Assembly: GCA_902728285.1 (NCBI GenBank)
Contig: CACVBU010000572.1
Span: forward strand, 520,770 to 584,769
DNA length: 64,000 nucleotides
Origin: Clytia hemisphaerica
Taxonomy: Eukaryota; Cnidaria; Hydrozoa; Leptothecata; Clytiidae
Direction: 5' to 3'
The notes beneath the pieces are model-generated. The model was given only the letters and a program-made list of their open reading frames with translations. It was not told the origin of the DNA and did no database searches. Shown in pieces: positions 1 to 64,000 of this stretch (position 1 is its first letter; each line of letters opens with the position of its first letter). The translations under genes and the position numbers were made by a program.

Positions 1-793
1 CCTCCCGGGGTTTGTATAATCGTTGACAGATGGCTAATCGTTGACTAAACACGCAGCAGTAACATTCCAATTCAATGTAACTTCTTTACTACAAAATTTC
101 CTAAAGGTTTCATATTTACTAAAGTGTCCCCGTTTCATATCAGTATATCAGACACATGTTTCATATCAGGACTTTTCTTTTTTACGCTTTTTTTCTGAGG
201 TGAATTTCACAGAATTTGATAAGAATACAGTCAAACTGCTTCCTTTGTTAGAGATAAATTGAAGCTTTGAGGAAGAAATGTAATTTTAACCCAAATTTTC
301 ACTCAAAAGTCCAAAACTCTCAAATTGATCAATCTCATGTTTGTGAAAAAGGCAAGTCTCAAAAAAGTAAGAATACGTTAAGAACATTTCACCCTCAATT
401 TTGGCACTTTCTTAAGAATACTTGACCCTCATCCAAAGTACACTCTTATAAAAGAAAAAGCGTGTATTGGGTTGATATCTGTTGATACCATAAGCAAAAA
501 TGTTTTTCTTTTCCTCTTTCTGACCAGTCTTGCTCCACATCCGTGTCAATTCAATGCGAAAAAGCTTGTAAATTAAAATTGATATCACTCTTATTTAAAA
601 ACAAAACTTTTTAGTAAAAAAAGCCTATAATTCTAGTCTAGGACTGTACCAAGGATTGCGAGGGTTAGGTCCTTAAAAAATTCAAAAATACATACAAAAG
701 AATCAGCACCAGTAGCAAACTAATGAAAGCAGTTTTAATACATGGTAATATTTTATGGGAAGGAGAAAAAGTTTACTTTTACATAATACTGTA
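1..793. other. AT-rich intergenic sequence, no gene seen
   Basis: No reading frame here has codon structure or a motif I recognise. The 73-codon frame near the left edge has no recognisable domain and is probably chance. The sequence is AT-rich with many short A and T runs. Confidence 0.6.
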
Positions 794-1030
794 CACGTTT
801 TTTTAATAAGAACATCAAAAATATTTGAAGCCTTCGAATGCTCTTAACTTTTTTGAGTTTTAAACCTAAGCCTAAAAGTGTTCTTACCAAGTTCTTATTC
901 TAAGCATTCAATTTTCTGGGTATTTTTGTCTAGTTTTCTAAGAAATCGGCTGTTTTAGAGTTTACAAATCCTTCTTAACATTTTGGTTATGAAGCCTTAT
1001 TCTTATATAGTTTGTTCTTATAAAAAGACG
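794..1030. repeat. MITE copy 1, TA-flanked, CACGTTTTT termini
   Basis: A short non-coding element whose left end (CACGTTTTTTTAATAAG) and right end (CTTATAAAAAGACG) are inverted complements. TA dinucleotides lie immediately outside both ends, as expected for a Tc1/mariner-type insertion. The interior shares words with the other copies (TATATAGTTTGTTCTTATA, AAGCCTTCGA). It has no coding capacity, so it is presumably mobilised in trans. Confidence 0.65.
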
Positions 1031-1451
1031 TAACATAAAATCATGATGTGTTTACCTGAGTTCTTGTTCGTAGAGACAATACGTTCTGTTGTTGGTATTC
1101 TTGCAAAAAGTACAGATAGTTTTGCTGAGAAGCTGTTTTGCGAAATGAAACTTTTCCCATTCACACGACGAAATCTATAATGAATCAAATTAAAACAACA
1201 TAAACTACATGACTCTCTTAAAATGATAAAGACATAGAAATTGATTAATACTCTACTGAGAGTTTTGAAGAAATTTGGTTTAATGAGTATAATCCTATTT
1301 ACCTTTACATTGTCAAGGTATTTTTGATAATTCAAACAAATCAATTTCCGAATTAAAAAACAATTTTTGAGTAGTATGTCCCTCGTGATAAAATACTGGA
1401 TAGTCACACAGATTACTAATCCCTATCAACACATCAAGATGACTCTGAATA

Positions 1452-1700
1452 CACGTTTTTGTATAAGAGCATCTAAAAATTTTGAAGCCTTGAGATGTTC
1501 TTAACTTTTTGGGTTTCAAGTCTAAAAATTATTCTTAACATGCTCTTATTTTCGCCATTTTTTGAGTACTTTTGTCCGTTTTTCTAAGAAATTGGGTATT
1601 TTAGAGTCCTCAAAGTCTTAAAATGTTCTTAACTTGTTCTTAACATATTGGCCATCGAAGCCTTATGTTCCTATATAGTTTGTTCTTATAAAAAAACGTG
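1452..1700. repeat. MITE copy 2 of the TA-flanked CACGTTTTT family
   Basis: Same termini and internal words as the copy at 794-1030: CACGTTTTTGTATAAGAG on the left and TTATAAAAAAACGTG on the right, flanked by TA. The minus-strand frames that cover it are by-products of the repeat and show no domain. Confidence 0.65.
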
Positions 1701-1855
1701 TACTTTCTGTCTTAGACTCTAGACTTTACACACACCAAGAATAAACAATTTATTTTCTTGCCTCTTAAAAACTGAAGCCAACAAAAATATCAGAATATTG
1801 GAATATGAAAGGACCCTTGTCCCAAATGCGATAAGTGCTAAAGTAACGGTCATTA

Positions 1856-2017
1856 CACGTTTTTTTTATGGGAACAAACTATATAAGCACAAAAGACTTG
1901 TTAAGAACATTTTAAGGCTTTGTGGACTCAAAAAAATTTTAAAAATGGTCACAAAATGGTGAAAATAAGAACATCCAAAGGCTTCAAAAATTGTAGATGT
2001 TCTTATAAAAAAACGTG
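1856..2017. repeat. MITE copy 3 of the TA-flanked CACGTTTTT family (short)
   Basis: A 162-bp copy in the opposite internal orientation to copies 1 and 2. The GAACAAACTATATAAG word comes first and the GGCTTCAAAAATTG word last. Ends are CACGTTTTTTTTATG and TTATAAAAAAACGTG, each followed by TA. The flanking CATTA/TAATG also pair, so the termini extend into near-palindromic flanks. Confidence 0.65.
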
Positions 2018-2546
2018 TAATGGATCATACTGTACCTTGAAAAGATTTGTTGCTACTTCTGAAACGTTATGTAAGATCAACCCTAATAAAGAAGGACAAA
2101 AAATATCATTATGTGAAAATTGTGCAAAAAAGATTTCGTGTATCGAGTCATCTGAATGAAGGTTTGACCTAAAACGAATTAGAAATAGTCAAATCGTCAA
2201 AAAAACAAGTCTCTGTCCGTCACAATCTAGAAAAGGTTACTCAAAATTCGTGTTGATCTTTTTTTCAGTACAATATTATTCTTTTTGATAGAGTATTTGT
2301 GGAAATAAAAAAAAAGCTTATAAAAATGTCATATGGTGTTGGGATGGTAAAGTATCGATTATCAAATTCAAAACTTGACAATAGATTACATCATCTTAAC
2401 GACTTGCAATGATAACAATATATTTTAATCTCATATTTTCTGAGTAGCCTTCAGATTAGCATCATCGATTGATTTTCGTACAAAGCTTGCTAGCAAATCT
2501 TAAAAATGAGATTGTTAGATTTTGAATGTTCAAATTCTAATTTTTA
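2018..2546. other. Intergenic, no feature seen
   Basis: AT-rich sequence between two MITEs. The small frame at 1920-2159 is largely MITE-derived. I see no splice-flanked exon and no RNA-gene promoter boxes. Confidence 0.5.
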
Positions 2547-2831
2547 CTCTCGGGTACCTAATAGCCAAGGGGGTTGGAATAAGCAGGGGGGTTGGAAAAA
2601 ATCTCAAAACTTAATAAGCGGGGGGGGGGGGGTTGGAATAAAAATGTTCTGGGTGGAAAATTTTTAAAAAGGAGGCTAATACAGCAGAATTAGGACAAAA
2701 GAGGGAACTTTCAAAAACATTTTTCAAAAATTAATAAGCGGGGGGGGGGGGGGGGAATAAGAATGTCCTGGGTGGAAAATTTTCGAAAAATTAATTAGCG
2801 GGGGGGGGGACGGCTATTAGGTACCCGGGAG
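2547..2831. repeat. MITE with CTCYCGGGTACCTAATAGCC termini and G-tracts
   Basis: Inverted ends: CTCTCGGGTACCTAATAGCC on the left and GGCTATTAGGTACCCGGGAG on the right, with TA outside both. The interior repeats GGGGG-TTGGAATAA about three times, with G-runs of 9-14 bases separated by stretches that contain TGTCCTGGGTGGAAAATTTT or TGTTCTGGGTGGAAAATTTT. No coding. A half copy of the same left end lies at 5557-5612. Confidence 0.6.
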
Positions 2832-3174
2832 TAATAAGCAAGTACAGACGATATTTGCAAAAAAGTAAGCACTAACTACCCTACTAGAAAAGAATTCAGT
2901 TTGAAAGAATTTGAGCTCAACTTCAACAGCTTTCACGGTAACGAGAAAACAACCTAACATTATTGAGCATGAACTACTTTCGACCAAAATCTTTCATAAA
3001 ATTTCACGAGCAGGTAGATATTAAAAAATGGCATTTCATCGACACCTCATAATCACAAAGGTAATATTTTTCTGAAAAACTGTTGAAATATAATGTATCA
3101 GACTAAGTCTGTTGAAATATAATGTTTCTTAAGTCACGTAAAGATAATAAACCTAAGACAAGAAAGGTGTGGTA

Positions 3175-3392
3175 CACGTTTTTTTATAAGAACAAACTAT
3201 ATAAGAACATAAGGCTTCGATGGCCAAAATGTTAAGAATATCACGGACTCTAAAACACCCGATTTCTTCAGAAAATGGACAAAAATACTCAAAAAATGGC
3301 GAAAATAAGAACATGTTAAGAACCTTTTTAGGCTAAATCAAAAAGATAAGAACATCCGAAGGCTTCAAAAATGTTCTTATTAAAAAAACGTT
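3175..3392. repeat. MITE copy 4 of the TA-flanked CACGTTTTT family
   Basis: Left end CACGTTTTTTTATAAGAAC and right end TTCTTATTAAAAAAACG form an inverted pair with TA on both sides. The interior carries ACTATATAAGAACATAAGGC and a CCGAAGGCTTCAAAAATG block like the neighbours. With copies 1-3 this is the densest cluster of the family in the window. Confidence 0.65.
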
Positions 3393-3730
3393 TAGATTTT
3401 GAGTTAACGATAAAGATAACTGTAAGAAACTCCAAACAAAACAAATTTCTCATTTTCTTGCTAAATATTTGCAGTAAGTTTTTATATTCTACAAACCTTT
3501 AAAGAACGATATAGTTCAATGTAGTGGAGGTCAAGCATTTATGTCGAGAAGAAACTTCAAAACAACAAATGAAATTATCATTTTATCTTTAGGGTTGGCC
3601 TTGGAAACGATTAACATTAAAGCTCTTTTTTGGAATCGATGAAAGCAAATAATACTAGGAAAGCTACTCACAATCAAGTACAGTACAAGAGATTTACTTG
3701 AATATGAAAAAAAGAAAAAGAAAATACTAA

Positions 3731-5292
3731 TTAGGTAGTGGGAGGCTTAGAAACCACTTTTGCACCGATTCTTAAAACCATATTAGCTAATTGAAAAGCA
3801 GAAGAGATGATATGAATGAACATTTCTTCTGACTCAAAAACATCTGCTTCACGTCCATAAAAATCTTCTTGTACATCACTAGGTTTGTAATTTGTAAGAT
3901 AAGAATTATTGTTAAGCTCAAGAAAATTGACAAACTCCATCGTAGAGCTTTTCTTGACAATTCCACAACAACAGGTTGGAGAACCAGTTATCCAATGATG
4001 ATGGAAGGTTAAGTCAATGCAATGATGGAGAGTATCTGTTCTTGATACAGCTTGACACAGCTTTAATAACGATGTAACATAAACACGAAAATGTGTCATG
4101 GTGCCGTGCTCCTTCACCATCTTCATAAGGAGTCGAGTTATGGAGCATCCTCCACCGTATAAAACGTTTTCCGTTTTAGAAACCGTATCCAAGGCTGTCA
4201 AGGTTTGTTCATAACAAATATCTAAAGCGTTCAAGCGAATTTCGTCTTCAGCACATAAAATAACTGTCTTTTTATTTGCGGTACGTTCACATTTTCCAAC
4301 CTAAGAAAGTTCTTTTCAATCAGATTAACACGCTTTGCTAAAGAAATGTGTCCCAAATAAGATGAAAGGTCAGTTTCTGAAAGATTATTAACAGCAATGC
4401 ACTGACAGATTGTCTCCAGTTTTTTCATACAAGCTTTGCCAACTCGATCAATACAGTAAATAGCATTGTCTTTGAACCATTTCTTAGCTCTTGGGTGTAT
4501 CACTTTTTGACAAACAATTAGTTGCACTAAACCATGCATTAAGCGGCAAGTCCTCAATACATTTCCATTTAGTAAACTTTCCTTTAAATCACTTCTTGAT
4601 TCAACTTGATAATCAAACTTTGACCCTCCTTCCAAAACTTCTTCACTATCAAGGGCAATCGAGACAGAATAAAGAATAACCTTCACATCAGTGAGTTCAT
4701 TTGGGAAATTCGTATATTGTTCCAGACGCAACATTAAACCATCATTAAGGCTCGTTTTTAAAATAGCCTCGTTTTCAAGTTTAATCACGTGACTATTGTT
4801 CCAGAAATTGTCCATAGTAAAAACACGTGCAAATGTCAAACATAAATGTTTAGATTCTTCTCGTGTAAGCAACAGTTTAGACATCAAGATTGGACGAATT
4901 ATTTTTGTGACATCACTAAACCGTCCGATATTACATTTGACCGAAAGTGTCCGAATTTCTCTAACACAAGTACTCAAAATCAACTCGTTGTTATCCATTA
5001 CAGTTCCAATGGGGACATCAAATTTCAAGTATTCTTGAATAAGAATTGTCGCTAAAATTCCCATAGCTGATCCACCATTTTTGTAACGTTCATTTTGCTG
5101 TCGTAGGAAACCAAACATAAGATTGATGACGTCATCCGTTGGAGTAATAGAATGATACAGCTCAAATGCAGAGCATACTAGTTTATTATTGATAGCAATG
5201 TGTTGACTTGATGGACCATGCAAATGTGACAACATTTTGTACAGGTTGGAAAGTTTCTCTTGACAATGTACATCATTGGAAATGGATGCCAT
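3731..5292 (-). CDS. MKKS: MKKS/BBS6-like chaperonin (group II chaperonin-related), one frameshift
   Basis: Probable McKusick-Kaufman/BBS6 protein. In the known family it works with BBS10, BBS12 and CCT in assembling the BBSome at the ciliary base. The 353-codon frame (5292-4231) carries the motif VCQKVIHP at residues 260-267, which I recognise from vertebrate MKKS, followed by an IDRVG block. It also has an LTREESKHL helix near 142-150 that resembles the vertebrate LTRKE region. The frame then breaks near 4285. The next frame down to 3731 continues the family with the glycine signature LYGGGCS and a chaperonin-like C-terminal helix ending at TAA. It therefore looks full length (about 520 residues, vertebrate about 570) with a single-base shift, and no GT-AG intron explains the break. 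No classical ATP-site GDGTT motif is visible, as expected for MKKS. No intron interrupts the coding region. Confidence 0.8.
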
Positions 5293-5556
5293 TTGATGGT
5301 AAAAGGTTTTACACCGATAAATTTTAACGCAGCTTCATTGCTAAAATGAAATAAAAATTAAACAATTATATACTAAACCATTCTCTGTTTTATATGAGAT
5401 CCTTATTGGGAGCAAAGTAACAGCGAGTAGAGACAGGAGAATCTTCATTAGAAAAGTCAATATGCCGCTTCAAAAGAAATATTTTCAGGGGTCATTTAAG
5501 TATCATTGGATGCACTCTTGCTGAAGCTCAACAATGTAATTTTGTAAAAGTGCGTA
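5293..5556. other. Upstream region of the MKKS-like gene
   Basis: Contains no recognisable exon. A TTGCTAAAATG run precedes the start on the minus strand. Any promoter or 5' UTR would lie here, but no specific element can be supported. Confidence 0.35.
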
Positions 5557-5612
5557 CTCTCAGGTACCTAATAGCCGGGGGGTTTGGAATAAGCGGCCGG
5601 TTTGGAAAAAAT
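5557..5612. repeat. Truncated copy of the CGGGTACCTAATAGCC MITE
   Basis: CTCTCAGGTACCTAATAGCC followed by a G-run, TTTGGAATAAGCGG and TTTGGAAAAAATCTCAAA. This matches the left end of the element at 2547. The right half is absent, so this is a solo end. Confidence 0.55.
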
Positions 5613-5892
5613 CTCAAAGTAAAAGTTTGTAAGAGATCAGAATCCGACCTACAGATGGATATTCATATTGGCCCAAAAATTTAGTTCTGTTAACTTATTT
5701 ATTCCTTCACATAATTCAAAGATTATATTAAGTGATTTATGCAAAATAAATATGAAAAATAAAAAGTATTGAAAATAATACCTGTAAGTAAAAAAAAGCA
5801 ATTAATATTTTTAAAAATAAAAGTAGTTAAAAAAAAACGTGTTATTAAAAATGCATTTTCATGAGTCAAATAGAATTGCACAAAATATTATT

Positions 5893-6169
5893 CCGGAGGA
5901 GGAGGATAGCTGGCGGGTATGTGCCGCAGGATTTCGACCCTCGGACCCTTAGAGGAACTAAAAAGAAGGAAAATTTTTTATGGATTTTACGACCCTAATT
6001 AAGAATAATTTGACCATTTTGATCTAATAAGGGGCAAAAAGTTAAAAGTTCCCTATTCTATTTATTTCTGATTATTTCCAACCCTCAAAAAGACTTCAAG
6101 GTTTGAAAAAGGCACCCTTAAAGGCGCCAGATACATGTACTCTTCAATTGCCTAGGTACCCCCACCGGG
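5893..6169. repeat. Degenerate copy of the C/G-tract MITE family (relative of 34879 and 48070)
   Basis: The left end (CCGGAGGAGGAGG, then GGGTATGTGCCGC) and the right end (CCTAGGTACCCCCACCGG) recall the better-preserved elements at 34879-35320 and 48070-48412. Those begin with CCGGGGGGGTACTTAGG and hold GGTATGTGC near the left end. The inner GACCCTTAGAGG and ACCCTTAAAGG words also match. It is diverged and no target duplication is visible. Confidence 0.4.
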
Positions 6170-6319
6170 ATTAGCAAAAGTGAAAAAACTTTTAAAATTA
6201 ACGAACGAATCAATAAACAAATTAGGGTAATATCATTGGGAAAGACAAACCTGGGTAGGTATTTATTTTATACTTTCTAACTTGTGCAGTGTATTGAACA
6301 TTAAAAAGTAGAGGAAATA

Positions 6320-6599
6320 CACGTTTGTTTTTAAGAAACTAGTTTTACCAAGCCAGCCTCAATGTTTCTTAAGAAATCGGCCTTTTTGACATAATCAGCC
6401 TAATTTTCATGCAATTAAAAATAAACATTTTTATAAATAAATATTTGTTTTGATTGGAAAGTCCTTTAAAAAAAAACGAATTAAAAAAATGTTATTTTCT
6501 CATTCTCAGCCTCAGCATTATATTCTTAGATGTTTCTTAGTTTTTAAGCATTCTGAGCCTCATGTTTCTTAAAAGTGTGTTTCTTAAAAAAAAAACGTG
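6320..6599. repeat. TA-flanked MITE, longer relative of the CACGTTTTT family
   Basis: Left CACGTTTGTTTTTAAGAAAC and right GTTTCTTAAAAAAAAAACGTG are inverted ends. TA lies outside both. The interior repeats the word TGTTTCTTAAG and CAGCCTCA several times and differs from the 0.8-3.4 kb copies, so this is a subfamily. A solo right end of the same type is at about 9758-9784. Confidence 0.5.
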
Positions 6600-6701
6600 T
6601 AGTTATCTTAAAACAATAATCCCATACCAAAGGTCACTAAAAACAAAAAAATAATCGCTTGACAGCCCATCATTTTAACAAAACGTTCAATCCATCCACC
6701 A

Positions 6702-7370
6702 TCAATCATCACACGATTGGTCAGTTTTCATAAAACATGGTACATAACATTTCCATTTAAACGGTACCGAAAACCAATACGACAAACGATACCTGCGTTT
6801 CAACAAGCCAATATATTTCTCGGGCACGGCAACTTGAATACCAACAAATTCCAAGATAGTTCGTTTTCCAATAAACTCTTTAGGGATATATTCTAACTTA
6901 TGACTAATCTTGGTTATTAGACCATCTTTGACCCAGCTTGGGTAATATTTGGTGTAAGTATTTTCATGCTCAGTCCAACGCACGAGGTCAACAGATGCGG
7001 ATCCATAAGTTGCTATCATGGTGTTAGCAGATACTCCTCGGTTATTTATATCACGTAAAGCCTCACTTACATTAGGATCATCCTTAAGGAAAGAGACATC
7101 CCCGTCTCCATCCCAAGGGATAATACCATGGTAACGAACTGCACCTAGCAACGAGCCATAATCTAACCAATAGAAAACCTTATTTTTCTCAAATGATGAT
7201 ATAATGATTTTCAGTAAAATTTCAAGATCTTTTTTCGATTGTTCACTGAGATAGCAGTCTGTATTATACTGGTCAGTAATTGATGGGAGTAATTTGAAAT
7301 GAACCCATGCTAACAATATTAACAATAAAACTAAAACCAGATAGCATCTTCTATGTTTTATTCGAATCAT
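6702..7370 (-). CDS. LicD/fukutin-family type II membrane phosphotransferase-like protein
   Basis: A single-exon 222-residue protein. Residues 10-24 are a hydrophobic stretch right after a basic N-terminus (IRIKHRR), so it is probably a Golgi/ER type II membrane protein with a lumenal catalytic domain. Residues 68-92 hold the family signature YWLDYGSLLGAVRYHG then IPWDGDGDV. This is the nucleotidyltransferase-fold glycine loop and acidic metal-binding cluster seen in LicD, fukutin and FKRP, which transfer phosphocholine or ribitol phosphate to glycans. The substrate cannot be inferred. The ATG at 7370 is chosen because it directly precedes the membrane anchor. The protein is short compared with fukutin (about 460 residues) and resembles the many compact LicD-like proteins of invertebrates. 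It is intact, with no frameshift. Confidence 0.75.
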   Translation of the reverse strand: MIRIKHRRCYLVLVLLLILLAWVHFKLLPSITDQYNTDCYLSEQSKKDLEILLKIIISSFEKNKVFYWLDYGSLLGAVRYHGIIPWDGDGDVSFLKDDPNVSEALRDINNRGVSANTMIATYGSASVDLVRWTEHENTYTKYYPSWVKDGLITKISHKLEYIPKEFIGKRTILEFVGIQVAVPEKYIGLLKRRYRLSYWFSVPFKWKCYVPCFMKTDQSCDD

Positions 7371-7797
7371 TCTTTTTCATGTTCGTTCTTTTTTTTTCTT
7401 TTTTTGACTGAAAATAAAGAAAAGATTAACAAGTGAGTTAAAGTAACAACACAAAAATAGACAGCTTTTGCTAAAGGTTACTAGCCCCTAGAGGAAGCTA
7501 GCTATGCGAGGTGACGGGAAAAAAGGACAAAGTTAAGAAATCACCTTCAAAAAATCACAGGATGTGCATTTTCGGAAATTAATCCTATCATGATTTTGAG
7601 GCTGATGTTTTTTTAAGAGCACTAGAATTAATAAGTAGCTATATTGGCTACTCAAACATTAGCGACAAAAGTTCAAAAAACAGTTCCCTCATATTATTTT
7701 AGAACAGATAAATAACCGTAAATCTATCAGATAAGCTGAAAGTACTAATACGAAGTGAATGAACCAGACAAAGAAATCAAAGCTTATCCTATCACCA
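7371..7797. other. Intergenic between the LicD-like and CARF-like genes
   Basis: Both neighbours are on the minus strand, so this stretch would hold the 3' end of the CARF-like gene and the upstream region of the LicD-like gene. A polypyrimidine run (TTCTTTTTTTTTCTTTTTTTG) lies just upstream of the LicD-like ATG. No further gene is seen. Confidence 0.4.
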
Positions 7798-10700
7798 TTA
7801 AGTAGTTGGAGGATCTACTGAGCTATTCTTTTCTTCCAATAAAACATGTATCATGTTCGTTAACACTTGGAATTCTTGTGGATTCAAATTATGTTGTCTT
7901 ATAACATCTTCGTCTATATTAGGAGGGTCTTCTTCTTCAATAGTCGTGGAGCTCGTTCCAGGCTCCTCCTCCTCATTTTCAGTATGATGATGTGGAACTA
8001 ACATTTCATTTTTCGTTAAACTTGGATGCTCTATAAAAAGTTGTACTTCATTTTCACTGCCTGGCTGTCTTTCAACAACTAAGTCCTGTTTTATCGTCTT
8101 AATATTCTGTCCATCATTATGTGTAGGTTTAGAATGTTGTCCGTCCTCCTCATGGTCAGTCTTAGCAACTACTATATGTTGATGGTGATGATGATGTTCT
8201 TCTTGTTGAGTATCTGAACCAACACTCAAAACACTGTTACGCACTTGATCTTTCTCTTGTATAGCAAGTATCATGTATTTCTTGATCTCTTCCAAATTTG
8301 AATGTAAATCTTTCATAACACTTTCCTCGTTTTCCATCAAGTAAGTTAAAGTTTTGACTTCATCTAATAAGTCACGTGTCTTTTCTCCCCAGCATATTGG
8401 AGGTTTAGGAGGTGGTTTCCGCACTTTATGTGTAATTTGAGTTGCAGGAGGACTAGGTCGTTCAGGATTACGGATGACTTGGATGACCTCCTGAGAGAAG
8501 GAAATAAAATAGAGTATTATCACAGTATCTTTGAAACTAAAAGAGTGATCACACTCCACGAAATAACAATATCAATTGACAAAATTATTCTAAATGACAA
8601 AAATTGACATTAAAAAAATGCTCTACTGTACCTTCTAAGTATGAAACTTATTACTAATAAATTCAAACACAACAAAAATGCTAGATACACTCAAATCAAA
8701 AGTTCAGAAATAATTAGTGATATTTTCTATTTGTGTTTTTTTCAATTACCATATTAGGATGGTTGACATGCTCTTCTGCAGGTGGAATCATTAGAATGAA
8801 ACTTTTCTTGAAATTTGCCAAGGTACGATTTTTGATTGCTTTCCTTAATAGCTTTGACCCAGTCTCTCTTTTCCATTTAGTGTCACCTGTTATCTTAAAA
8901 AAGAACAGAAAATAAACAGAGTAAATGGTAATTCTTATTGCGAAAAAAATTGATATTGATCTTGGCTTAACAGAAAGATACATAGAAGAAATCATTATTG
9001 CTTCAAACCAGGAAAATGAACTAGATTATTTGATAAAGAAATCTTACTGTATGGTCAGGGAAATGAACCAGTTCTTTAACCACAACCTGACAGGGACAGT
9101 TATTTTTGACAGTCATGCGAATACTTCTTGGATTTTTATATGGTTTATCAGCTTCAGCTTTCTAAAAATTATAGAATCATATATCTCAATATAATGAATA
9201 AAAGAAAACTGCTAGAGGACAATACTCTGTTGGATTGACCAGCTTGAAGATGCAAAAATAAAAAAATTGACACCCCTCATCTCAAAGTGTTAAAATATCT
9301 GCCTACACAGGCAGGGAGGGTGAAAAAAACTACTTTTTTAGTGAAGGAAATGGGCAATGAAGTTAGTGAATTTATAAAGTTTACTCTCTAGGTTCACGCT
9401 ACTGCTAGACACTAAAACCTACTTGTCATCTTAAGAAAATTATGAAACTTTCAATTTACTTTGAAATAATTACCTGAGCCAACCTTCTCTTCTTTGGTAC
9501 AATATTTCGATCTTTTCCAAAGTGACAATCCAATTTTTTAGTTCCCAGAATAATAAAAGGAACTCCACTGAAAGTGATTGTTTCGTCATTCCACATGATT
9601 TTGTGGGTCTTCTCATAAAAATCTATAGAAACAAGTGATACTTTTATGGACCTACCTGGTTATGCATTTAACACATTATATAATTGATATATATGTGAGC
9701 ATGACCATTAAACCATCATTCAGAACACAAATAGTGACAATCTATTAAAATTAGTCGTTTGTTTCTTAAAAAAAAAAACGTTTAGAAACCAAACTTTCAT
9801 GCTCTTGAAATATTCTTTCATATTCAAGACTTCGTTAGCAAAAAAACATATCTCATCAAAAAAATGAGTAATTTGGCTAAGAACATTGATGTATGCTTAT
9901 TAATAGTGATTCTTATAGATAAAGATGCGTTTTTTGAGCTGATAAATTCTTTTTTTACAAAAATGTGCTTGAGCCATCTTTTACCTACTTTCATGCAAAA
10001 AATCAGGAAAAAAACAATGATCCAATATTTCACAAAGTCCAAAAAACCCTTTTTAGCTGTTTTTGCTGAAATTTAACCAAAAATTTTGTTTCCAAAAATC
10101 GACCTCCGTCACATTCGACGGTTTATAGTTATGCATCTTTGTGTAAAAAATCATAAAGAATGAAAAAGCCATTCTCAAGAAAAAGCTAATACCTAAGTAA
10201 TTGATAATGTGCTTATAAAAAAATATCGAATTTGGCCAGTTTTTCTATAAAAACACGCCAAGCAACCAAAATTTCATGTGTAAAAACACATATTAATTAT
10301 TATTTAAAAGTAAGCCCTCGTGAGCAAAAAAAACATCTATCTCATAAAAAAATTGAGTAATTTGACTAAGAACATTGATGTATGCTTATTAATAGTGAAT
10401 CTTGAAGACAAACATGGGTTTTTTTGAGCCAAAAAATTTTTTTTGCAAAAATCTGCTTGAGCCACCTATGATGGTACCCTACTTTCATGCAAAAAATCAG
10501 AAAAAATTAATGTTTCAATTTTTCACGAAGTCCAAAAAACCTGTTTTTTAGCCGTTTATTGCCCCAAATTTGCCCAAAAATTTTTATTTTCGAAAATCAG
10601 GCTCCTTCACATTCGAGGGTTTATAGTTTATCCCTCTTTGTGCAAAAAATCAGAAAAAACTAATGAGCCAATCTGGAGAAAAAAATATCGTTCTTCAAAG

Positions 10701-11179
10701 CCTGTGAAAAAAGGATTTTGCTTCGGATTTTGCAACTGTTCTGGAACTTACAAGGAAAGGCCAGTTTGGAAGGTGTACAATTGTCTTCTCACTTTGATTT
10801 TAGACTTGAGGGAGCTGCTATGTGAGAGATTCCAGTGCTGAAGCAATCAACTGTATCATACATTGAGGGAATCAAATGACTTTTCCACAATGGACCTTAA
10901 CTTATATACAATGTGCATCCGGACAGTAGTAGTAGTCCTAAGCTAATATGTCAAAGCTAAAAAATTTTAAAAATCAAAAAGTAAAGTAAGTTAAAAATGA
11001 TTACCTGAATTTCCGAAATTCTTTGACTGATACCAGCAAGCATATTTAAAGCCATGTGTCTGTTCATGGTCATGCAATATGTTATTGGTGTCATCGTAGC
11101 TTTCAACATGGTAAATCAAATAATTCTTTTCCTTTTCTCTTGGCTCAATCTTATCATCCTCCAATTCTGATTGTTCCAT
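7798..11179 (-). CDS. CARF-domain (ALS2CR8-type, calcium-responsive transcription factor-like) gene, five exons
   Basis: Five exons with consensus borders and compatible phases on the minus strand: 11179-11005, 9622-9474, 9161-9048, 8893-8750 and 8490-7798. The first junction is phase 1 and the others phase 0. The joined product has, in order: an acidic N-terminus, YACWYQSKNFGNS, the block GVPFIILGTKKLDCHFGKDR, NNCPCQVVVKELVHFPDH, DTKWKRETGSKLLRKAIKN, and PPAEEHVNHPNM. I recognise these as the CARF-type domain of calcium-responsive transcription factor and its invertebrate relatives. A proline-rich linker, a coiled-coil-like stretch and an acidic, His-rich C-terminus follow. Family knowledge suggests a nuclear DNA-binding protein; the calcium response is known only for the vertebrate member. 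No frame lesion is seen in any exon. The start ATG at 11179 is the first in the exon frame downstream of an unpromising AT-rich stretch, and a further 5' exon is possible. Confidence 0.65.
9745..10640. repeat. Imperfect tandem duplication (about 490 bp period) inside the CARF-like gene's first intron
   Basis: A block that contains GAACATTGATGTATGCTTAT occurs at about 9881 and again about 490 bp further on. The downstream words CATGCAAAAAATCAG and TTTATAGTT repeat at the same spacing. The copies have diverged by substitutions and small indels. The frames at 9824-10076 and 10638-10841 are by-products of this repeat and show no domain. Confidence 0.6.
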
Positions 11180-12278
11180 AATTCTCGAAAACAAAACACT
11201 CTTATAACTTTTTAAAATGCTTCCTATTCTTTTATAGGAAATTTGTAACCAATTGATTAGAGATAATTTTATATAAAAAACATTCATATTATTATTAAAA
11301 TAAACTCCTAAAAAGTCTTCCTCACTCAAGAAATTGTCAAGCTCTTAGCTAGGGTGTGCACTCGTTAGGATTTTTGGTGCAGAGCAAGGAAGAATTCAGC
11401 AAAATGAACTTCAATCTGTAGTACTTACTTTTAAATCATTAAATCTTTTCTTTCTTTTTTTAAAAATCATAGTCCTTATAAAAAACCCTGGTCTGGAAGC
11501 ATATTGTTTTAACTTTTTGTCGGATTTTTCCTTTGTTATTATCAAAAGGTGAAAATCGATTTGCTCAGTTTTTGATCATATTACCAAGTATTCCTCTTGG
11601 GATTGGTTTAAGATTTAATCACATGATCAATAAGTGAGCAAAACAAACTAATTTCTCAATGCAATTTCAAGTAAGAAACAATGGAAAGAAACAAAAGGCT
11701 TCCCCTGGGGTTTTTTATACAGACTATGTTTAAATCAATAAGAAATTATCAGGGAAACAAATAAAAAACTGCATCTAAATATCTCTTTTCTTTTCAAAGA
11801 TATTGATGTTTTTCGACATCAAGGTAAAAACACGACTTAGCGCTGACTTACGTACAGCACCGGAAGATTCTTGACCCACATGGAAACAAATGGCAGTCGC
11901 TAATGAGCTGGTTCATCTTTTCAAGAACGGTTTTTTTAGTATACCCAGGGTAAGAGTAGGCTACAATCTATCACATGCTGCTTTATTTGAAAATCTACAG
12001 GCCGTCTGGAATTTCTAAAAATAGAATAAATTGTGATTTTTCAACGTAAGATTGCAGATTTTTGTAAGCAGCATACACCATCTGAAAGCTAAGGTTTTCA
12101 GCTTTCTAGTGCTAAAATTTGTTTTTAGCTATCATCTCCAGCTCACTAGCGATAAGCAAAAGTTTATACAGTCACCGGGCTCATTTTCAGACCGCGCTAG
12201 AGGAGTGAACGGGAGCTGTGGTCATACATCATATGATATTTTCACGTGTTTTAAATTGGCAAAGTTTAGTAAATTTGA
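11180..12278. other. Intergenic, no gene seen
   Basis: Upstream of the CARF-like gene. I see no exon with matching splice borders, no repeat termini and no RNA gene. It probably includes the CARF-like promoter, but no element can be named. Confidence 0.4.
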
Positions 12279-12905
12279 CCAGATATGGGTGAATTGCGCC
12301 AAATCTGTACAGATCTGTACTGTGGTTTCGTAAACAAGGCAAACTGTATTCAAAGTACCATAGAAGTGGTGACGGACAGGACACAATTTTGTTGTTTTCA
12401 AAGCAAAATTTAGTGTTCAAAGCTTCTTAGAGGAAAAACTAATCAAAATCTTTACAGTTTTCTCCACTATTTGGTCACATCTTGATAGGAGAATACTCAA
12501 AATACAAAAATACTTTCTCAGAACATACAGTTCTTGAATAAATAAGCATGTTGTGCCGAATTCACCTTTGAAAACAACAAAATTATGTCCCGCCCGTCAC
12601 ACATTTTCAGTTATAACTCAAATTTGGCTCAAGAAAACAGCCTGAAATTTTCAAATATACTTCCATTATAGAGTAATACTTTTACATAAAATTGAGTGAA
12701 TACAAGACAAGCATATGCGTGTTGGTAATATTTCAAAGACAAAACAAAGTATCAAAAAATGACTTAATCCTGACTGATACCTTCTGTGTCGCAGTACCAA
12801 ATCCATTCTAATACCTAACACATCTACTTCTACAGAAACTTATAGACAGTTTGTCTTGTTTTCAAAACCACGGTACAGATTTAATGCAATTCACCCATAT
12901 CCAAT
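12279..12905. repeat. Foldback element with about 90-bp imperfect inverted ends
   Basis: Left end GATATGGGTGAATTGC, then AAATCTGTAC and ACAAGGCAAACTGT. The right end holds their complement (GGTACAGATTT, GCAATTCACCCATATCC). Inside is a second complementary pair (ACACAATTTTGTTGTTTTC and GAAAACAACAAAATTATGT). It is non-coding and lies directly upstream of the DIRS element. The frame at 12229-12420 is within the arm. Confidence 0.5.
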
Positions 12906-13135
12906 GTTTTGATTTTTCAAGCAGGGGTTTCTGTAAAATGATATGGCTTGGCTGGAATGGACACCATAACAGTAGTGCCGGAATTAGGGTCGAATGTCCG
13001 TATAAAAGATGAACGTTTGGGAACTTGACGTTTTTGTTTACATTTATTTAAATGGCAAATGGAATATTTGAAATTTTTGTTTGGAAAGGTGGGGGAAAGG
13101 TGGAATTTTGTTCTGTTTAGCAAAAAATCTTTCAT

Positions 13136-13232
13136 TTTATATCGCTTAAAATCAGACGAATTCATTATGCCGAGCGGACGCAGTCTAGAGTGAGTGTTCA
13201 CTTAGGCTTGCGGAACGCCGGCTAAGTCCTTC
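13136..13232. repeat. DIRS left inverted terminal repeat
   Basis: About 97 bases that run from the ATTTTATATCGC side to TAAGTCCTT. Matched by the reverse complement at 17304-17400 with no difference that I can see by eye. The gag start codon lies 28 bases inside. Confidence 0.8.
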
Positions 13233-13259
13233 TTTCACTTTCGCTGCTCAAAGAACAAG

Positions 13260-14254
13260 ATGGCGGATAAATCCGCTGCACCGAAAGTGAATAGTGATGC
13301 AACTGAATCGAGTAAAATCAAGGGCATCGTAGCAGAAACCGATCCCAAAGTTGGAGAGGAAGGAAGAAGAACTTACAGTAAACACAAAAAGAGACAAAGA
13401 TCTCCTTCCAGTTCATCTTCAGAGAGTTCCTCGTCGGATACAAACAGCACAAGTTCGTCATCATCAGAAGAAAGAAGACGTCGAAAAAGGAAGAAAAAAT
13501 CCAAGAACAAACGTAGAAGGAGAAGTAAATCCCCTACAAGTCACCAGAACGTGAACAACCTCTCTTATTTCAAATGAAAGAGGATGGTAGTGACTGGATG
13601 CTAGAACAAAGACTAGCCCAATATTTGAACGGTCACATCACAAAGTATATATCAGATAAAGATATCTCTTCAATGGTGCTGGAAGAAATACCAGTTCCCT
13701 CTAATGTGTTGAATACATTAAAAATGGACACTTTAACTGACACCCTACTGAAAGAGAAAGGCTACATGGGAACTAAAACCCTAGCCGTAGACAAATCTAT
13801 TTCTCGGATATCATCCAAGATACGAGACATTCTTGCTCCACTTGCCTCAATCTGGCAGAATATTGAAGAAACACGCACTGGCGATGACTGCGAAAAAATC
13901 GACCTCGAAGAAATAGCTAAACGATTCCAACAAGCTATCTTATTGGTTGGCCAAGCAATAAATGCTACCAACTTCTTCAGACGTAAGAATGCGTTGACTG
14001 CCCTAGGTATCAAAGAAAGTGAAGTAAGCAGCTGGTTACGAGAAACATTAGTTGATGACCTAGAAAACAGTGATGGTAAACTATTTGGAGAGAAAATGTG
14101 GAAAACTCTAACAAAACAATCCAAAGCAGCAGGCTACACTTATCTTAAACAATACCTATTTTCCAGACGACTGCAGGACCAAAAAAGGAAACCCTTTTCA
14201 TGGGGCTCTTCCCAGACGAGCCGTGGAGAAGAGCGTCAACACCCCCCCTGCTGA
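13260..14254 (+). CDS. DIRS gag-like protein (two frames that overlap by ATGA)
   Basis: The first frame (13260-13577) is a 105-residue basic and serine-rich segment. It has a long Ser run and then Arg/Lys-rich blocks, and resembles the RS domains of splicing factors. Its stop overlaps the ATG of a second frame (13574-14254, 226 residues) as ATGA. The second frame carries a helical block (ILAPLASIWQNIEE, then IDLEEIAKRFQQAILLVGQ and FGEKMWKTLTKQSKAAG). That block has clear counterparts in the separate gag at 20013-20981, so I call it a DIRS gag. The role would be nucleic-acid binding and particle formation. The ATGA junction could be termination-reinitiation, a programmed shift, or a one-base error. 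Confidence 0.65.
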
Positions 14255-16476
14255 AGGACATGGCTCAAACAACAGACATCCATCCAACAAGAAATGGAGA
14301 GGTAAGAGAAAATCTACCAAACCTGACAGCCCCCCTTTCCAGTCAAGCAAATGCTCAATTAGAGTTTCAAACACACTACCCTGGGAAAATACACCCAGGG
14401 ATAGAAAATCTCCTAGAAGAGATAATAGTACCCCAGTCAACATTGATTGCTGGCAAAACAAAATTATTTCAAAAGAATTGGGCCAAAATAACCCAAGACC
14501 CATGCATCCTGGAGACCATCTCAGGCTTGTCAATCCCAGTAATGGGAAAACCAATTCAAAAGACACCACCAAGGCAAATAAATTTTGACTCAAACATGAA
14601 AGCTCTAATACGGGCAGAGATAAGAACTTTACTGGAAAAAGGGGCTGTAAAGAGAGTTCTTTACAAGCAAGGCCAGGTCCTGTCCACTCTGTTTTTGAAA
14701 GAGAAAAAAGAACCAGGGAAATTCAGACCTGTGATAAACTTGAGGGAACTCAACTCTCATATCCCATACCAAAAATTCAAGATGGAGACCCTAAGGGATG
14801 TAAAGAACATTCTTCAGAAGGGGGACTTCATGGTCAAAGTGGATCTGAAAGATGCATATTTTTCTATCCCAATACACCCACAGTCGATGAAGTATGTGAG
14901 ATTCAGCTGGGAGGGAAACCTATACAAGTTTCAATGCCTAATGTTTGGACTAGGGCCAGCTCCCAAAATATTCACGAAACTTCTCAAGGTGCCCATTTCT
15001 CTATTGAGAAGATTACAGATAAAACTGATAATCTACATAGACGACATCCTGATTGTAGCAAGGTCAAAGGAGGAGGCCATCTTCTCCAGAGACACAGCGA
15101 TCTTCTTATTGGAGAACCTAGGATTCACAATCAACATAGAGAAGTCTGTACTGACACCATGTCAACAAATGGAATACCTGGGGGTACTGATAGACAGCTC
15201 CAGCATGATATTCAAAGTCCCTCAGGAGAAAATGCTAAAATTGAAAAAACTTTGTGTCCAAATGCTAAATCTGAAGAGTTTCCCTATAAGGAAACTTGCA
15301 AGCCTAATAGGGAATCTAATGGCAATAGCTCCAGCCTTTACTCTAGCTCCTCTTCAGATAAGACTCTTGCAGAAATGCATGAACAAACAGCTAGCGAAAA
15401 ACAAACAACACTACGGCTCAATGATGAAACTAGACAACACTGCAAAGGAAGAATTAAAGTGGTGGATAGGAAACTTCTCCTCAGGAAACGGCAAGGACAT
15501 AAACATTCGTCCCCCAGATTTAATTATAAGCTCAGATGCGGCAAAGGGAAAAATGGGGGGATGGGGAGCTCATTGTGGTCAAAGCTCCACAGGAGGGCTA
15601 TGGACAGAATCAGAGAAAAGGGAACACATAAATATCCTAGAAATGAAAGCAGCCCTGATAGCATTGAAAACCTTTATAAAGGGGAATCACCTAAGGTCAG
15701 TACATCTACTGATAGACAACCAAGTAGCCCTGGCACATATTGTGAAAATGGGTCGGCCGACAAACTCTACCCTAATAAGCCTGTCAAAAGAGATCTGGTC
15801 ATTTTTGAACCAAAAGAACATCAGCCTCACTGCAGAATATATTCCATCGACCCTAAACAAGGAGGCCGACTTCGAGTCCAGGAATGCAAAAGACTGGGGG
15901 GACTGGAAACTAGCAAGGCAAACGTTCAAACACATAATGAATGTGTGGGGACCCCCAGAAATCGATCTTTTTGCCTCAAGAACCTCTCACCAACTACAGA
16001 CTTACTACAGTTGGAAACCAGACCCACACTGTCTAGCAGTAGATGCACTGAACCAACCCTGGGACCAAAACCTAGTGTATGCTTTTCCCCCATTCTCTCT
16101 AATAGGGAGGTGTCTGGAAAAAGTAAGGAGATCCAAAGCAACAGTGATCCTAGTGGCCCCAATTTGGACGACTCAAACTTGGTACCCAGTCTTATTGGGA
16201 ATGCTAATATCAAACCCAAGAAAGATAGTAATGAGGGAAGACACTCTAACACATCCATCAGGGGAGACCCACCCTCTAATACTGAACCAAACCCTCCACC
16301 TAGCGGTATGGGAAATCTCGGGAAACAAAAGCTTTCAGGCAAACTATCACAAGCAGCTTCTTCCCTTATCCAACAGTCCAAGGCAGAGGGAACTAGAAAA
16401 CATTACCTGTCAGCCTGGAAAAGCTTCAGCAGCTGGTGTGATAGGGAGGAAACTGATCCCATTTCAGCCCCTATAG
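14200..16476 (+). CDS. DIRS reverse transcriptase and RNase H
   Basis: 758 residues without interruption. Reverse transcriptase: KFRPVINLRELN near 174-185, VDLKDAY near 214-220 and the catalytic YIDDIL at 279-284. RNase H: Asp446 in IISSDAAKG, Glu481 in NILEMKAAL and Asp506 in LLIDNQ, in the usual spacing. The acidic residues needed for polymerase and RNase H metal binding are present. The frame overlaps the end of gag by about 55 bases and the recombinase frame for most of its 3' half, the compact arrangement typical of DIRS elements. The C-terminal 150 residues past RNase H (EIDLFAS onward) resemble the extension found in other DIRS polyproteins. Confidence 0.9.
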   Translation: MGLFPDEPWRRASTPPLLKDMAQTTDIHPTRNGEVRENLPNLTAPLSSQANAQLEFQTHYPGKIHPGIENLLEEIIVPQSTLIAGKTKLFQKNWAKITQDPCILETISGLSIPVMGKPIQKTPPRQINFDSNMKALIRAEIRTLLEKGAVKRVLYKQGQVLSTLFLKEKKEPGKFRPVINLRELNSHIPYQKFKMETLRDVKNILQKGDFMVKVDLKDAYFSIPIHPQSMKYVRFSWEGNLYKFQCLMFGLGPAPKIFTKLLKVPISLLRRLQIKLIIYIDDILIVARSKEEAIFSRDTAIFLLENLGFTINIEKSVLTPCQQMEYLGVLIDSSSMIFKVPQEKMLKLKKLCVQMLNLKSFPIRKLASLIGNLMAIAPAFTLAPLQIRLLQKCMNKQLAKNKQHYGSMMKLDNTAKEELKWWIGNFSSGNGKDINIRPPDLIISSDAAKGKMGGWGAHCGQSSTGGLWTESEKREHINILEMKAALIALKTFIKGNHLRSVHLLIDNQVALAHIVKMGRPTNSTLISLSKEIWSFLNQKNISLTAEYIPSTLNKEADFESRNAKDWGDWKLARQTFKHIMNVWGPPEIDLFASRTSHQLQTYYSWKPDPHCLAVDALNQPWDQNLVYAFPPFSLIGRCLEKVRRSKATVILVAPIWTTQTWYPVLLGMLISNPRKIVMREDTLTHPSGETHPLILNQTLHLAVWEISGNKSFQANYHKQLLPLSNSPRQRELENITCQPGKASAAGVIGRKLIPFQPL

Positions 16477-17331
16477 AGAAAGTGGCCAATTACTTAGGTA
16501 CCCTATTGAAGAAAGGGAAAGTATAAGCACCATAAATGTACATAGGTCAGCCATCTCTCGTTCTATCACACCAAACTTTGAGGGCTTGCCTGCAGGAAAC
16601 AACACCCCATGGTCACCTCTCTATTAAAAGGAGTCTCAAGACAAAGACCCCAGCTCCCCAAATACACTGAAATATGGGATATCGACACTGTGCTCAATTA
16701 TATAAGGGAGTGGTCAGATAATGAGTCACTACAATTGAAAGACCTCACACTAAAAACAATAACACTTTTAGGAATACTAGCACCTAACAGGGGCTCCGAG
16801 CTAACAAACTTGGACATAAAGCTAATGGGAAGGTCGGACTCCACTATTATTTTCCACTTAAACAAACCTCCAAAACACTTCAAACAAGGGAAGAAAGCAG
16901 AACCCATTGAGTTCAGGAAATTTGAAGGGAATATTAAACTATGCCCTTACAATACTTTAACAAGTTATATCGAACTCACAAAAAGATTCAGAGACAGACA
17001 TAAAACATCGAAGTTGTTCTTAAGTTATGTTGAACCACACAAGCCCATTGGGAAAGACACGACAGCCAGATGGGTCAAAGAAATGCTAAAGATGGCAGGC
17101 ATAGACGCTGCCATTTTCCAAGCCCATTCTAAGAGATCAGCCTCAACCTCCAAAGCACACCAAAAGGGAGCAAACATAACAGACATTCTAAAAATGGGTA
17201 ATTGGTCTAACACGTCAGTATGGCAGAAATTCTACAACAAGAACTTTAGTACAGCAGAAAAGTACCAAAACTTGCTCCTAAAGGACAATGAAGCTTTAAA
17301 CAAGGACTTAGCCGGCGTTCCGCAAGCCTAA
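16320..17331 (+). CDS. DIRS tyrosine recombinase, broken by two single-base shifts
   Basis: The SAM-like core-binding part is the C-terminal end of a long frame that ends at 16526 (SSLIQQSKAEGTRKHYLSAW). After a stop the protein continues in a second frame (HRSAISR) for about 30 codons. It then moves to the frame 16609-17331. That last frame holds the catalytic set: Arg61 in NRGSEL, His173 and Arg176 in AHSKRS, and Tyr209 in WQKFYNK. Each frame change needs one base, at an A-run near 16517 and a C-run near 16607. The family integrates a circular DNA by site-specific recombination. The ATG at 16609 is simply the first in its frame and is not the real start. The upstream 14934-16320 part of the long frame shows no domain and is probably non-coding overlap. 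Confidence 0.8.
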
Positions 17332-17906
17332 GTGAACACTCACTCTAGACTGCGTCCGCTCGGCATAATGAATTCGTCTGATTTTAAGCGATATAAAATT
17401 TGAAAATTTTCCTAGGCCGAAGGCCGTAATGGGAAATTTGAATTTTATGAGCTTAAAATCAGACGAATTCATTCCCATCCCACCTCCCTACTTTACAGTG
17501 TTAAACAAGTTCAATGCGACAAAACTCAAAAATACTTTCTCGTTTAGGCAACCTGAACGGACCACCAAGACGAGGTTACTACAGAGGTAGAGGAAGAAGA
17601 GGAAAATAACATTTTATTTACATTTATTTACTTAGGATTTTACTGATGTTCATATCATAGTTTACTTCATGTTTATATTTCGAAAAAAGAAAATAATCTA
17701 CGCCACAGGTGGCGTTTACAAAATTGACATTTACTTATTACACTCCATTTGCATCACTTATAGGACGCATCTACGATGCTTTTTCTTAGCCCTCGTTCCA
17801 CTCACTCTAGACTGCGTCCGCTCGGCATAATGAATTCGTCTGATTTTAAGCTCATAAAATTCAAATTTCCCATTACGGCCTTCGGCCTAGGAAAATTTTC
17901 AAATTT
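17304..17906. repeat. DIRS right repeat block and candidate internal complementary region
   Basis: Begins with the complement of the left repeat. A palindrome-prone stretch follows (17397-17476, with CCTAGGCCGAAGGCCG at its core), and after about 320 bp a copy in reversed order (17798-17906). Between them at about 17533-17610 is a short Arg/Gly-rich reading frame (NGPPRRGYYRGRGRRGK, then stop). It resembles a gag C-terminus and may be a relic of another DIRS copy. Confidence 0.6.
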
Positions 17907-17991
17907 GATTGATAACTTGTGCTGAAGTGTACGCTGAATTTGCACATTATGCAGAACTAATTTTTGTGGTTGACACCCACTCTTTGCTGAT

Positions 17992-18472
17992 CGGTGTTTC
18001 TAGTCCGCGGATACAGCCATAATCACCCATAACCACCCATAATCACCCATAACCACCCATAACCACCCATAATCACCTATAATCAGCAATTGGCTACCTC
18101 ATTGGCTGTTTTTTCGTATATAAAGGAATGCACTCGCTTGTAAATTCATTCTAATACACCATTACCTGGGTGTTGTTTGAGATATTACAGTACGTTTGAG
18201 TGTTTCCCTTAGAGATAACTAAGATATAACTAGAAATAGAATTACATGAAAACAAGGCCTGGCTGTATGGAGGGCTGTAGAGGCCTCAATTACTAAATTA
18301 CTACCTCATTACTAAAGCAAGTGCATTCCTTTATATACGAAAAAACAGCCAATGGGGTAGCCGATTGCTGATTATGGGTGGTTATGGGTGGTTATGGGTG
18401 ATTATGGGTGGTTATGGGTGATTACGGATGATTATGGGTGATTATGGCTGTATCCGCGGATTAGAAACACCG
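17992..18472. mobile_element. Mutator-like MITE, about 150-bp inverted arms and 9-bp target duplication
   Basis: A 481-bp element bounded by CGGTGTTTCTAGTCCGCGG and its complement CCGCGGATTAGAAACACCG. The arms contain an imperfect CCCATAATCA/CCCATAACCA tandem array and then a shared TTGGCTGTTTTTTCGTATAT block. Both flanks are TTTGCTGAT (17983-17991 and 18473-18481), a perfect 9-bp duplication. Long inverted termini plus a 9-bp duplication fit the Mutator superfamily. It has no coding capacity. Confidence 0.8.
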
Positions 18473-18636
18473 TTTGCTGATAACCTTTCATATTCATAGG
18501 GTTTTTTGAGGATTTTTAGTAAAATTTGCATTTTGTGGAACTAATTTTTGTGGTAGACACCCAAACAAAAAGCCAGGAATTATAATTTCTGTGAAAATTA
18601 GTTCCGTGAAAATTAGCATAGAATAATAGCATAATG

Positions 18637-18971
18637 GCTGTCAACTTCACCTCTCAAAAATGTGGGAGAGCTTTTTCCCCGATATAATCCAATTTTTCCA
18701 AATCGGAAATTAGGAAATCGGGGGAATTTTCCTGTGAAATCTGATTTTATTGGAAATTTTTTTTCGGAAATCGGGAAATTTTTCGTCCCAATTTTTCAAA
18801 ATTAAGAAATTTTGCCTTTCCGTTTTTTCAAATCTGAATTTTTTTTCAGGAAATCAGAAAATTTTTGGAAATGTGAGAGATGCGGGAAAAAATCCTGAAA
18901 ATGCGGGAGTTTTGGCTGAATTTTTTCCCCCGGGAGTCTCCCGCCCAATGATGCGGGAGAGAGTTGACAGC
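18637..18971. repeat. MITE with GGCTGTCAACT-type ends
   Basis: The left GGCTGTCAACTTCACCTCTC and right GAGAGAGTTGACAGC are inverted. Both arms continue with GTGGGAGAGC or its CTCCCGC counterpart. The interior is a series of GGAAATTTTT/TCGGAAATCGGG words. No frame of note; those at 18750-19082 are by-products. Confidence 0.55.
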
Positions 18972-19085
18972 TATGATAATATGGCACCCCCTGAGCTTAA
19001 GGGGGAGGCTAAATCTTGCTTGATTGGGCTGTTTTTTTTCATTCTAAGGGTTAGCTTGCTACTAGGGGAGGCTGAGTGTTGAGTA

Positions 19086-19580
19086 ATAACGGAATCGACG
19101 ATCGAACCAGTCAAACCAAATCGAAAACAATCGACCAATTGAAATTCGATTGTCGAACGCGATCGAACCTCAATCGAATATTACCGCAATTTTCAGATTC
19201 GATTGATATTCGATTGCGTTCGATTGATGTTCGATTGCGTTCGATTAGGACCCGGCCCTTAGAGAGACTAATCTTTGTTAAAAAGCTGACCCTTTTCGAA
19301 ATCCTCTTGTTGATTCAATTCTTTTTGAGCTATATATGAGAGTTAAGGAATAATGGGAAGCGGTGCGCATCACACAAAATTTATTTGGGACATGCCTTGT
19401 TTCACCCAAAAAATCAAATGCAGTCGAACGACAATCGAACCAGTCGAACAACAATCGAACCAATCGAATATTACCCAGAATTTTGACGTTTGATTGAGAT
19501 TCGATTGCGTTCGACAATCGAATTTCAATCGGTCGATTGCGTTCGATTTGGTTCGACTGGTTTGATCGTCGATTCCGTTC
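19086..19580. repeat. Foldback element built from TCGATT/AATCGA words
   Basis: The left arm (to about 19250) reads ATCGACGATCGAACCAGTC and then repeated CGATTGCGTTCGATT. The right arm (from about 19425) is its imperfect complement, so the whole can fold on itself. The central loop, about 170 bp, lacks TCGA words. The frames at 19076-19339 and 19278-19607 run through the repeats and show no domain. Confidence 0.6.
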
Positions 19581-20012
19581 GATTGAGATTGTCTGGTAAT
19601 GGGCCATTCCAGAAAATTTTTGTTACACCCCGCCGGACGACGTGCATTTTTTAATTTTTTCTAGCCTTGGAAATAATTTCTCTTTTCCAGTGGTGGTCGG
19701 AAATTCCGATAAAAATTCATGTTACTTTTGAAAAATGCATCGGAAATTCCAGTCTTTTTTGCCTTTTTTAACTCAATTACCTTGGAAATTCATAAATTTT
19801 CTTCTCTCGCCTTGGAAATTTCGAATTTTACATCAAAAAATCTTGCAAGATTTTATGGTGCGACCATGGGATCCGAAAAGTGGCCAAAAGGCCGCGTTCG
19901 GCCAGTGCCCTTCCCCTTGTAAATTCTACCGAAGAAGGACACAGTCGACCAGCACGAAACAAAATTTTTGAAATATAACCAACTTATTAATCTTTTTTAA
20001 TCTGACTAATCA

Positions 20013-20981
20013 GTGAATTTAATAATGGCCGACAACGAACAAGCTGTAGGAGGAAGACCTGAAAGCCCTATACCTGAAGAAGTTCAACCTCCAGCAAAGA
20101 GATTCATGCTTCCAGACATAAAATCGGAATCAACATCCTGGGAACTGTCTGAGGAATTGGCTGAATTTTTACAGAACAGGAACCAGACCTATCTCCAAGA
20201 AAAGGAACTGGAGGTATTCACTACCATTCAACCACCAAAGAACATTAAAACTGCCACAAAATTGGATCCTTTCATGAAGGCACTACTGGACAAGAAGGGT
20301 CTTCATAAAATTGTGTCACAAGACAACGAAAACCAGAAAATACACGAGAGACTATTTCAAGTGTTAGGACCACTGTCTTCAGCATGGCAAAAAATGCAGG
20401 ACGTGGTTAACGGTGGTGATGAAGTTGAAGAGATTGATCCTGCGACAGTTCTGGGAAATTTGAATGATGCTGTTGTCATCTTGGGCCAAGTGATCAACAA
20501 GGTCACATATGAAAGGAGATTGTCAATACTGGCAGGTTTGAATGACGTGAAACAGGCCAAGAGCCTTATTAAAGACAACGTTGAGGACCTGAACTCAGAG
20601 TCAAAATTTTTATTCGGTGAATGCTTTCAAAAGCATGTGAAAGCAACAGCTAAGGCGCAAGATGCTGCAGAAAAACTCATGGGAAAGTCATCATCAACAG
20701 TCAGAAGACGTTTTCCACCAAATACTCGGCCCAATCAACAGGGCCCTTCCACGAACCACATGCCACGTGGAGGGGTGTCAAGAGGTCGTGGTTTTAACAG
20801 ATGGAACAGAGGTAAGAAAGTTTCATCAACCAAACATAACACTCAAGGACTCACAGGTAGCCAATCAATGGGAACCAGAGAGTCTCAATTTTGTCCACCC
20901 AAAGCTATCAAATCTTTTTCCAGAAAATTCAAAAATACAAAATATTCCGCAATCAGCAGTGCGACACAAACAGCCATATAA
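20013..20981 (+). CDS. Solo DIRS-type gag protein
   Basis: A 322-residue intact frame; the more likely start is the internal Met (MADNEQAVGG) at 20025. Residues 100-215 match the gag of the DIRS element at 13.5-14.2 kb block by block: LGPLSSAWQKMQD with LAPLASIWQNIEE, NLNDAVVILGQVINK with RFQQAILLVGQAINA, and FGECFQKHVKATAKAQDAAE with FGEKMWKTLTKQSKAAG. The C-terminus is Arg/Gly-rich (RGGVSRGRGFNRWNRGKK), typical for RNA binding. No reverse transcriptase or recombinase follows within 1.5 kb. It is therefore either the 5' part of a truncated DIRS copy or a retained gag. Confidence 0.7.
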   Translation: MNLIMADNEQAVGGRPESPIPEEVQPPAKRFMLPDIKSESTSWELSEELAEFLQNRNQTYLQEKELEVFTTIQPPKNIKTATKLDPFMKALLDKKGLHKIVSQDNENQKIHERLFQVLGPLSSAWQKMQDVVNGGDEVEEIDPATVLGNLNDAVVILGQVINKVTYERRLSILAGLNDVKQAKSLIKDNVEDLNSESKFLFGECFQKHVKATAKAQDAAEKLMGKSSSTVRRRFPPNTRPNQQGPSTNHMPRGGVSRGRGFNRWNRGKKVSSTKHNTQGLTGSQSMGTRESQFCPPKAIKSFSRKFKNTKYSAISSATQTAI

Positions 20982-22580
20982 ACAAAACTCAACATTCTCA
21001 CAAAAGTTGTCTTTTTGATTTCCCAAACATTCGTCTCAAGCGTTCCCTTCCACAATAATTTATGTAATTGCAATTGCGGTCAGTCCACAGTCGGGTTCAA
21101 CATATACACGTGTTTTTATTTACGTGACCGAAGTGCCTACTAAAACAATCCGGGGGTAAATAGCGAAGCAACACAGCAGATTATTCGTAAGTATCTTTTG
21201 GCATTGACAATCAAATACAATATATTATACTATATTTCCTTAATTCAAAAATCAAAAATTCATTTTTCATTCGCGAAAAATAAAAATAAAAGAATAATGA
21301 ATTAATATTACATACTAAGACGCCCCCGTCTTTTACTCTCATTTAATTTCCAATCTCGGCACGTGCAAAACGCCCGTCCGCCCAATATCCACCCAATCAG
21401 CTTAAATTCACTTTAATTGTCCTTTGACATTCAAAAAATAGTATTTAAAAATTATGAATTTATAATAATTACAAAAAACAAAAAGTTTGATACTTCATTA
21501 GTGAAATATTCAATAAATTCCTGGTTTCAATTTTCAGTGGGCGTTCTTCTAGGGCTTCGTTTATCGCGCAATTTTTGCGTCACACAAACTTTCTCGGCCG
21601 CTCGTAATAATTATACATTGCCAAATTTGGTTCTCCATTGTCGAGTCAGGATCGATGGTGACGTCACCTAAGCATAAAAAAGAAAGGATTTCGTCAGTTT
21701 TATGCATATATTAATTTGCGAGATATTCTATTCGCCGCGCGAGCGCACTTTTCGTAGACTAGTCGGAGTACTTTCTTTTACTCGCGGGATTGATGGTAAC
21801 TTTTCATCTTCGTTATTTTTAAAATGAAGCACAACCGAAAAAAAACGAAACTTCAGAAAGTTGCGTATTTCCAGTGAGTAAACGACTCTGACAATTAACA
21901 AAATTGATGATGATGATTTTTTTTCGGTCAGGCCAATGTCTCGTATTGGGGGTTCTAGTCTTGAGCCCAAAGCCTACGCAGGATTGCAGCGTTTGGGTAA
22001 ACGAGACAAAACTCTAAAAAAGCTGGTGTTTTGACGCGCTTCCGTGCTCTCGAAATATCGCGGTTTGAGACGCACTGATCAGCGGGCAGGCTAAGGCTCT
22101 TTCTAGTAAGAGCCTGAACCTTTCATGTCAAAAAAGTCCCGAAAACACTGAAAACACTTTTACCTGAAACACCTTTTCTGAACCTTTCATGGTTTTCTGG
22201 GTGTTTTTGGCAAAAACATTTTACCAGAAACACCTTACCTCTCGAGGCAGTGTGTTTCCAGCATTTCCTGTGTTCCTGGTGTTTCCATAAATCAACTCTC
22301 AATTTTCTCCACTAAACTCAGGCAAAAATGCCATTTCCCAGAAACACCACCATTTTGTGAACCATTACATTATTCAGTCTTTTTCCTGGTGTTCCTGGTA
22401 TTTTTCAAGACGATTTTGAAGCTCTTGCAGTGTCCTGACTGAACCAATCAGATAAAAATCGGGTTAAAAATCGGGCTAGAAAATCGGAAAAAAAACGGGG
22501 AAATGGGACTTTTCGATACCGTTTCAGCCAGTCGGGACTTGTTTTATAGCAGTCGCCTTCGACAGGACATTTGGTGTTTA
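20982..22580. other. Non-coding stretch between solo gag and the large inverted repeat
   Basis: No domain in any frame. At 22080-22480 the words GGTGTTTC, CCTGGTGTT and their complements GAAACACC recur many times in both orientations, so that part is a degenerate repeat. The rest (20982-22080) has somewhat higher GC near 21540-21800 with CpG-containing words, which could be regulatory, but I see nothing specific. Confidence 0.4.
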
Positions 22581-22959
22581 TAGTCTGGGAGCAGAATCAC
22601 AAAATAGCAATTTTGCTTAACCCAGAAGGTGAATGGGGTTGTTATACATCGTTGGAACGGAAATTTTATGCTGATTATGGAAACCCGGGTCTTAAAAAGT
22701 CTATCCTGGACAAAATTGCAAACGAGGCTGGAGTTTGCACTCCGTCGTGGTGTTTTTTCGATTTTACCTGTTCTAGAAAATTGCTTACTGTCAGCAAAGT
22801 TAAAGGTTTTAGAATTTCATTTTCCATGCAAAATGCTGTCAATAGAATGGGTTAATAGAAAAAAATTCAAAAATCTCGAAAATTCTTTTTTTTGCACTCC
22901 ATCTTGGAGGACTTTGGCGAAAAATCGATGTTTTTTCTTAAAATTCGTCAAAAACTAGT

Positions 22960-24060
22960 CTATAAACCACTGAAAGTATGTCAAAATAAGTCCAAAATAC
23001 TTTCCTGCTAAAAATACTATAAAAGAATAAGAAATTATAACAAAATAAGGAAAAATCGGCTCAAAACGCTATTTTGCACTCCATCGTTGTGTTTTGTTTT
23101 TAATGAAAAAACGTGATTTTTGGTGTTTTGAAAAAAAATATAACATTTTCTAGCTTTGTTTTTGATCTACGACTGGAACTGGAAACCCTTTCTTTCTCTT
23201 AGAATCATTTTTATCCAACACAAAATGATAAAATATTCTGAAAAATGACCCTCCTTCGCTGGGGTTTTAAGTCAAATTCAGTATTTTGTAAGCCAAAATT
23301 CAGTATTTTTACTTACAATTCGTCAAAAACTAGTCCATAAACCACTGAAATTGTGTCAAAGTAAGTCCAAAAATACTTTCCTGCAAAAAATACTATCAAA
23401 GAATAAGAAATTATAACAAAATAAAGAAAAATCGGCTCAAAACGCTATTTTGCACTCCCCCGTTGGTGTTTTTATTGAAAAAATGAGATTTTTGGTGTTT
23501 TTGAAAAAAATATAACATTTTCTAGCTTTTCCTTTGATCTACGACTGGAAATCCTATCTTTCTCCTATCTTTCTCTTGGCATCATTTTTATCCAACACAA
23601 AATGCTAAAATATTCTGAAAAATGACCCTCCTTCGCTGGGGTTTTAAGTCAAAATTCAGTAATTTTAAGTCAAAATTCAGTATTTTTGCTAAAAAATTCA
23701 TCAAAAACTAGTCTATAAACCACTGAAATTGTCTCAAAATAAGTCCAAAAATACTTCCCTGTTAAAATGTTTATAAACGAAAGAAGTATAGGAAATAGAA
23801 AAGAGGGCTCCAAACGCTATTTTGCACTCCTCCGTTGGCGTTTTCATTGAAAAACAGGATTTTTGGTGTTTTTGAAGAAAATATAACATTATTATTTAGG
23901 TTTTCCTTTGATTTACGAAGCTGGAAATCCTGTGTTTTCTCCTAGAATCATTTTTTCCAACACATATGCAAAAAGAATCTGAATAAATCACCCTCCTTCG
24001 CTGGGTGTTAGGCCAAAGTTTAGTATCTTTGCTTAAATTTCATTAAAAACTAGTTATTAT
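22960..24060 (+). repeat. Left-arm tandem array, three units
   Basis: The landmark CGGCTCAAAACGCTATTTTG occurs at 23057 and 23433, and in diverged form (GGGCTCCAAACGCTATTTTG) at about 23805. Spacing is 376 and about 372 bp. Units are diverged, more so towards the centre. Confidence 0.75.
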
Positions 24061-24063
24061 CCA

Positions 24064-24300
24064 TTGAAATCGTGCTTAAGTGAGCTTTTTAAAGTCACAG
24101 AGGTTCAAAATGTTCCAACTTGGACCGGCTGCCGGAAAATTTTGCTACTGAAACTGTCTTCTCCAACAATCATCGGGAATGGTCGTTCGCTCCTTGCATC
24201 ACTGACTGATGCTGATGAAGTCTACAATATCTTGATCAATTTGGGGAAGATCCTACGTAATCTAGGACAACAAGATCAATGTGTTACCATTGACCGTTGA
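24064..24300 (+). CDS. Small coding-like fragment in the unique centre of the inverted-repeat element
   Basis: 78 codons without a clear start context. The stretch GNGRSLLASLTDADEV followed by LINLGKILRNLGQQDQ looks protein-like. It recalls, from memory only, a large uncharacterised family of cnidarian proteins in which a similar segment precedes a CVTID or VVFDQ block. An AG at 24102 (CACAG before AGGTTCAAAATG) could be a splice acceptor. It may be a captured gene fragment. The function is unknown. Confidence 0.3.
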   Translation: MKSCLSELFKVTEVQNVPTWTGCRKILLLKLSSPTIIGNGRSLLASLTDADEVYNILINLGKILRNLGQQDQCVTIDR

Positions 24301-25569
24301 CGAGCTCTTGTAAAACCTTGTGGGGCATGCCCCAGCTTCAAAATATGCATGGGCGGGTTTTTATAGAGTGATGAAGAAGCACTTTTATGATATGAGTTTT
24401 CTGCGATCCCACTGTTGTTATTCTACTCTTTTGCGCTTAATTGTAGATGGCGATGGTGATTTTGCTAAAAAGCCCTAGGAAAATGAAGGTTTTAGCGATT
24501 TTTCAGGAAAATTTCATAAAATTGGGGGTATTGTTATAAAATGATATTGAGGGTAAAATTTTGAAAAAATGCAAAACGCCCCCCCCCCCCACTACAAAAG
24601 TACAAAAGAGTACCCAAATGGAACAATGCAAATGTGAATTTGAGGGTTTTCGGTGACATGGTATCGGCCTTTTTCGGTTCGGTATTTCGGTATTTTGTAA
24701 AATATGTACGGTATTTATATTTAAAATGCTGCTAGTGATGGTAATATACCCATAAAACTTCAGCCTTTCGGTATTTTACCTATGGAATTAGGTATTATTT
24801 CCGTAACACTTTCTGAACTATATTCTTCGTGAAGAGTTTTCCAAAAATAGCCTGCGGCGCTAAACTATCTTCAAATTTAGAAATTTACTAGTACGCCCCT
24901 GTTTCAAATACGTTTGGCACTTGCCCGCACGTCCCCGTTGTATACTTATCCAACCGTCATAGTCCTTAAATAAGTGAAAGCTTTGTTTGTTTTACCAAGT
25001 TTTTGTACTAACTTTAACGAAGGTGATGGCATGCGTAATGCCTCATTTCCCCCAATGAACTTAACTGAGAACTTAGGCAAAGATATTCATAAAAAGTAGC
25101 GTTTGAGGTACTTAGTTTTCATAAAAAAATCAGTCCAAAACATGGTGTAAAAATCGAAATTTTCTCCTGTCCCCGAAAACTACGGTTGCGACTCCTCCGT
25201 CACGAAAACCTCAGTTCCTCGATACTACGTCGAAATTAAGTCATTCTTTTACTATATGCTGTGATCGGAAAATGTAAACTAAAACTACTACTACTACGTT
25301 TGAGTTACGACATTACGTCATTCAGATCCCGCATTCATTCGTTTTGAAAGTCTCAGCAGTTATTAATGCTCAAAACTTATTTCAACAATATTTTTTGCAG
25401 CTTAAACGCCTTATTTCCTCCATTAAGCGCCACCATACCACCCTCTTGTAAGCGCCGTAACTAAGGTTTAAGTTTCGAAATAAGCGCGCACCTCCCAATG
25501 CGGCTGGAAAGTGAAGAATCTTAAATAGCAATTTCGTCCTAAAAACCCAGGCAAAGGAGAGCGATTTTT
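24301..25569. other. Unique centre of the inverted-repeat element, otherwise empty
   Basis: Holds a C13 run at about 24575, a stretch rich in CGGTATTT words (24660-24800) that may be a small repeat, and no recognisable coding sequence. Confidence 0.4.
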
Positions 25570-27490
25570 CATGGAGGAGTGCAAAATAGCGTTTTGGGCC
25601 CACGTGTCTTTTTTCTATACTTCATTCTTTTAAAATCATTTAGCAGGGAAATATTTTTGGACTTACGTACTTTGACACAATTTCAGTGGTTTATAGACTA
25701 GTTTTTGATGAATTTTTTAGTAAAAATACTGAAATTTGACTTAAAATTACTGAATTTTGACTTAAAACCCCAGCGAAGGAGGGTCATTTTTCAGAATATT
25801 TTAGCAATTTGTGTTGGATAAAAATGATTCCAAGAGAAAGATAGGATTTCCAGTCGTAGATCAAAGGAAAAGCTAGAAAATGTTATATTTTTTTCAAAAA
25901 CACCAAAAATCATGTTTTTTCAATAAAAACACCAACGGGGGAGTGCAAAATAGCGTTTTAAGCCGATTTTTCTTTATTTTGTTATACTTTCTTATTCTTT
26001 TATAGTATTTTTAGCAGGAAAGTATTTTTGGACTTATTTTGACATAATTTCAGTGGTTTATAGACTAGTTTTTGATGAATTGTAAGTAAAAATACTGAAT
26101 TTTGACTTAAAATTACTGAATTTTGACTTGAACCCCAGCGAAGGAGGGTCATTTTTCAGAATATTTCAGCATTTTGTGTTGGATAAAAATGATTCCAAGA
26201 GAAAGATAGAATTTCCAGTCGTAGATCAAAGGAAAAGCTAGAAAATGTTATATTTTTTTCAAAAACACCAAAAATCTCGTTTTTTCAATAAAAACACCAA
26301 CGGGGGAGTGCAAAATAGCGTTTTGAGCCGATTTTTCTTTATTTTGTTATACTTTCTTATTCTTTTATAGTATTTTTAGCAGGAAAGTATTTTTGGACTT
26401 ATTTTGACATAATTTCAGTGTTTTATAGACTAGTTTTTGATGAATTTTAAGTAAAAATACTGAATTTTGACTTAAAATCCCAACGAAGGAGGGTCATTAT
26501 TCAGAATATTTTAGCATTTTGTGTTGGATAAAAATGATTCCAAGAGAAGGATAGGATTTCCAGTCGTAGATCAAAGGAAAAGCTAGAAAATGTTATATTT
26601 TTTTCAAAAACACCAAAAATCACGTTTTTTCATTAAAAACACCAACGGGGGAGTGCAAAATAGCGTTTTGAGCCGATTTTTCCTTATTTTGTTATATTTT
26701 CTTATTCTTTTTTAGTATTTTTAGCAGGAAAGTATTTTTGGACTTATTTTGACATAATTTCAGTGGTTTATAGACTAGTTTTTGATGAATTTTAAGTAAA
26801 AATACTGAATTTTGACTTAAAATTACTGAATTTTGACTTGAACCCCAGCGAAGGAGGGTCATTTTTCAGAATATTTCAGCATTTTGTGTTGGATAAAAAT
26901 GATTCCAAGAGAAAGATAGAATTTCCAGTCGTAGATCAAAGGAAAAGCTAGAAAATGTTATATTTTTTTCAAAAACACCAAAAATCTCGTTTTTTTCAAT
27001 AATAACACCAACGGGGGAGTGCAAAATAGCGTTTTAACCCGATTTTTCTTTATTTTGTTATACTTTCTTATTCTTTTATAGTATTTTTAGCAGGAAAGTA
27101 TTTTTGGACTTATTTTGACATAATTTCAGTGTTTTATAGACTAGTTTTTGATGAATTTTAAGTAAAAATACTGAATTTTGACTTAAAATCCCAACGAAGG
27201 AGGGTCATTATTCAGAATATTTTAGCATTTTGTGTTGGATAAAAATGATTCCAAGAGAAGGATAGGATTTCCAGTCGTAGATCAAAGGAAAAGCTAGAAA
27301 ATGTTATATTTTTTTCAAAAACACCAAAAATCACGATTTTTCATTAAAAACACCAACGGGGGAGTGCAAAATAGCGTTTTGAGCCGATTTTTCCTTATTT
27401 TGTTATATTTTCTTATTCTTTTTTAGTATTTTTAGCAGGAAAGTATTTTTGGACTTATTTTGACATAATTTCAAGTGGTTTATAGACTAG
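25570..27490 (-). repeat. Right-arm tandem array with alternating 365/345-bp units
   Basis: The landmark GCCGATTTTT (or its variant) lies at 25962, 26327, 26672, 27038 and 27383, with an outer diverged unit near 25598. Spacings are 364, 365, 345, 366 and 345. The longer units carry an extra TTACTGAATTTTGACTT copy of about 20 bp. Units two apart match each other better than neighbours, i.e. a roughly 711-bp dimer has been duplicated. Confidence 0.8.
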
Positions 27491-27873
27491 TTTTTGACGG
27501 ATTTTAAGAAAAAACATCGATTTTTCGCCAAAATCCTCCGAGATGGAGTGCAAGAAATTTTTTTTCGAGATTTTTGAATTTTTTTCTATTAACCCATTCT
27601 ATTGACAGCATTTTGCACAAAAAATGAAATTCTAAAACCCTTTACTTTGCTGAGAGTAAGCATTTTTCTAAAACAGGTAAAATCGAAAAAACACCACGAC
27701 GGAGTGCAAACTCCAGCCTCGTTTGCAATTTTGTCCAGGATAGACTTTTTAAGACCCGGGTTTCCATAATCAGCATAAAATTTCCGTTCCAACGATGTAT
27801 AACAACCCCATTCACCTTCTGGGTTAAGCAAAGTCGTCTATAACTCGACATATTGAATTCTGCTCCCAGACTA

Positions 27874-28397
27874 ATGTTATCAATTATAATCTGATAAGTG
27901 CAGGAAAAACTGCTTCCCTTCCCCCTCTTTTTCTACTTATCTGCCTATGGCCTATGGCTATGACTTTTCATAATTTTTGGTAATCAACAAAACCACTTGT
28001 TGTGTGTGGTGAGTGAGTGGTGAGTGAGTGGCCAATCATGAAATATTTATAAGATATTTGATCAATCGGAGTACGTACTTACTGTTTATTTGGCCAATCA
28101 CTCTGGCTAAGAAAAGGTTGACGACAGGAGATGAATTTGTGGCAATTTAAGAGGCAAAGGGACAACCAACCTATTGTGGTTTTATTTTGAAATAAGAGAA
28201 AAAAAATAACATTGAAAATTTTGTGATTCTGACCTTGACACCCTAATGTTTTTAATATATTTTGGCCGGTTAAAAAATTTTTTATGGGGAGAGAAAAAGA
28301 TCTGTGTGGGTTTTTCACACACTATTTTGAGGTACACAAACAGATTGTATTTGACTATGTTTAGTTTACGGGCCAGCACCTGCCAGTCAAGTACTGG
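27874..28397. other. Intergenic, no gene seen
   Basis: Includes a short GTGAGTGAGTG microsatellite (28009-28032). The minus-strand frames at 28079-28379 lack recognisable domains. Confidence 0.4.
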
Positions 28398-28556
28398 TCA
28401 TAAAAACTGCACGACAATCTTAAAAATGATTTCTCTATTTTGTTTTAGTTCTCTTCCAAATGGAAGTTGCCTGTACAGTTCCATTTCTCTCCATCTTGTG
28501 GGCAACAATTCTTTGATGGATACACTTCGATGCCTTGCACGTGTGCAGAACTTTTC
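28398..28556 (-). CDS. Possible orphan terminal exon, unrecognised
   Basis: On the minus strand a good acceptor (ACAATTCAG) is followed by 52 codons to a TGA. The composition looks protein-like (RARHRSVSIKELLPTRWREM). I do not recognise it and found no partner exon with a matching donor. It may belong to a decayed gene whose upstream exons lie at higher coordinates; a frame at 29290-29514 is a weak candidate. Confidence 0.25.
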   Translation of the reverse strand, partial: EKFCTRARHRSVSIKELLPTRWREMELYRQLPFGRELKQNREIIFKIVVQFL

Positions 28557-28599
28557 CTGAATTGTAAGTATTATTCTCAGAACCAAAAAAACCCATCCA

Positions 28600-28909
28600 A
28601 TAAGTTTAGTAGATTGGCTCAGTCATGAAGCATTGCGGTTGGCGGTTACCCACAGTCATCCGGTTTTTTTCTATTTGGAAAATTTCTATTTGGTTGAGTT
28701 GCAGGAGGCTTTAGAGGCTATTCTCGCAACTATAGACGCTTACTAATGAGCGTCCCGTCAGCACCTTGAACTGACTACCCAATTCCCCTCACATGGCATG
28801 GGTTGACCCGGGCGAAGGAACGTTCACTTGCCAAGTGAACTGCCGTGAGTGGGAATCGAACCCTGGCCGCCTGCACAGAAGCCATGGTCGACTACGACTA
28901 TACTACGGC
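28600..28909 (-). mobile_element. tRNA-derived SINE-like copy
   Basis: On the minus strand the tRNA-like head at 28909-28841 has an exact A-box fit (TAGTATAGTCG, consensus TRGYNNARNNG) and an exact B box (GGTTCGATTCC). A non-tRNA body follows, down to an A-rich stretch near 28590. The body holds a local inverted repeat near the head (GTTCACTTGCCAAGTGAAC). Boundaries are approximate. Confidence 0.5.
28841..28909 (-). tRNA. tRNA-like sequence (SINE head or tRNA pseudogene)
   Basis: 69 bases beginning GCCGTAG and ending CTCACGGCA, so the acceptor ends mostly pair. Pol III A and B boxes are intact. The T stem has mismatches and the anticodon arm cannot be placed confidently, so it is unlikely to be a functional tRNA. 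Confidence 0.45.
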
Positions 28910-30311
28910 ACCGGTTATTATATAAGATTAATTTTATTGGTTGTCCAGTTGCCGTTTGACTTAAATTTTGTTGTTTTGTGTTTGTTAAAAATGTAGGTGT
29001 AGCTTGCAAAGATCCTAATTCCCTATTCATTATATACTTTCAGGTTAGTTGCCATCATACTGTCCAGTAGCCCCTAGATCAATGGATTATTTTGCATCTT
29101 CACGTGGTTGGTACGAAATCTTTGTAAACTCTGACAAAGTCTGCTAAGAAGATGAGTGAAACCATATTTAACTTAAAGGAAAAAACAGAATGGAATAATT
29201 CAATCAAAATGATGATGTGTACCTAACATTTAGTTTCTTGGAAGTTTTTGGATTCAAAATTTTCCCTGTAAACTGGATATCAATATTTGTCATGTAATAT
29301 CATCTCTGGAAAGTACATCTTGATTTGATTTTGACATGTAATTATTGCCAATGCAAATGAATTTGGATGCAAACATAAAACATGCTGCATTATGTACATA
29401 ATGAATAAATGAGTTTCTGATGACATATGGTTTGTTTTCAATTCGGATTGGGGGCTTTTTACCCCTGGTACAGGATTCTTTGCTTGATTTGGCAAACAGT
29501 TCCAAACGAGACACCCGAATGTGGCTAGACTACAATTTCAAGATGAACCAACTATAGAGATTTCAGCTTCAGTACAAATTCTAGTTTTGGATACTTTAAT
29601 GCATCACATTAATCAATTTTCTAATGAAATACTCTTTTCTTGAGCAGTCTGAATAAAATAGTTTTGCTCTTTTTCTCTAAATTTTCATTTGAAATAGCAA
29701 AAGGCTTTTATTATTAATCTGCTTGAAATTATTTAAGTCACCTTTTGGCAGCAATAAGATAAATGAATAATAATAAGAACACAATAAGAATCAAAATTAT
29801 ATTAAAAAATTTTAGACAGTTTGGTAAATATTATTATTATTGTTATTGCTATCATCACGATCAGATAAAGTTTTTGTATAATTTATAATCTTTTGTGTGC
29901 TATTGTATTATTTTGCTATCATTTTTCACTTTTTTGTGTAAAGTTCAAAAAGTTCTTTAAAAAATTGATGATTGTTATTTTTTTTTTTTTATACCTCCTT
30001 TCTCTTTCCTTCATTTATTCCATATTTTAGAGGCCACTCTTTTTTTGTTTTTTTTTTAACATTTTCACCCAAAAAACTATCTTAGTTTTACCAGCTTCAT
30101 TTTGTGTTTAAATGAAATGAATTTTAATTCTTTATCTCTGGTTCATGGTACATTGGGCATAAAAAGGTGGCTGTTTTAGCCAATCTAGAGGGTCGAAATA
30201 CAAAAACTTTCCAACCATGGTGGGCCCTCCTTAGACACTATATATAGCTGAATCACTATATATAGCTGAATCTTTTTTGCAGGGTATCCTAAAAATCCTA
30301 CATACGCCCCT
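28910..30311. other. AT-rich intergenic stretch
   Basis: No supported gene. Long T/A runs occur at 29975-29990 and 30040-30057. The sequence CACTATATATAGCTGAATC is partly duplicated at 30236-30270. Confidence 0.4.
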
Positions 30312-31135
30312 GCATCGTATCATCTCCAAGAAAGAAGTAGTTCAAGTCGACCCAATTATCTTTGAGTCCATTGATGGGACGATGATTCGAGAGGCAGCCA
30401 TTAAGACGAAGGGTGCTGCATGACCATCAGGACAAGATGCTGACCAATGGAGACGTATCCTTGCCTCCAAGAACTATGGCAAATACAGCTCTGACTAGAG
30501 GGGAGCTTTGGCACGCATGCTGAAAATCTTATGCCGACAAGAAGTTGATGTTAAAAGACGACCAATTGAAGCTGTACTTTCTTGTAGATTGATACCTCTA
30601 GACAAAAACCCAGGGGTACGACCAATTGGAATTGGAGAAGTCATGAGACGTATCTTCGGCAAAGTTCTGATCAACACCATCAAGCTAGATATCCTTAAAG
30701 CAACTGGTAGTGTTCAAGTGTGCGCTGGACAGCAGGCTGGCTGTGAAGCGGCAATTCACGCAATCAACCAACTCTTCCAAGAAGATGAGACCGACGGAGT
30801 GATACTAGCGAATGCTTTCAACAGCTCAAGCTAAAGGTGCATCCAATTGGTTGACCACTGTACCCCTGAAATCTGAAAATTTCAACTTATCAAAAAGAGA
30901 GTTCTTCGACGCAATTGCCGTCCGATACAGATGGAACATGAGGCACTTACCATCGACATGTGCGTGTGGCAAGTCGTTTTCTGTCGATCATGCACTTTCC
31001 TGCCCTAAAGGAGGGTTCATCTACCAGCGACACAACACTTTGAGGGATACAATTGCTCAAATGTTGAATCAAGTGACACATGATGTCGCCATCGAACCAA
31101 TGTTGGAGCCGATTACTGGCGAACAAAGGTTGTGA
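30312..31135 (+). pseudogene. Non-LTR-type reverse-transcriptase remnant with internal deletion
   Basis: Begins with a decayed DADQWRRIL segment (with stops). It continues as 30508-30834 with LSCRLIPLDKNPGVRPIGIG and VCAGQQAGCEAAIHAI, the N-terminal reverse-transcriptase fingers region of a retroelement family common in invertebrates. Right after the AFNS of the first catalytic block it jumps to KGASNWLTTVPLKS, a cysteine pair CACGKSF and DHALSCPKGG (30812-31135), which is the far C-terminus of the same family. The palm region with the active-site YxDD is therefore missing. It is inactive; the clade cannot be assigned with confidence. Confidence 0.65.
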
Positions 31136-31859
31136 CACCTTACTGTCAGAAATGTAATCATGCTCAGGTGTGAAAATTTTTAGGTGTCAATTTTAATTTT
31201 ATTTTGAAGCTAAATAAAATTTACAGAAAATTTTATGCCAAAAGCTCTATTATTTCTGGAGCTATTAACATTAGTTTGACCCCGAACAGAAAAAGGCCCC
31301 CTCTTTATGAATAGGGTTAAAGGTTTTCTACGGGAATAAAAGGAGCTTATTTTAAGCAGTGTCTTCATGCTGAGTCAGATAAATTAAAGTTACTTTTTTA
31401 CGCAACGATATCCTTCAAACAAGTGAAAGATCGAAAGTTGTTTCGAGCTGTGACCTCGCATTCTATGCTTTTGTAAACAAAAAAATTCCTGGAAAGTAGA
31501 ATACTTTAAGTGTCATACTTTCGAGTTAAAATATCTGTAAAAATGATAATTTTTCTCTAATTCGATCATTCATGTCAAAAAACTTCAAAATTCGAATTAT
31601 CGTGATTTTCTATCGTTAGAACTTTCTGTAATTCGATCAGAATTTTTTCCCCTTTGAAGATTTGAACCCATTAGCAGATTCACCAGAACTAGGCTACGTC
31701 ATATCTCCCTCGCTCCGTGCGTTAAACCTTCTTCTCTTCGGGATATGCGCTTTTGTTACAACTCCAGTATTTCGAGAAATCTTTTCCCGCACTTGCGCAC
31801 TGAGTACAGGCATAATCAAGAAAACATAACAAACGGCCTGCCAACAAAATAAAAACAAG
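31136..31859. other. Intergenic, no gene seen
   Basis: No domain in any frame. It lies between the retroelement remnant and the RecQ-like gene and may include the latter's promoter. Confidence 0.4.
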
Positions 31860-32637
31860 GCTATTTTTACTCGTGATGAAACTGTTCAATTTTTGGAAGA
31901 ATATGTGTTTGGAATTGAGAAGTTTCACCCAAAACAAATCGAATTGATAGAGGAATTTTGTTTGGGTAAAAACATATATCTTAGTGCACACACAGGCTTT
32001 GGAAAGTCCATGATTTATCAAGGCATCCCTTGGTTTTTTGATTGTGTCAATGAGCAATGTCTTGGGGCCTCGACACTCATTGTTTTTTCCCCATTAATTT
32101 CCTTAATGGAAGACCAGGTCAAATACCTTGAAGAGAAAACCCCTATAACAGCTGTAGCCATCCACCAGAAAACCGAGAATCTTGACTCTGTCCTTGATGA
32201 TTTTGAACAAGGATTTTATTCTTTAGTCTTCACCTCGCCAGAAAGTATGCTATCGAAGGTAAAACTGAGACAGCTACTTTCCTCGTCTTCTTTCCAAGAA
32301 CACTGCATTGGTGTTGCAATAGACGAGGCCCATGTAATGGCAGAGTGGTTAGTGTCAAGTATTAATTAAATTCATTGATTCAACTTTTCGAAAAGTGCTG
32401 GCAATTTTCTCTTGAAAGTTTTCCATTATTTATGTGTTTGCTGTACTCTTGAGTATAGACCTTTTGCAGATCACGATGTCATGTTGAATTAATTAAAAAC
32501 TCCAGCATCAAAACAATGACAAGAAGAAATTTCTCATGATATTTTGTTAACTTGTTGCTGTTTTGTCAATGTTTTTAAAAGTGAAAAGATTGTTGATAGT
32601 ATATATTTTCAAAAAAACTCATATATATATAAAATAA

Positions 32638-32766
32638 ATCGTAAATACACACAATTAACAAAAATATTCTTAACTTTTTTCGTTTTTATCAGTTTGAGTT
32701 ATTTATATATCAATACTTTTCTTTTTCTAAAATGACAGATATTACATATCTTCACTATATATATAT
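32638..32766. repeat. Left member of a near-perfect 125-bp inverted pair
   Basis: Runs from ATCGTAAATACACAC to CTTCACTATATATA. Its complement is at 33842-33967. The two bracket the Penelope-like fragment. Both lie in the RecQ-like gene's first long intron. Confidence 0.75.
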
Positions 32767-32769
32767 ATA

Positions 32770-33480
32770 TATCGCAACACAGTAAAAGTGAGCTATAGTT
32801 GTACGAAAAATATAAAATCGCTCATCGATAGCCACAACAAACGTATCCTCAAGCCGACCAACAACCAAGATGTTCCTACCTGCAACTGTATCGTGAAAAA
32901 CCAATGCCCGCTGAATGGAGAATGTCTCGCCGAAAACACAATTTATGAAGCCACGATATCGATCGATGACGATACTAATGACGATACCGTTCCAATGAAG
33001 TACATCGGTCTCGCTGAAACTACATTCAAAAAACGGTTCAGCAACCACAAGAAGTCGTTTAATCACGAGCGGTATGAAAACGAAACAGAACTTTCCAAAC
33101 AATATTGGAAATTCAAACGTCAAAACAAGAACCCAACTGTATCGTGGAAAATCGTTAGACGAACTGGTGGATTCCAACGAGCCTCGATGAAATGCAATCT
33201 TTGCTTAAATGAGAAGCTTGAAATCGCCACAAAATTCGGTGACATCATGAACTCAAAATCTGAACTGATATCAAAATGTAGACATATCAACAAGCACACC
33301 CTCGCCTTGTTTGACAGCAAAGACTGAAATGACGTCAATTTTGACAAATGAAGACACTAAACTGTATAATTGAAGATTGACATTGCGAATGTCGTTTTTG
33401 TAATTTTTTAAAATCTGACTGAAGACTGCCGGAAACGGCACGAAACTCCGAGTATCGGAAAATAAACTAGTCTCTATTAT
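32770..33480 (+). mobile_element. Penelope-like retroelement, 5'-truncated: GIY-YIG endonuclease and 3' region
   Basis: The frame 32788-33327 (179 residues) shows CNCIVKNQCPLNGECLAEN, a cysteine-rich linker, then MKYIGLAETTFKKRFSNH, which carries the YIG half of a GIY-YIG nuclease. KYENETELSKQYWKFKRQ and CNLCLNEKLEI follow, and it closes with SKCRHINKH. This is the C-terminal endonuclease of Penelope-like elements. The reverse transcriptase that should precede it is absent. The 3' region continues to about 33480 and contains a hammerhead-like fold, then an AT-rich microsatellite. The insertion is in an intron of the RecQ-like gene in the same orientation. Confidence 0.8.
33414..33459 (+). ncRNA. 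Hammerhead ribozyme-like sequence
   Basis: Stem I: TCTGA (33414-33418) pairs with TCGGA (33455-33459), including one G-U pair. Core CTGAAGA fits CUGANGA. Stem II: TGCCG-GAAA-CGGCA (33427-33440), five pairs with a GNRA loop, closed by one C-C mismatch next to the core. Core GAA follows, then stem III ACT-CCG-AGT and cleavage expected after A33454. Known Penelope-like elements carry small hammerheads of this type in their terminal repeats. The fold is my own reading; activity is not shown. Confidence 0.6.
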
Positions 33481-33841
33481 TGACTGATATATATATATAT
33501 ATACAGATACTGTATATGTATGTATGTATATGTATGTTATGTATGTTATGTATACTGTATGTTTATAATGTGTTTTTTTTTTTTTTTTTTGACTCATATT
33601 GAGTTACTTCTTTCCATCTTAACTCATATTGAGTTACTTTCTTCCTTAAAGTCATTTTGATCACTAGTTTTACATTGACGGATTTCTATGTCATCATATT
33701 TTCCTTTTCTACTCCAACCTGATTGATTTTCTGTGAATGTTCATTCTAGATTTTTGTTGTATTTGTATTGTCTTTTTGTTTTGTGGGTTTTTGTCTTTAT
33801 TGTTTCCATTTTGAGTAGTTGAAGGTTTTATACTTCTAGAC
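33481..33841. repeat. Microsatellites and simple sequence after the Penelope-like end
   Basis: An AT dinucleotide tract, then TGTATG repeats, a T20 run near 33571, and a duplicated word ACTCATATTGAGTTACTT. No coding. Confidence 0.6.
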
Positions 33842-33967
33842 TATATATAGTGAAGATATGTAATATCTGTCATTTTAGAAAAAGAAAAGTATTGATATAT
33901 AAATAACTCAAACTGATAAAAACGAAAAAAGTTAAGAATATTTTTGTTAATTGTGTGTATTTACGAT
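33842..33967. repeat. Right member of the 125-bp inverted pair
   Basis: Reverse complement of 32638-32766 with no difference that I can see by eye through GAAAAAAGTTAAGAATATTT and TATTGATATATAAATAACTC. See the left member. Confidence 0.75.
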
Positions 33968-34640
33968 TTTTTTGGTATTTTTTATTTTTTAATCATTCCG
34001 AAACAGAGGGTAATTTAGCAAAAAGTTAAAGGGAATTTAAATAGTGGTATGTGAAAGAAAAACCTAATCCAAATGAAGACAGAAGAAAAGTAATAGTGGA
34101 GAGACAATGAATTGCAAAAAACTTTTTTGATAAACACACTTCCGTACAATCATTTACACAAGTTCATCAAAATACATATAAAATGGGGACAAATACAAAA
34201 GCAAACACATCAAATAAATTGAAAAAAAAAAAAAAAAAAAAAAAAAAGGATACATAAACAAAACAAAACCCGAAGTCCCAGACTTGTGACTGGCATAGTG
34301 ACTTTCCACGTGTTTAAGGGCCCACACTCAGTCGCCTTCGGAAAACATAGTAGAAAAAGGAACTGACCAGCAGCTTCCAAATAAATAACAGACAACAAAC
34401 AGACACTACAACAAACACAATCTTACATAAAAATAGAAAAAATCACACAAAAACTGAAAAGAATAGAATCGTGAGTTGGCCGAGAACCCGGTTCGGCGTG
34501 CCGCGACGGGAGAACTGCACAGGGCAAAGAAAAGTAGGAAATGAATACCTCCGATGCTAATGCTGATTCTTTAGACAGAAAAAAAGAAAAAAAAAAAACA
34601 AAAAAAAAAAAAAACAAACACACATACAATACACAAGAAA
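33968..34640. other. Intronic sequence with two A-tracts
   Basis: A-runs of over 20 bases at about 34219-34242 and at 34577-34615 may be retroposon tails. The segment between them is GC-richer (GGTTCGGCGTGCCGCGACGG) and unlike its surroundings. No pol III boxes or domains are seen. Confidence 0.35.
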
Positions 34641-34878
34641 CAATTTCACAATTTGAAAATATGTAACAATTCTTCCACGGTTTTCCCATACTTCATAAAA
34701 CAGTCAGGAAACCTGGAAAAACATTTGACAACTTGCTTCTTCAAGAAGGTACAAATGGTCCCTAAAGTCAGTCTGTCCATCATTTTCGTCTTCGTAATTG
34801 AAGATATTGTGAACAATGGCGATTCCTCCAAACGTCGCTTGATCTACTGTCAAACATGTAAACGTTGTGCACTTTAGT

Positions 34879-35320
34879 CCCGGGGGGGGTACTTAGGCAA
34901 AAATGGGTGCTGGGTATGTGCGTGCCTTAAGGGTAGGGTTTTTCACCCTCCCAAAGTCTCTCTAAGGGTTACCAAAACAACAAAAGTCAAAATCAGTCTC
35001 TCTAAGGGTCGGTTTTTTCACAAACTCGGGTCAAAGAAAAGTGAAAAGTCAAAAAAGTGAGAACATTTTTAAAAAAAGTGAGAAAATTTTTCAAAAATTA
35101 GAGAAATTTTTCGAAAATTGGAGAAATTCTTTTAAAAATCGAATTTCTTTGGCCCATTATAGAAATTTTTTGTGAAAAAGTCTCTCTAAGGGTTGGGTTT
35201 TTCTACACTGAGTCTCTCTAAGGGTCACCTTTTCACCAAAATTCAGTCTCTCTAAGGGTAAGGGTCCAGAGGTCTGGCACGCACATACCCGACACCCATC
35301 AATCCTAGTACCCCCCCGGG
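34879..35320. mobile_element. 442-bp MITE with C/G-tract ends and 8-bp target duplication
   Basis: Ends CCCGGGGGGGGTACTTAGG and CCTAGTACCCCCCCGGG are inverted. The flanks are ACTTTAGT on both sides (34871-34878 and 35321-35328). Inside, the word GTCTCTCTAAGGGT occurs five times. The 8-bp duplication fits hAT or P/Merlin-type insertion. It splits an exon of the RecQ-like gene. Confidence 0.8.
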
Positions 35321-36484
35321 ACTTTAGTTCAACATGTTTACCTTAAATCTTGGCCAAAATTTGTACAGTGGTGATGTTCCAGATCCAAGATTGAGAAGGG
35401 TAGACATGTTCCATGGGGGGACACCTGATTCCGTGAAGAGTCATATTCTTGATCAGGTGACCAAGCAGGATACACACCTGCGTGTTGTGATCTGCACCAT
35501 AGCTTTTGGTATGGGTGTGAATTGCAGAGGTGTGAATGAGTCCATCCAGTTTGGTCCTTCAAAGTCAATTACCTCATTTGTACAGGAAAGTGGGCGTATT
35601 GGTAGAAATGGTGAGCCAAGTATAAGTCGCCTATTTTATACCAGTGCGCTTACAAGCAAAGCTGATGCTAAAATGAGAGACTTTGTACAAGAATCATCTA
35701 AATGCCAAAGAAATATGATCTTACAAATTTTTCAGCATCCAATCAGTCTGAGTTTGCATGTGGTTGTAAGTGCTGCGATGTCTGTGCCCTTAAGTGTGAA
35801 TGTCCTGAAAAGAAGTGGAACCCTATTGAATTTGCACTACAGAGCCAGAACAGCAGCCCAACCAAACAACGTGTGATTTTAGATTCTAACCTCGATCTAT
35901 TAAGGGAGAGACTTACGACTTACAAAAACAGAGGTTGATATCAAACCTGTTGGTATTCCCACCTCATACAAGGAATTTGATGATTTCCAAATTAGGTCAA
36001 TCATTAAGAATGCCACTAAAGTTTTTACTGTTGCCAATGTGTATTTTTTTGGATTTGTTTGGGACAAGAGAACAAGCCATTCAAATATTAAAAATTTTTG
36101 GGGAATTATTTGAGGACATTGAGATGGACTCATTGTTTTTAAATAATACAACAGATTTTTATACCTCAACAAGTGTCATCGGTGATGAGTGGTATGAAAT
36201 TGCAAACGATCCATCATTGGCTGACACACTTAGTCACTCTATCATGTTAAAGCAACTAGATGATTCACAAGATTCTGATTGACCCTTTTTTTAATTTTTC
36301 TACAATATATATAAATACATTGAAAAAACAAAGTATAACAAAATAAAATTGAAATTTAATAAGTTATTTTTTTTGTAAACTGGGAAATTTACTCAATTGC
36401 TAACAAAAGAAGTCGAAAGAAATGTTCTTAAGATGTGTTACAAAATTAGTTTAAAAAATATTTTCAACATTAAGAATGTTTCTA

Positions 36485-39249
36485 CTAACGTACAGTTTTT
36501 TGAGTTGCAACCTGGTTTTTATGGTCACTTATCCATTTGTAGTAGTCACTGATATCAAAGTTTTTCAGGAGACTGTTTTGGCATTTGCAATATTTTCTCT
36601 CTTTTTTTTTCTTGAGTGCTTCTTGTCTCAATAGTTCGTCTACAATTTTGAGCTTGTCCTTTAAGTTCGAAGCTTTCTTGTGCTCTCCAGACCTTTTATA
36701 AATTCCTGACTGTCTATCAAAGTTTTCCAACAGCGCTTTGTTGTAGGGTAGTGCTTTGAGATATTTGTCCAATATTTTCTCGTCCAGCATTTTCACAACT
36801 TTAATCAGGTGTTCTAGTCCCATGTCTAATGCAACATTACCACCTGAAGTAACAAAAGAAATCTTATTAAATATTTCAGTTGCCTTTAGGGGTCATCCAT
36901 ATAGTACGTACATCTGTACGCAAGAATTTTACAAATATTTGATACCCCTCCCCCCTTGTACGCAGAGAACAATAGAAATGACGTCATTCAAACAATAGAC
37001 GTACGCTTTTGCTAAACCTCATCTCCCCCTACACTGCGTACGTACTATATGGACGGCCCCTTATTATATCTTAATAGGCCTGTATCTTAAGTTAACAAGA
37101 TCTTGTTATTTCTTATTGGGTTAAATTTTTGAAGTTTTTGCTTCCAATATAATCAATAATAAATTCCTACCGTGTCCATCTTTCTTCTTGAGGGTTCGGT
37201 TCCAAATCAGTCTGTAAGCATCTTGCTCGGACAGCAAACAAGTCACCCGGCAAAGTAGGTGAAATCCTTCCACTGCATAATTCCTGCTTCCTGCCTCGTC
37301 AACCTTCAAACAGGGAAGCATGAATTTCCATGTACGAATGATACGATCACCATCACCTTCACTTATTGCATCTTTGAAGTTTCTAATGAGCATCATAAAC
37401 TCCATAACGTTGCATTGATAATTAAACATGTCATCATCAGTTTTGTTGTCACTTATTTTTGATTTTGTGCATTTTGATTCAATTGGCTCTAAACCAGGTC
37501 TCTTAAAATGAGAAAAAGGCATTGTTTGATAAACAATTCGATAGCAAAAATTGACTTGTAAAGATCTTCATTTGTGATTCGTGAGTCACAAATCATTTAA
37601 AAATTCAAACCCTGTTACAATTATCCAACTTTGATTAAAATTTCAAAAGAACAACCAAGCCATGAATTCAAAATTTTTCCTATTTCAAAAAGAAATACAA
37701 GTAACATTCTCTGGCACTCCTTACCTTCAACTCATTGTCCCTCTTGAATTTTCCGTTATGCTGGTAAGTCTGTTTGCATCCGGGAAAACGACACTTGAAA
37801 CGTCCATTCTCTGTTTGCTCGTCTGATGTGTCACTTTGCTGAAAAATGTGGAGATATTTTTTATTTTATAGAATTTCTCAATATTTAGTTTTGTAAGTTT
37901 TTACTTCACTCTACTTTTCAAAAATGTTATGCTCTTAAAATAATAAATTTATCACTTAAGCAATAATAAAGTTTTGAAATTATTACTTGTGATTGATTGT
38001 GATTTTGATTGTGAATTTTTCATCTTCAGAAATTCAGCCAACTGGTCCGACTTAAGAAAATATTTATACACAATTCTTTCTGACAGTATTTTGAGAATTT
38101 TTTTTCTTTGACTGGTTTGACTCCAAGACATCAGGTGGAAGGTTTTTATCATCAGGAATATCAGTTACGCTTTTGATTGACAATTCAACCAGTGTAGCTG
38201 CTATTATTCTTGCTTCTAATTCAACGACAAGCAGTATAATTTCTCTTGACTTCAGTCACAACGTTTCTCCGATTTATGAGGACTTTATCACTTCCAAGAG
38301 TACACTTGTCAGAAGTGTCAGTAAGAATGAAGTTGTTGAAGCATAGCTTAAATGACAAAATAAAATATTTCTATTTGCAAGTGTTCTGCAACAGAATATT
38401 TCCTCAATTATTTAGGTTCATTGAAAGAAAATTTTGCTTTTACTTTCACATCTGATTTTTCAGGATTTTTCAAAATTAAAACTTTTAGAAGAAAAGTAAA
38501 AATTACCTGCATGAATTTCATCTCAGTATGGAAATCAGCAATTTCAAAATGCATTCCATCCAACCTTTCTTCTGGAGTGAAACCATTAGCTGATTGGAAC
38601 TGAGAATTGATAGCACGTTCAACAGACAATTGGTCCCCAACAACAGCTAGCGTACCAAGGTATGTTTCGTTATTTATGACACTTTTTGGTTGATACTGTT
38701 GAAAGTCTTCTAATATTCGTGCAATTCCATCATTATCATTCTCATTTTCAAAAATCATACCAAGGAGGTTCTAAATATGATTAAAAAGAAAATATATTTG
38801 TGCCATTCAATCCATAGATATTGAGACTAGTTTCTATTTTAGGAACTACTTTGAGAAACTTTTGCTGAAAAGTTTTATAAAAATTAATTTAAGAATAACT
38901 ACAATAAACTTACCATTTGACTTTTTTTAGACATTTCCTTTGAGTGTTTATGTGGAATATGCTGAACAACGCAATCCTTCATTTTTGTTAAGCATTGGGT
39001 ATCTTCAACAATGACTCGTTGAACCAAAGTGATATACTCAGATCGTTGTTTCTTGTGATCATCTTTATCAAAAAGGAACTCTCCATTTGGAACATCATTC
39101 AGCTCCCTTCTTAGAGAATCAGTGCTCAAATCATTACCACCAACTCTTTTCATCACATACGCCTTAACACAACCATGTGACTCAACATTTTGATTTTCTT
39201 CAGTCATATCACTGACTTTGATGACAACATCAACATTGTCATACTTTAT
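36485..39249 (-). CDS. C2H2-type zinc finger/DUF6589-like gene, multi-exon, with frame lesions
   Basis: Exons on the minus strand with consensus borders: 39249-38914, 38770-38507, a damaged exon about 38395-37985, 37838-37725, 37501-37171 and 36843-36485. They encode, in order, DMTEENQNVESHG, AVVGDQLSVERAINSQ with FTPEERLDGMHFEIADFH, and in the damaged exon LINRRNVVTEVK. A zinc-finger-like CRFPGCKQTYQHNGKFKRDN follows, then FKDAISEGDGDRIIRTWKF and NVALDMGLEHLIKVVK. I recognise these as the DUF6589-type module common in cnidarian and fungal genomes; the function is unknown and a transposon origin is suspected. The damaged exon has single-base shifts near 38210 and 38110. An upstream exon is likely. 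The phases of all other junctions agree. Confidence 0.6.
36889..37060. mobile_element. PIF/Harbinger-like MITE, TTA target duplication
   Basis: 172 bp. The left end GGGGTCATCCATATAGTACG and right end GTACGTACTATATGGACGG plus CCCC are inverted. Both flanks are TTA (36886-36888 and 37061-37063), the signature of PIF/Harbinger elements. It sits in the last intron of the DUF6589-like gene. Confidence 0.75.
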
Positions 39250-39335
39250 CTAAATATCAAGCTAGGTATATTTTGAATGTTTTAGTTCAGGATAAATACT
39301 ATTCAATATTGAAAATGTAATTTACAGACCAGACA
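39238..39335. repeat. Inverted-pair member that spans an exon border (partner 41830-41935)
   Basis: Contains the acceptor side of the first visible exon of the DUF6589-like gene and about 85 bp of its intron. The word sequence CTTTATCTAAATATCAAGCT ... TTTAGTTCAGGA ... TACTATTCAA ... TTTACAGACCAG recurs reversed at 41830-41935 with small differences. Confidence 0.6.
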
Positions 39336-41829
39336 GACATTCTAAATTTTTATCAAAAATAACTATTTAGCATAAAGCATTCATAGTTGTCTTAATAGTA
39401 AGCTCTGCCAAAGATTTCTTGGTAAAAAGGGAATCAGAAAAGGTGGTGATATAATGTGATATAATGTCCCATAACACCCCTGTCTCGACGTTTTAAAACT
39501 AACAAGGATGTCTAAATTAGGCGTCGTTGTATGGAACTTTGAAAAAGACTGAAGGTACAAGATAATGACAGTAAAATGTTAAATGCAACCCCAAATTTCT
39601 CAAGATTCAGGGAGGTAGAGAATAAGGTTTTAGGGTTATTAATATTAAGTATGACGGGAAGGATTTTTCTGGAGTTTTGGGGCAAACCAAGGGGGGATTT
39701 CAGCCAGTGATGGGTGGATGGAAAGAGATCAGTTCTAGAGCCATGAGGACTACGAGGGGAGTTTTCTTTTTAGGTTTTAAGTAACATACATTAGAACGTT
39801 TCCAAAATTAACATGATACAAAAGGCATTTCAACTCTAACTTGTTAAACAGGAAAAAATCTACAAAATGTAAGCTACACCCATTACGCTAAAAAACAAGG
39901 GTAACTCAGAAGGCCTGGCGACACACTCTTGCTTGTTACAGTAAACTCCCGGTTATTCAGAGTTCCAAGGGGGATAGAAACACTTAGAATAACTGAGAGT
40001 TCTGATGACCTTCCCCGTCATATGCTTCAATTTCATGATTGTCAAAGCTCACCTTATCTTGATTTTGATCATTTGATTGATCAGTCATTTCATTGCTTTG
40101 ATTAGTTAAGAACTGTTAAATGACTGTATAGGAATAATTTTCCTGGTTGTTACCATCCATATTCCTTTTCTTTTGAAAACTTCCCGATAGCTTTACTCAG
40201 AATAGTCTACACAATAGACAAATCCAGGCTTTAAGCCTTCATCTTGGTCTATAAGGGCTGCAATTGAATTGAGATTGTTATACGTGGCCACATATCCCCT
40301 AGAGATTTTATTTATTAATAACTTTTAACATGATTGAACTTTTCAACAAAAGAAGTTAATCGATACAGCTGGTTGGCTTAGGTTTCGAAGCGCGTGCGAT
40401 GTAAACTGAAAACTTCGATTTTAAAACAGGAGCAATGCTCATATGCCGAAGAGAAGGAGTTTTGCACTCGAAGAGATCGAGATTATTCGACTAAATAAGA
40501 GAAATTTAGCCAAGATCCTACTCGAGGGGACACCAATTCGAATAACTGAGGGAGTTTTACCTGAATTAAGATCCAAATTAAGTAAAATCTAATGAAAAGC
40601 CATCATACTTCAAATAGCCGAAAAATTCGAATAAGAGGGTGTTCAGATAACCCGGAGCTATTTATTCGAAGGTGAGGGAGGGCGCTACTGAAAGCCTGGA
40701 TTGTTCCACTTACGATTAATCGGCTTAATCCTTTCCTTTAATTCCAGGTACGATCTTTCCGAGCTTTTGTTGTGACTCTGATGGCGCTTGAATCCAGAAT
40801 CAGTTTAAATAGGACTGGTTTTAAGCAAGTCAAAAGTTTTAAATTTCTTTTGTCCACGCAAATTGTTACTATATTTTTGGCCATTCCGCTTTAGAAATAA
40901 AGGCGCGAGGGAGTTATAATGTCGGCAGCAGCATTAATCTTTAAGGTAACGACCTATTATCGAAAATCTAGATTTTCCCATATTGATCACTCAACAGCGA
41001 ATGAAGGCACATCCCAACCTTCGAATGGTTCCTTTAATACCTTTAGACGTCAGGAAAATAAAAATATCTAACTTCAATCTCCTTTGGCTTTAACAATAGA
41101 TCATCATGATTATGATAAATGAATTTTGGGCCCTCGAAAGGTTGAACAAGATCTGAAAAATCTCAGTGGGAGCCATATGAAATGTCGCCATTTTCCTTGA
41201 TTTCAGTCCCTCTAACAGCCAGAAAGATACACGTTACACACTTTTTTATAAGCAACTCCATTTTTCGGGTCAGGCCTGGGGTTGCTTAGCATTCTGGCTC
41301 ATTTTCTGAAAAATTTGCTTTGACGAGCCCTGTAATATTATACCATATTTATGCTTGTTGAGCCAAAGGCTATCGTTTGCCATAGTTAGATTATCTAAAA
41401 AGCCTTTACTTTACGAGAAAGTGAAAAAGAAAATTGGCAAATTTGAGGCCTCGAGTCTTAGCAACCTAGTTGCATATAAATGTGTATCACCCCAGTCCCA
41501 ATCTGGTTGGAATTGCTACAGAAATATCTTGATACTTCGCTTTTAAAACAATTTTTGCTAGGGTTTTCAAGTGTCAAGTACAAGGATGCGAGTATGGTAA
41601 GTGTTTAGATAAAAATGACGAAACTTTTGGCAATTTTGGGAGCTCATCCCTGGATATGTTAACAACAACCAATTTGGTTTTTAATAGTGAAGATAAAAGG
41701 AAGACATGGTAAGTTTTGCCTAAAAAGTTTTTCAAATTTAGTTTTACATAATATTTAAAAGGCTTACAGTTTTAGGACCAGGTTGCTCTTCATGATAAAT
41801 GGCAATTTCTGATAAAGTGTTAAACTTCT
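39336..41829. other. Upstream region of the DUF6589-like gene, no further exon seen
   Basis: No domain in any frame. A TA-CACG... word at 41230 resembles the left end of the 0.8-kb MITE family. It may contain more upstream exons that I cannot recognise. Confidence 0.35.
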
Positions 41830-41935
41830 GGTCTGTAAAATATATTTTGAATGTTGAATAGTATTTTTCCTGAACTAAAGCATTCATAATATACCTTATA
41901 CCTGATATAGCTTGATATTTAGATAAAGTGTGCTG
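41830..41935. repeat. Inverted copy of the 39238-39335 segment
   Basis: Begins GGTCTGTAAAAT and ends with GCTTGATATTTAGATAAAG, i.e. the same acceptor-like AG and first exon bases, here on the plus strand. After it the sequence (TGTGCTGGGC) differs from the exon. Confidence 0.6.
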
Positions 41936-42795
41936 GGCTTATATTGTAACAAGCTATAAGCTTATACTGAATGTCTAATACTGATGAAAATATTTTTTGT
42001 AATTTCAAGAATAATATGATTATGGTCTGTAAAATACCAAAGACATAAGCAAAATGATTGGTATATAATACCAGATTTATAAATGGGGTTACGTCACTTA
42101 AAAAATCCTCAATAAGTTCAGTATATGAGGATCAGAGTTAGCCTGGGGATCCAAGCTCATAATCTTAGAAAAAACAAAAAATACCTCACCTCACAAAGTT
42201 CTAAGATTATAGAGATTGGTGCAGGTAGATTAGTCTGACACAGAATGTCATAAACAGTCTCTGTGTGAACTCTTGTTGACAGACTTTCTGAACTTTGGAA
42301 ACCCAGGCAAACTCACCATAAACTTACCATAAAAACTTTTTCACAAGCTCTGAAAGACTTTCAAAACTACTAAAAACAACATCAAAACATCAGCCACATG
42401 TATTTAGACTTCCAGTCAACAGCAATTTTGTTTATAATGAATTGATGTTTTCATTTTCATTTGTTTTCCTTTTTTCTGCAGGGTCAGTTTTTTCCATAAA
42501 TTAAGCACGCGCATCGAAATTATCAAAATGCGCGCGAAAGTACTGCTAAGTAATACGCCGAAAGCTGGCCAATCAGGCCGAACCTGCATTGCAGGGGAAA
42601 ATCTCTCTGCAGGCGAGCTACCTGCACCAAGCGTTAAAAAAGCAGCAAAAATATCATAAACTAGACTGTGAACAAAGTTTAACGCTTGGATTCCCAGGCT
42701 AGATCAGAGTATACGTGAACTGTCAAAAACTGGGGTATTGCGTTTTTTAAGAAAAAATTCGAATATTCTGGTCTGTAAAATGGGAAGTGATAAAA
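41936..42795. other. Intergenic, no gene seen
   Basis: Two further GGTCTGTAAAAT words lie at 42024 and 42770. No coding signal. Confidence 0.4.
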
Positions 42796-43226
42796 CGCGG
42801 ATTCCGTCCGGATTGCCCCGGATTGCCACGGATTGCCTCCGGATTACCACGGATTGCCTCCGGATTGCCACGGATTGCCACAGATTGCCTCCGGATTACC
42901 TCTAGAAACACCGGATTGCCTCTAGAAACGCCGGATTCCCTTACTTATTTAAGCCCCGGATTGCCTCTAGAAACGCTGGATTGCCTCTTGGAACGCCGGA
43001 TTCCCTCTTATAAGCCCCGGATTACCTCTAGAAACGCTGGATTGCCTCTCGGAACGCTGGATTCCCTCTTATAAGCCCCGGATTACCTCTAGAAACACCA
43101 AATTGCCTCTAAAAACGCCGGAATCCCTCTTTTAAGCCCCGGATTGCCTTCCAAACGCTGGATTGCCTCTCGGAACGCCGGATTCCCTCTTTTTAGCCCC
43201 GGATTGCCGGATTGCCTCTCGGAATG
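42796..43226 (+). repeat. GGATTGCC tandem array, left terminus
   Basis: More than 20 GGATTGCC or GGATTACC/GGATTCCC words. From about 42890 they form roughly 70-bp composite units that contain TAAGCCCCGGATTGCCTC and CTCGGAACGC. The frame at 42787-43074 is just translated repeat (LPRIASGLPRIAS). Confidence 0.8.
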
Positions 43227-44102
43227 TTTGATTGTTTGGAATATGTTGTATGTGTTTTTCCTTAAAATGTGCTTTTATAATTATATTTTATAATTTTATT
43301 ATAAGAACAGATGTCTTTTCAAAAAAATCTGCCGGCGGCTGCTCTTGTATGGACCAGCCCTGTCAGATGGTACAAAATCTTTGACTTGAAAAATTTAAGA
43401 ATTACCTTATTTTGATTTCGCAGAGAAATCCCCTTTGTCTCAAACATTTTGTCCATATTGTCTGAAAAATTGAAAAATCCTAATTTATTGTTATGCAGGG
43501 GTTTCTAAAGTTTACAGAAAACCCTTAAAATTTACATTTAAATGCAATTCGGACCATGTTGAAGCATTTTGGCCGGCCAAAATCTATTTTTTTTCGAAAT
43601 ATTTCAGTTTTTATAAAGTTCTACGTAATTTTACGTAAATTCAAAAACGCAAAATTTAAAGAGGTTTTGCCTTTTTTTCGAATTTTACCTCTTCAAATTC
43701 ATGAAAATAAATTTCGGGACAGAATATTCTCTTAAAAATTCAAATTAGACCCGCGCAGAGTAAAATTAAGTATTCCATTATTTAGTTTCTCAGACCATCA
43801 TGGTCGAAAATATATTGAGATTTTAGTGTATTTTAATGTTGATTAAATATTTCATGCTCTTTCAGATGGTATCAATCATTTTCCTTTATTTTGACTTTTG
43901 AAAATAAGTTATTTCTCTACCCCTTACTTTCCCTTGCAATGTTTTGTTTCCGGAATGCGGGCGAAGGAAAAAAGTTATCATGCGGCAGGCCGGAAAATAA
44001 TTTTTTTTTGCTATTTTTGATAATTTATGGCTCATTGAAATAGAGTTTAAGAATAACTTTTATGTATAAACACAGCATAAATTATGCCCTAAATTACAAC
44101 AA

Positions 44103-44471
44103 CAGGGCCCGCGCCACCGGGGGGGCCGGGGGGGCCATGGCCCCTCCACTTTTTTGCAAAGCAAAATAAAAAATTTCTCTTCACCTAATAATCTTTTTCT
44201 TTTCTGTGCGCGTGCCAATAAAAACGTTAGAACCTTTCTAAGAGGGGACAGATGGACACTTAAATAAGTCTAATTATACTATTTTGTTTTAAAAAAACAA
44301 ACTTAACAGTTTTCTTTCAGAAAATCAGAACAAAAAGGAAGCTGTTTTAGCCAAATAAGACAGGTCAAAATCGAAAATTTTCCGGCCCGTCGGCGCAAAC
44401 CATCGTTGCGCCTCCTCAGTCACTATATTTTTGTTGGCCCCCTCACTTTCAAAATCGTGGCGCGGGCCCTG
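44103..44471. mobile_element. hAT-like MITE, CAGGGCCCGCGCCAC ends
   Basis: 369 bp with ends CAGGGCCCGCGCCAC and GTGGCGCGGGCCCTG, inverted and perfect over 15 bases. CAGGG/CCCTG tips are typical of hAT. The flank AACAA is repeated on both sides (44098-44102 and 44472-44476). The expected 8-bp duplication is only partly preserved. It is nested in the 3.7-kb element. Confidence 0.65.
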
Positions 44472-44662
44472 AACAAGTACGGACTACTAACGAACGAAAC
44501 TTGATTTATAAGCGGATAAATATCTAAGCAAATGATGGCATAAAGCGTTTAGCTTGATTTATGGATGAAACGTATCTAGTTTATATGTATTTCAAAAGAA
44601 AATGCGGTAAAAAGATAACAAAAACTTTTAAAAGGTAGTTGCAAACGCGTCCAACAAGTTTA

Positions 44663-45969
44663 TTAAATTTTAGGTTGTCTTGCACGGGCTTTGTTTCCTT
44701 TTGCGGTTTTGATCGGTCCTCGCGTAATGGTTTTCTTGCTTTCAGCTTTACACGTCTCGCAAATCGGTAAGACGGTTTTGTAAGCCTTTTTGGTTTCTTT
44801 GTCAACTGTCGCTCCAGGTCTCGAGCAGTGGCAGCATACGTCTTTCTTCAATGGAATCTTCGTCGCACTGTAGTATGCCCATTCGAGTGGTGTGTTACAG
44901 TGCATCTCAAGTCTCGTAAAAACTTACCCAGAAAGATAGGAGACTTCTGGTGTGATCAAACAGCCACACACGTAATCATAATTTCGTTTTACGTTTTTCA
45001 ACTCCTCCTTTTCTCGGTCACTGAGTGCTCTGCTTGTGTAGATGCATCGAGGTTTTGAACATGATTTACATTTAACCGTGTCTCTAACATTCCGGCCTGT
45101 CATCGAGCTATTCTTGCATCCCTAGAAAAAGAAATGGTTTATAATAATTAGTAATAATTAGCTTTTGTTTTCATGATTTAAACTTATGAATTCCGAGAAA
45201 AGATGGCAAATAGATAGTCTAGATTTACTTTATCTCTTTGATTACCATGTTAACGAAATACTGAAACGACTCTCCAGGAATGTTCACTCACTTGCTCAAG
45301 CTCTGAAACTTTACGAACATTATTCACATTCGACGGCATGTGCTCTTCTGTTGGCTCTTCTCCGTATAAATCTTCAAACTTCTTGTAATGCCCGTTGTTG
45401 TTTGGGTCAGGAACTGGGAACGGTAGCCATTTAAACTCTTTCATGTCTTCACCTGGACAACAGTTTTGATCATTACAGCGTTGAATCTAGAACAGAAAGA
45501 AAGAAATTGATATGATAAAGGTGACTGGTCTGGGCATTATAATTGATAAATAAACATTTTCAAGGATCCTGAAATATAAATATTATTATAACTTTGGTGC
45601 CAATCATTATAATGAAATCCTTACTTGAAAAGAATAATGAGCCTCAAAGCAGTGATTCTTTTTAAAGGTTTGGTAATCATCGCAAGATTTAAGATCTACT
45701 TTTGTCATCTTTTTGCTGTTGATTTTTGTTGGTAATGAAACGTCAATAGCTGCAGCACTTTTGATGAAGTCTTTGATTGAATCATCTGAAGCGGCATCAA
45801 GAACCTGAAGTACATAGAAAAACCTTACTTGGTAAAAGATTGGATAAACTTGAGAAGAAAAGCATATTTGGTCAAGAGAACAGCTTATACATGTCGTGGA
45901 AGAAATGTGCAAGTTTCTTACTTTGAAAGGTACTTCTTTTAAGGCAAGCCTTTTGGTGCGTTTTTCCAA
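44663..45969 (-). pseudogene. Cysteine-rich uncharacterised protein, four exons, in-frame stop
   Basis: Minus-strand exons with good borders and phase 0: 45969-45922 (partial), 45804-45625, 45486-45292 and 45121-44663. The product holds CNDQNCCPGEDMKEF, then GCKNSSMTGRNVRDTVKCKS, CSKPRCIYTSRALS and YDYVCGCLITPE. It closes with CVTHH-type pairs: VCCHCSRPGAT and LPICETCKAESKK. The paired CxxC and CxC patterns imply zinc binding. I recall a family of uncharacterised cnidarian proteins with the same cysteine order and cannot name a function. A TAA at 44924-44926 interrupts the last exon in frame; it also makes a strong GTAAGT donor look-alike, but no fitting acceptor follows. The N-terminal part is cut off near the right array, so the gene is incomplete. 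Confidence 0.5.
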
Positions 45970-46074
45970 TGTTTAAATGAGTGGTTTGACGGAGTTTTGC
46001 CAATCTTCTTTGATTTCTGGTCTCTCCTAGGTTTACAGTCATTTTTGTGCTAAACGGCTTTTATAAATCCGGGG

Positions 46075-46482
46075 CTTAAAAGAGGGAATCCGGCGTTCTG
46101 AGAGGCAATCCGGTGTTTCTAAAGGCGTAATCCGGGACTTAAGAGGGAATCCGGCGTTCCAAGAGGCAATCCAGCGGTCCGAGAGGCAATCCGGGGCTTA
46201 AAAGAGGCAATCCGGCGTTTCTAGAGGCAATCCTGTGTTTCTAGAGGTAATCCAGAAGCAATCCGTGGCAACCTCGTTCCCAGGAGCTGATTCTCACTTT
46301 TCTATAATTTTGATTGTCGTTTCGATTTGCTACATCCTATATAAAAAGCAAATCGTCATGGGGACGAGGTTGAATCCGTGGCAATCCGGAGGCAATCCGG
46401 AGGCAATCCGTGGCAATCCGGAGGCAATCCCTGGCAATCCGGGGCAATCCGGGAGAATCCGGGGCAATCTGGACGGAATCCC
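46075..46482 (-). repeat. GGATTGCC tandem array, right terminus
   Basis: Reverse complement of the left terminus: AGAGGGAATCCGGCGTT, GAGAGGCAATCCGG and GGGGCTTAAAAGAGG units, then short GGCAATCC words to the end. Interrupted by the MITE at 46269-46372. Confidence 0.8.
46269..46372. mobile_element. 104-bp MITE with CAACCTCG ends and 9-bp target duplication
   Basis: Ends CAACCTCGTTCCC and GGGGACGAGGTTG. Flanks AATCCGTGG on both sides (46260-46268 and 46373-46381). The target is itself repetitive, so the duplication alone is weak, but the sibling at 47297 supports it. Confidence 0.65.
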
Positions 46483-47296
46483 TTTGTAATGTAAAATAGA
46501 CAATTTTGATCCAGAGACCTAAAATCATTGATTAAGCATTCCTGGTATAGTGGAACAACATTTGGCTTGGGAAGGTTTGGTGGGGGATTACTCTGAATGG
46601 TTAGTTAGAAAGAAAATTATTTAAAAATTTAACCCGAGTTTTACAGGTTTTTGACCATTTTTTTCGGAAACTATGGTCTGTAAAATATCATAAGTCATCA
46701 TCCAACAGTCACAAAGACTTCCACAATGTCGCATATGACCCTATTCTTAAAAATAAAGTGGCACGGCGGCAAAATATGGTCAAAATTCTCATACTAGCCT
46801 CAATTTAGCTTATATATTGTTTTTATGTTGCCAAACCAGTGGATGATATTCATAAATGTTATGATTTTCCAAAAAAAAATTTCAAAACTCGTTTCCAGTC
46901 CCTTTTTGGCAGGTTTTTGAAAAAAAACGAAACTAAAAAGTTGTTTTTGAATTTTGAAACCAATTTTATTAGAAAGAGGGGAAAATTCTGCGTTCGAAAA
47001 TGGGGTCACTTTTATTTCTACAAAAATCTGAAGCCGAAATAACGAGTTTTAAAGGTTTTTGAAGACTGGGACGAGGTTGCTAAATTTAAAGTAAAACTGG
47101 CAAAATTCCAGGGGGTTATGTCGAAAATTTGTCAAACATTTTTTTATTGGCTTAAACGACTGAAAATCATCTTTTCTTTTGATAAAGTAACATTCCAAGA
47201 GAGTTAAAGGCGTAGTTTTTTTTCAAAAAATAAGAGGAAAGATTGAATTTTATGAGAGTTTCTACTGAAAATTAAAGTTTAAAAAAAGTTATTTTA
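46483..47296. other. No gene; solo MITE end
   Basis: A right end of the CAACCTCG family (GGGACGAGGTTG) lies at 47068-47079 without an identified left end. A GGTCTGTAAAAT word is at 46675. No coding. Confidence 0.4.
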
Positions 47297-47605
47297 CAAC
47301 CTCGTCCCCGTGTATCCCAGGCCTTATTTACGTTACTGATTGACGCCAGAGAATACCCTGGTGTTGGCTGATGCGAGTTCCCCCTCTCAGAGGGGGAACT
47401 TCTCAAAACAATACGTCATAAAATGTTCTGACGTTACAAAGTTAGACTGCAATGCAGCGACTTCAAAAAAGAAGAACGAATGAAATCTGACGTTTTGTTT
47501 TTGAATTACGTAATCTTTCGCGTTCAAAAACCAGTCAATGCCAGGGTATTATCAAGCGCTATCAGTAAGAATAAAAAAGCTGATAATACACAGGGATCGA
47601 GGTTG
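47297..47605. mobile_element. 309-bp MITE with CAACCTCG ends and perfect 9-bp target duplication
   Basis: Starts CAACCTCGTCCCCGTGTAT and ends TACACAGGGATCGAGGTTG. Flanks GTTATTTTA on both sides (47288-47296 and 47606-47614). The inner arms also pair (AATACCCTGG and CCAGGGTATT). A 9-bp duplication fits Mutator-type insertion. Same family as 46269-46372. Confidence 0.8.
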
Positions 47606-48069
47606 GTTATTTTACTCAAAACTTTAGTTTTTGAAATTCCACACCCTATTTAAACACCCTCTTAGAGTTGTCGTAAGATCACCAAATTTGGTAGGGAGAG
47701 ACTCCCTATGAGAAAATAACAATTTTGAGCTTTAGAATTTTTTTTATTCCGATTTCCCGATTTTTAATACCGGAAAAACCCGATTTTAACCCCCGTCTTT
47801 TTAAATAATGTTGCCTAGCAACAAGAAAAAGGCCTAAAATAAAAAAAGTCTCAAGCCCAAAAATTTTGCTTTTGTTTAACCTTACTTCATACCAAATTTC
47901 AAGTCTGTAGCTTATCGGGGACATACTGTTTAAATACCCCCCTAAGGTTTTCCAAGCCAAATTGCCTAATCGATCGTTGTTTTTAACCTTATATTTTTCG
48001 GTCACGTGATAATTCTTTTTTCAAAAAAATTTTTCAATCTTTTTTGGAAAACTGTTTCAAAGGTTGATA
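47606..48069. other. Intergenic, no gene seen
   Basis: AT-rich sequence. The frame at 47706-48005 shows no domain. Confidence 0.4.
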
Positions 48070-48412
48070 TCCGGGGGGGTACTTAGGTAAATGGAGGGTA
48101 CGGTATGTGCCGCCCTTAAGGGTACCTTTTTTGGACTTCCAAAGTCCCGCTAAGGGTCGGAAAAATCAGAAAATCAAATTTCAGTCCCACTAAGACTAAG
48201 GGTCGGAAAAATAGGAAAATTTCAACTTTTTACCCCGCCGAAAGATCGAAATTTGGTCAAAATTGGTCAATTAGTCCCGCTAAGGGTCGTAAAATTCCCA
48301 AAATTTTCCTTTGTTTTCTTCTTTTTAGTCCCGGTATAAAGGGTCCAAAGTTCGAAAGTCGGGCGGCACCCCCCCCCCCCCCGTCAGCTCGCAACCCTAG
48401 TACCCCCCCCGG
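48070..48412. mobile_element. 343-bp MITE with C/G-tract ends and 8-bp target duplication
   Basis: Starts CCGGGGGGGTACTTAGG and ends CCTAGTACCCCCCCCGG. Flanks GTTGATAT on both sides (48062-48069 and 48413-48420). The interior repeats AGTCCCGCTAAGGGTCG or close variants four times. It is a sibling of the element at 34879-35320. Confidence 0.8.
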
Positions 48413-49779
48413 GTTGATATGGTAAAAGAAATGTTGTGTAGTCTATATAACAATAAAAAACACCCTTGTTCAACAAGGTTGCTCAGCAAGTGGGAGAAAA
48501 ACATCCAAAAATGACCACCGTGTGGTTTTCAAATTTGTTCAAAGGGTTTTTGACCCTGTGAAAAAAGATTCCGGCTTAAATTTTGGGCAAGGGTTAATTT
48601 TTTAACGACATTTTTTTATTCGGGTCTGTAAAATACACATTTTTAAAGCTACTATCTTGAAATTTTGTACATACAATCTTTGATGTCTTATCTAACACAC
48701 TGCCAAGTTTCAATAAGTTTGCATCAATATTTCTTGCAATATGGCTTAAACAAGTGCCTTACCCCAGGCAAAGCTACTAAAAGCGTCCCCAGGTGCCCTC
48801 AATCAACACCCCATCTGGAATGTTCGTGATAGGGGGTTTGCCTGAAAACCATCGTGATTCTCGAAACATAGATGTGTAGGATCCCAAAAACAGTTAAAGA
48901 CCTTGTTCACCAGCAAGGTGGGGGTAAGTACCCCATATTGCCTGGACTAGAAGTTCAGCCAGAAGTAGACTCTAGTCTAGGCGGCCGCTAAATTGTAAAG
49001 AGGTTTTTTATTTCCAGTCAGTTCAAGGTAAATTCTCGTATCTACCGAATTCATCGGATGCCGGCAAATTGATTTAGCATTACATCATTGAAACTGGTTC
49101 AATACGAGGCTATTCTACAATGCTAGTAGGAGTAGTGCGTCAGAAGTACAGTGATTTTTTTCAGGATGATGGGGATGAAGATCTGTTGTTCCTGTTTATT
49201 CCTTTACTGACCAAATTCATTACACATTTGAATTTTGGACCTTTTGTTCACGCGATGGGAAAATTTACCATCTTTTTATTTATACTGTCTCAACACTGAA
49301 AGTTTCTGGAGGATGAGATTTTATGGACAATTATATTGATGATAATATACACCTGCTTTTCGCTATTGACTGACCTGCCGCGCAGCAAGATGAAAGAATA
49401 AGCATGCATGATGGCTGTTTTCAATTTGTGGTAAAGACATATTTATCTTCTTTCTTTTTTTAAAGGTTTTTATGAGCTGTCAGCTTGGTCTTGTTGCATT
49501 CTCAGTTGAAATGTTTTCATTTGGCTGTTGAAGCAAACTTTTGGATTGTTAAAAAAGGCATAATCAGAAATCATAATCTGAGATTTTAAGGGTACCTGTT
49601 CTTATACATGAGAAAACGTGATTCCCCAAGTAGTTTTGTCAACTGACAAGTCAATGTCAGGATATTCCACTTTAAAATTTCAAAATCTGAGCTCTTTCCA
49701 ACGTGAAAGGTCCGCGAGAGGTCCCACTTTTTTTTTTTTTGAAGTTCCTGAGAAGTCCTTCTGACTTATCGAAGGTGAG
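48413..49779. other. Intergenic, no gene seen
   Basis: Another GGTCTGTAAAAT word at 48623. No domain in any frame. Confidence 0.4.
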
Positions 49780-52135
49780 ATATATTTCAGGGGGTTTTGT
49801 AGAATTTTCTCAAAAAGAATCGACAATTTTAGACTTTCTATTCACAAACAACACAGACACTGTATTTAATTACACATGCTCACCTACTATTTATTCAGAT
49901 CATCTTGTTGTAGATGTTACAACACATCTGAATTTTGATAATCAATTCGGAGAAACTGAAGAACGTAACTTAATAAGCAAATTTGACCTCTACAACTTCC
50001 AAAGTGATAAAATTGACTGGGAAATTATTAACAAAGAATTAACAGAGATTAATTGGTCTCAAGAACTGGACACAAATCTATATGACCCAAATCGTCAATA
50101 TGCCAACTTCCTTGAAAAATGTCTTCTGATTGTGAAAAAGCATTTGCCAAAGAGAAAACTCCAAAGAATTTTCAAGATTCCAGAGATCGTCGTATTCTTA
50201 TGAGAAAACGTAAAAGACTCTCCAAAAAGAATTCAAAACCAATAAAAACAAATCAGAAACTAATGACATTGAATGATGTACAGCAACCCCACAAAATGAA
50301 CGCGATAAAGCAGAGCTGGATGCCTCACTCAAATCAAAAGCAATCCTAAATACTTCTACCCTATGCAAAAGATTCACAAAAAAAAACCTAAAGTTGGCCC
50401 CACTGAAAATCAACCACCAACAAATTACAATGACTCACAAAGATGGCGAACATCTTACAAAAGCAATACTGTTCGTATTACCGCTCCCAAAAAGACTACA
50501 GTTTTCTGAATTCAAATGAGACAAAAGACTCCTCAACCTTGAGCACATACTTTTCACAAGATGATTTCATCCAACAAATTGACACTATTCCAGCCAATCG
50601 TCAGCCGGACCAGATGGCTTGCCAGAAAAGTTTTTCAAATGTGCAAGAAATCACTTTCTAAGCCACTTAAGATGATATGGGCAAAACAACTTTCAAAGGA
50701 ATCACACCTGAAATTCTCAAAACAAGCCACATAACAATATTCGAAAGGAGATCAAGGTTACCAGAAATTATCGACCTGTTGCGCTGAACTAATTACCACT
50801 AAAATATTGAGAAAATAGTCAGAGAGAAATTGCAAATCCACCTTGAAGAAAAAACCTATAAATCCAACACAACATGGTTCAGACCAGGGCGATCTTGCTT
50901 GAGTCAACTATTGGCTCATGTAGAAAGACTGATATCTCACCTACAAAACAATGAAAATGTTGATGTAATCTACCTTGACTTTCAGCAAGGCCTTGACAAG
51001 GTGGACCATCACATCTTACTACACAAGCTAAAAATCAATGGAATCAAAGGACAACTATTGAACTGGATACAATCCTTCCTTTACTGAGAGATACCAAAAA
51101 GTTTCCAAAACACGTTCCTATCAGATGAAGCGAAAGTTACAAGCGGAGTTCCACAAGCCTCAGTTCTGGGCCCCCTCCTGTTTCTGGTAATGATTAGTGA
51201 CATAACGAAAAGATTAACATTCCACTCTCTCTTTTTGCTGACGACACAAGACTTATGAAGGCAATATCTTGCGCTGCAGATGTGAGTCTCCCTTCAAGAT
51301 GATCTAGACGTAGTCTATGACTGGACACCATCAACAATATGGAGCTCAATGGAAAAAAGTTTGAACACATTGCATACGGAAAAAATGAACAACTGAAAGT
51401 ACACTCAGTCTACAATCAGATGTACAGGCAGCCATCGAAATAAAAAGGGCGTGAAAGACCTGGGTATCCTGCTATCAAACAACTGTCATATGAAATGCAC
51501 ATTCAAACGATCCGACAGAGTAAAGGGTATAAGCGCCTGGATATACAGAACCTTCAAGTCCAGAGATAAATCAGTAATGATCATCTTTGGAAGACATTGG
51601 TACTTCAGCATCTGGAATCCTCCCAGTATGGTCTCCTACAAAGCGATCCCTGATGCAAGAACTGGAGTATCTGCAAAAATCCTATATAAAGGGATCCAAC
51701 TTCCACCCAATTTGAATTATTGGGAGAAGCTCAAACACCTCAACATGTACAGTCTCGAGAGAAGACGCGAAAGATACCAAATTATATATACATGGTGTAT
51801 AATCGAACAACTGGTGCCAAATTTTACTATGGTGAAGGGGAAGGCCGTTTTTTCATATACAAACCAACGGGAAGAAAATGCACCTCAAACCAGTGAATAC
51901 AACGAACAAACATTTGGAAGAGCTGCCTTTCAGACACCGGTCCAAGACTATCAATGTGTTACCAAGAAAAATACGTGACATGACCAAATGTTCCAAAAAT
52001 TCCTTCAAAAAAAAACTTGATCAATTTCTGCAAGATGTTCCCGACCAGCCACTGCTCCCTGCCTATCTCCCTTACAGGATGGCTGACTCGAATCAATTGT
52101 TGAAATGGTCAACACCGGACCCCCGGGTTGAGTGA
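49780..52135 (+). pseudogene. CR1/L2-like non-LTR retrotransposon remnant
   Basis: The first part (frame 49703-50203) ends the endonuclease domain with the SDHLVV motif and the linker to the reverse transcriptase. The second part (50830-51087) has TTWFRPGRSCLSQLL and VIYLDFQQGLDKVDH, the first catalytic Asp block. Stops and shifts interrupt it before SGVPQASVLGPLLFL and a frame-shifted ADDT active site near 51235-51250. The C-terminal part (51451-51978) has LNYWEKLKHLNMYSLERRRE, the typical tail of CR1-type elements. Many lesions make it inactive. Boundaries and family are approximate. Confidence 0.75.
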
Positions 52136-53300
52136 GCAGAGAATTTGCTAAACACATCAAAGAATCAAAGGTGTTAATGGTTATATTGGACATTCTTGAC
52201 AGTTACATCAAAATGCCTCAAAAATGTCAATATGAAAATTGCGTAATCAGAGAACGTATGTCTCGCTCATTATAAGAAGGCCGAGACAAACTTTCAATAA
52301 TTGGATTGTAACATCGAGTTAAGTCTCTTTTGTTAAGTCACCAGGGGGTAAATAAAACAGACCTTGATACATTTATCGTTCGTTTCAACTTGACCATTTG
52401 TTTAAATCTCAGCCTCCTAAATATTTGGGGTAGGTAAAATATGTACAAAGAAATTCATACTTTTCCAACCCGGCCAATCTTTAAAAAAGAAGCGAACAAT
52501 AAAATGTAATTACCCTTTCCAAATAAACCTCTTCGGTGGCGAGCGTAGTCTACTATGACGTAATTGTAAAATTCAATAAATAGCTGGCTGACTTTTGGCA
52601 TTTGGGACAAATAGTTAACAAGATTACGGCACCGCAAATTTGGAAAAACCATGGTTACTTTTGTTAAAAACACGAAGGAGCAGATTGGTCCCGTAACAAA
52701 TGGTTTTTTTGTGTTTTAAAGATGGTAGATCAAGCTTTCTTTTAAAACTATTCGTTCTGTGGGGTCGTGCATTGTCTTCCAGCAAATGTAAATCAAAGAA
52801 TTAAATCCAAAATTTTTCGAAGAATCCGTCAAATTTTTATGTTGCGAAAGGTAACAGCAGAGAGCTTTCGACCTTCCCTTTCATGTTTGCAATTATTTTG
52901 TGTATTCTATATATCTGCTTCCATTGTAAGGGAGTTCAAGTTTTATTGTTTTTTATTGTTTTGATTTCTCTTGAAGATCCTAACCCTAAGGTTTTTCAGT
53001 TACTAGTGCTCTTTTTAGAGCTTAGAGCCAAATACTGAAACCTAGCAGTCTTGACAATCTCAAACTCAGAACAGATCAATAGTTTAATACTAGCAGAATG
53101 AGAAAAAAAAAACTGGAAAGAAAGACAAAAAATTGGATCTGTTACTGGTGAGGCCGAGGCAGAGCAGGCATAGGAGTTGCTGGATGAGGAGGGTTAAAGG
53201 GGCCGTGTCTCCATGAATGGTGAGGTTGATGGTGAAGCTGGATGGAAGCGATTGGTTTTGTGTGGGTAGTACTGTTGGTGCTAAATGTTGCGGTCGAAGA
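52136..53300. other. Intergenic, no gene seen
   Basis: No recognisable domain. The Ty3-like element may begin its 3' region towards the right edge of this stretch. Confidence 0.35.
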
Positions 53301-55454
53301 AGCGACGATTTTGCAGTGTCATCCTCCCTGAGCCATTGGTTCTGACTCTGTATTGTCTGTTAGGGAGTGTTTCTACGATCACCCCAGAGCAAATCCATTG
53401 ACGTTGATGTTTCTTACTACGGTTTTGGATGACAATGTTTCTTCCCGTTGTCTTGCGTCAATCACTACCAGTAAAGCTGGTAGTGCGATGGGTGTGTGAG
53501 TATGTGGTCATGCAGCTGGCAGCAAAACAGGATTTGGACAGGACTGAGTTTAAGATCTGGTCGAGTAGTGTTTCTATAATTGTAAGATTGCTCGAGCAAC
53601 CTTGTTGTTNNNNNNNNNNNNNNNNNNNNNNNNNNNNNNNNNNNNNNNNNNNNNNNNNNNNNNNNNNNNNNNNNNNNNNNNNNNNNNNNNNNNNNNNNNN
53701 NNNNNNNNNNNNNNNNNNNNNNNNNNNNNNNNNNNNNNNNNNNNNNNNNNNNNNNNNNNNNNNNNNNNNNNNNNNNNNNNNNNNNNNNNNNNNNNNNNNN
53801 NNNNNNNNNNNNNNNNNNNNNNNNNNNNNNNNNNNNNNNNNNNNNNNNNNNNNNNNNNNNNNNNNNNNNNNNNNNNNNNNNNNNNNNNNNNNNNNNNNNN
53901 NNNNNNNNNNNNNNNNNNNNNNNNNNNNNNNNNNNNNNNNNNNNNNNNNNNNNNNNNNNNNNNNNNNNNNNNNNNNNNNNNNNNNNNNNNNNNNNNNNNN
54001 NNNNNNNNNNNNNNNNNNNNNNNNNNNNNNNNNNNNNNNNNNNNNNNNNNNNNNNNNNNNNNNNNNNNNNNNNNNNNNNNNNNNNNNNNNNNNNNNNNNN
54101 NNNNNNNNNNNNNNNNNNNNNNNNNNNNNNNNNNNNNNNNNNNNNNNNNNNNNNNNNNNNNNNNNNNNNNNNNNNNNNNNNNNNNNNNNNNNNNNNNNNN
54201 NNNNNNNNNNNNNNNNNNNNNNNNNNNNNNNNNNNNNNNNNNNNNNNNNNNNNNNNNNNNNNNNNNNNNNNNNNNNNNNNNNNNNNNNNNNNNNNNNNNN
54301 NNNNNNNNNNNNNNNNNNNNNNNNNNNNNNNNNNNNNNNNNNNNNNNNNNNNNNNNNNNNNNNNNNNNNNNNNNNNNNNNNNNNNNNNNNNNNNNNNNTG
54401 TGCATGACCGGCTATCATCCAGATGACTTGTATCATTTTGGGATCCGCCCTACTATGATGCTAGTCTCATGTTGATGATATTATTAAATACCATTTAAAA
54501 AATTGCTCTTTTGTTTAGAAAATCATAATTGAGGCAAGAATAACTTTCATAGTTAAAAAAAGGTCCGCCAAATTGTTTTTGGAAGCAGGGAAAAACTCGA
54601 CTTTTTAGGTGTGACCACCAAGGATTCAAGATATCAGGGGGGTTTAGATAGTGCTGGGACCTCATTCTTTGGTAGGACCTAGACCCCCCTTTGGTTGCAC
54701 ACTATGAATATTGTGGTGGGGGGGGTTGGATGATCGGTTCCTTGGGTTGACTGGGTTAGTGACTGATACAAATCTTACAGCACTCATGGATTCTGCTGAT
54801 ATCTTTGTTGATTCTTGGCCAATAGATACAATCATTGACTGACTCGGGCCTGCATGCCTGTGCAGCCTTGATGGGTGGAGTGAAGGGCTTGAAGGATCTG
54901 ATGACGGAGTTCCTTGGGTATCCTTGTAGCAGTAATGAGTATTCTGTATCAGTTGATCCATGTTGACGAATCCGATCGAGTGTGAGAAGTGTTTGGACAT
55001 GGTCGGTTGTTTTGCACATGTTGATGGCAGAAGTGGCATTGATTTATGAATCGATGTCTGGATTAAGGGAAGTAGTTGTTGTTTAACGCAACACTCGCAT
55101 GGTCTCCTTGTATGAGTCAATGGAAGCAAAGCTAGCTGGGTTCCTGGACAAGGCATCGGGTCCACGCATCCATTTTCTGGGGTAATACTGGATGGTGAAT
55201 CTGAATCTGAGGGAATGGCTCTTCAGCTTTATAATTCGAGGATTCTTTACCGACCTGAGGTCTCGATCGTTGAAAATACCCAGCAACGGTTCATGATCTG
55301 TTGTGATGATCAGGTTGTTGCAACCAAGGACGAACATCTTGGCGTGATCGAGTGACAAGGTAACGGCAAGTGCGTCTCCTTTTGTTGGACTGTAACGGCT
55401 TTCGGAGTCAGATGTAAATGTTGAGCCTGCATAGATGAGTAACGATGGTTTCAA
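53301..55454 (-). pseudogene. Ty3/gypsy-like retrotransposon fragment, broken by a sequence gap
   Basis: Minus strand, in order: RNase H (55454-55083) with LIITTDHEPLLGIF, then the integrase zinc-binding N-terminus (55019-54756) with CIYWPRINKDISRIHECCKI. The 789-base N gap follows, then the integrase C-terminal side (53609-53465) with YRNTTRPDLKLSPVQILF. The catalytic core of the integrase would lie in the gap. Frames change between parts. The reverse transcriptase should lie above 55454 but only unconvincing traces are seen, so the element is truncated. No long terminal repeat is found. Confidence 0.75.
53610..54398. other. Assembly gap (789 N)
   Basis: A run of N. The frames that cross it are artefacts. 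Its size is roughly what an integrase core needs, given the flanking integrase ends. Confidence 1.
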
Positions 55455-57404
55455 TGGTATTTAGGATATCGTTTTCATTGAACGTTAGAAAGTTTGGATG
55501 GTTGTCGATGACATTCGTTTGTGTAGCATCATCACATGCGTTATAAATCATTGATGTAATACGGTTTGTTGGGACCCCTGGAAGTGGAAGTTGTTTGTAA
55601 ACGGCTCAATCGATTTTGAATTTACGAAATTGCGGATGTGTCATGTCAGACGTAATAGAAGGTAGTCTTGCAGATTTTGAGGCGGTTGGTTCTATCGAAG
55701 GAGTCGGATTAGTAGCATGCGTGATCGAGTCTGGGGTACAGCTACTACTGACGTGTTGGACGGAGGATCTTCATTATGTCCCCAATAACTGTAATGCCCT
55801 GGTCTCTGAGGAATGACCTGTCCAATATTTCAAATGTCATTTGATTTTCTGTGAAGCTCAAAATTTGAACGATCAAGCTAGCCTGTAACACGGATATTAT
55901 TTTGAATATCGCCATCAATAAATGAAAATATTTGTTATTGGTTTGATACAGGCTATGATAAATCTAAATCGTAACGGGGAGAGTATCTTTATAAATTCTT
56001 CATCATAAGCACTCACCAGCTAAAAAAAGTTGTTCGGCGAAAAGCGGCATTTTCTGGGAAAAAGTCTACCGAGTCTACCGATCTACCGAGTATTAAGCAG
56101 CCTCTATAAGAAACTTTTTTCGCTAGAATATGAGCAGAACAACGTAATGTAAACCCACCGACAGCTCGAACTAGTTTGTTGCATGGGATCAACGATTTTT
56201 TGTTTAGTTTGAGTTCATCTTTAATTCCATTAACTTCCGCGCGCTTTTTTCATCTCGGTGCTCTTTTTAGAAGCGAGTTCTCTAATTAGGTTAAATATGC
56301 CTCTGTAAAGTAAGCTCTAGCTAATATGGGAACTAAAAAAAGAACTAAATTCTGATTTCATGTCTTTTTTACCTCTTTACCTATATTTTTCATTAAAAAT
56401 ACTAAAAAAATATCAGATAAATTACAAGATGCGATGCGAAGGTGTCTGAATACCATACAGTATTTCAAAAAGCTGCGCGAAAATAAAAGGTGCGAAAATT
56501 AGAGGCATGCAAAAATAAATGATATTAGGGTATCATTTAAGATAATGACATCAATTTTTGTGCATTTTAAAGTGTGAAATTTGCAAGTTCTAGAAAATAT
56601 AAAGTTTTGATACTTGAAAATGAATCCTTCAAAAAAAAATAACTGATTTTGATATAATGTATCTATATGAAAATTGAATTAGAACTAACAGACTGAAAAT
56701 CTGAGAGATGGACTTCTCGAAAATTCAAATTGAAAAAACTAGTTTTACAAAGATAAAAAACAACTCTGTTTGATAAGATGTAGCTATAAAAATAACTCTT
56801 TCTGATATAATGCTTAGAGATTTAGAAAAGGGAGACTAAGACGTCTTTTCAACTTTTGTCCACGAGTTCCATCAAATCTAATTGTTTCTTTTTGAGTGCC
56901 TTTGAAATCATCAAGAGAATCGGATGGGGAAACTGGGTGCTGAGGTAAAAAAACTGAATAATTTGAAAATTTTGAAATATTAAATTTGGAAAATATACAG
57001 TCCCAAGAGTCTCCATCAAAACAGCTAGGTACCCCAAATGAATAGGTAACCCCAAAGAATTTCAAAGTATTAGCCCCAAACCCCTAACCTGGCCTATGAA
57101 ACCATGGTGACTCTTTTTAAAAAATCTTTGTATCATTTATATTATGCACTTTTTCTTTTTCAAAAAAAACTTTTTTTCCTGAATATTGAAGAATTTAGTT
57201 TTAGCTTTGCATGCGAGTCAAATTGAATAGAAAATATATTTTAAATAACCGGTAAAATTAATTCATTTAATATTTCCCTTTTCCAAACCTCTGAATGCAC
57301 CCATGAAAATTGAATTGAAACTAATAGACCGAATCTGAGAGATAGAAATCTCGGTTTTACAAAGAATTGTAGCTATAAAAATAACTGTTTCGATAGAAAT
57401 GTGT
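55455..57404. other. Intergenic, no gene seen
   Basis: A repeated word TCTACCGAG at 56069-56093. The frames at 56814-57065 show no domain. It lies downstream of the KDZ-like gene. Confidence 0.4.
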
Positions 57405-60400
57405 TCATCTAGAACATGCCATTGCCACAGCGACTCGTTTGGCGAACGATTCTTTCCTTGCAAGGTTCCACTGGTTGACAAAAAATTGTACATAAAAAGT
57501 GAAATGCTCTTGCGTCATCAATTTTGCAGATGTTTTAATGCATTGCAAGAAAGCATTAAATTGCTCACAGATGGATGTGTTCAAGCCATTAAAGCCAAGT
57601 AATCGATTTGACTTGAACACATCAGAACACTTATGTCCATATCCATGGAAAATGTCGTGGAAAAAACGTGTGTCCTGAAAAAAGCCACTTTCTCGGTTTC
57701 GACAATATTCTTCAAGCGAGCAAGCAAAATCGTAAAAAATCTCATACGGAGCCTGCTTCATGTACGCGTATAATGATGCCGCAGCATCTTTTCTGCCCTC
57801 AGCATGGGGTATAATATGATACCCATAACAATGCCCGTGGGCTGGGCAAAACCACAAAAACAAGTAAGAGGTCCCTTTTGAAGTGGGGAAAATTTTTGAG
57901 CACACGTCACTGTCAGGCAAATCATCAAAGTTAGATTTTTTGTCTTTTTTGTCTTTATCGATATCAAACTTTCTGGTTTGTCTTATTTGGGAGCCGTCGT
58001 GAAAGTAATACGCTCTACCATCTCTCGGTGGGTTGTATTTCTTAACCGATTCTGGCTCTTTCGGGGATATATCACAGCTGTTTAGTTCTTTCCTAAGGGT
58101 AGTCAGATACTTGAAGAATTCAATTACGTATTTTTTAGGACAAGATCCTTTGGAAAGCGATGTTGCAATAAGTAGCCAATCGCCTAGCTCTGGAAAGAAA
58201 AATTTGGAAGATCGATGGAACTCTTCAACTACACGCCACAGATCGCCGTTCTCCTCGATTATGTTTGCTGATGCCATCATATCATTCAACCGATCAAACT
58301 GGTCCAAGTACCGTCTAGGAATCAGGTTGGTTAAGCTAGTATCCTTTGTCAGAATAGCAAGAGATTTACTGAGTGCTACTTTTTCGAGATTCGACATACC
58401 AGGCTCGAATAATTTTTCTGTGAGTAGACGCACAACTGGGATACTTGAATCGGCTAATATTTCTTTGGTTTTACCCAATTCTTCTCCAGAAAGCTTAAGT
58501 TTTCCACAAAAATGCTTCACTAACGAATGGAGAGCATCGTTGACAACTTTTCTGTCCTTTTTACTGTTTGTGTTGTTGATAAAAGTTCTATTATACCTCC
58601 TTTTATTTGTAGGCAAGAACTCTCCATCCGTAGCCTGTTCAATCGGTGTCACATTGATTTGTTTGAAGGTTATTCCAATTTTCGTCCCATCGGCGGCTAA
58701 GTATCTTGGATTCGGACCACAGCTTGGACACTGTTGGATAAAATCCAAATTCATAGCTGAAGCCCAACTGAACCACCACTTTATGAGCGTGTTCCGTGAC
58801 AAGAACTCGCATTGCGACTTGTAATCCTTATATCTATTCTTCAGGACTTTAACGAATCCAGAAAAGGTTTGTTTACTGGTCATTACCAGATCGACAAATT
58901 CCCAACCGATTTCATAACCACAGGCAACAGTCGAACTTGAACGAAACAAGCTGTCTTCGGAGCCATCGTAACCACGAAAACATCTTTCTGACAAGCATTT
59001 TCGTTCAAACAAACGTGCCTTTGAAGCCCCAACAGTTGAATAAACTACCGTTTCTCCACGAGGCATGATATGACCGTCCGGATATTCATCGTTATACCAA
59101 CCACTCTAACAAGAAAAAGATTACACCTTTTAAAGACGAAATCAATGATATTAAAAGGAACTTCATTGAACTTAAAGACGATACTAAACTTAGAGTTGTA
59201 GATTTTCAGCATTTATATCCAATATCGCCACCCTAAATGATAAGGGTTCCTACTTCTTTGCCGACCGCTTTAAACAAATGACACGAAAGTGAATAACCGG
59301 CGTTTTAACCCCGTTCAATATCTAATAGAAATTGAATTTACCTCGCATCCACAGTTACCATCCTTAGATGGGATCAACTTTATCTCCTGTCCAAGTAAAA
59401 TTTGTATGGCTCTTTTTTTATGTTGTCGCGGTAAATTTCGTCTCTGGAATCATTGACACGCAACTGACTAGGGGCTTTGTCGTGGAATTTCCACTGACCA
59501 TTTTCCTCGTCGAAAACCTTCTCCCACTAAAATAGAAAGAAAATGATTGCCGGTTAACATTATTATAAACTTACAGCATAAAGCCCCCATATGTCGGTAT
59601 ACACTCTAATCCGCAGGAAAAGATATTAGTTAATTATTTCGTCAATATTCATAGACATAGACTTATTTTTCTGAAAACTTCTCTGTAAGAATACGTTTTT
59701 GAATATTTTATAAAAAATTAAATATTTTGTATAAGAGATTTGTATATATCGCTTACAAGTAGAATTTTTAGAAATACCTTTATTTAAAAATAAACAAACC
59801 TCCGAAGGGTCGTTTTCTGTTTCCAAATTATCATATTCCACATCCATGCCAAAGTCAATGTCTTCACTATCTTCCTCATCATCGTCATCTATTTCGTCGG
59901 CGAATTTCAGTGTATTGACATCGAAAGAACTCCTCAGAAATTCCAAATGCGGACACAATTTTTCGGAAGTTTGAAACGTCTCTAAATACCTTTCTCTGGA
60001 AGGTTTGGATTGGCAAAATGAGTTGTGGCATGTGATGACTTTTCGCTTCTTCTTTTTATTTCTATAAATGGTAATTAGCTCTGCCTCGTTTTCTTTTGTT
60101 ACCACTGAAAATTTGAAAACGTTACTTTTTGATGGTAATTGAACAATCGGCTTCTTGATATATATGATTCGGCCTTCGAAATCAACTCTTCATTAAAGTA
60201 GCTTCTTTCTATGGAAGTCTCGTCATTCTCATTCGGCACAAACATCATGGGCTTGATTTTAAGAATATCTTTTGCAAAGCGACAGTGACAACAATTCATC
60301 CCTTCAAATTCCACCGGTCCGCTGATTTCCTCCTCGTTTAAAGTTGAATTCAGTAAGCCGTACAAACTACAGGAGCATCTTATTATCGGACCAGACGTTG

Positions 60401-62146
60401 TACCGATAATCGTGACATGAACGAAATCCTTATCCTAAAAGGAAATGCTAAATGTGTTAAAAATCTATTATAATAAATCTACTCTCAATTATGATTCTCA
60501 AATTCCGATGAGCTAGGATAGAGACACCTATCAACCCTTAGCGGCGGCGCGGTTAGCTTTTTAAAAACTGATAGTGAATTTTCAAGTAAAATTTCTTTCG
60601 ACGACGGTAACGAAAAACAAACCATAGTAGCGCATTTGTGAAAAATTATGATGGGTATCGCATTGAAGCGATAAAGTATCGTCAATTTAGTTAAGCTTTC
60701 CGAATGCTAAAACTAAAAGCAGAGAATCGAATGTCTCCAGAGTTTTGGCGGAATTCCGATGACTAAGCCCAAGAATGAAAAAAGGTGGTCAAAATATTAG
60801 ATAAACGACTATTTACCCAACCTTGGGCGTAGAGTTTCGAATTCCGATGAGCTAAGCCCAAGAGAAAAAATAAAGTGGTCGAAATATTCTATAAACAATG
60901 ATTTACCCAACCTTGGGCTTAGATAGAATTTCGAATTCCGATGAGCTAAGCCCAAGAATGAAAAAAAAAGTGCATGGTTAAAATATTAGATAAACGACTA
61001 TTTACCCAACCTTGGGCGTAGAGTTTCGAATTCCGATGAGCTAAGCCCAAGAATGAAGAAAAGTGGTCGAAATATTCTATAAACAATGATTTATTAACCA
61101 ACCTTGGGATTAGATAGAATTTCGAATTCCGATGAGCTAAGCCCAAGAATGAAGAAAAGTGGTCGAAATATTCGACAATTGATGATTTACCCAACCCTGG
61201 ACGTAAAATTTCGAATTTCGATGAGCTAAACCCAAGAAAGAAAAAAAAAGTGTTCGAAATATTCGACAATCGATGATTTACCCAACCTTGGGCGTAGAGT
61301 TTCGAATTCCGATGAGCTAAGCCCAAGAATGAAGAAAAGTGGTCGAAATATTCGACAATCGATGATTTACCCAACCTTGGGCGTAAAGTTTCGAATTCCG
61401 ATGAGGGAAGGCGCAGAATGACTCCTATATTTATATACCAGACGTTTTAAGACGAGAACCAATGTAATATATACCTTGAATTCACCATTTGTAGGATCCA
61501 TGTCGTTCATCAAAATAACTTGAATCGAAGGAGGAGTTTTTGATACCCTCCAATTCAAACAACCCGTCGAGAAAAGTTTTTCCACGTAAAGGAGGTACAA
61601 TCTTTCTTCCTTACTCTGATGATTAGCGATCGACGAGATATTTTCCGACAATTTTATAACATGCTCTTCATCGATACCAAGATGAGAACAGATGAAAGAA
61701 GTATCAATAACAGCTCTCTTCTTTTTATTGAAAACACATTTTCTTCTTTTTGATGGCGGAGCTTTGATCGCAGGGTCCTCATACAGATTGAGCATTACGT
61801 GGATAGATTTAATGATGCAGCTCGGCGAGGCATTGTAAACAACCGTATTCACGATTCGATTTCTCGGTGAGCCACAAGGATACTTTTTACAAGTGCTGAA
61901 TCTCTGTACGAATTTGACCTGCCGTTCAGTGGGATCGTTCAAAGACCATAGAAAGTGATGATTATTTGGCAGAAGGGAAATGATATCTAGCTGTTCTTGT
62001 AAACAAAGCGGTCCCGTATAATCACTAGTTTGAAACAATGATTTGGTTTCGTTGGAATGCTGGTTTAAGTTCTCTAACTTGTAAAAGTCACAAGGCTGCT
62101 TTCCCAATCGATGCCCTCGTTAAAGGCTCTCTGACTTGATAAATAC
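57405..62146 (-). CDS. KDZ-superfamily transposase-like protein (HMGXB3-like architecture), five exons
   Basis: Minus-strand exons: 62146-61475, 60434-60126, 60104-59800, 59526-59342 and 59105-57405, all with GT-AG borders. Exon 2 has a SWIM-like cysteine cluster (CSCSLYGLL and CCHCRFAKD). Exon 3 has CHNSFCQ and KLCPHL, then an acidic stretch. Exons 4-5 join at DGNCGCE/SGWYNDEYPDG, followed by CLSERCFRGYDG. The 553-residue end piece carries a DDE-type set: Asp126 (LAADGTKIG), Asp446 (FYDFACSLEEYCRNRE) and Glu501 (SICEQFNAF). These are typical of KDZ transposases and vertebrate HMGXB3-like derivatives. Single-base shifts occur at an A-run in exon 4, near 60180 in exon 2 and near 62115 in exon 1. 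No terminal inverted repeats are seen around it. It may be a decayed transposon or a host-retained gene. Confidence 0.65.
60751..61410. repeat. Minisatellite of 88-96 bp units in an intron of the KDZ-like gene
   Basis: Landmark GAATTCCGAT (once GAATTTCGAT) at 60751, 60839, 60933, 61028, 61124, 61213, 61304 and 61393: eight units spaced 88, 94, 95, 96, 89, 91 and 89. Each also has GAGCTAAGCCCAAG, GTGGTCGAAATATT and ACCCAACCTTGGGCGTAGAG. A partial unit lies at 60501. The 142-codon frame across it is translated repeat. Confidence 0.85.
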
Positions 62147-63021
62147 CTGAACAAGAAAAGAGATTCGATGTATTGTCATCTGACAATGGTTATCTATCTT
62201 GAAAGAGGGATATCAGTTTGAACATATTGACAACCATTGAATGCGGGATTCAGGTATACGTGATTGGATTGTAATTGAGTGAGTGAGTAGGAAACGTTTT
62301 GCAAGGAATTCAATCAATTTAATCGGCAGTATGGGGAAAATGTGCATGATGCGCTGTTAGCGCTCGAAATACGTATCTTTACTATCTTTCTATCACTAAA
62401 GAAAAATTATGCCACTAGGTGGCAAGAGGCTGGTTTGGTACTGTCAATTCTAATCCTGTTTAGTAAAGAAAGGTGGGGGTTTAGTCTATTCTTTTTAATA
62501 TATAGATCACATTTCTCCGTTACCCAAACAATTAAATAAGGACAATCAAAATCACATGTCAAAAAATTATGAAGCAATTGAAATTGTCCCTTTATTTAGT
62601 GGGAATAACCAGGGGATATGTACCAAGTTGTAGGAACCACTGTCAGGTGGGTGATGAAAATTGGCAAGTGAAAAACTACTTAGTACCAGGTACTAAGTGG
62701 GGTGGTCAAACATTTAAATTCACTAAAAAGCTGATTTTCAACTTAGTACATTGTGCAAATTTGAATTAGTCTTGATCATAAAAAATTAGTTTGGCGAGAA
62801 AAAGGTCGATAAAAATACCTCAGTATCTTAGAATTAATTTTATTTTTTTTTCAGTACTGGGCTCTCTAGTTTTTAAAACATTTTTGGGGTGGTACTATCA
62901 GGATTGTACCAGGTATTTCCAGGTGATTTAGGGGTGGTTTACCTACATTGAAGGCATATTTCAATTTTGTACCAAGATACAAAAGGGTGGTGATCAAAAC
63001 TCCATTCCGAAAACAAGTTAC

Positions 63022-63052
<31 letters not shown>

Positions 63053-64000
63053 AGTACACATTTTCGGCACTGGTCCAGTACCGCCAAGTATGTAACCCTG
63101 GAATAAATAGTAACCAGGGGTATTTTTATTGTACTGACTGAAAATTTGTGAACCTTTAAAGGGACATAATAAGGTACGAAATTTACAAAACATGTTTCAA
63201 TTGTTTTACAAGTTTGTTTTGACATGCGATTTTAATTGTTTCGCTTGATGACACGTGACTCGCTCGATGTTTACATTTTTCAACCGTTATGTTCCTTTAA
63301 TGTTCATGAAAATAACAGCTCAGGCAGAATTCATAGCACAAACTTATCATTTGGTCAATTTTCAAGGTGTGTTCTCAAAAACTACCCGTGCAAAACAGCG
63401 TGGTATGCAAAATGGTTTTAAATCTAATCTATATTTATAGTTCTAACAAATTTCGTGGTTTATAAGTTTCTATCAAGATCAGTTTCTCCCCGAAAAATAG
63501 CACTTATTGGATTCAATTTCAGAATCATTTTAAAAAACACTGTATGACGAGAACGAAGGCTGTGAAAGGATTAAAAAAAATAATTAACGACACAAATTGA
63601 TTTCATTTCAACATCAGTATATTTCATATAAAGAACGCACTTCAACAAAGTACATGCATTCATTTAAAGAAATGAACAGAAATAATTGTAAACTTACCGC
63701 AGTATCTGTCGTGTAAATTGTCGAGTCAAAGTAATCAAAGAGCATAATTAAAATACAAAAAATAATCAAAAATGTTGTAGCGCAGAGGCAAGGTGCATTT
63801 TGAAAACCTTTCCAAAAAAACACAATGTTTAAAATGTACCCAGGATATTTCTCAAAAATTATTTTAAAAACGTCAGTCCCTTTTTCTTACTTAAAGGAAC
63901 TTAAAAGATCCTCACCAATTATGGATTTTTTTAGCACGGGTAATGGTGTCGTAGTCAGTAGTCGTCATGTCCAGTCTAAGCAAAAAGGTGTCATTTAATC
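62147..64000. other. Intergenic, no supported gene
   Basis: A30-type run at 63020-63050 inside a stretch that reuses words such as GGTGGTACTATCAG and TACCAGGTA with the 62600-62720 part; this may be a small retroposon. Other frames (63236-63440, 63614-63823) show no domain. Any first exon of the KDZ-like gene could lie here but none is recognisable. Confidence 0.4.

Follow-up and report, generated by a model that had tools for sequence, protein, structure and literature searches.

With a probability of about 0.82, the feature at positions 22581–27873 of the window (the whole 64,000-nucleotide stretch of Clytia hemisphaerica DNA that was analyzed) is a non-autonomous DNA transposon copy that has undergone internal deletion and whose lineage is most likely AcademX. 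Both of its ends carry TAGTCTGGGAGCAGAAT, with 22581 and 27873 as exact borders, and the two arms, aligned as inverted repeats, agree at 88% across 1474 columns, with a 271-nt stretch at 97%. The inverted termini with sharp borders that had been predicted are thus real. The parts of the element are as follows.

22578..22580, no strand: left flanking triplet TTA, within repeat family X (flank comparison)
22581..27873, no strand: whole non-autonomous element, TAGTCTGGGAGC...GCTCCCAGACTA, 5293 bp; its end 17-mer has 73 exact occurrences in the genome
22581..22935, + strand: left tip, L type, outer 355 bp (tip comparison among copies)
22931..23305, + strand: left-arm unit A1, closest to A1 of copies L046 and L036
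23306..23682, + strand: left-arm unit A2 (unit comparison)
23683..24025, + strand: left-arm unit A3, innermost and divergent (unit comparison)
24071..25560, + strand: middle, conserved among copies (about 91–98% in most), with no long open frame in the window (copy comparison)
24103..24297, + strand: 65-codon remnant of the transposase gene, at 68% identity with one exon of the gene found in the sister family
24376..24429, + strand: short second remnant (54 bp) of the last exon of the transposase gene, 80%
25573..25726, − strand: innermost right-arm unit, partial (unit comparison)
25727..26092, − strand: right-arm unit B5 (unit comparison)
26093..26457, − strand: right-arm unit B4, 99% to B2
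26441..26802, − strand: right-arm unit B3, 99% to B1
26803..27168, − strand: right-arm unit B2 (unit comparison)
27152..27514, − strand: right-arm unit B1 (unit comparison)
27510..27873, − strand: right tip, R type, ~10 bp longer (tip comparison among copies)
27874..27876, no strand: right flanking triplet ATG, within repeat family Y, which differs from X (mismatch to the left triplet)

The arms of the window copy are tandem arrays

The left arm holds three units (22931–24025), as originally counted, and the six units counted in the right arm (25573–27514) prove to be five full units plus one partial innermost unit. Spacing of the right-arm units is 365/345/365/346, and a 21-bp micro-repeat that sits in the longer units fits the 345/365 difference in length. 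The proposed 711-bp dimer, with 365 and 345 alternating along the right arm, was confirmed. Its two copies (25937–26647 and 26647–27358) are 98.6% identical over 712 columns, compared with 91.8% for two adjacent monomers, and the pairs B1/B3 and B2/B4 are each ~99% identical. This two-unit duplication is private to the window copy among the copies compared, as expected if arms grow and shrink by unequal exchange, which the original prediction had suggested.

Each full unit in the window contains two motifs resembling ACTCCnYCGTTGG, ~155–205 bp apart. There are 8 such motifs in the left arm, 0 in the middle and 12 in the right arm, against a shuffled mean of 0.01–0.03, a low expectation that overstates the surprise since the motif was picked after viewing the arms and the control consists of plain base shuffles. 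The motif, which is also present in both arms of two other copies (C548 and L055), is probably a transposase binding site.

The element belongs to a dispersed family

Searching the genome with the outer end, as had been proposed, recovered coinciding ends and a dispersed family of many copies. The 17-base end has its 73 exact occurrences versus 0 for a reversed control, and the outer 361 bp of the element gave at least 40 dispersed matches (40 of 206 candidates were scored). Members share a plan consisting of a tip of ~355–366 bp, at most five full units of ~345–377 bp in each arm and a middle that is conserved. Of the 18 copies with both tips scored, 17, among them the window copy, pair an L-type with an R-type tip, and nearly all listed ends read TA followed by GTCTGGG, the exception being the left end of L041. 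The comparison of copies bears out a foldback-type element in which the number of arm units differs from copy to copy; long inverted arms, tandem repeats and variable copy number are what define the structural foldback class. The nearest neighbor was determined for 101 units: for 80 it sits in the corresponding arm of a different copy, and for 7 it is another unit of the very arm to which the unit belongs.

A sister family has ends similar to those of the window family and no arrays in the copies examined. One short form is a 317-bp copy (L052) with both ends present and flanking triplets CTT and CTC, which do not match. Another copy (C38), of which both ends and sequence along one side were retrieved, has 10.2 kb between the ends.

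Insertion duplicates three bases

Perfect 3-bp duplications, whose sequence varies (ACC, CTG, TGC and CCA among others), flank 23 of 25 two-ended copies, a set from which L041, with unmatched triplets, was left out. In none of the 25 does the duplication reach 4 bp. Shuffled pairing of the flanks gave a mean of 1.6 matching triplets and a maximum of 8 in 2000 shuffles, versus the 23 observed. Empty sites of three insertions, identical at 146/147, 145/149 and 142/147 positions, confirm the 3-bp duplication base by base, with one copy of the target kept and the TA of the element absent. The predicted TA target duplication is therefore rejected; TA belongs to the element end. Triplets are unmatched in the window copy, L052, L041 and the sister-family copy L085.

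Longer copies carry a gene

A gene is present in two longer copies, whose ends are those of the window copy. C548 (7867 bp, triplets ATG/ATG) has the tips of the element and 3+2 full units. L054 (8003 bp, triplets TAG/TAG), 91–93% similar in the gene region, has eroded arms, with one full unit only and an interrupted left tip. A third candidate for coding partner, L051 (the C193 copy), was rejected because most of its length is a run of 6258 N. The gene spans several frames and was read as several exons; in-frame stops occur within the gene region of both C548 and L054.

By eye, the start of the encoded protein is Cys/His-rich and its middle part resembles a DDE transposase, with D and E candidate residues conserved in this presumed DDE part. 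The C-terminal part, encoded by the last exon, is predicted to be a FEN1/XPG-like nuclease. Invariant acidic and basic residues common to ten proteins follow an order that we take to be that of FEN/XPG nucleases. In an AlphaFold model, 28 of the 37 ten-residue blocks of residues 361–730 have a pLDDT of at least 75, and in a Foldseek search flap endonucleases, T5 Fen and Rad2/XPG rank first (best E 9.4e-5), as remote matches (target-normalized TM mostly 0.35–0.52, rmsd 7–23). Foldseek with the model of a 1053-aa paralog, much of it low-confidence sequence, gave no match at E ≤ 0.001. Pfam scans of the gene pieces named no transposase, found nothing above threshold and included no helicase among their hits; the weak sub-threshold hits were, e.g., zf-RING-like, and DUF6589 in a paralog. 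A PDB sequence search with the gene likewise found nothing above threshold. A transposase and a flap-endonuclease-like domain appear to be combined in this one gene; how such a pairing works has, to our knowledge, not been studied at the bench.

Classification and alternative readings

AcademX was reportedly defined by Kojima in 2020. Its nuclease is XPG-like, and AcademH has a helicase instead. The 3-bp duplication together with the predicted FEN1/XPG-like nuclease points to this branch of Academ, a placement made by matching the description of AcademX in one paper. The nuclease, without a helicase, is present here as a predicted fold (remote Foldseek matches, conserved residues, no Pfam helicase), and the duplication seen here (23 of 25 copies, three empty sites) lies within the 3 or 4 bp that the cited part of PMC10045372 states for AcademX. 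What the window family shares with that lineage is thus the 3-bp duplication and, as a prediction, a nuclease encoded by the element. The tandem arrays in the arms set the window family apart from AcademX, and a literature search for Academ elements in connection with long inverted arms, a nuclease or foldback structure found no paper in the collection searched. The original prediction knew of no named family with these ends; the gene-bearing copies now point to the AcademX lineage, which answers the question only partly at the family level.

Ends that nearly all start with TA and GTCTGGG would suit a foldback element that inserts at TA, of the Tc1/mariner type or another, but the matching triplets of 23 copies lie outside this TA and the empty sites, with their single 3-bp target, refute a TA duplication, so that we regard this reading as very improbable. 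Even less credible is a tandem satellite locus with chance inverted blocks. Regular unit length and the higher-order dimer speak for it; against it stand an identical border at 73 places, the 3-bp duplications and the empty sites. Moreover, the 137 unit matches listed (40 of 92 candidates scored) include no array of more than five full units, and by eye these matches lie where element ends also occur, except for C133:1716059-1716764, which has a gene fragment nearby. Since the unit sits in many dispersed elements, one long satellite locus can be excluded.

There is a small but real chance that the family belongs to a different superfamily that duplicates 3 bp (PIF/Harbinger, CACTA, Zator) or to the P/Galileo group, its arm structure being convergent. 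PIF/Harbinger elements have their own DDE transposase and typically duplicate TWA, and P/Galileo target duplications are 7–8 bp. In the cited parts of the respective papers, 3-bp duplications are likewise given for Zator (PMC10045372) and PIF/Harbinger (PMC2213677), and array arms are common to Galileo and Tetris (PMC3688188, PMC4079207). However, Pfam scans of the gene pieces detected no transposase of any of these groups, THAP or P-type included; the triplets, such as ACC and CTG, depart from the TWA typical of PIF/Harbinger, and 7–8-bp duplications are absent from the 25 copies. We also know of no FEN/XPG-like nuclease in PIF/Harbinger, CACTA, Zator or the P/Galileo group, which we count against this reading.

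Array-bearing arms and the history of the window copy

Few cases of array-bearing inverted arms are known, e.g. Galileo, of the P superfamily in Drosophila, and Tetris, of Drosophila virilis. Galileo encodes a P-type transposase that includes a THAP domain, and its target duplication is longer, whereas the window family has a predicted XPG-like nuclease and a 3-bp duplication. As far as the cited parts of PMC3688188 and PMC4168063 go, Galileo shares with our family long inverted arms and internal tandem repeats with extra transposase binding sites (putative in the window family), and has made inversions by ectopic recombination between copies. Tetris, in the cited part of PMC4079207, shares an outer flanking domain, a variable number of units (~220 bp) per arm and duplication of units within a copy; its units have been proposed to originate from the flanking domain. 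According to the same part of that paper, no partner element encoding a transposase could be identified for Tetris, and its units also form long satellite arrays, whereas the window family has gene-bearing copies and no such arrays among the scored matches.

Under the AcademX reading, copies would move by cut-and-paste, using the protein of the longer gene-bearing copies and duplicating 3 bp on insertion, as the empty sites attest. Arrays would mostly be inherited as copies move, a process suggested by the nearest-neighbor pattern, and would lengthen or shorten when whole units are exchanged unequally inside a copy, as the pattern of the private dimer suggests.

With unmatched triplets and two different repeats (X and Y) on its two sides, the window copy may stem from ectopic recombination between copies or from an assembly misjoin through a 5-kb repeat. 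A search for the reciprocal junctions of a two-copy exchange, allowing at most 2 mismatches, gave 0 matches for one pattern and 2 for the other. Both matches were rejected, one being an end of L044, whose triplets match, and the other differing inside the element end. The recombination reading is therefore tentative, and a misjoin may equally account for the window copy's flanks.

We tentatively propose, at somewhat less than even odds, that arrays of multiplied recognition sites arose in Academ-type arms independently of Galileo and Tetris, making copies a substrate for recombination, and that the window copy is a footprint of this, with its left half from an insertion in X (TTA) and its right half from one in Y (ATG). 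If so, the window copy marks a chromosomal rearrangement, and the right arm may owe its additional 711-bp dimer to the exchange that joined the X-side and Y-side halves. Because one genome holds the arrays, a partner with a gene and a sister family that lacks arrays in the copies examined, the sequence of events, in which plain inverted arms would precede the array, is testable, as is the role of the units as putative binding sites.

A dispersed family with inverted arms of repeated units

The window (G000:C398:520770-584769, from a 417-Mb assembly of 951 contigs) contains an element whose inverted termini are found exactly where the original prediction placed them, with TAGTCTGGGAGCAGAAT at both 22581 and 27873. 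Its two arms pair in inverse orientation at 88% over 1474 columns. The left arm consists of the predicted three units (about 343-377 bp), and the right arm of five full units and one partial unit rather than the six claimed. The 711-bp dimer described for the right arm is present (98.6% identity over 712 columns), two neighbouring monomers being 91.8% identical.

This element is one copy of a dispersed family. A genome search with its outer 361 bp gave at least 40 matches (40 of 206 first-look candidates scored), and the 17-base end occurs exactly 73 times genome-wide (37 and 36 by strand), compared with no occurrence in the genome of the reversed end used as control. When copies were compared at 20 fetched places, 11, in addition to the window copy, displayed a near-full-length middle surrounded by tips and units, one of which (L034) has an additional partial middle. 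The others are gapped, one-sided within the fetched stretch, or altered in the middle, with a deletion in L038 and inserts or rearrangement in L041, L043, L044, and L048. One L-type and one R-type tip are paired in 17 of the 18 copies with both tips scored, the sole exception being L045, which has two R-type tips in the same orientation. At L045:4812-6572, same-facing tips lie about 750 bp apart, resembling a tandem duplication of a tip plus one unit.

Arms of the family copies compared have at most five full units; zero was scored for arms lost to gaps or beyond the stretch (L031, L037, L045, and L047), and one arm of the gene-bearing copy L054 has zero full units. Among at least 137 unit matches (40 of 92 candidates scored), arrays did not exceed five full units, a number seen in the window right arm and one arm of L040, and no free satellite form of the unit was seen. 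As assessed by eye, these matches coincide with element-end places, except C133:1716059-1716764, which lies near a fragment of the gene.

Target duplication and flanks of the window copy

The target duplication is 3 bp rather than the predicted TA, as identical triplets lie outside the TA in 23 of 25 two-ended copies. In 2000 shuffles, randomly paired triplets matched in 1.6 copies on average and in 8 at most, and a 4-bp duplication was found in 0 of the 25. These copies comprise 15 of the 20 fetched places, the window copy, the gene-bearing C548 (L050 joined to its neighbour) and L054, L051, L052, four flank pairs (C38, C119, C751, and C832), and the sister-family element L055. The two mismatches are the window copy (TTA/ATG) and L052 (317 bp; CTT/CTC). 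Left out were L037, L045, and L047, in which one end is missing from the stretch compared, and L041, which has no TA at its left end and mismatched flanks; including L041 gives 23/26. Two sister copies read later have matching (L084, TTT/TTT) and mismatched (L085, AAG/AGA) triplets. Instead of the TA-flanked empty sites anticipated, the intact target, found for at least 3 of 10 insertions (40 of 1381 candidates scored), has a single triplet at the junction and no element bases.

The window copy is flanked by two different repeats. The left one (X) runs uninterrupted elsewhere as ...GTTTA/TGGTG and the right one (Y) as ...CTGC/ATGTTATC (slash, junction; three copies compared for each repeat). 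None of the flank matches scored (40 of 186 candidates) spans the junction by more than 10 bases. The simplest reading is that the two halves of this copy come from two insertions, joined either by exchange between copies or by an assembly misjoin. Exchange would be expected to leave reciprocal junctions, which were searched for and not found.

Gene-bearing copies and a sister family

C548 (C548:286111-293977, 7867 bp) shares its tips with the family and has three full units in its left arm and two in its right arm. Its gene, on the minus strand, occupies several frames, with an open last exon of 795 codons and in-frame stops in the earlier part. L054 (8003 bp) has the family ends and retains a single full unit, and about 1.3 kb interrupts its left tip. 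Its gene region is 91-93% similar to that of C548 and contains more stops. Two pieces of the gene, of 161 bp and 54 bp, are retained in the middle of the window copy; they include 65 codons with 68% identity to an exon of the sister family.

The sister element L055 (7377 bp) ends in TAGTCGGGGAGCAGAAT, and its 17-base end has 62 exact occurrences in the genome. Measured from stop to stop, the open frames in its gene region are 527, 201, 96, and 806 codons long, and TRF detected no tandem array in its inverted arms of ∼730 bp. L084 and L085 (∼4.9 kb) have 1.1-kb arms with 94-96% identity, also with no tandem array (TRF on L084; self-comparison of both). Judged from these three sister copies, the ancestral arms were probably plain inverted repeats without an array.

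Residues invariant in the last exon across ten proteins of the genome include D370, D412, K421, R425, R428, E510-E511-A512-D513, D538, D540, G599, D601, and K611, in the motif order of FEN1/XPG nucleases. The AlphaFold model is weak overall (mean pLDDT 56.8), with pLDDT of at least 75 in 28 of 37 ten-residue blocks within residues 361-730. Foldseek with this model gave six matches at E ≤ 0.001 (bacterial flap endonuclease, T5 Fen, and Rad2), followed at E 0.001-0.02 by Xrn1, exonuclease 1, archaeal FEN-1, GEN1, and human XPG. Judged by the predicted fold, kinship to FEN/XPG nucleases is remote, because target-normalised TM-scores are mostly 0.35-0.52, with rmsd of 7-23. No DDE domain was recognised in a 1053-aa single-frame paralog. 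AcademX elements, as characterized in excerpts of PMC10045372, have 3- or 4-bp duplications and encode a nuclease. The family is therefore filed as probably AcademX. We found no paper joining Academ with foldback elements in a search mostly outside subscription journals, which is not proof of novelty.

At L056-L063 and other loci, the nuclease-bearing gene has many divergent relatives (identity roughly 26-47%), several of which contain an open frame spanning 800-1241 codons. With so many relatives present, the genome of Clytia hemisphaerica appears to be rich in such transposons.

Evolution of the arms

Nearest neighbours were determined for 101 units of gene-less copies, after exclusion of units with under about 300 matched positions. 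For 80 units the neighbour belongs to another copy and lies in the same arm there (46 at the same position), and for 10 it belongs to another copy and lies in the opposite arm; within a single copy, it lies in the same arm for 7 units and in the opposite arm for 4. Because same-arm units of other copies dominate, the arrays appear to be mostly inherited. Sequence similarity also points to recent changes within copies, with pairs of at least 98% within an arm (window B1/B3 and B2/B4; L036 B2/B3; L040 A1/A3 and A2/A3) and between arms (L033 A2/B2; L032 A3/B3; L039 A2/B1). The closest relative of the window copy, L046, has three full right units, and the window right arm reads as an L046-type series with two extra units.

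In the window copy, an ACTCCnYCGTTGG-like motif is found 8 times in the left arm, 0 times in the middle, and 12 times in the right arm. Counts for left arm, gene, and right arm are 5, 0, and 6 in C548 and 4, 2, and 4 in L055. The motif was derived from these same arms and the comparison was with simple shuffles of the bases, so the counts are more a description than a test. By analogy with Galileo, in which binding sites are reported in two of four arm repeats (PMC3688188, excerpt), the motif is likely a binding site.

Other features of the window

13206-17331: ORFs of reverse transcriptase (PF00078) and tyrosine-recombinase-like (PF00589) type, which may belong to a DIRS- or Ngaro-like element
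18017-18085 / 18369-18447 and 19088-19246 / 19433-19579: two inverted pairs with small tandem arrays, made of 10-bp and ∼20-bp units
20010-20981: open frame, gag-like by eye, with no Pfam match
42798-43208 / 46066-46481: inverted pair of tandem arrays of ∼20-bp units (CCGGATTGCCTCTAGAAACG-like), possibly another foldback-like element
57408-59105: KDZ-type transposase with a CxC4 cysteine cluster (PF18758, PF18717)
60751-61405: about seven units of 89 bp in a tandem array
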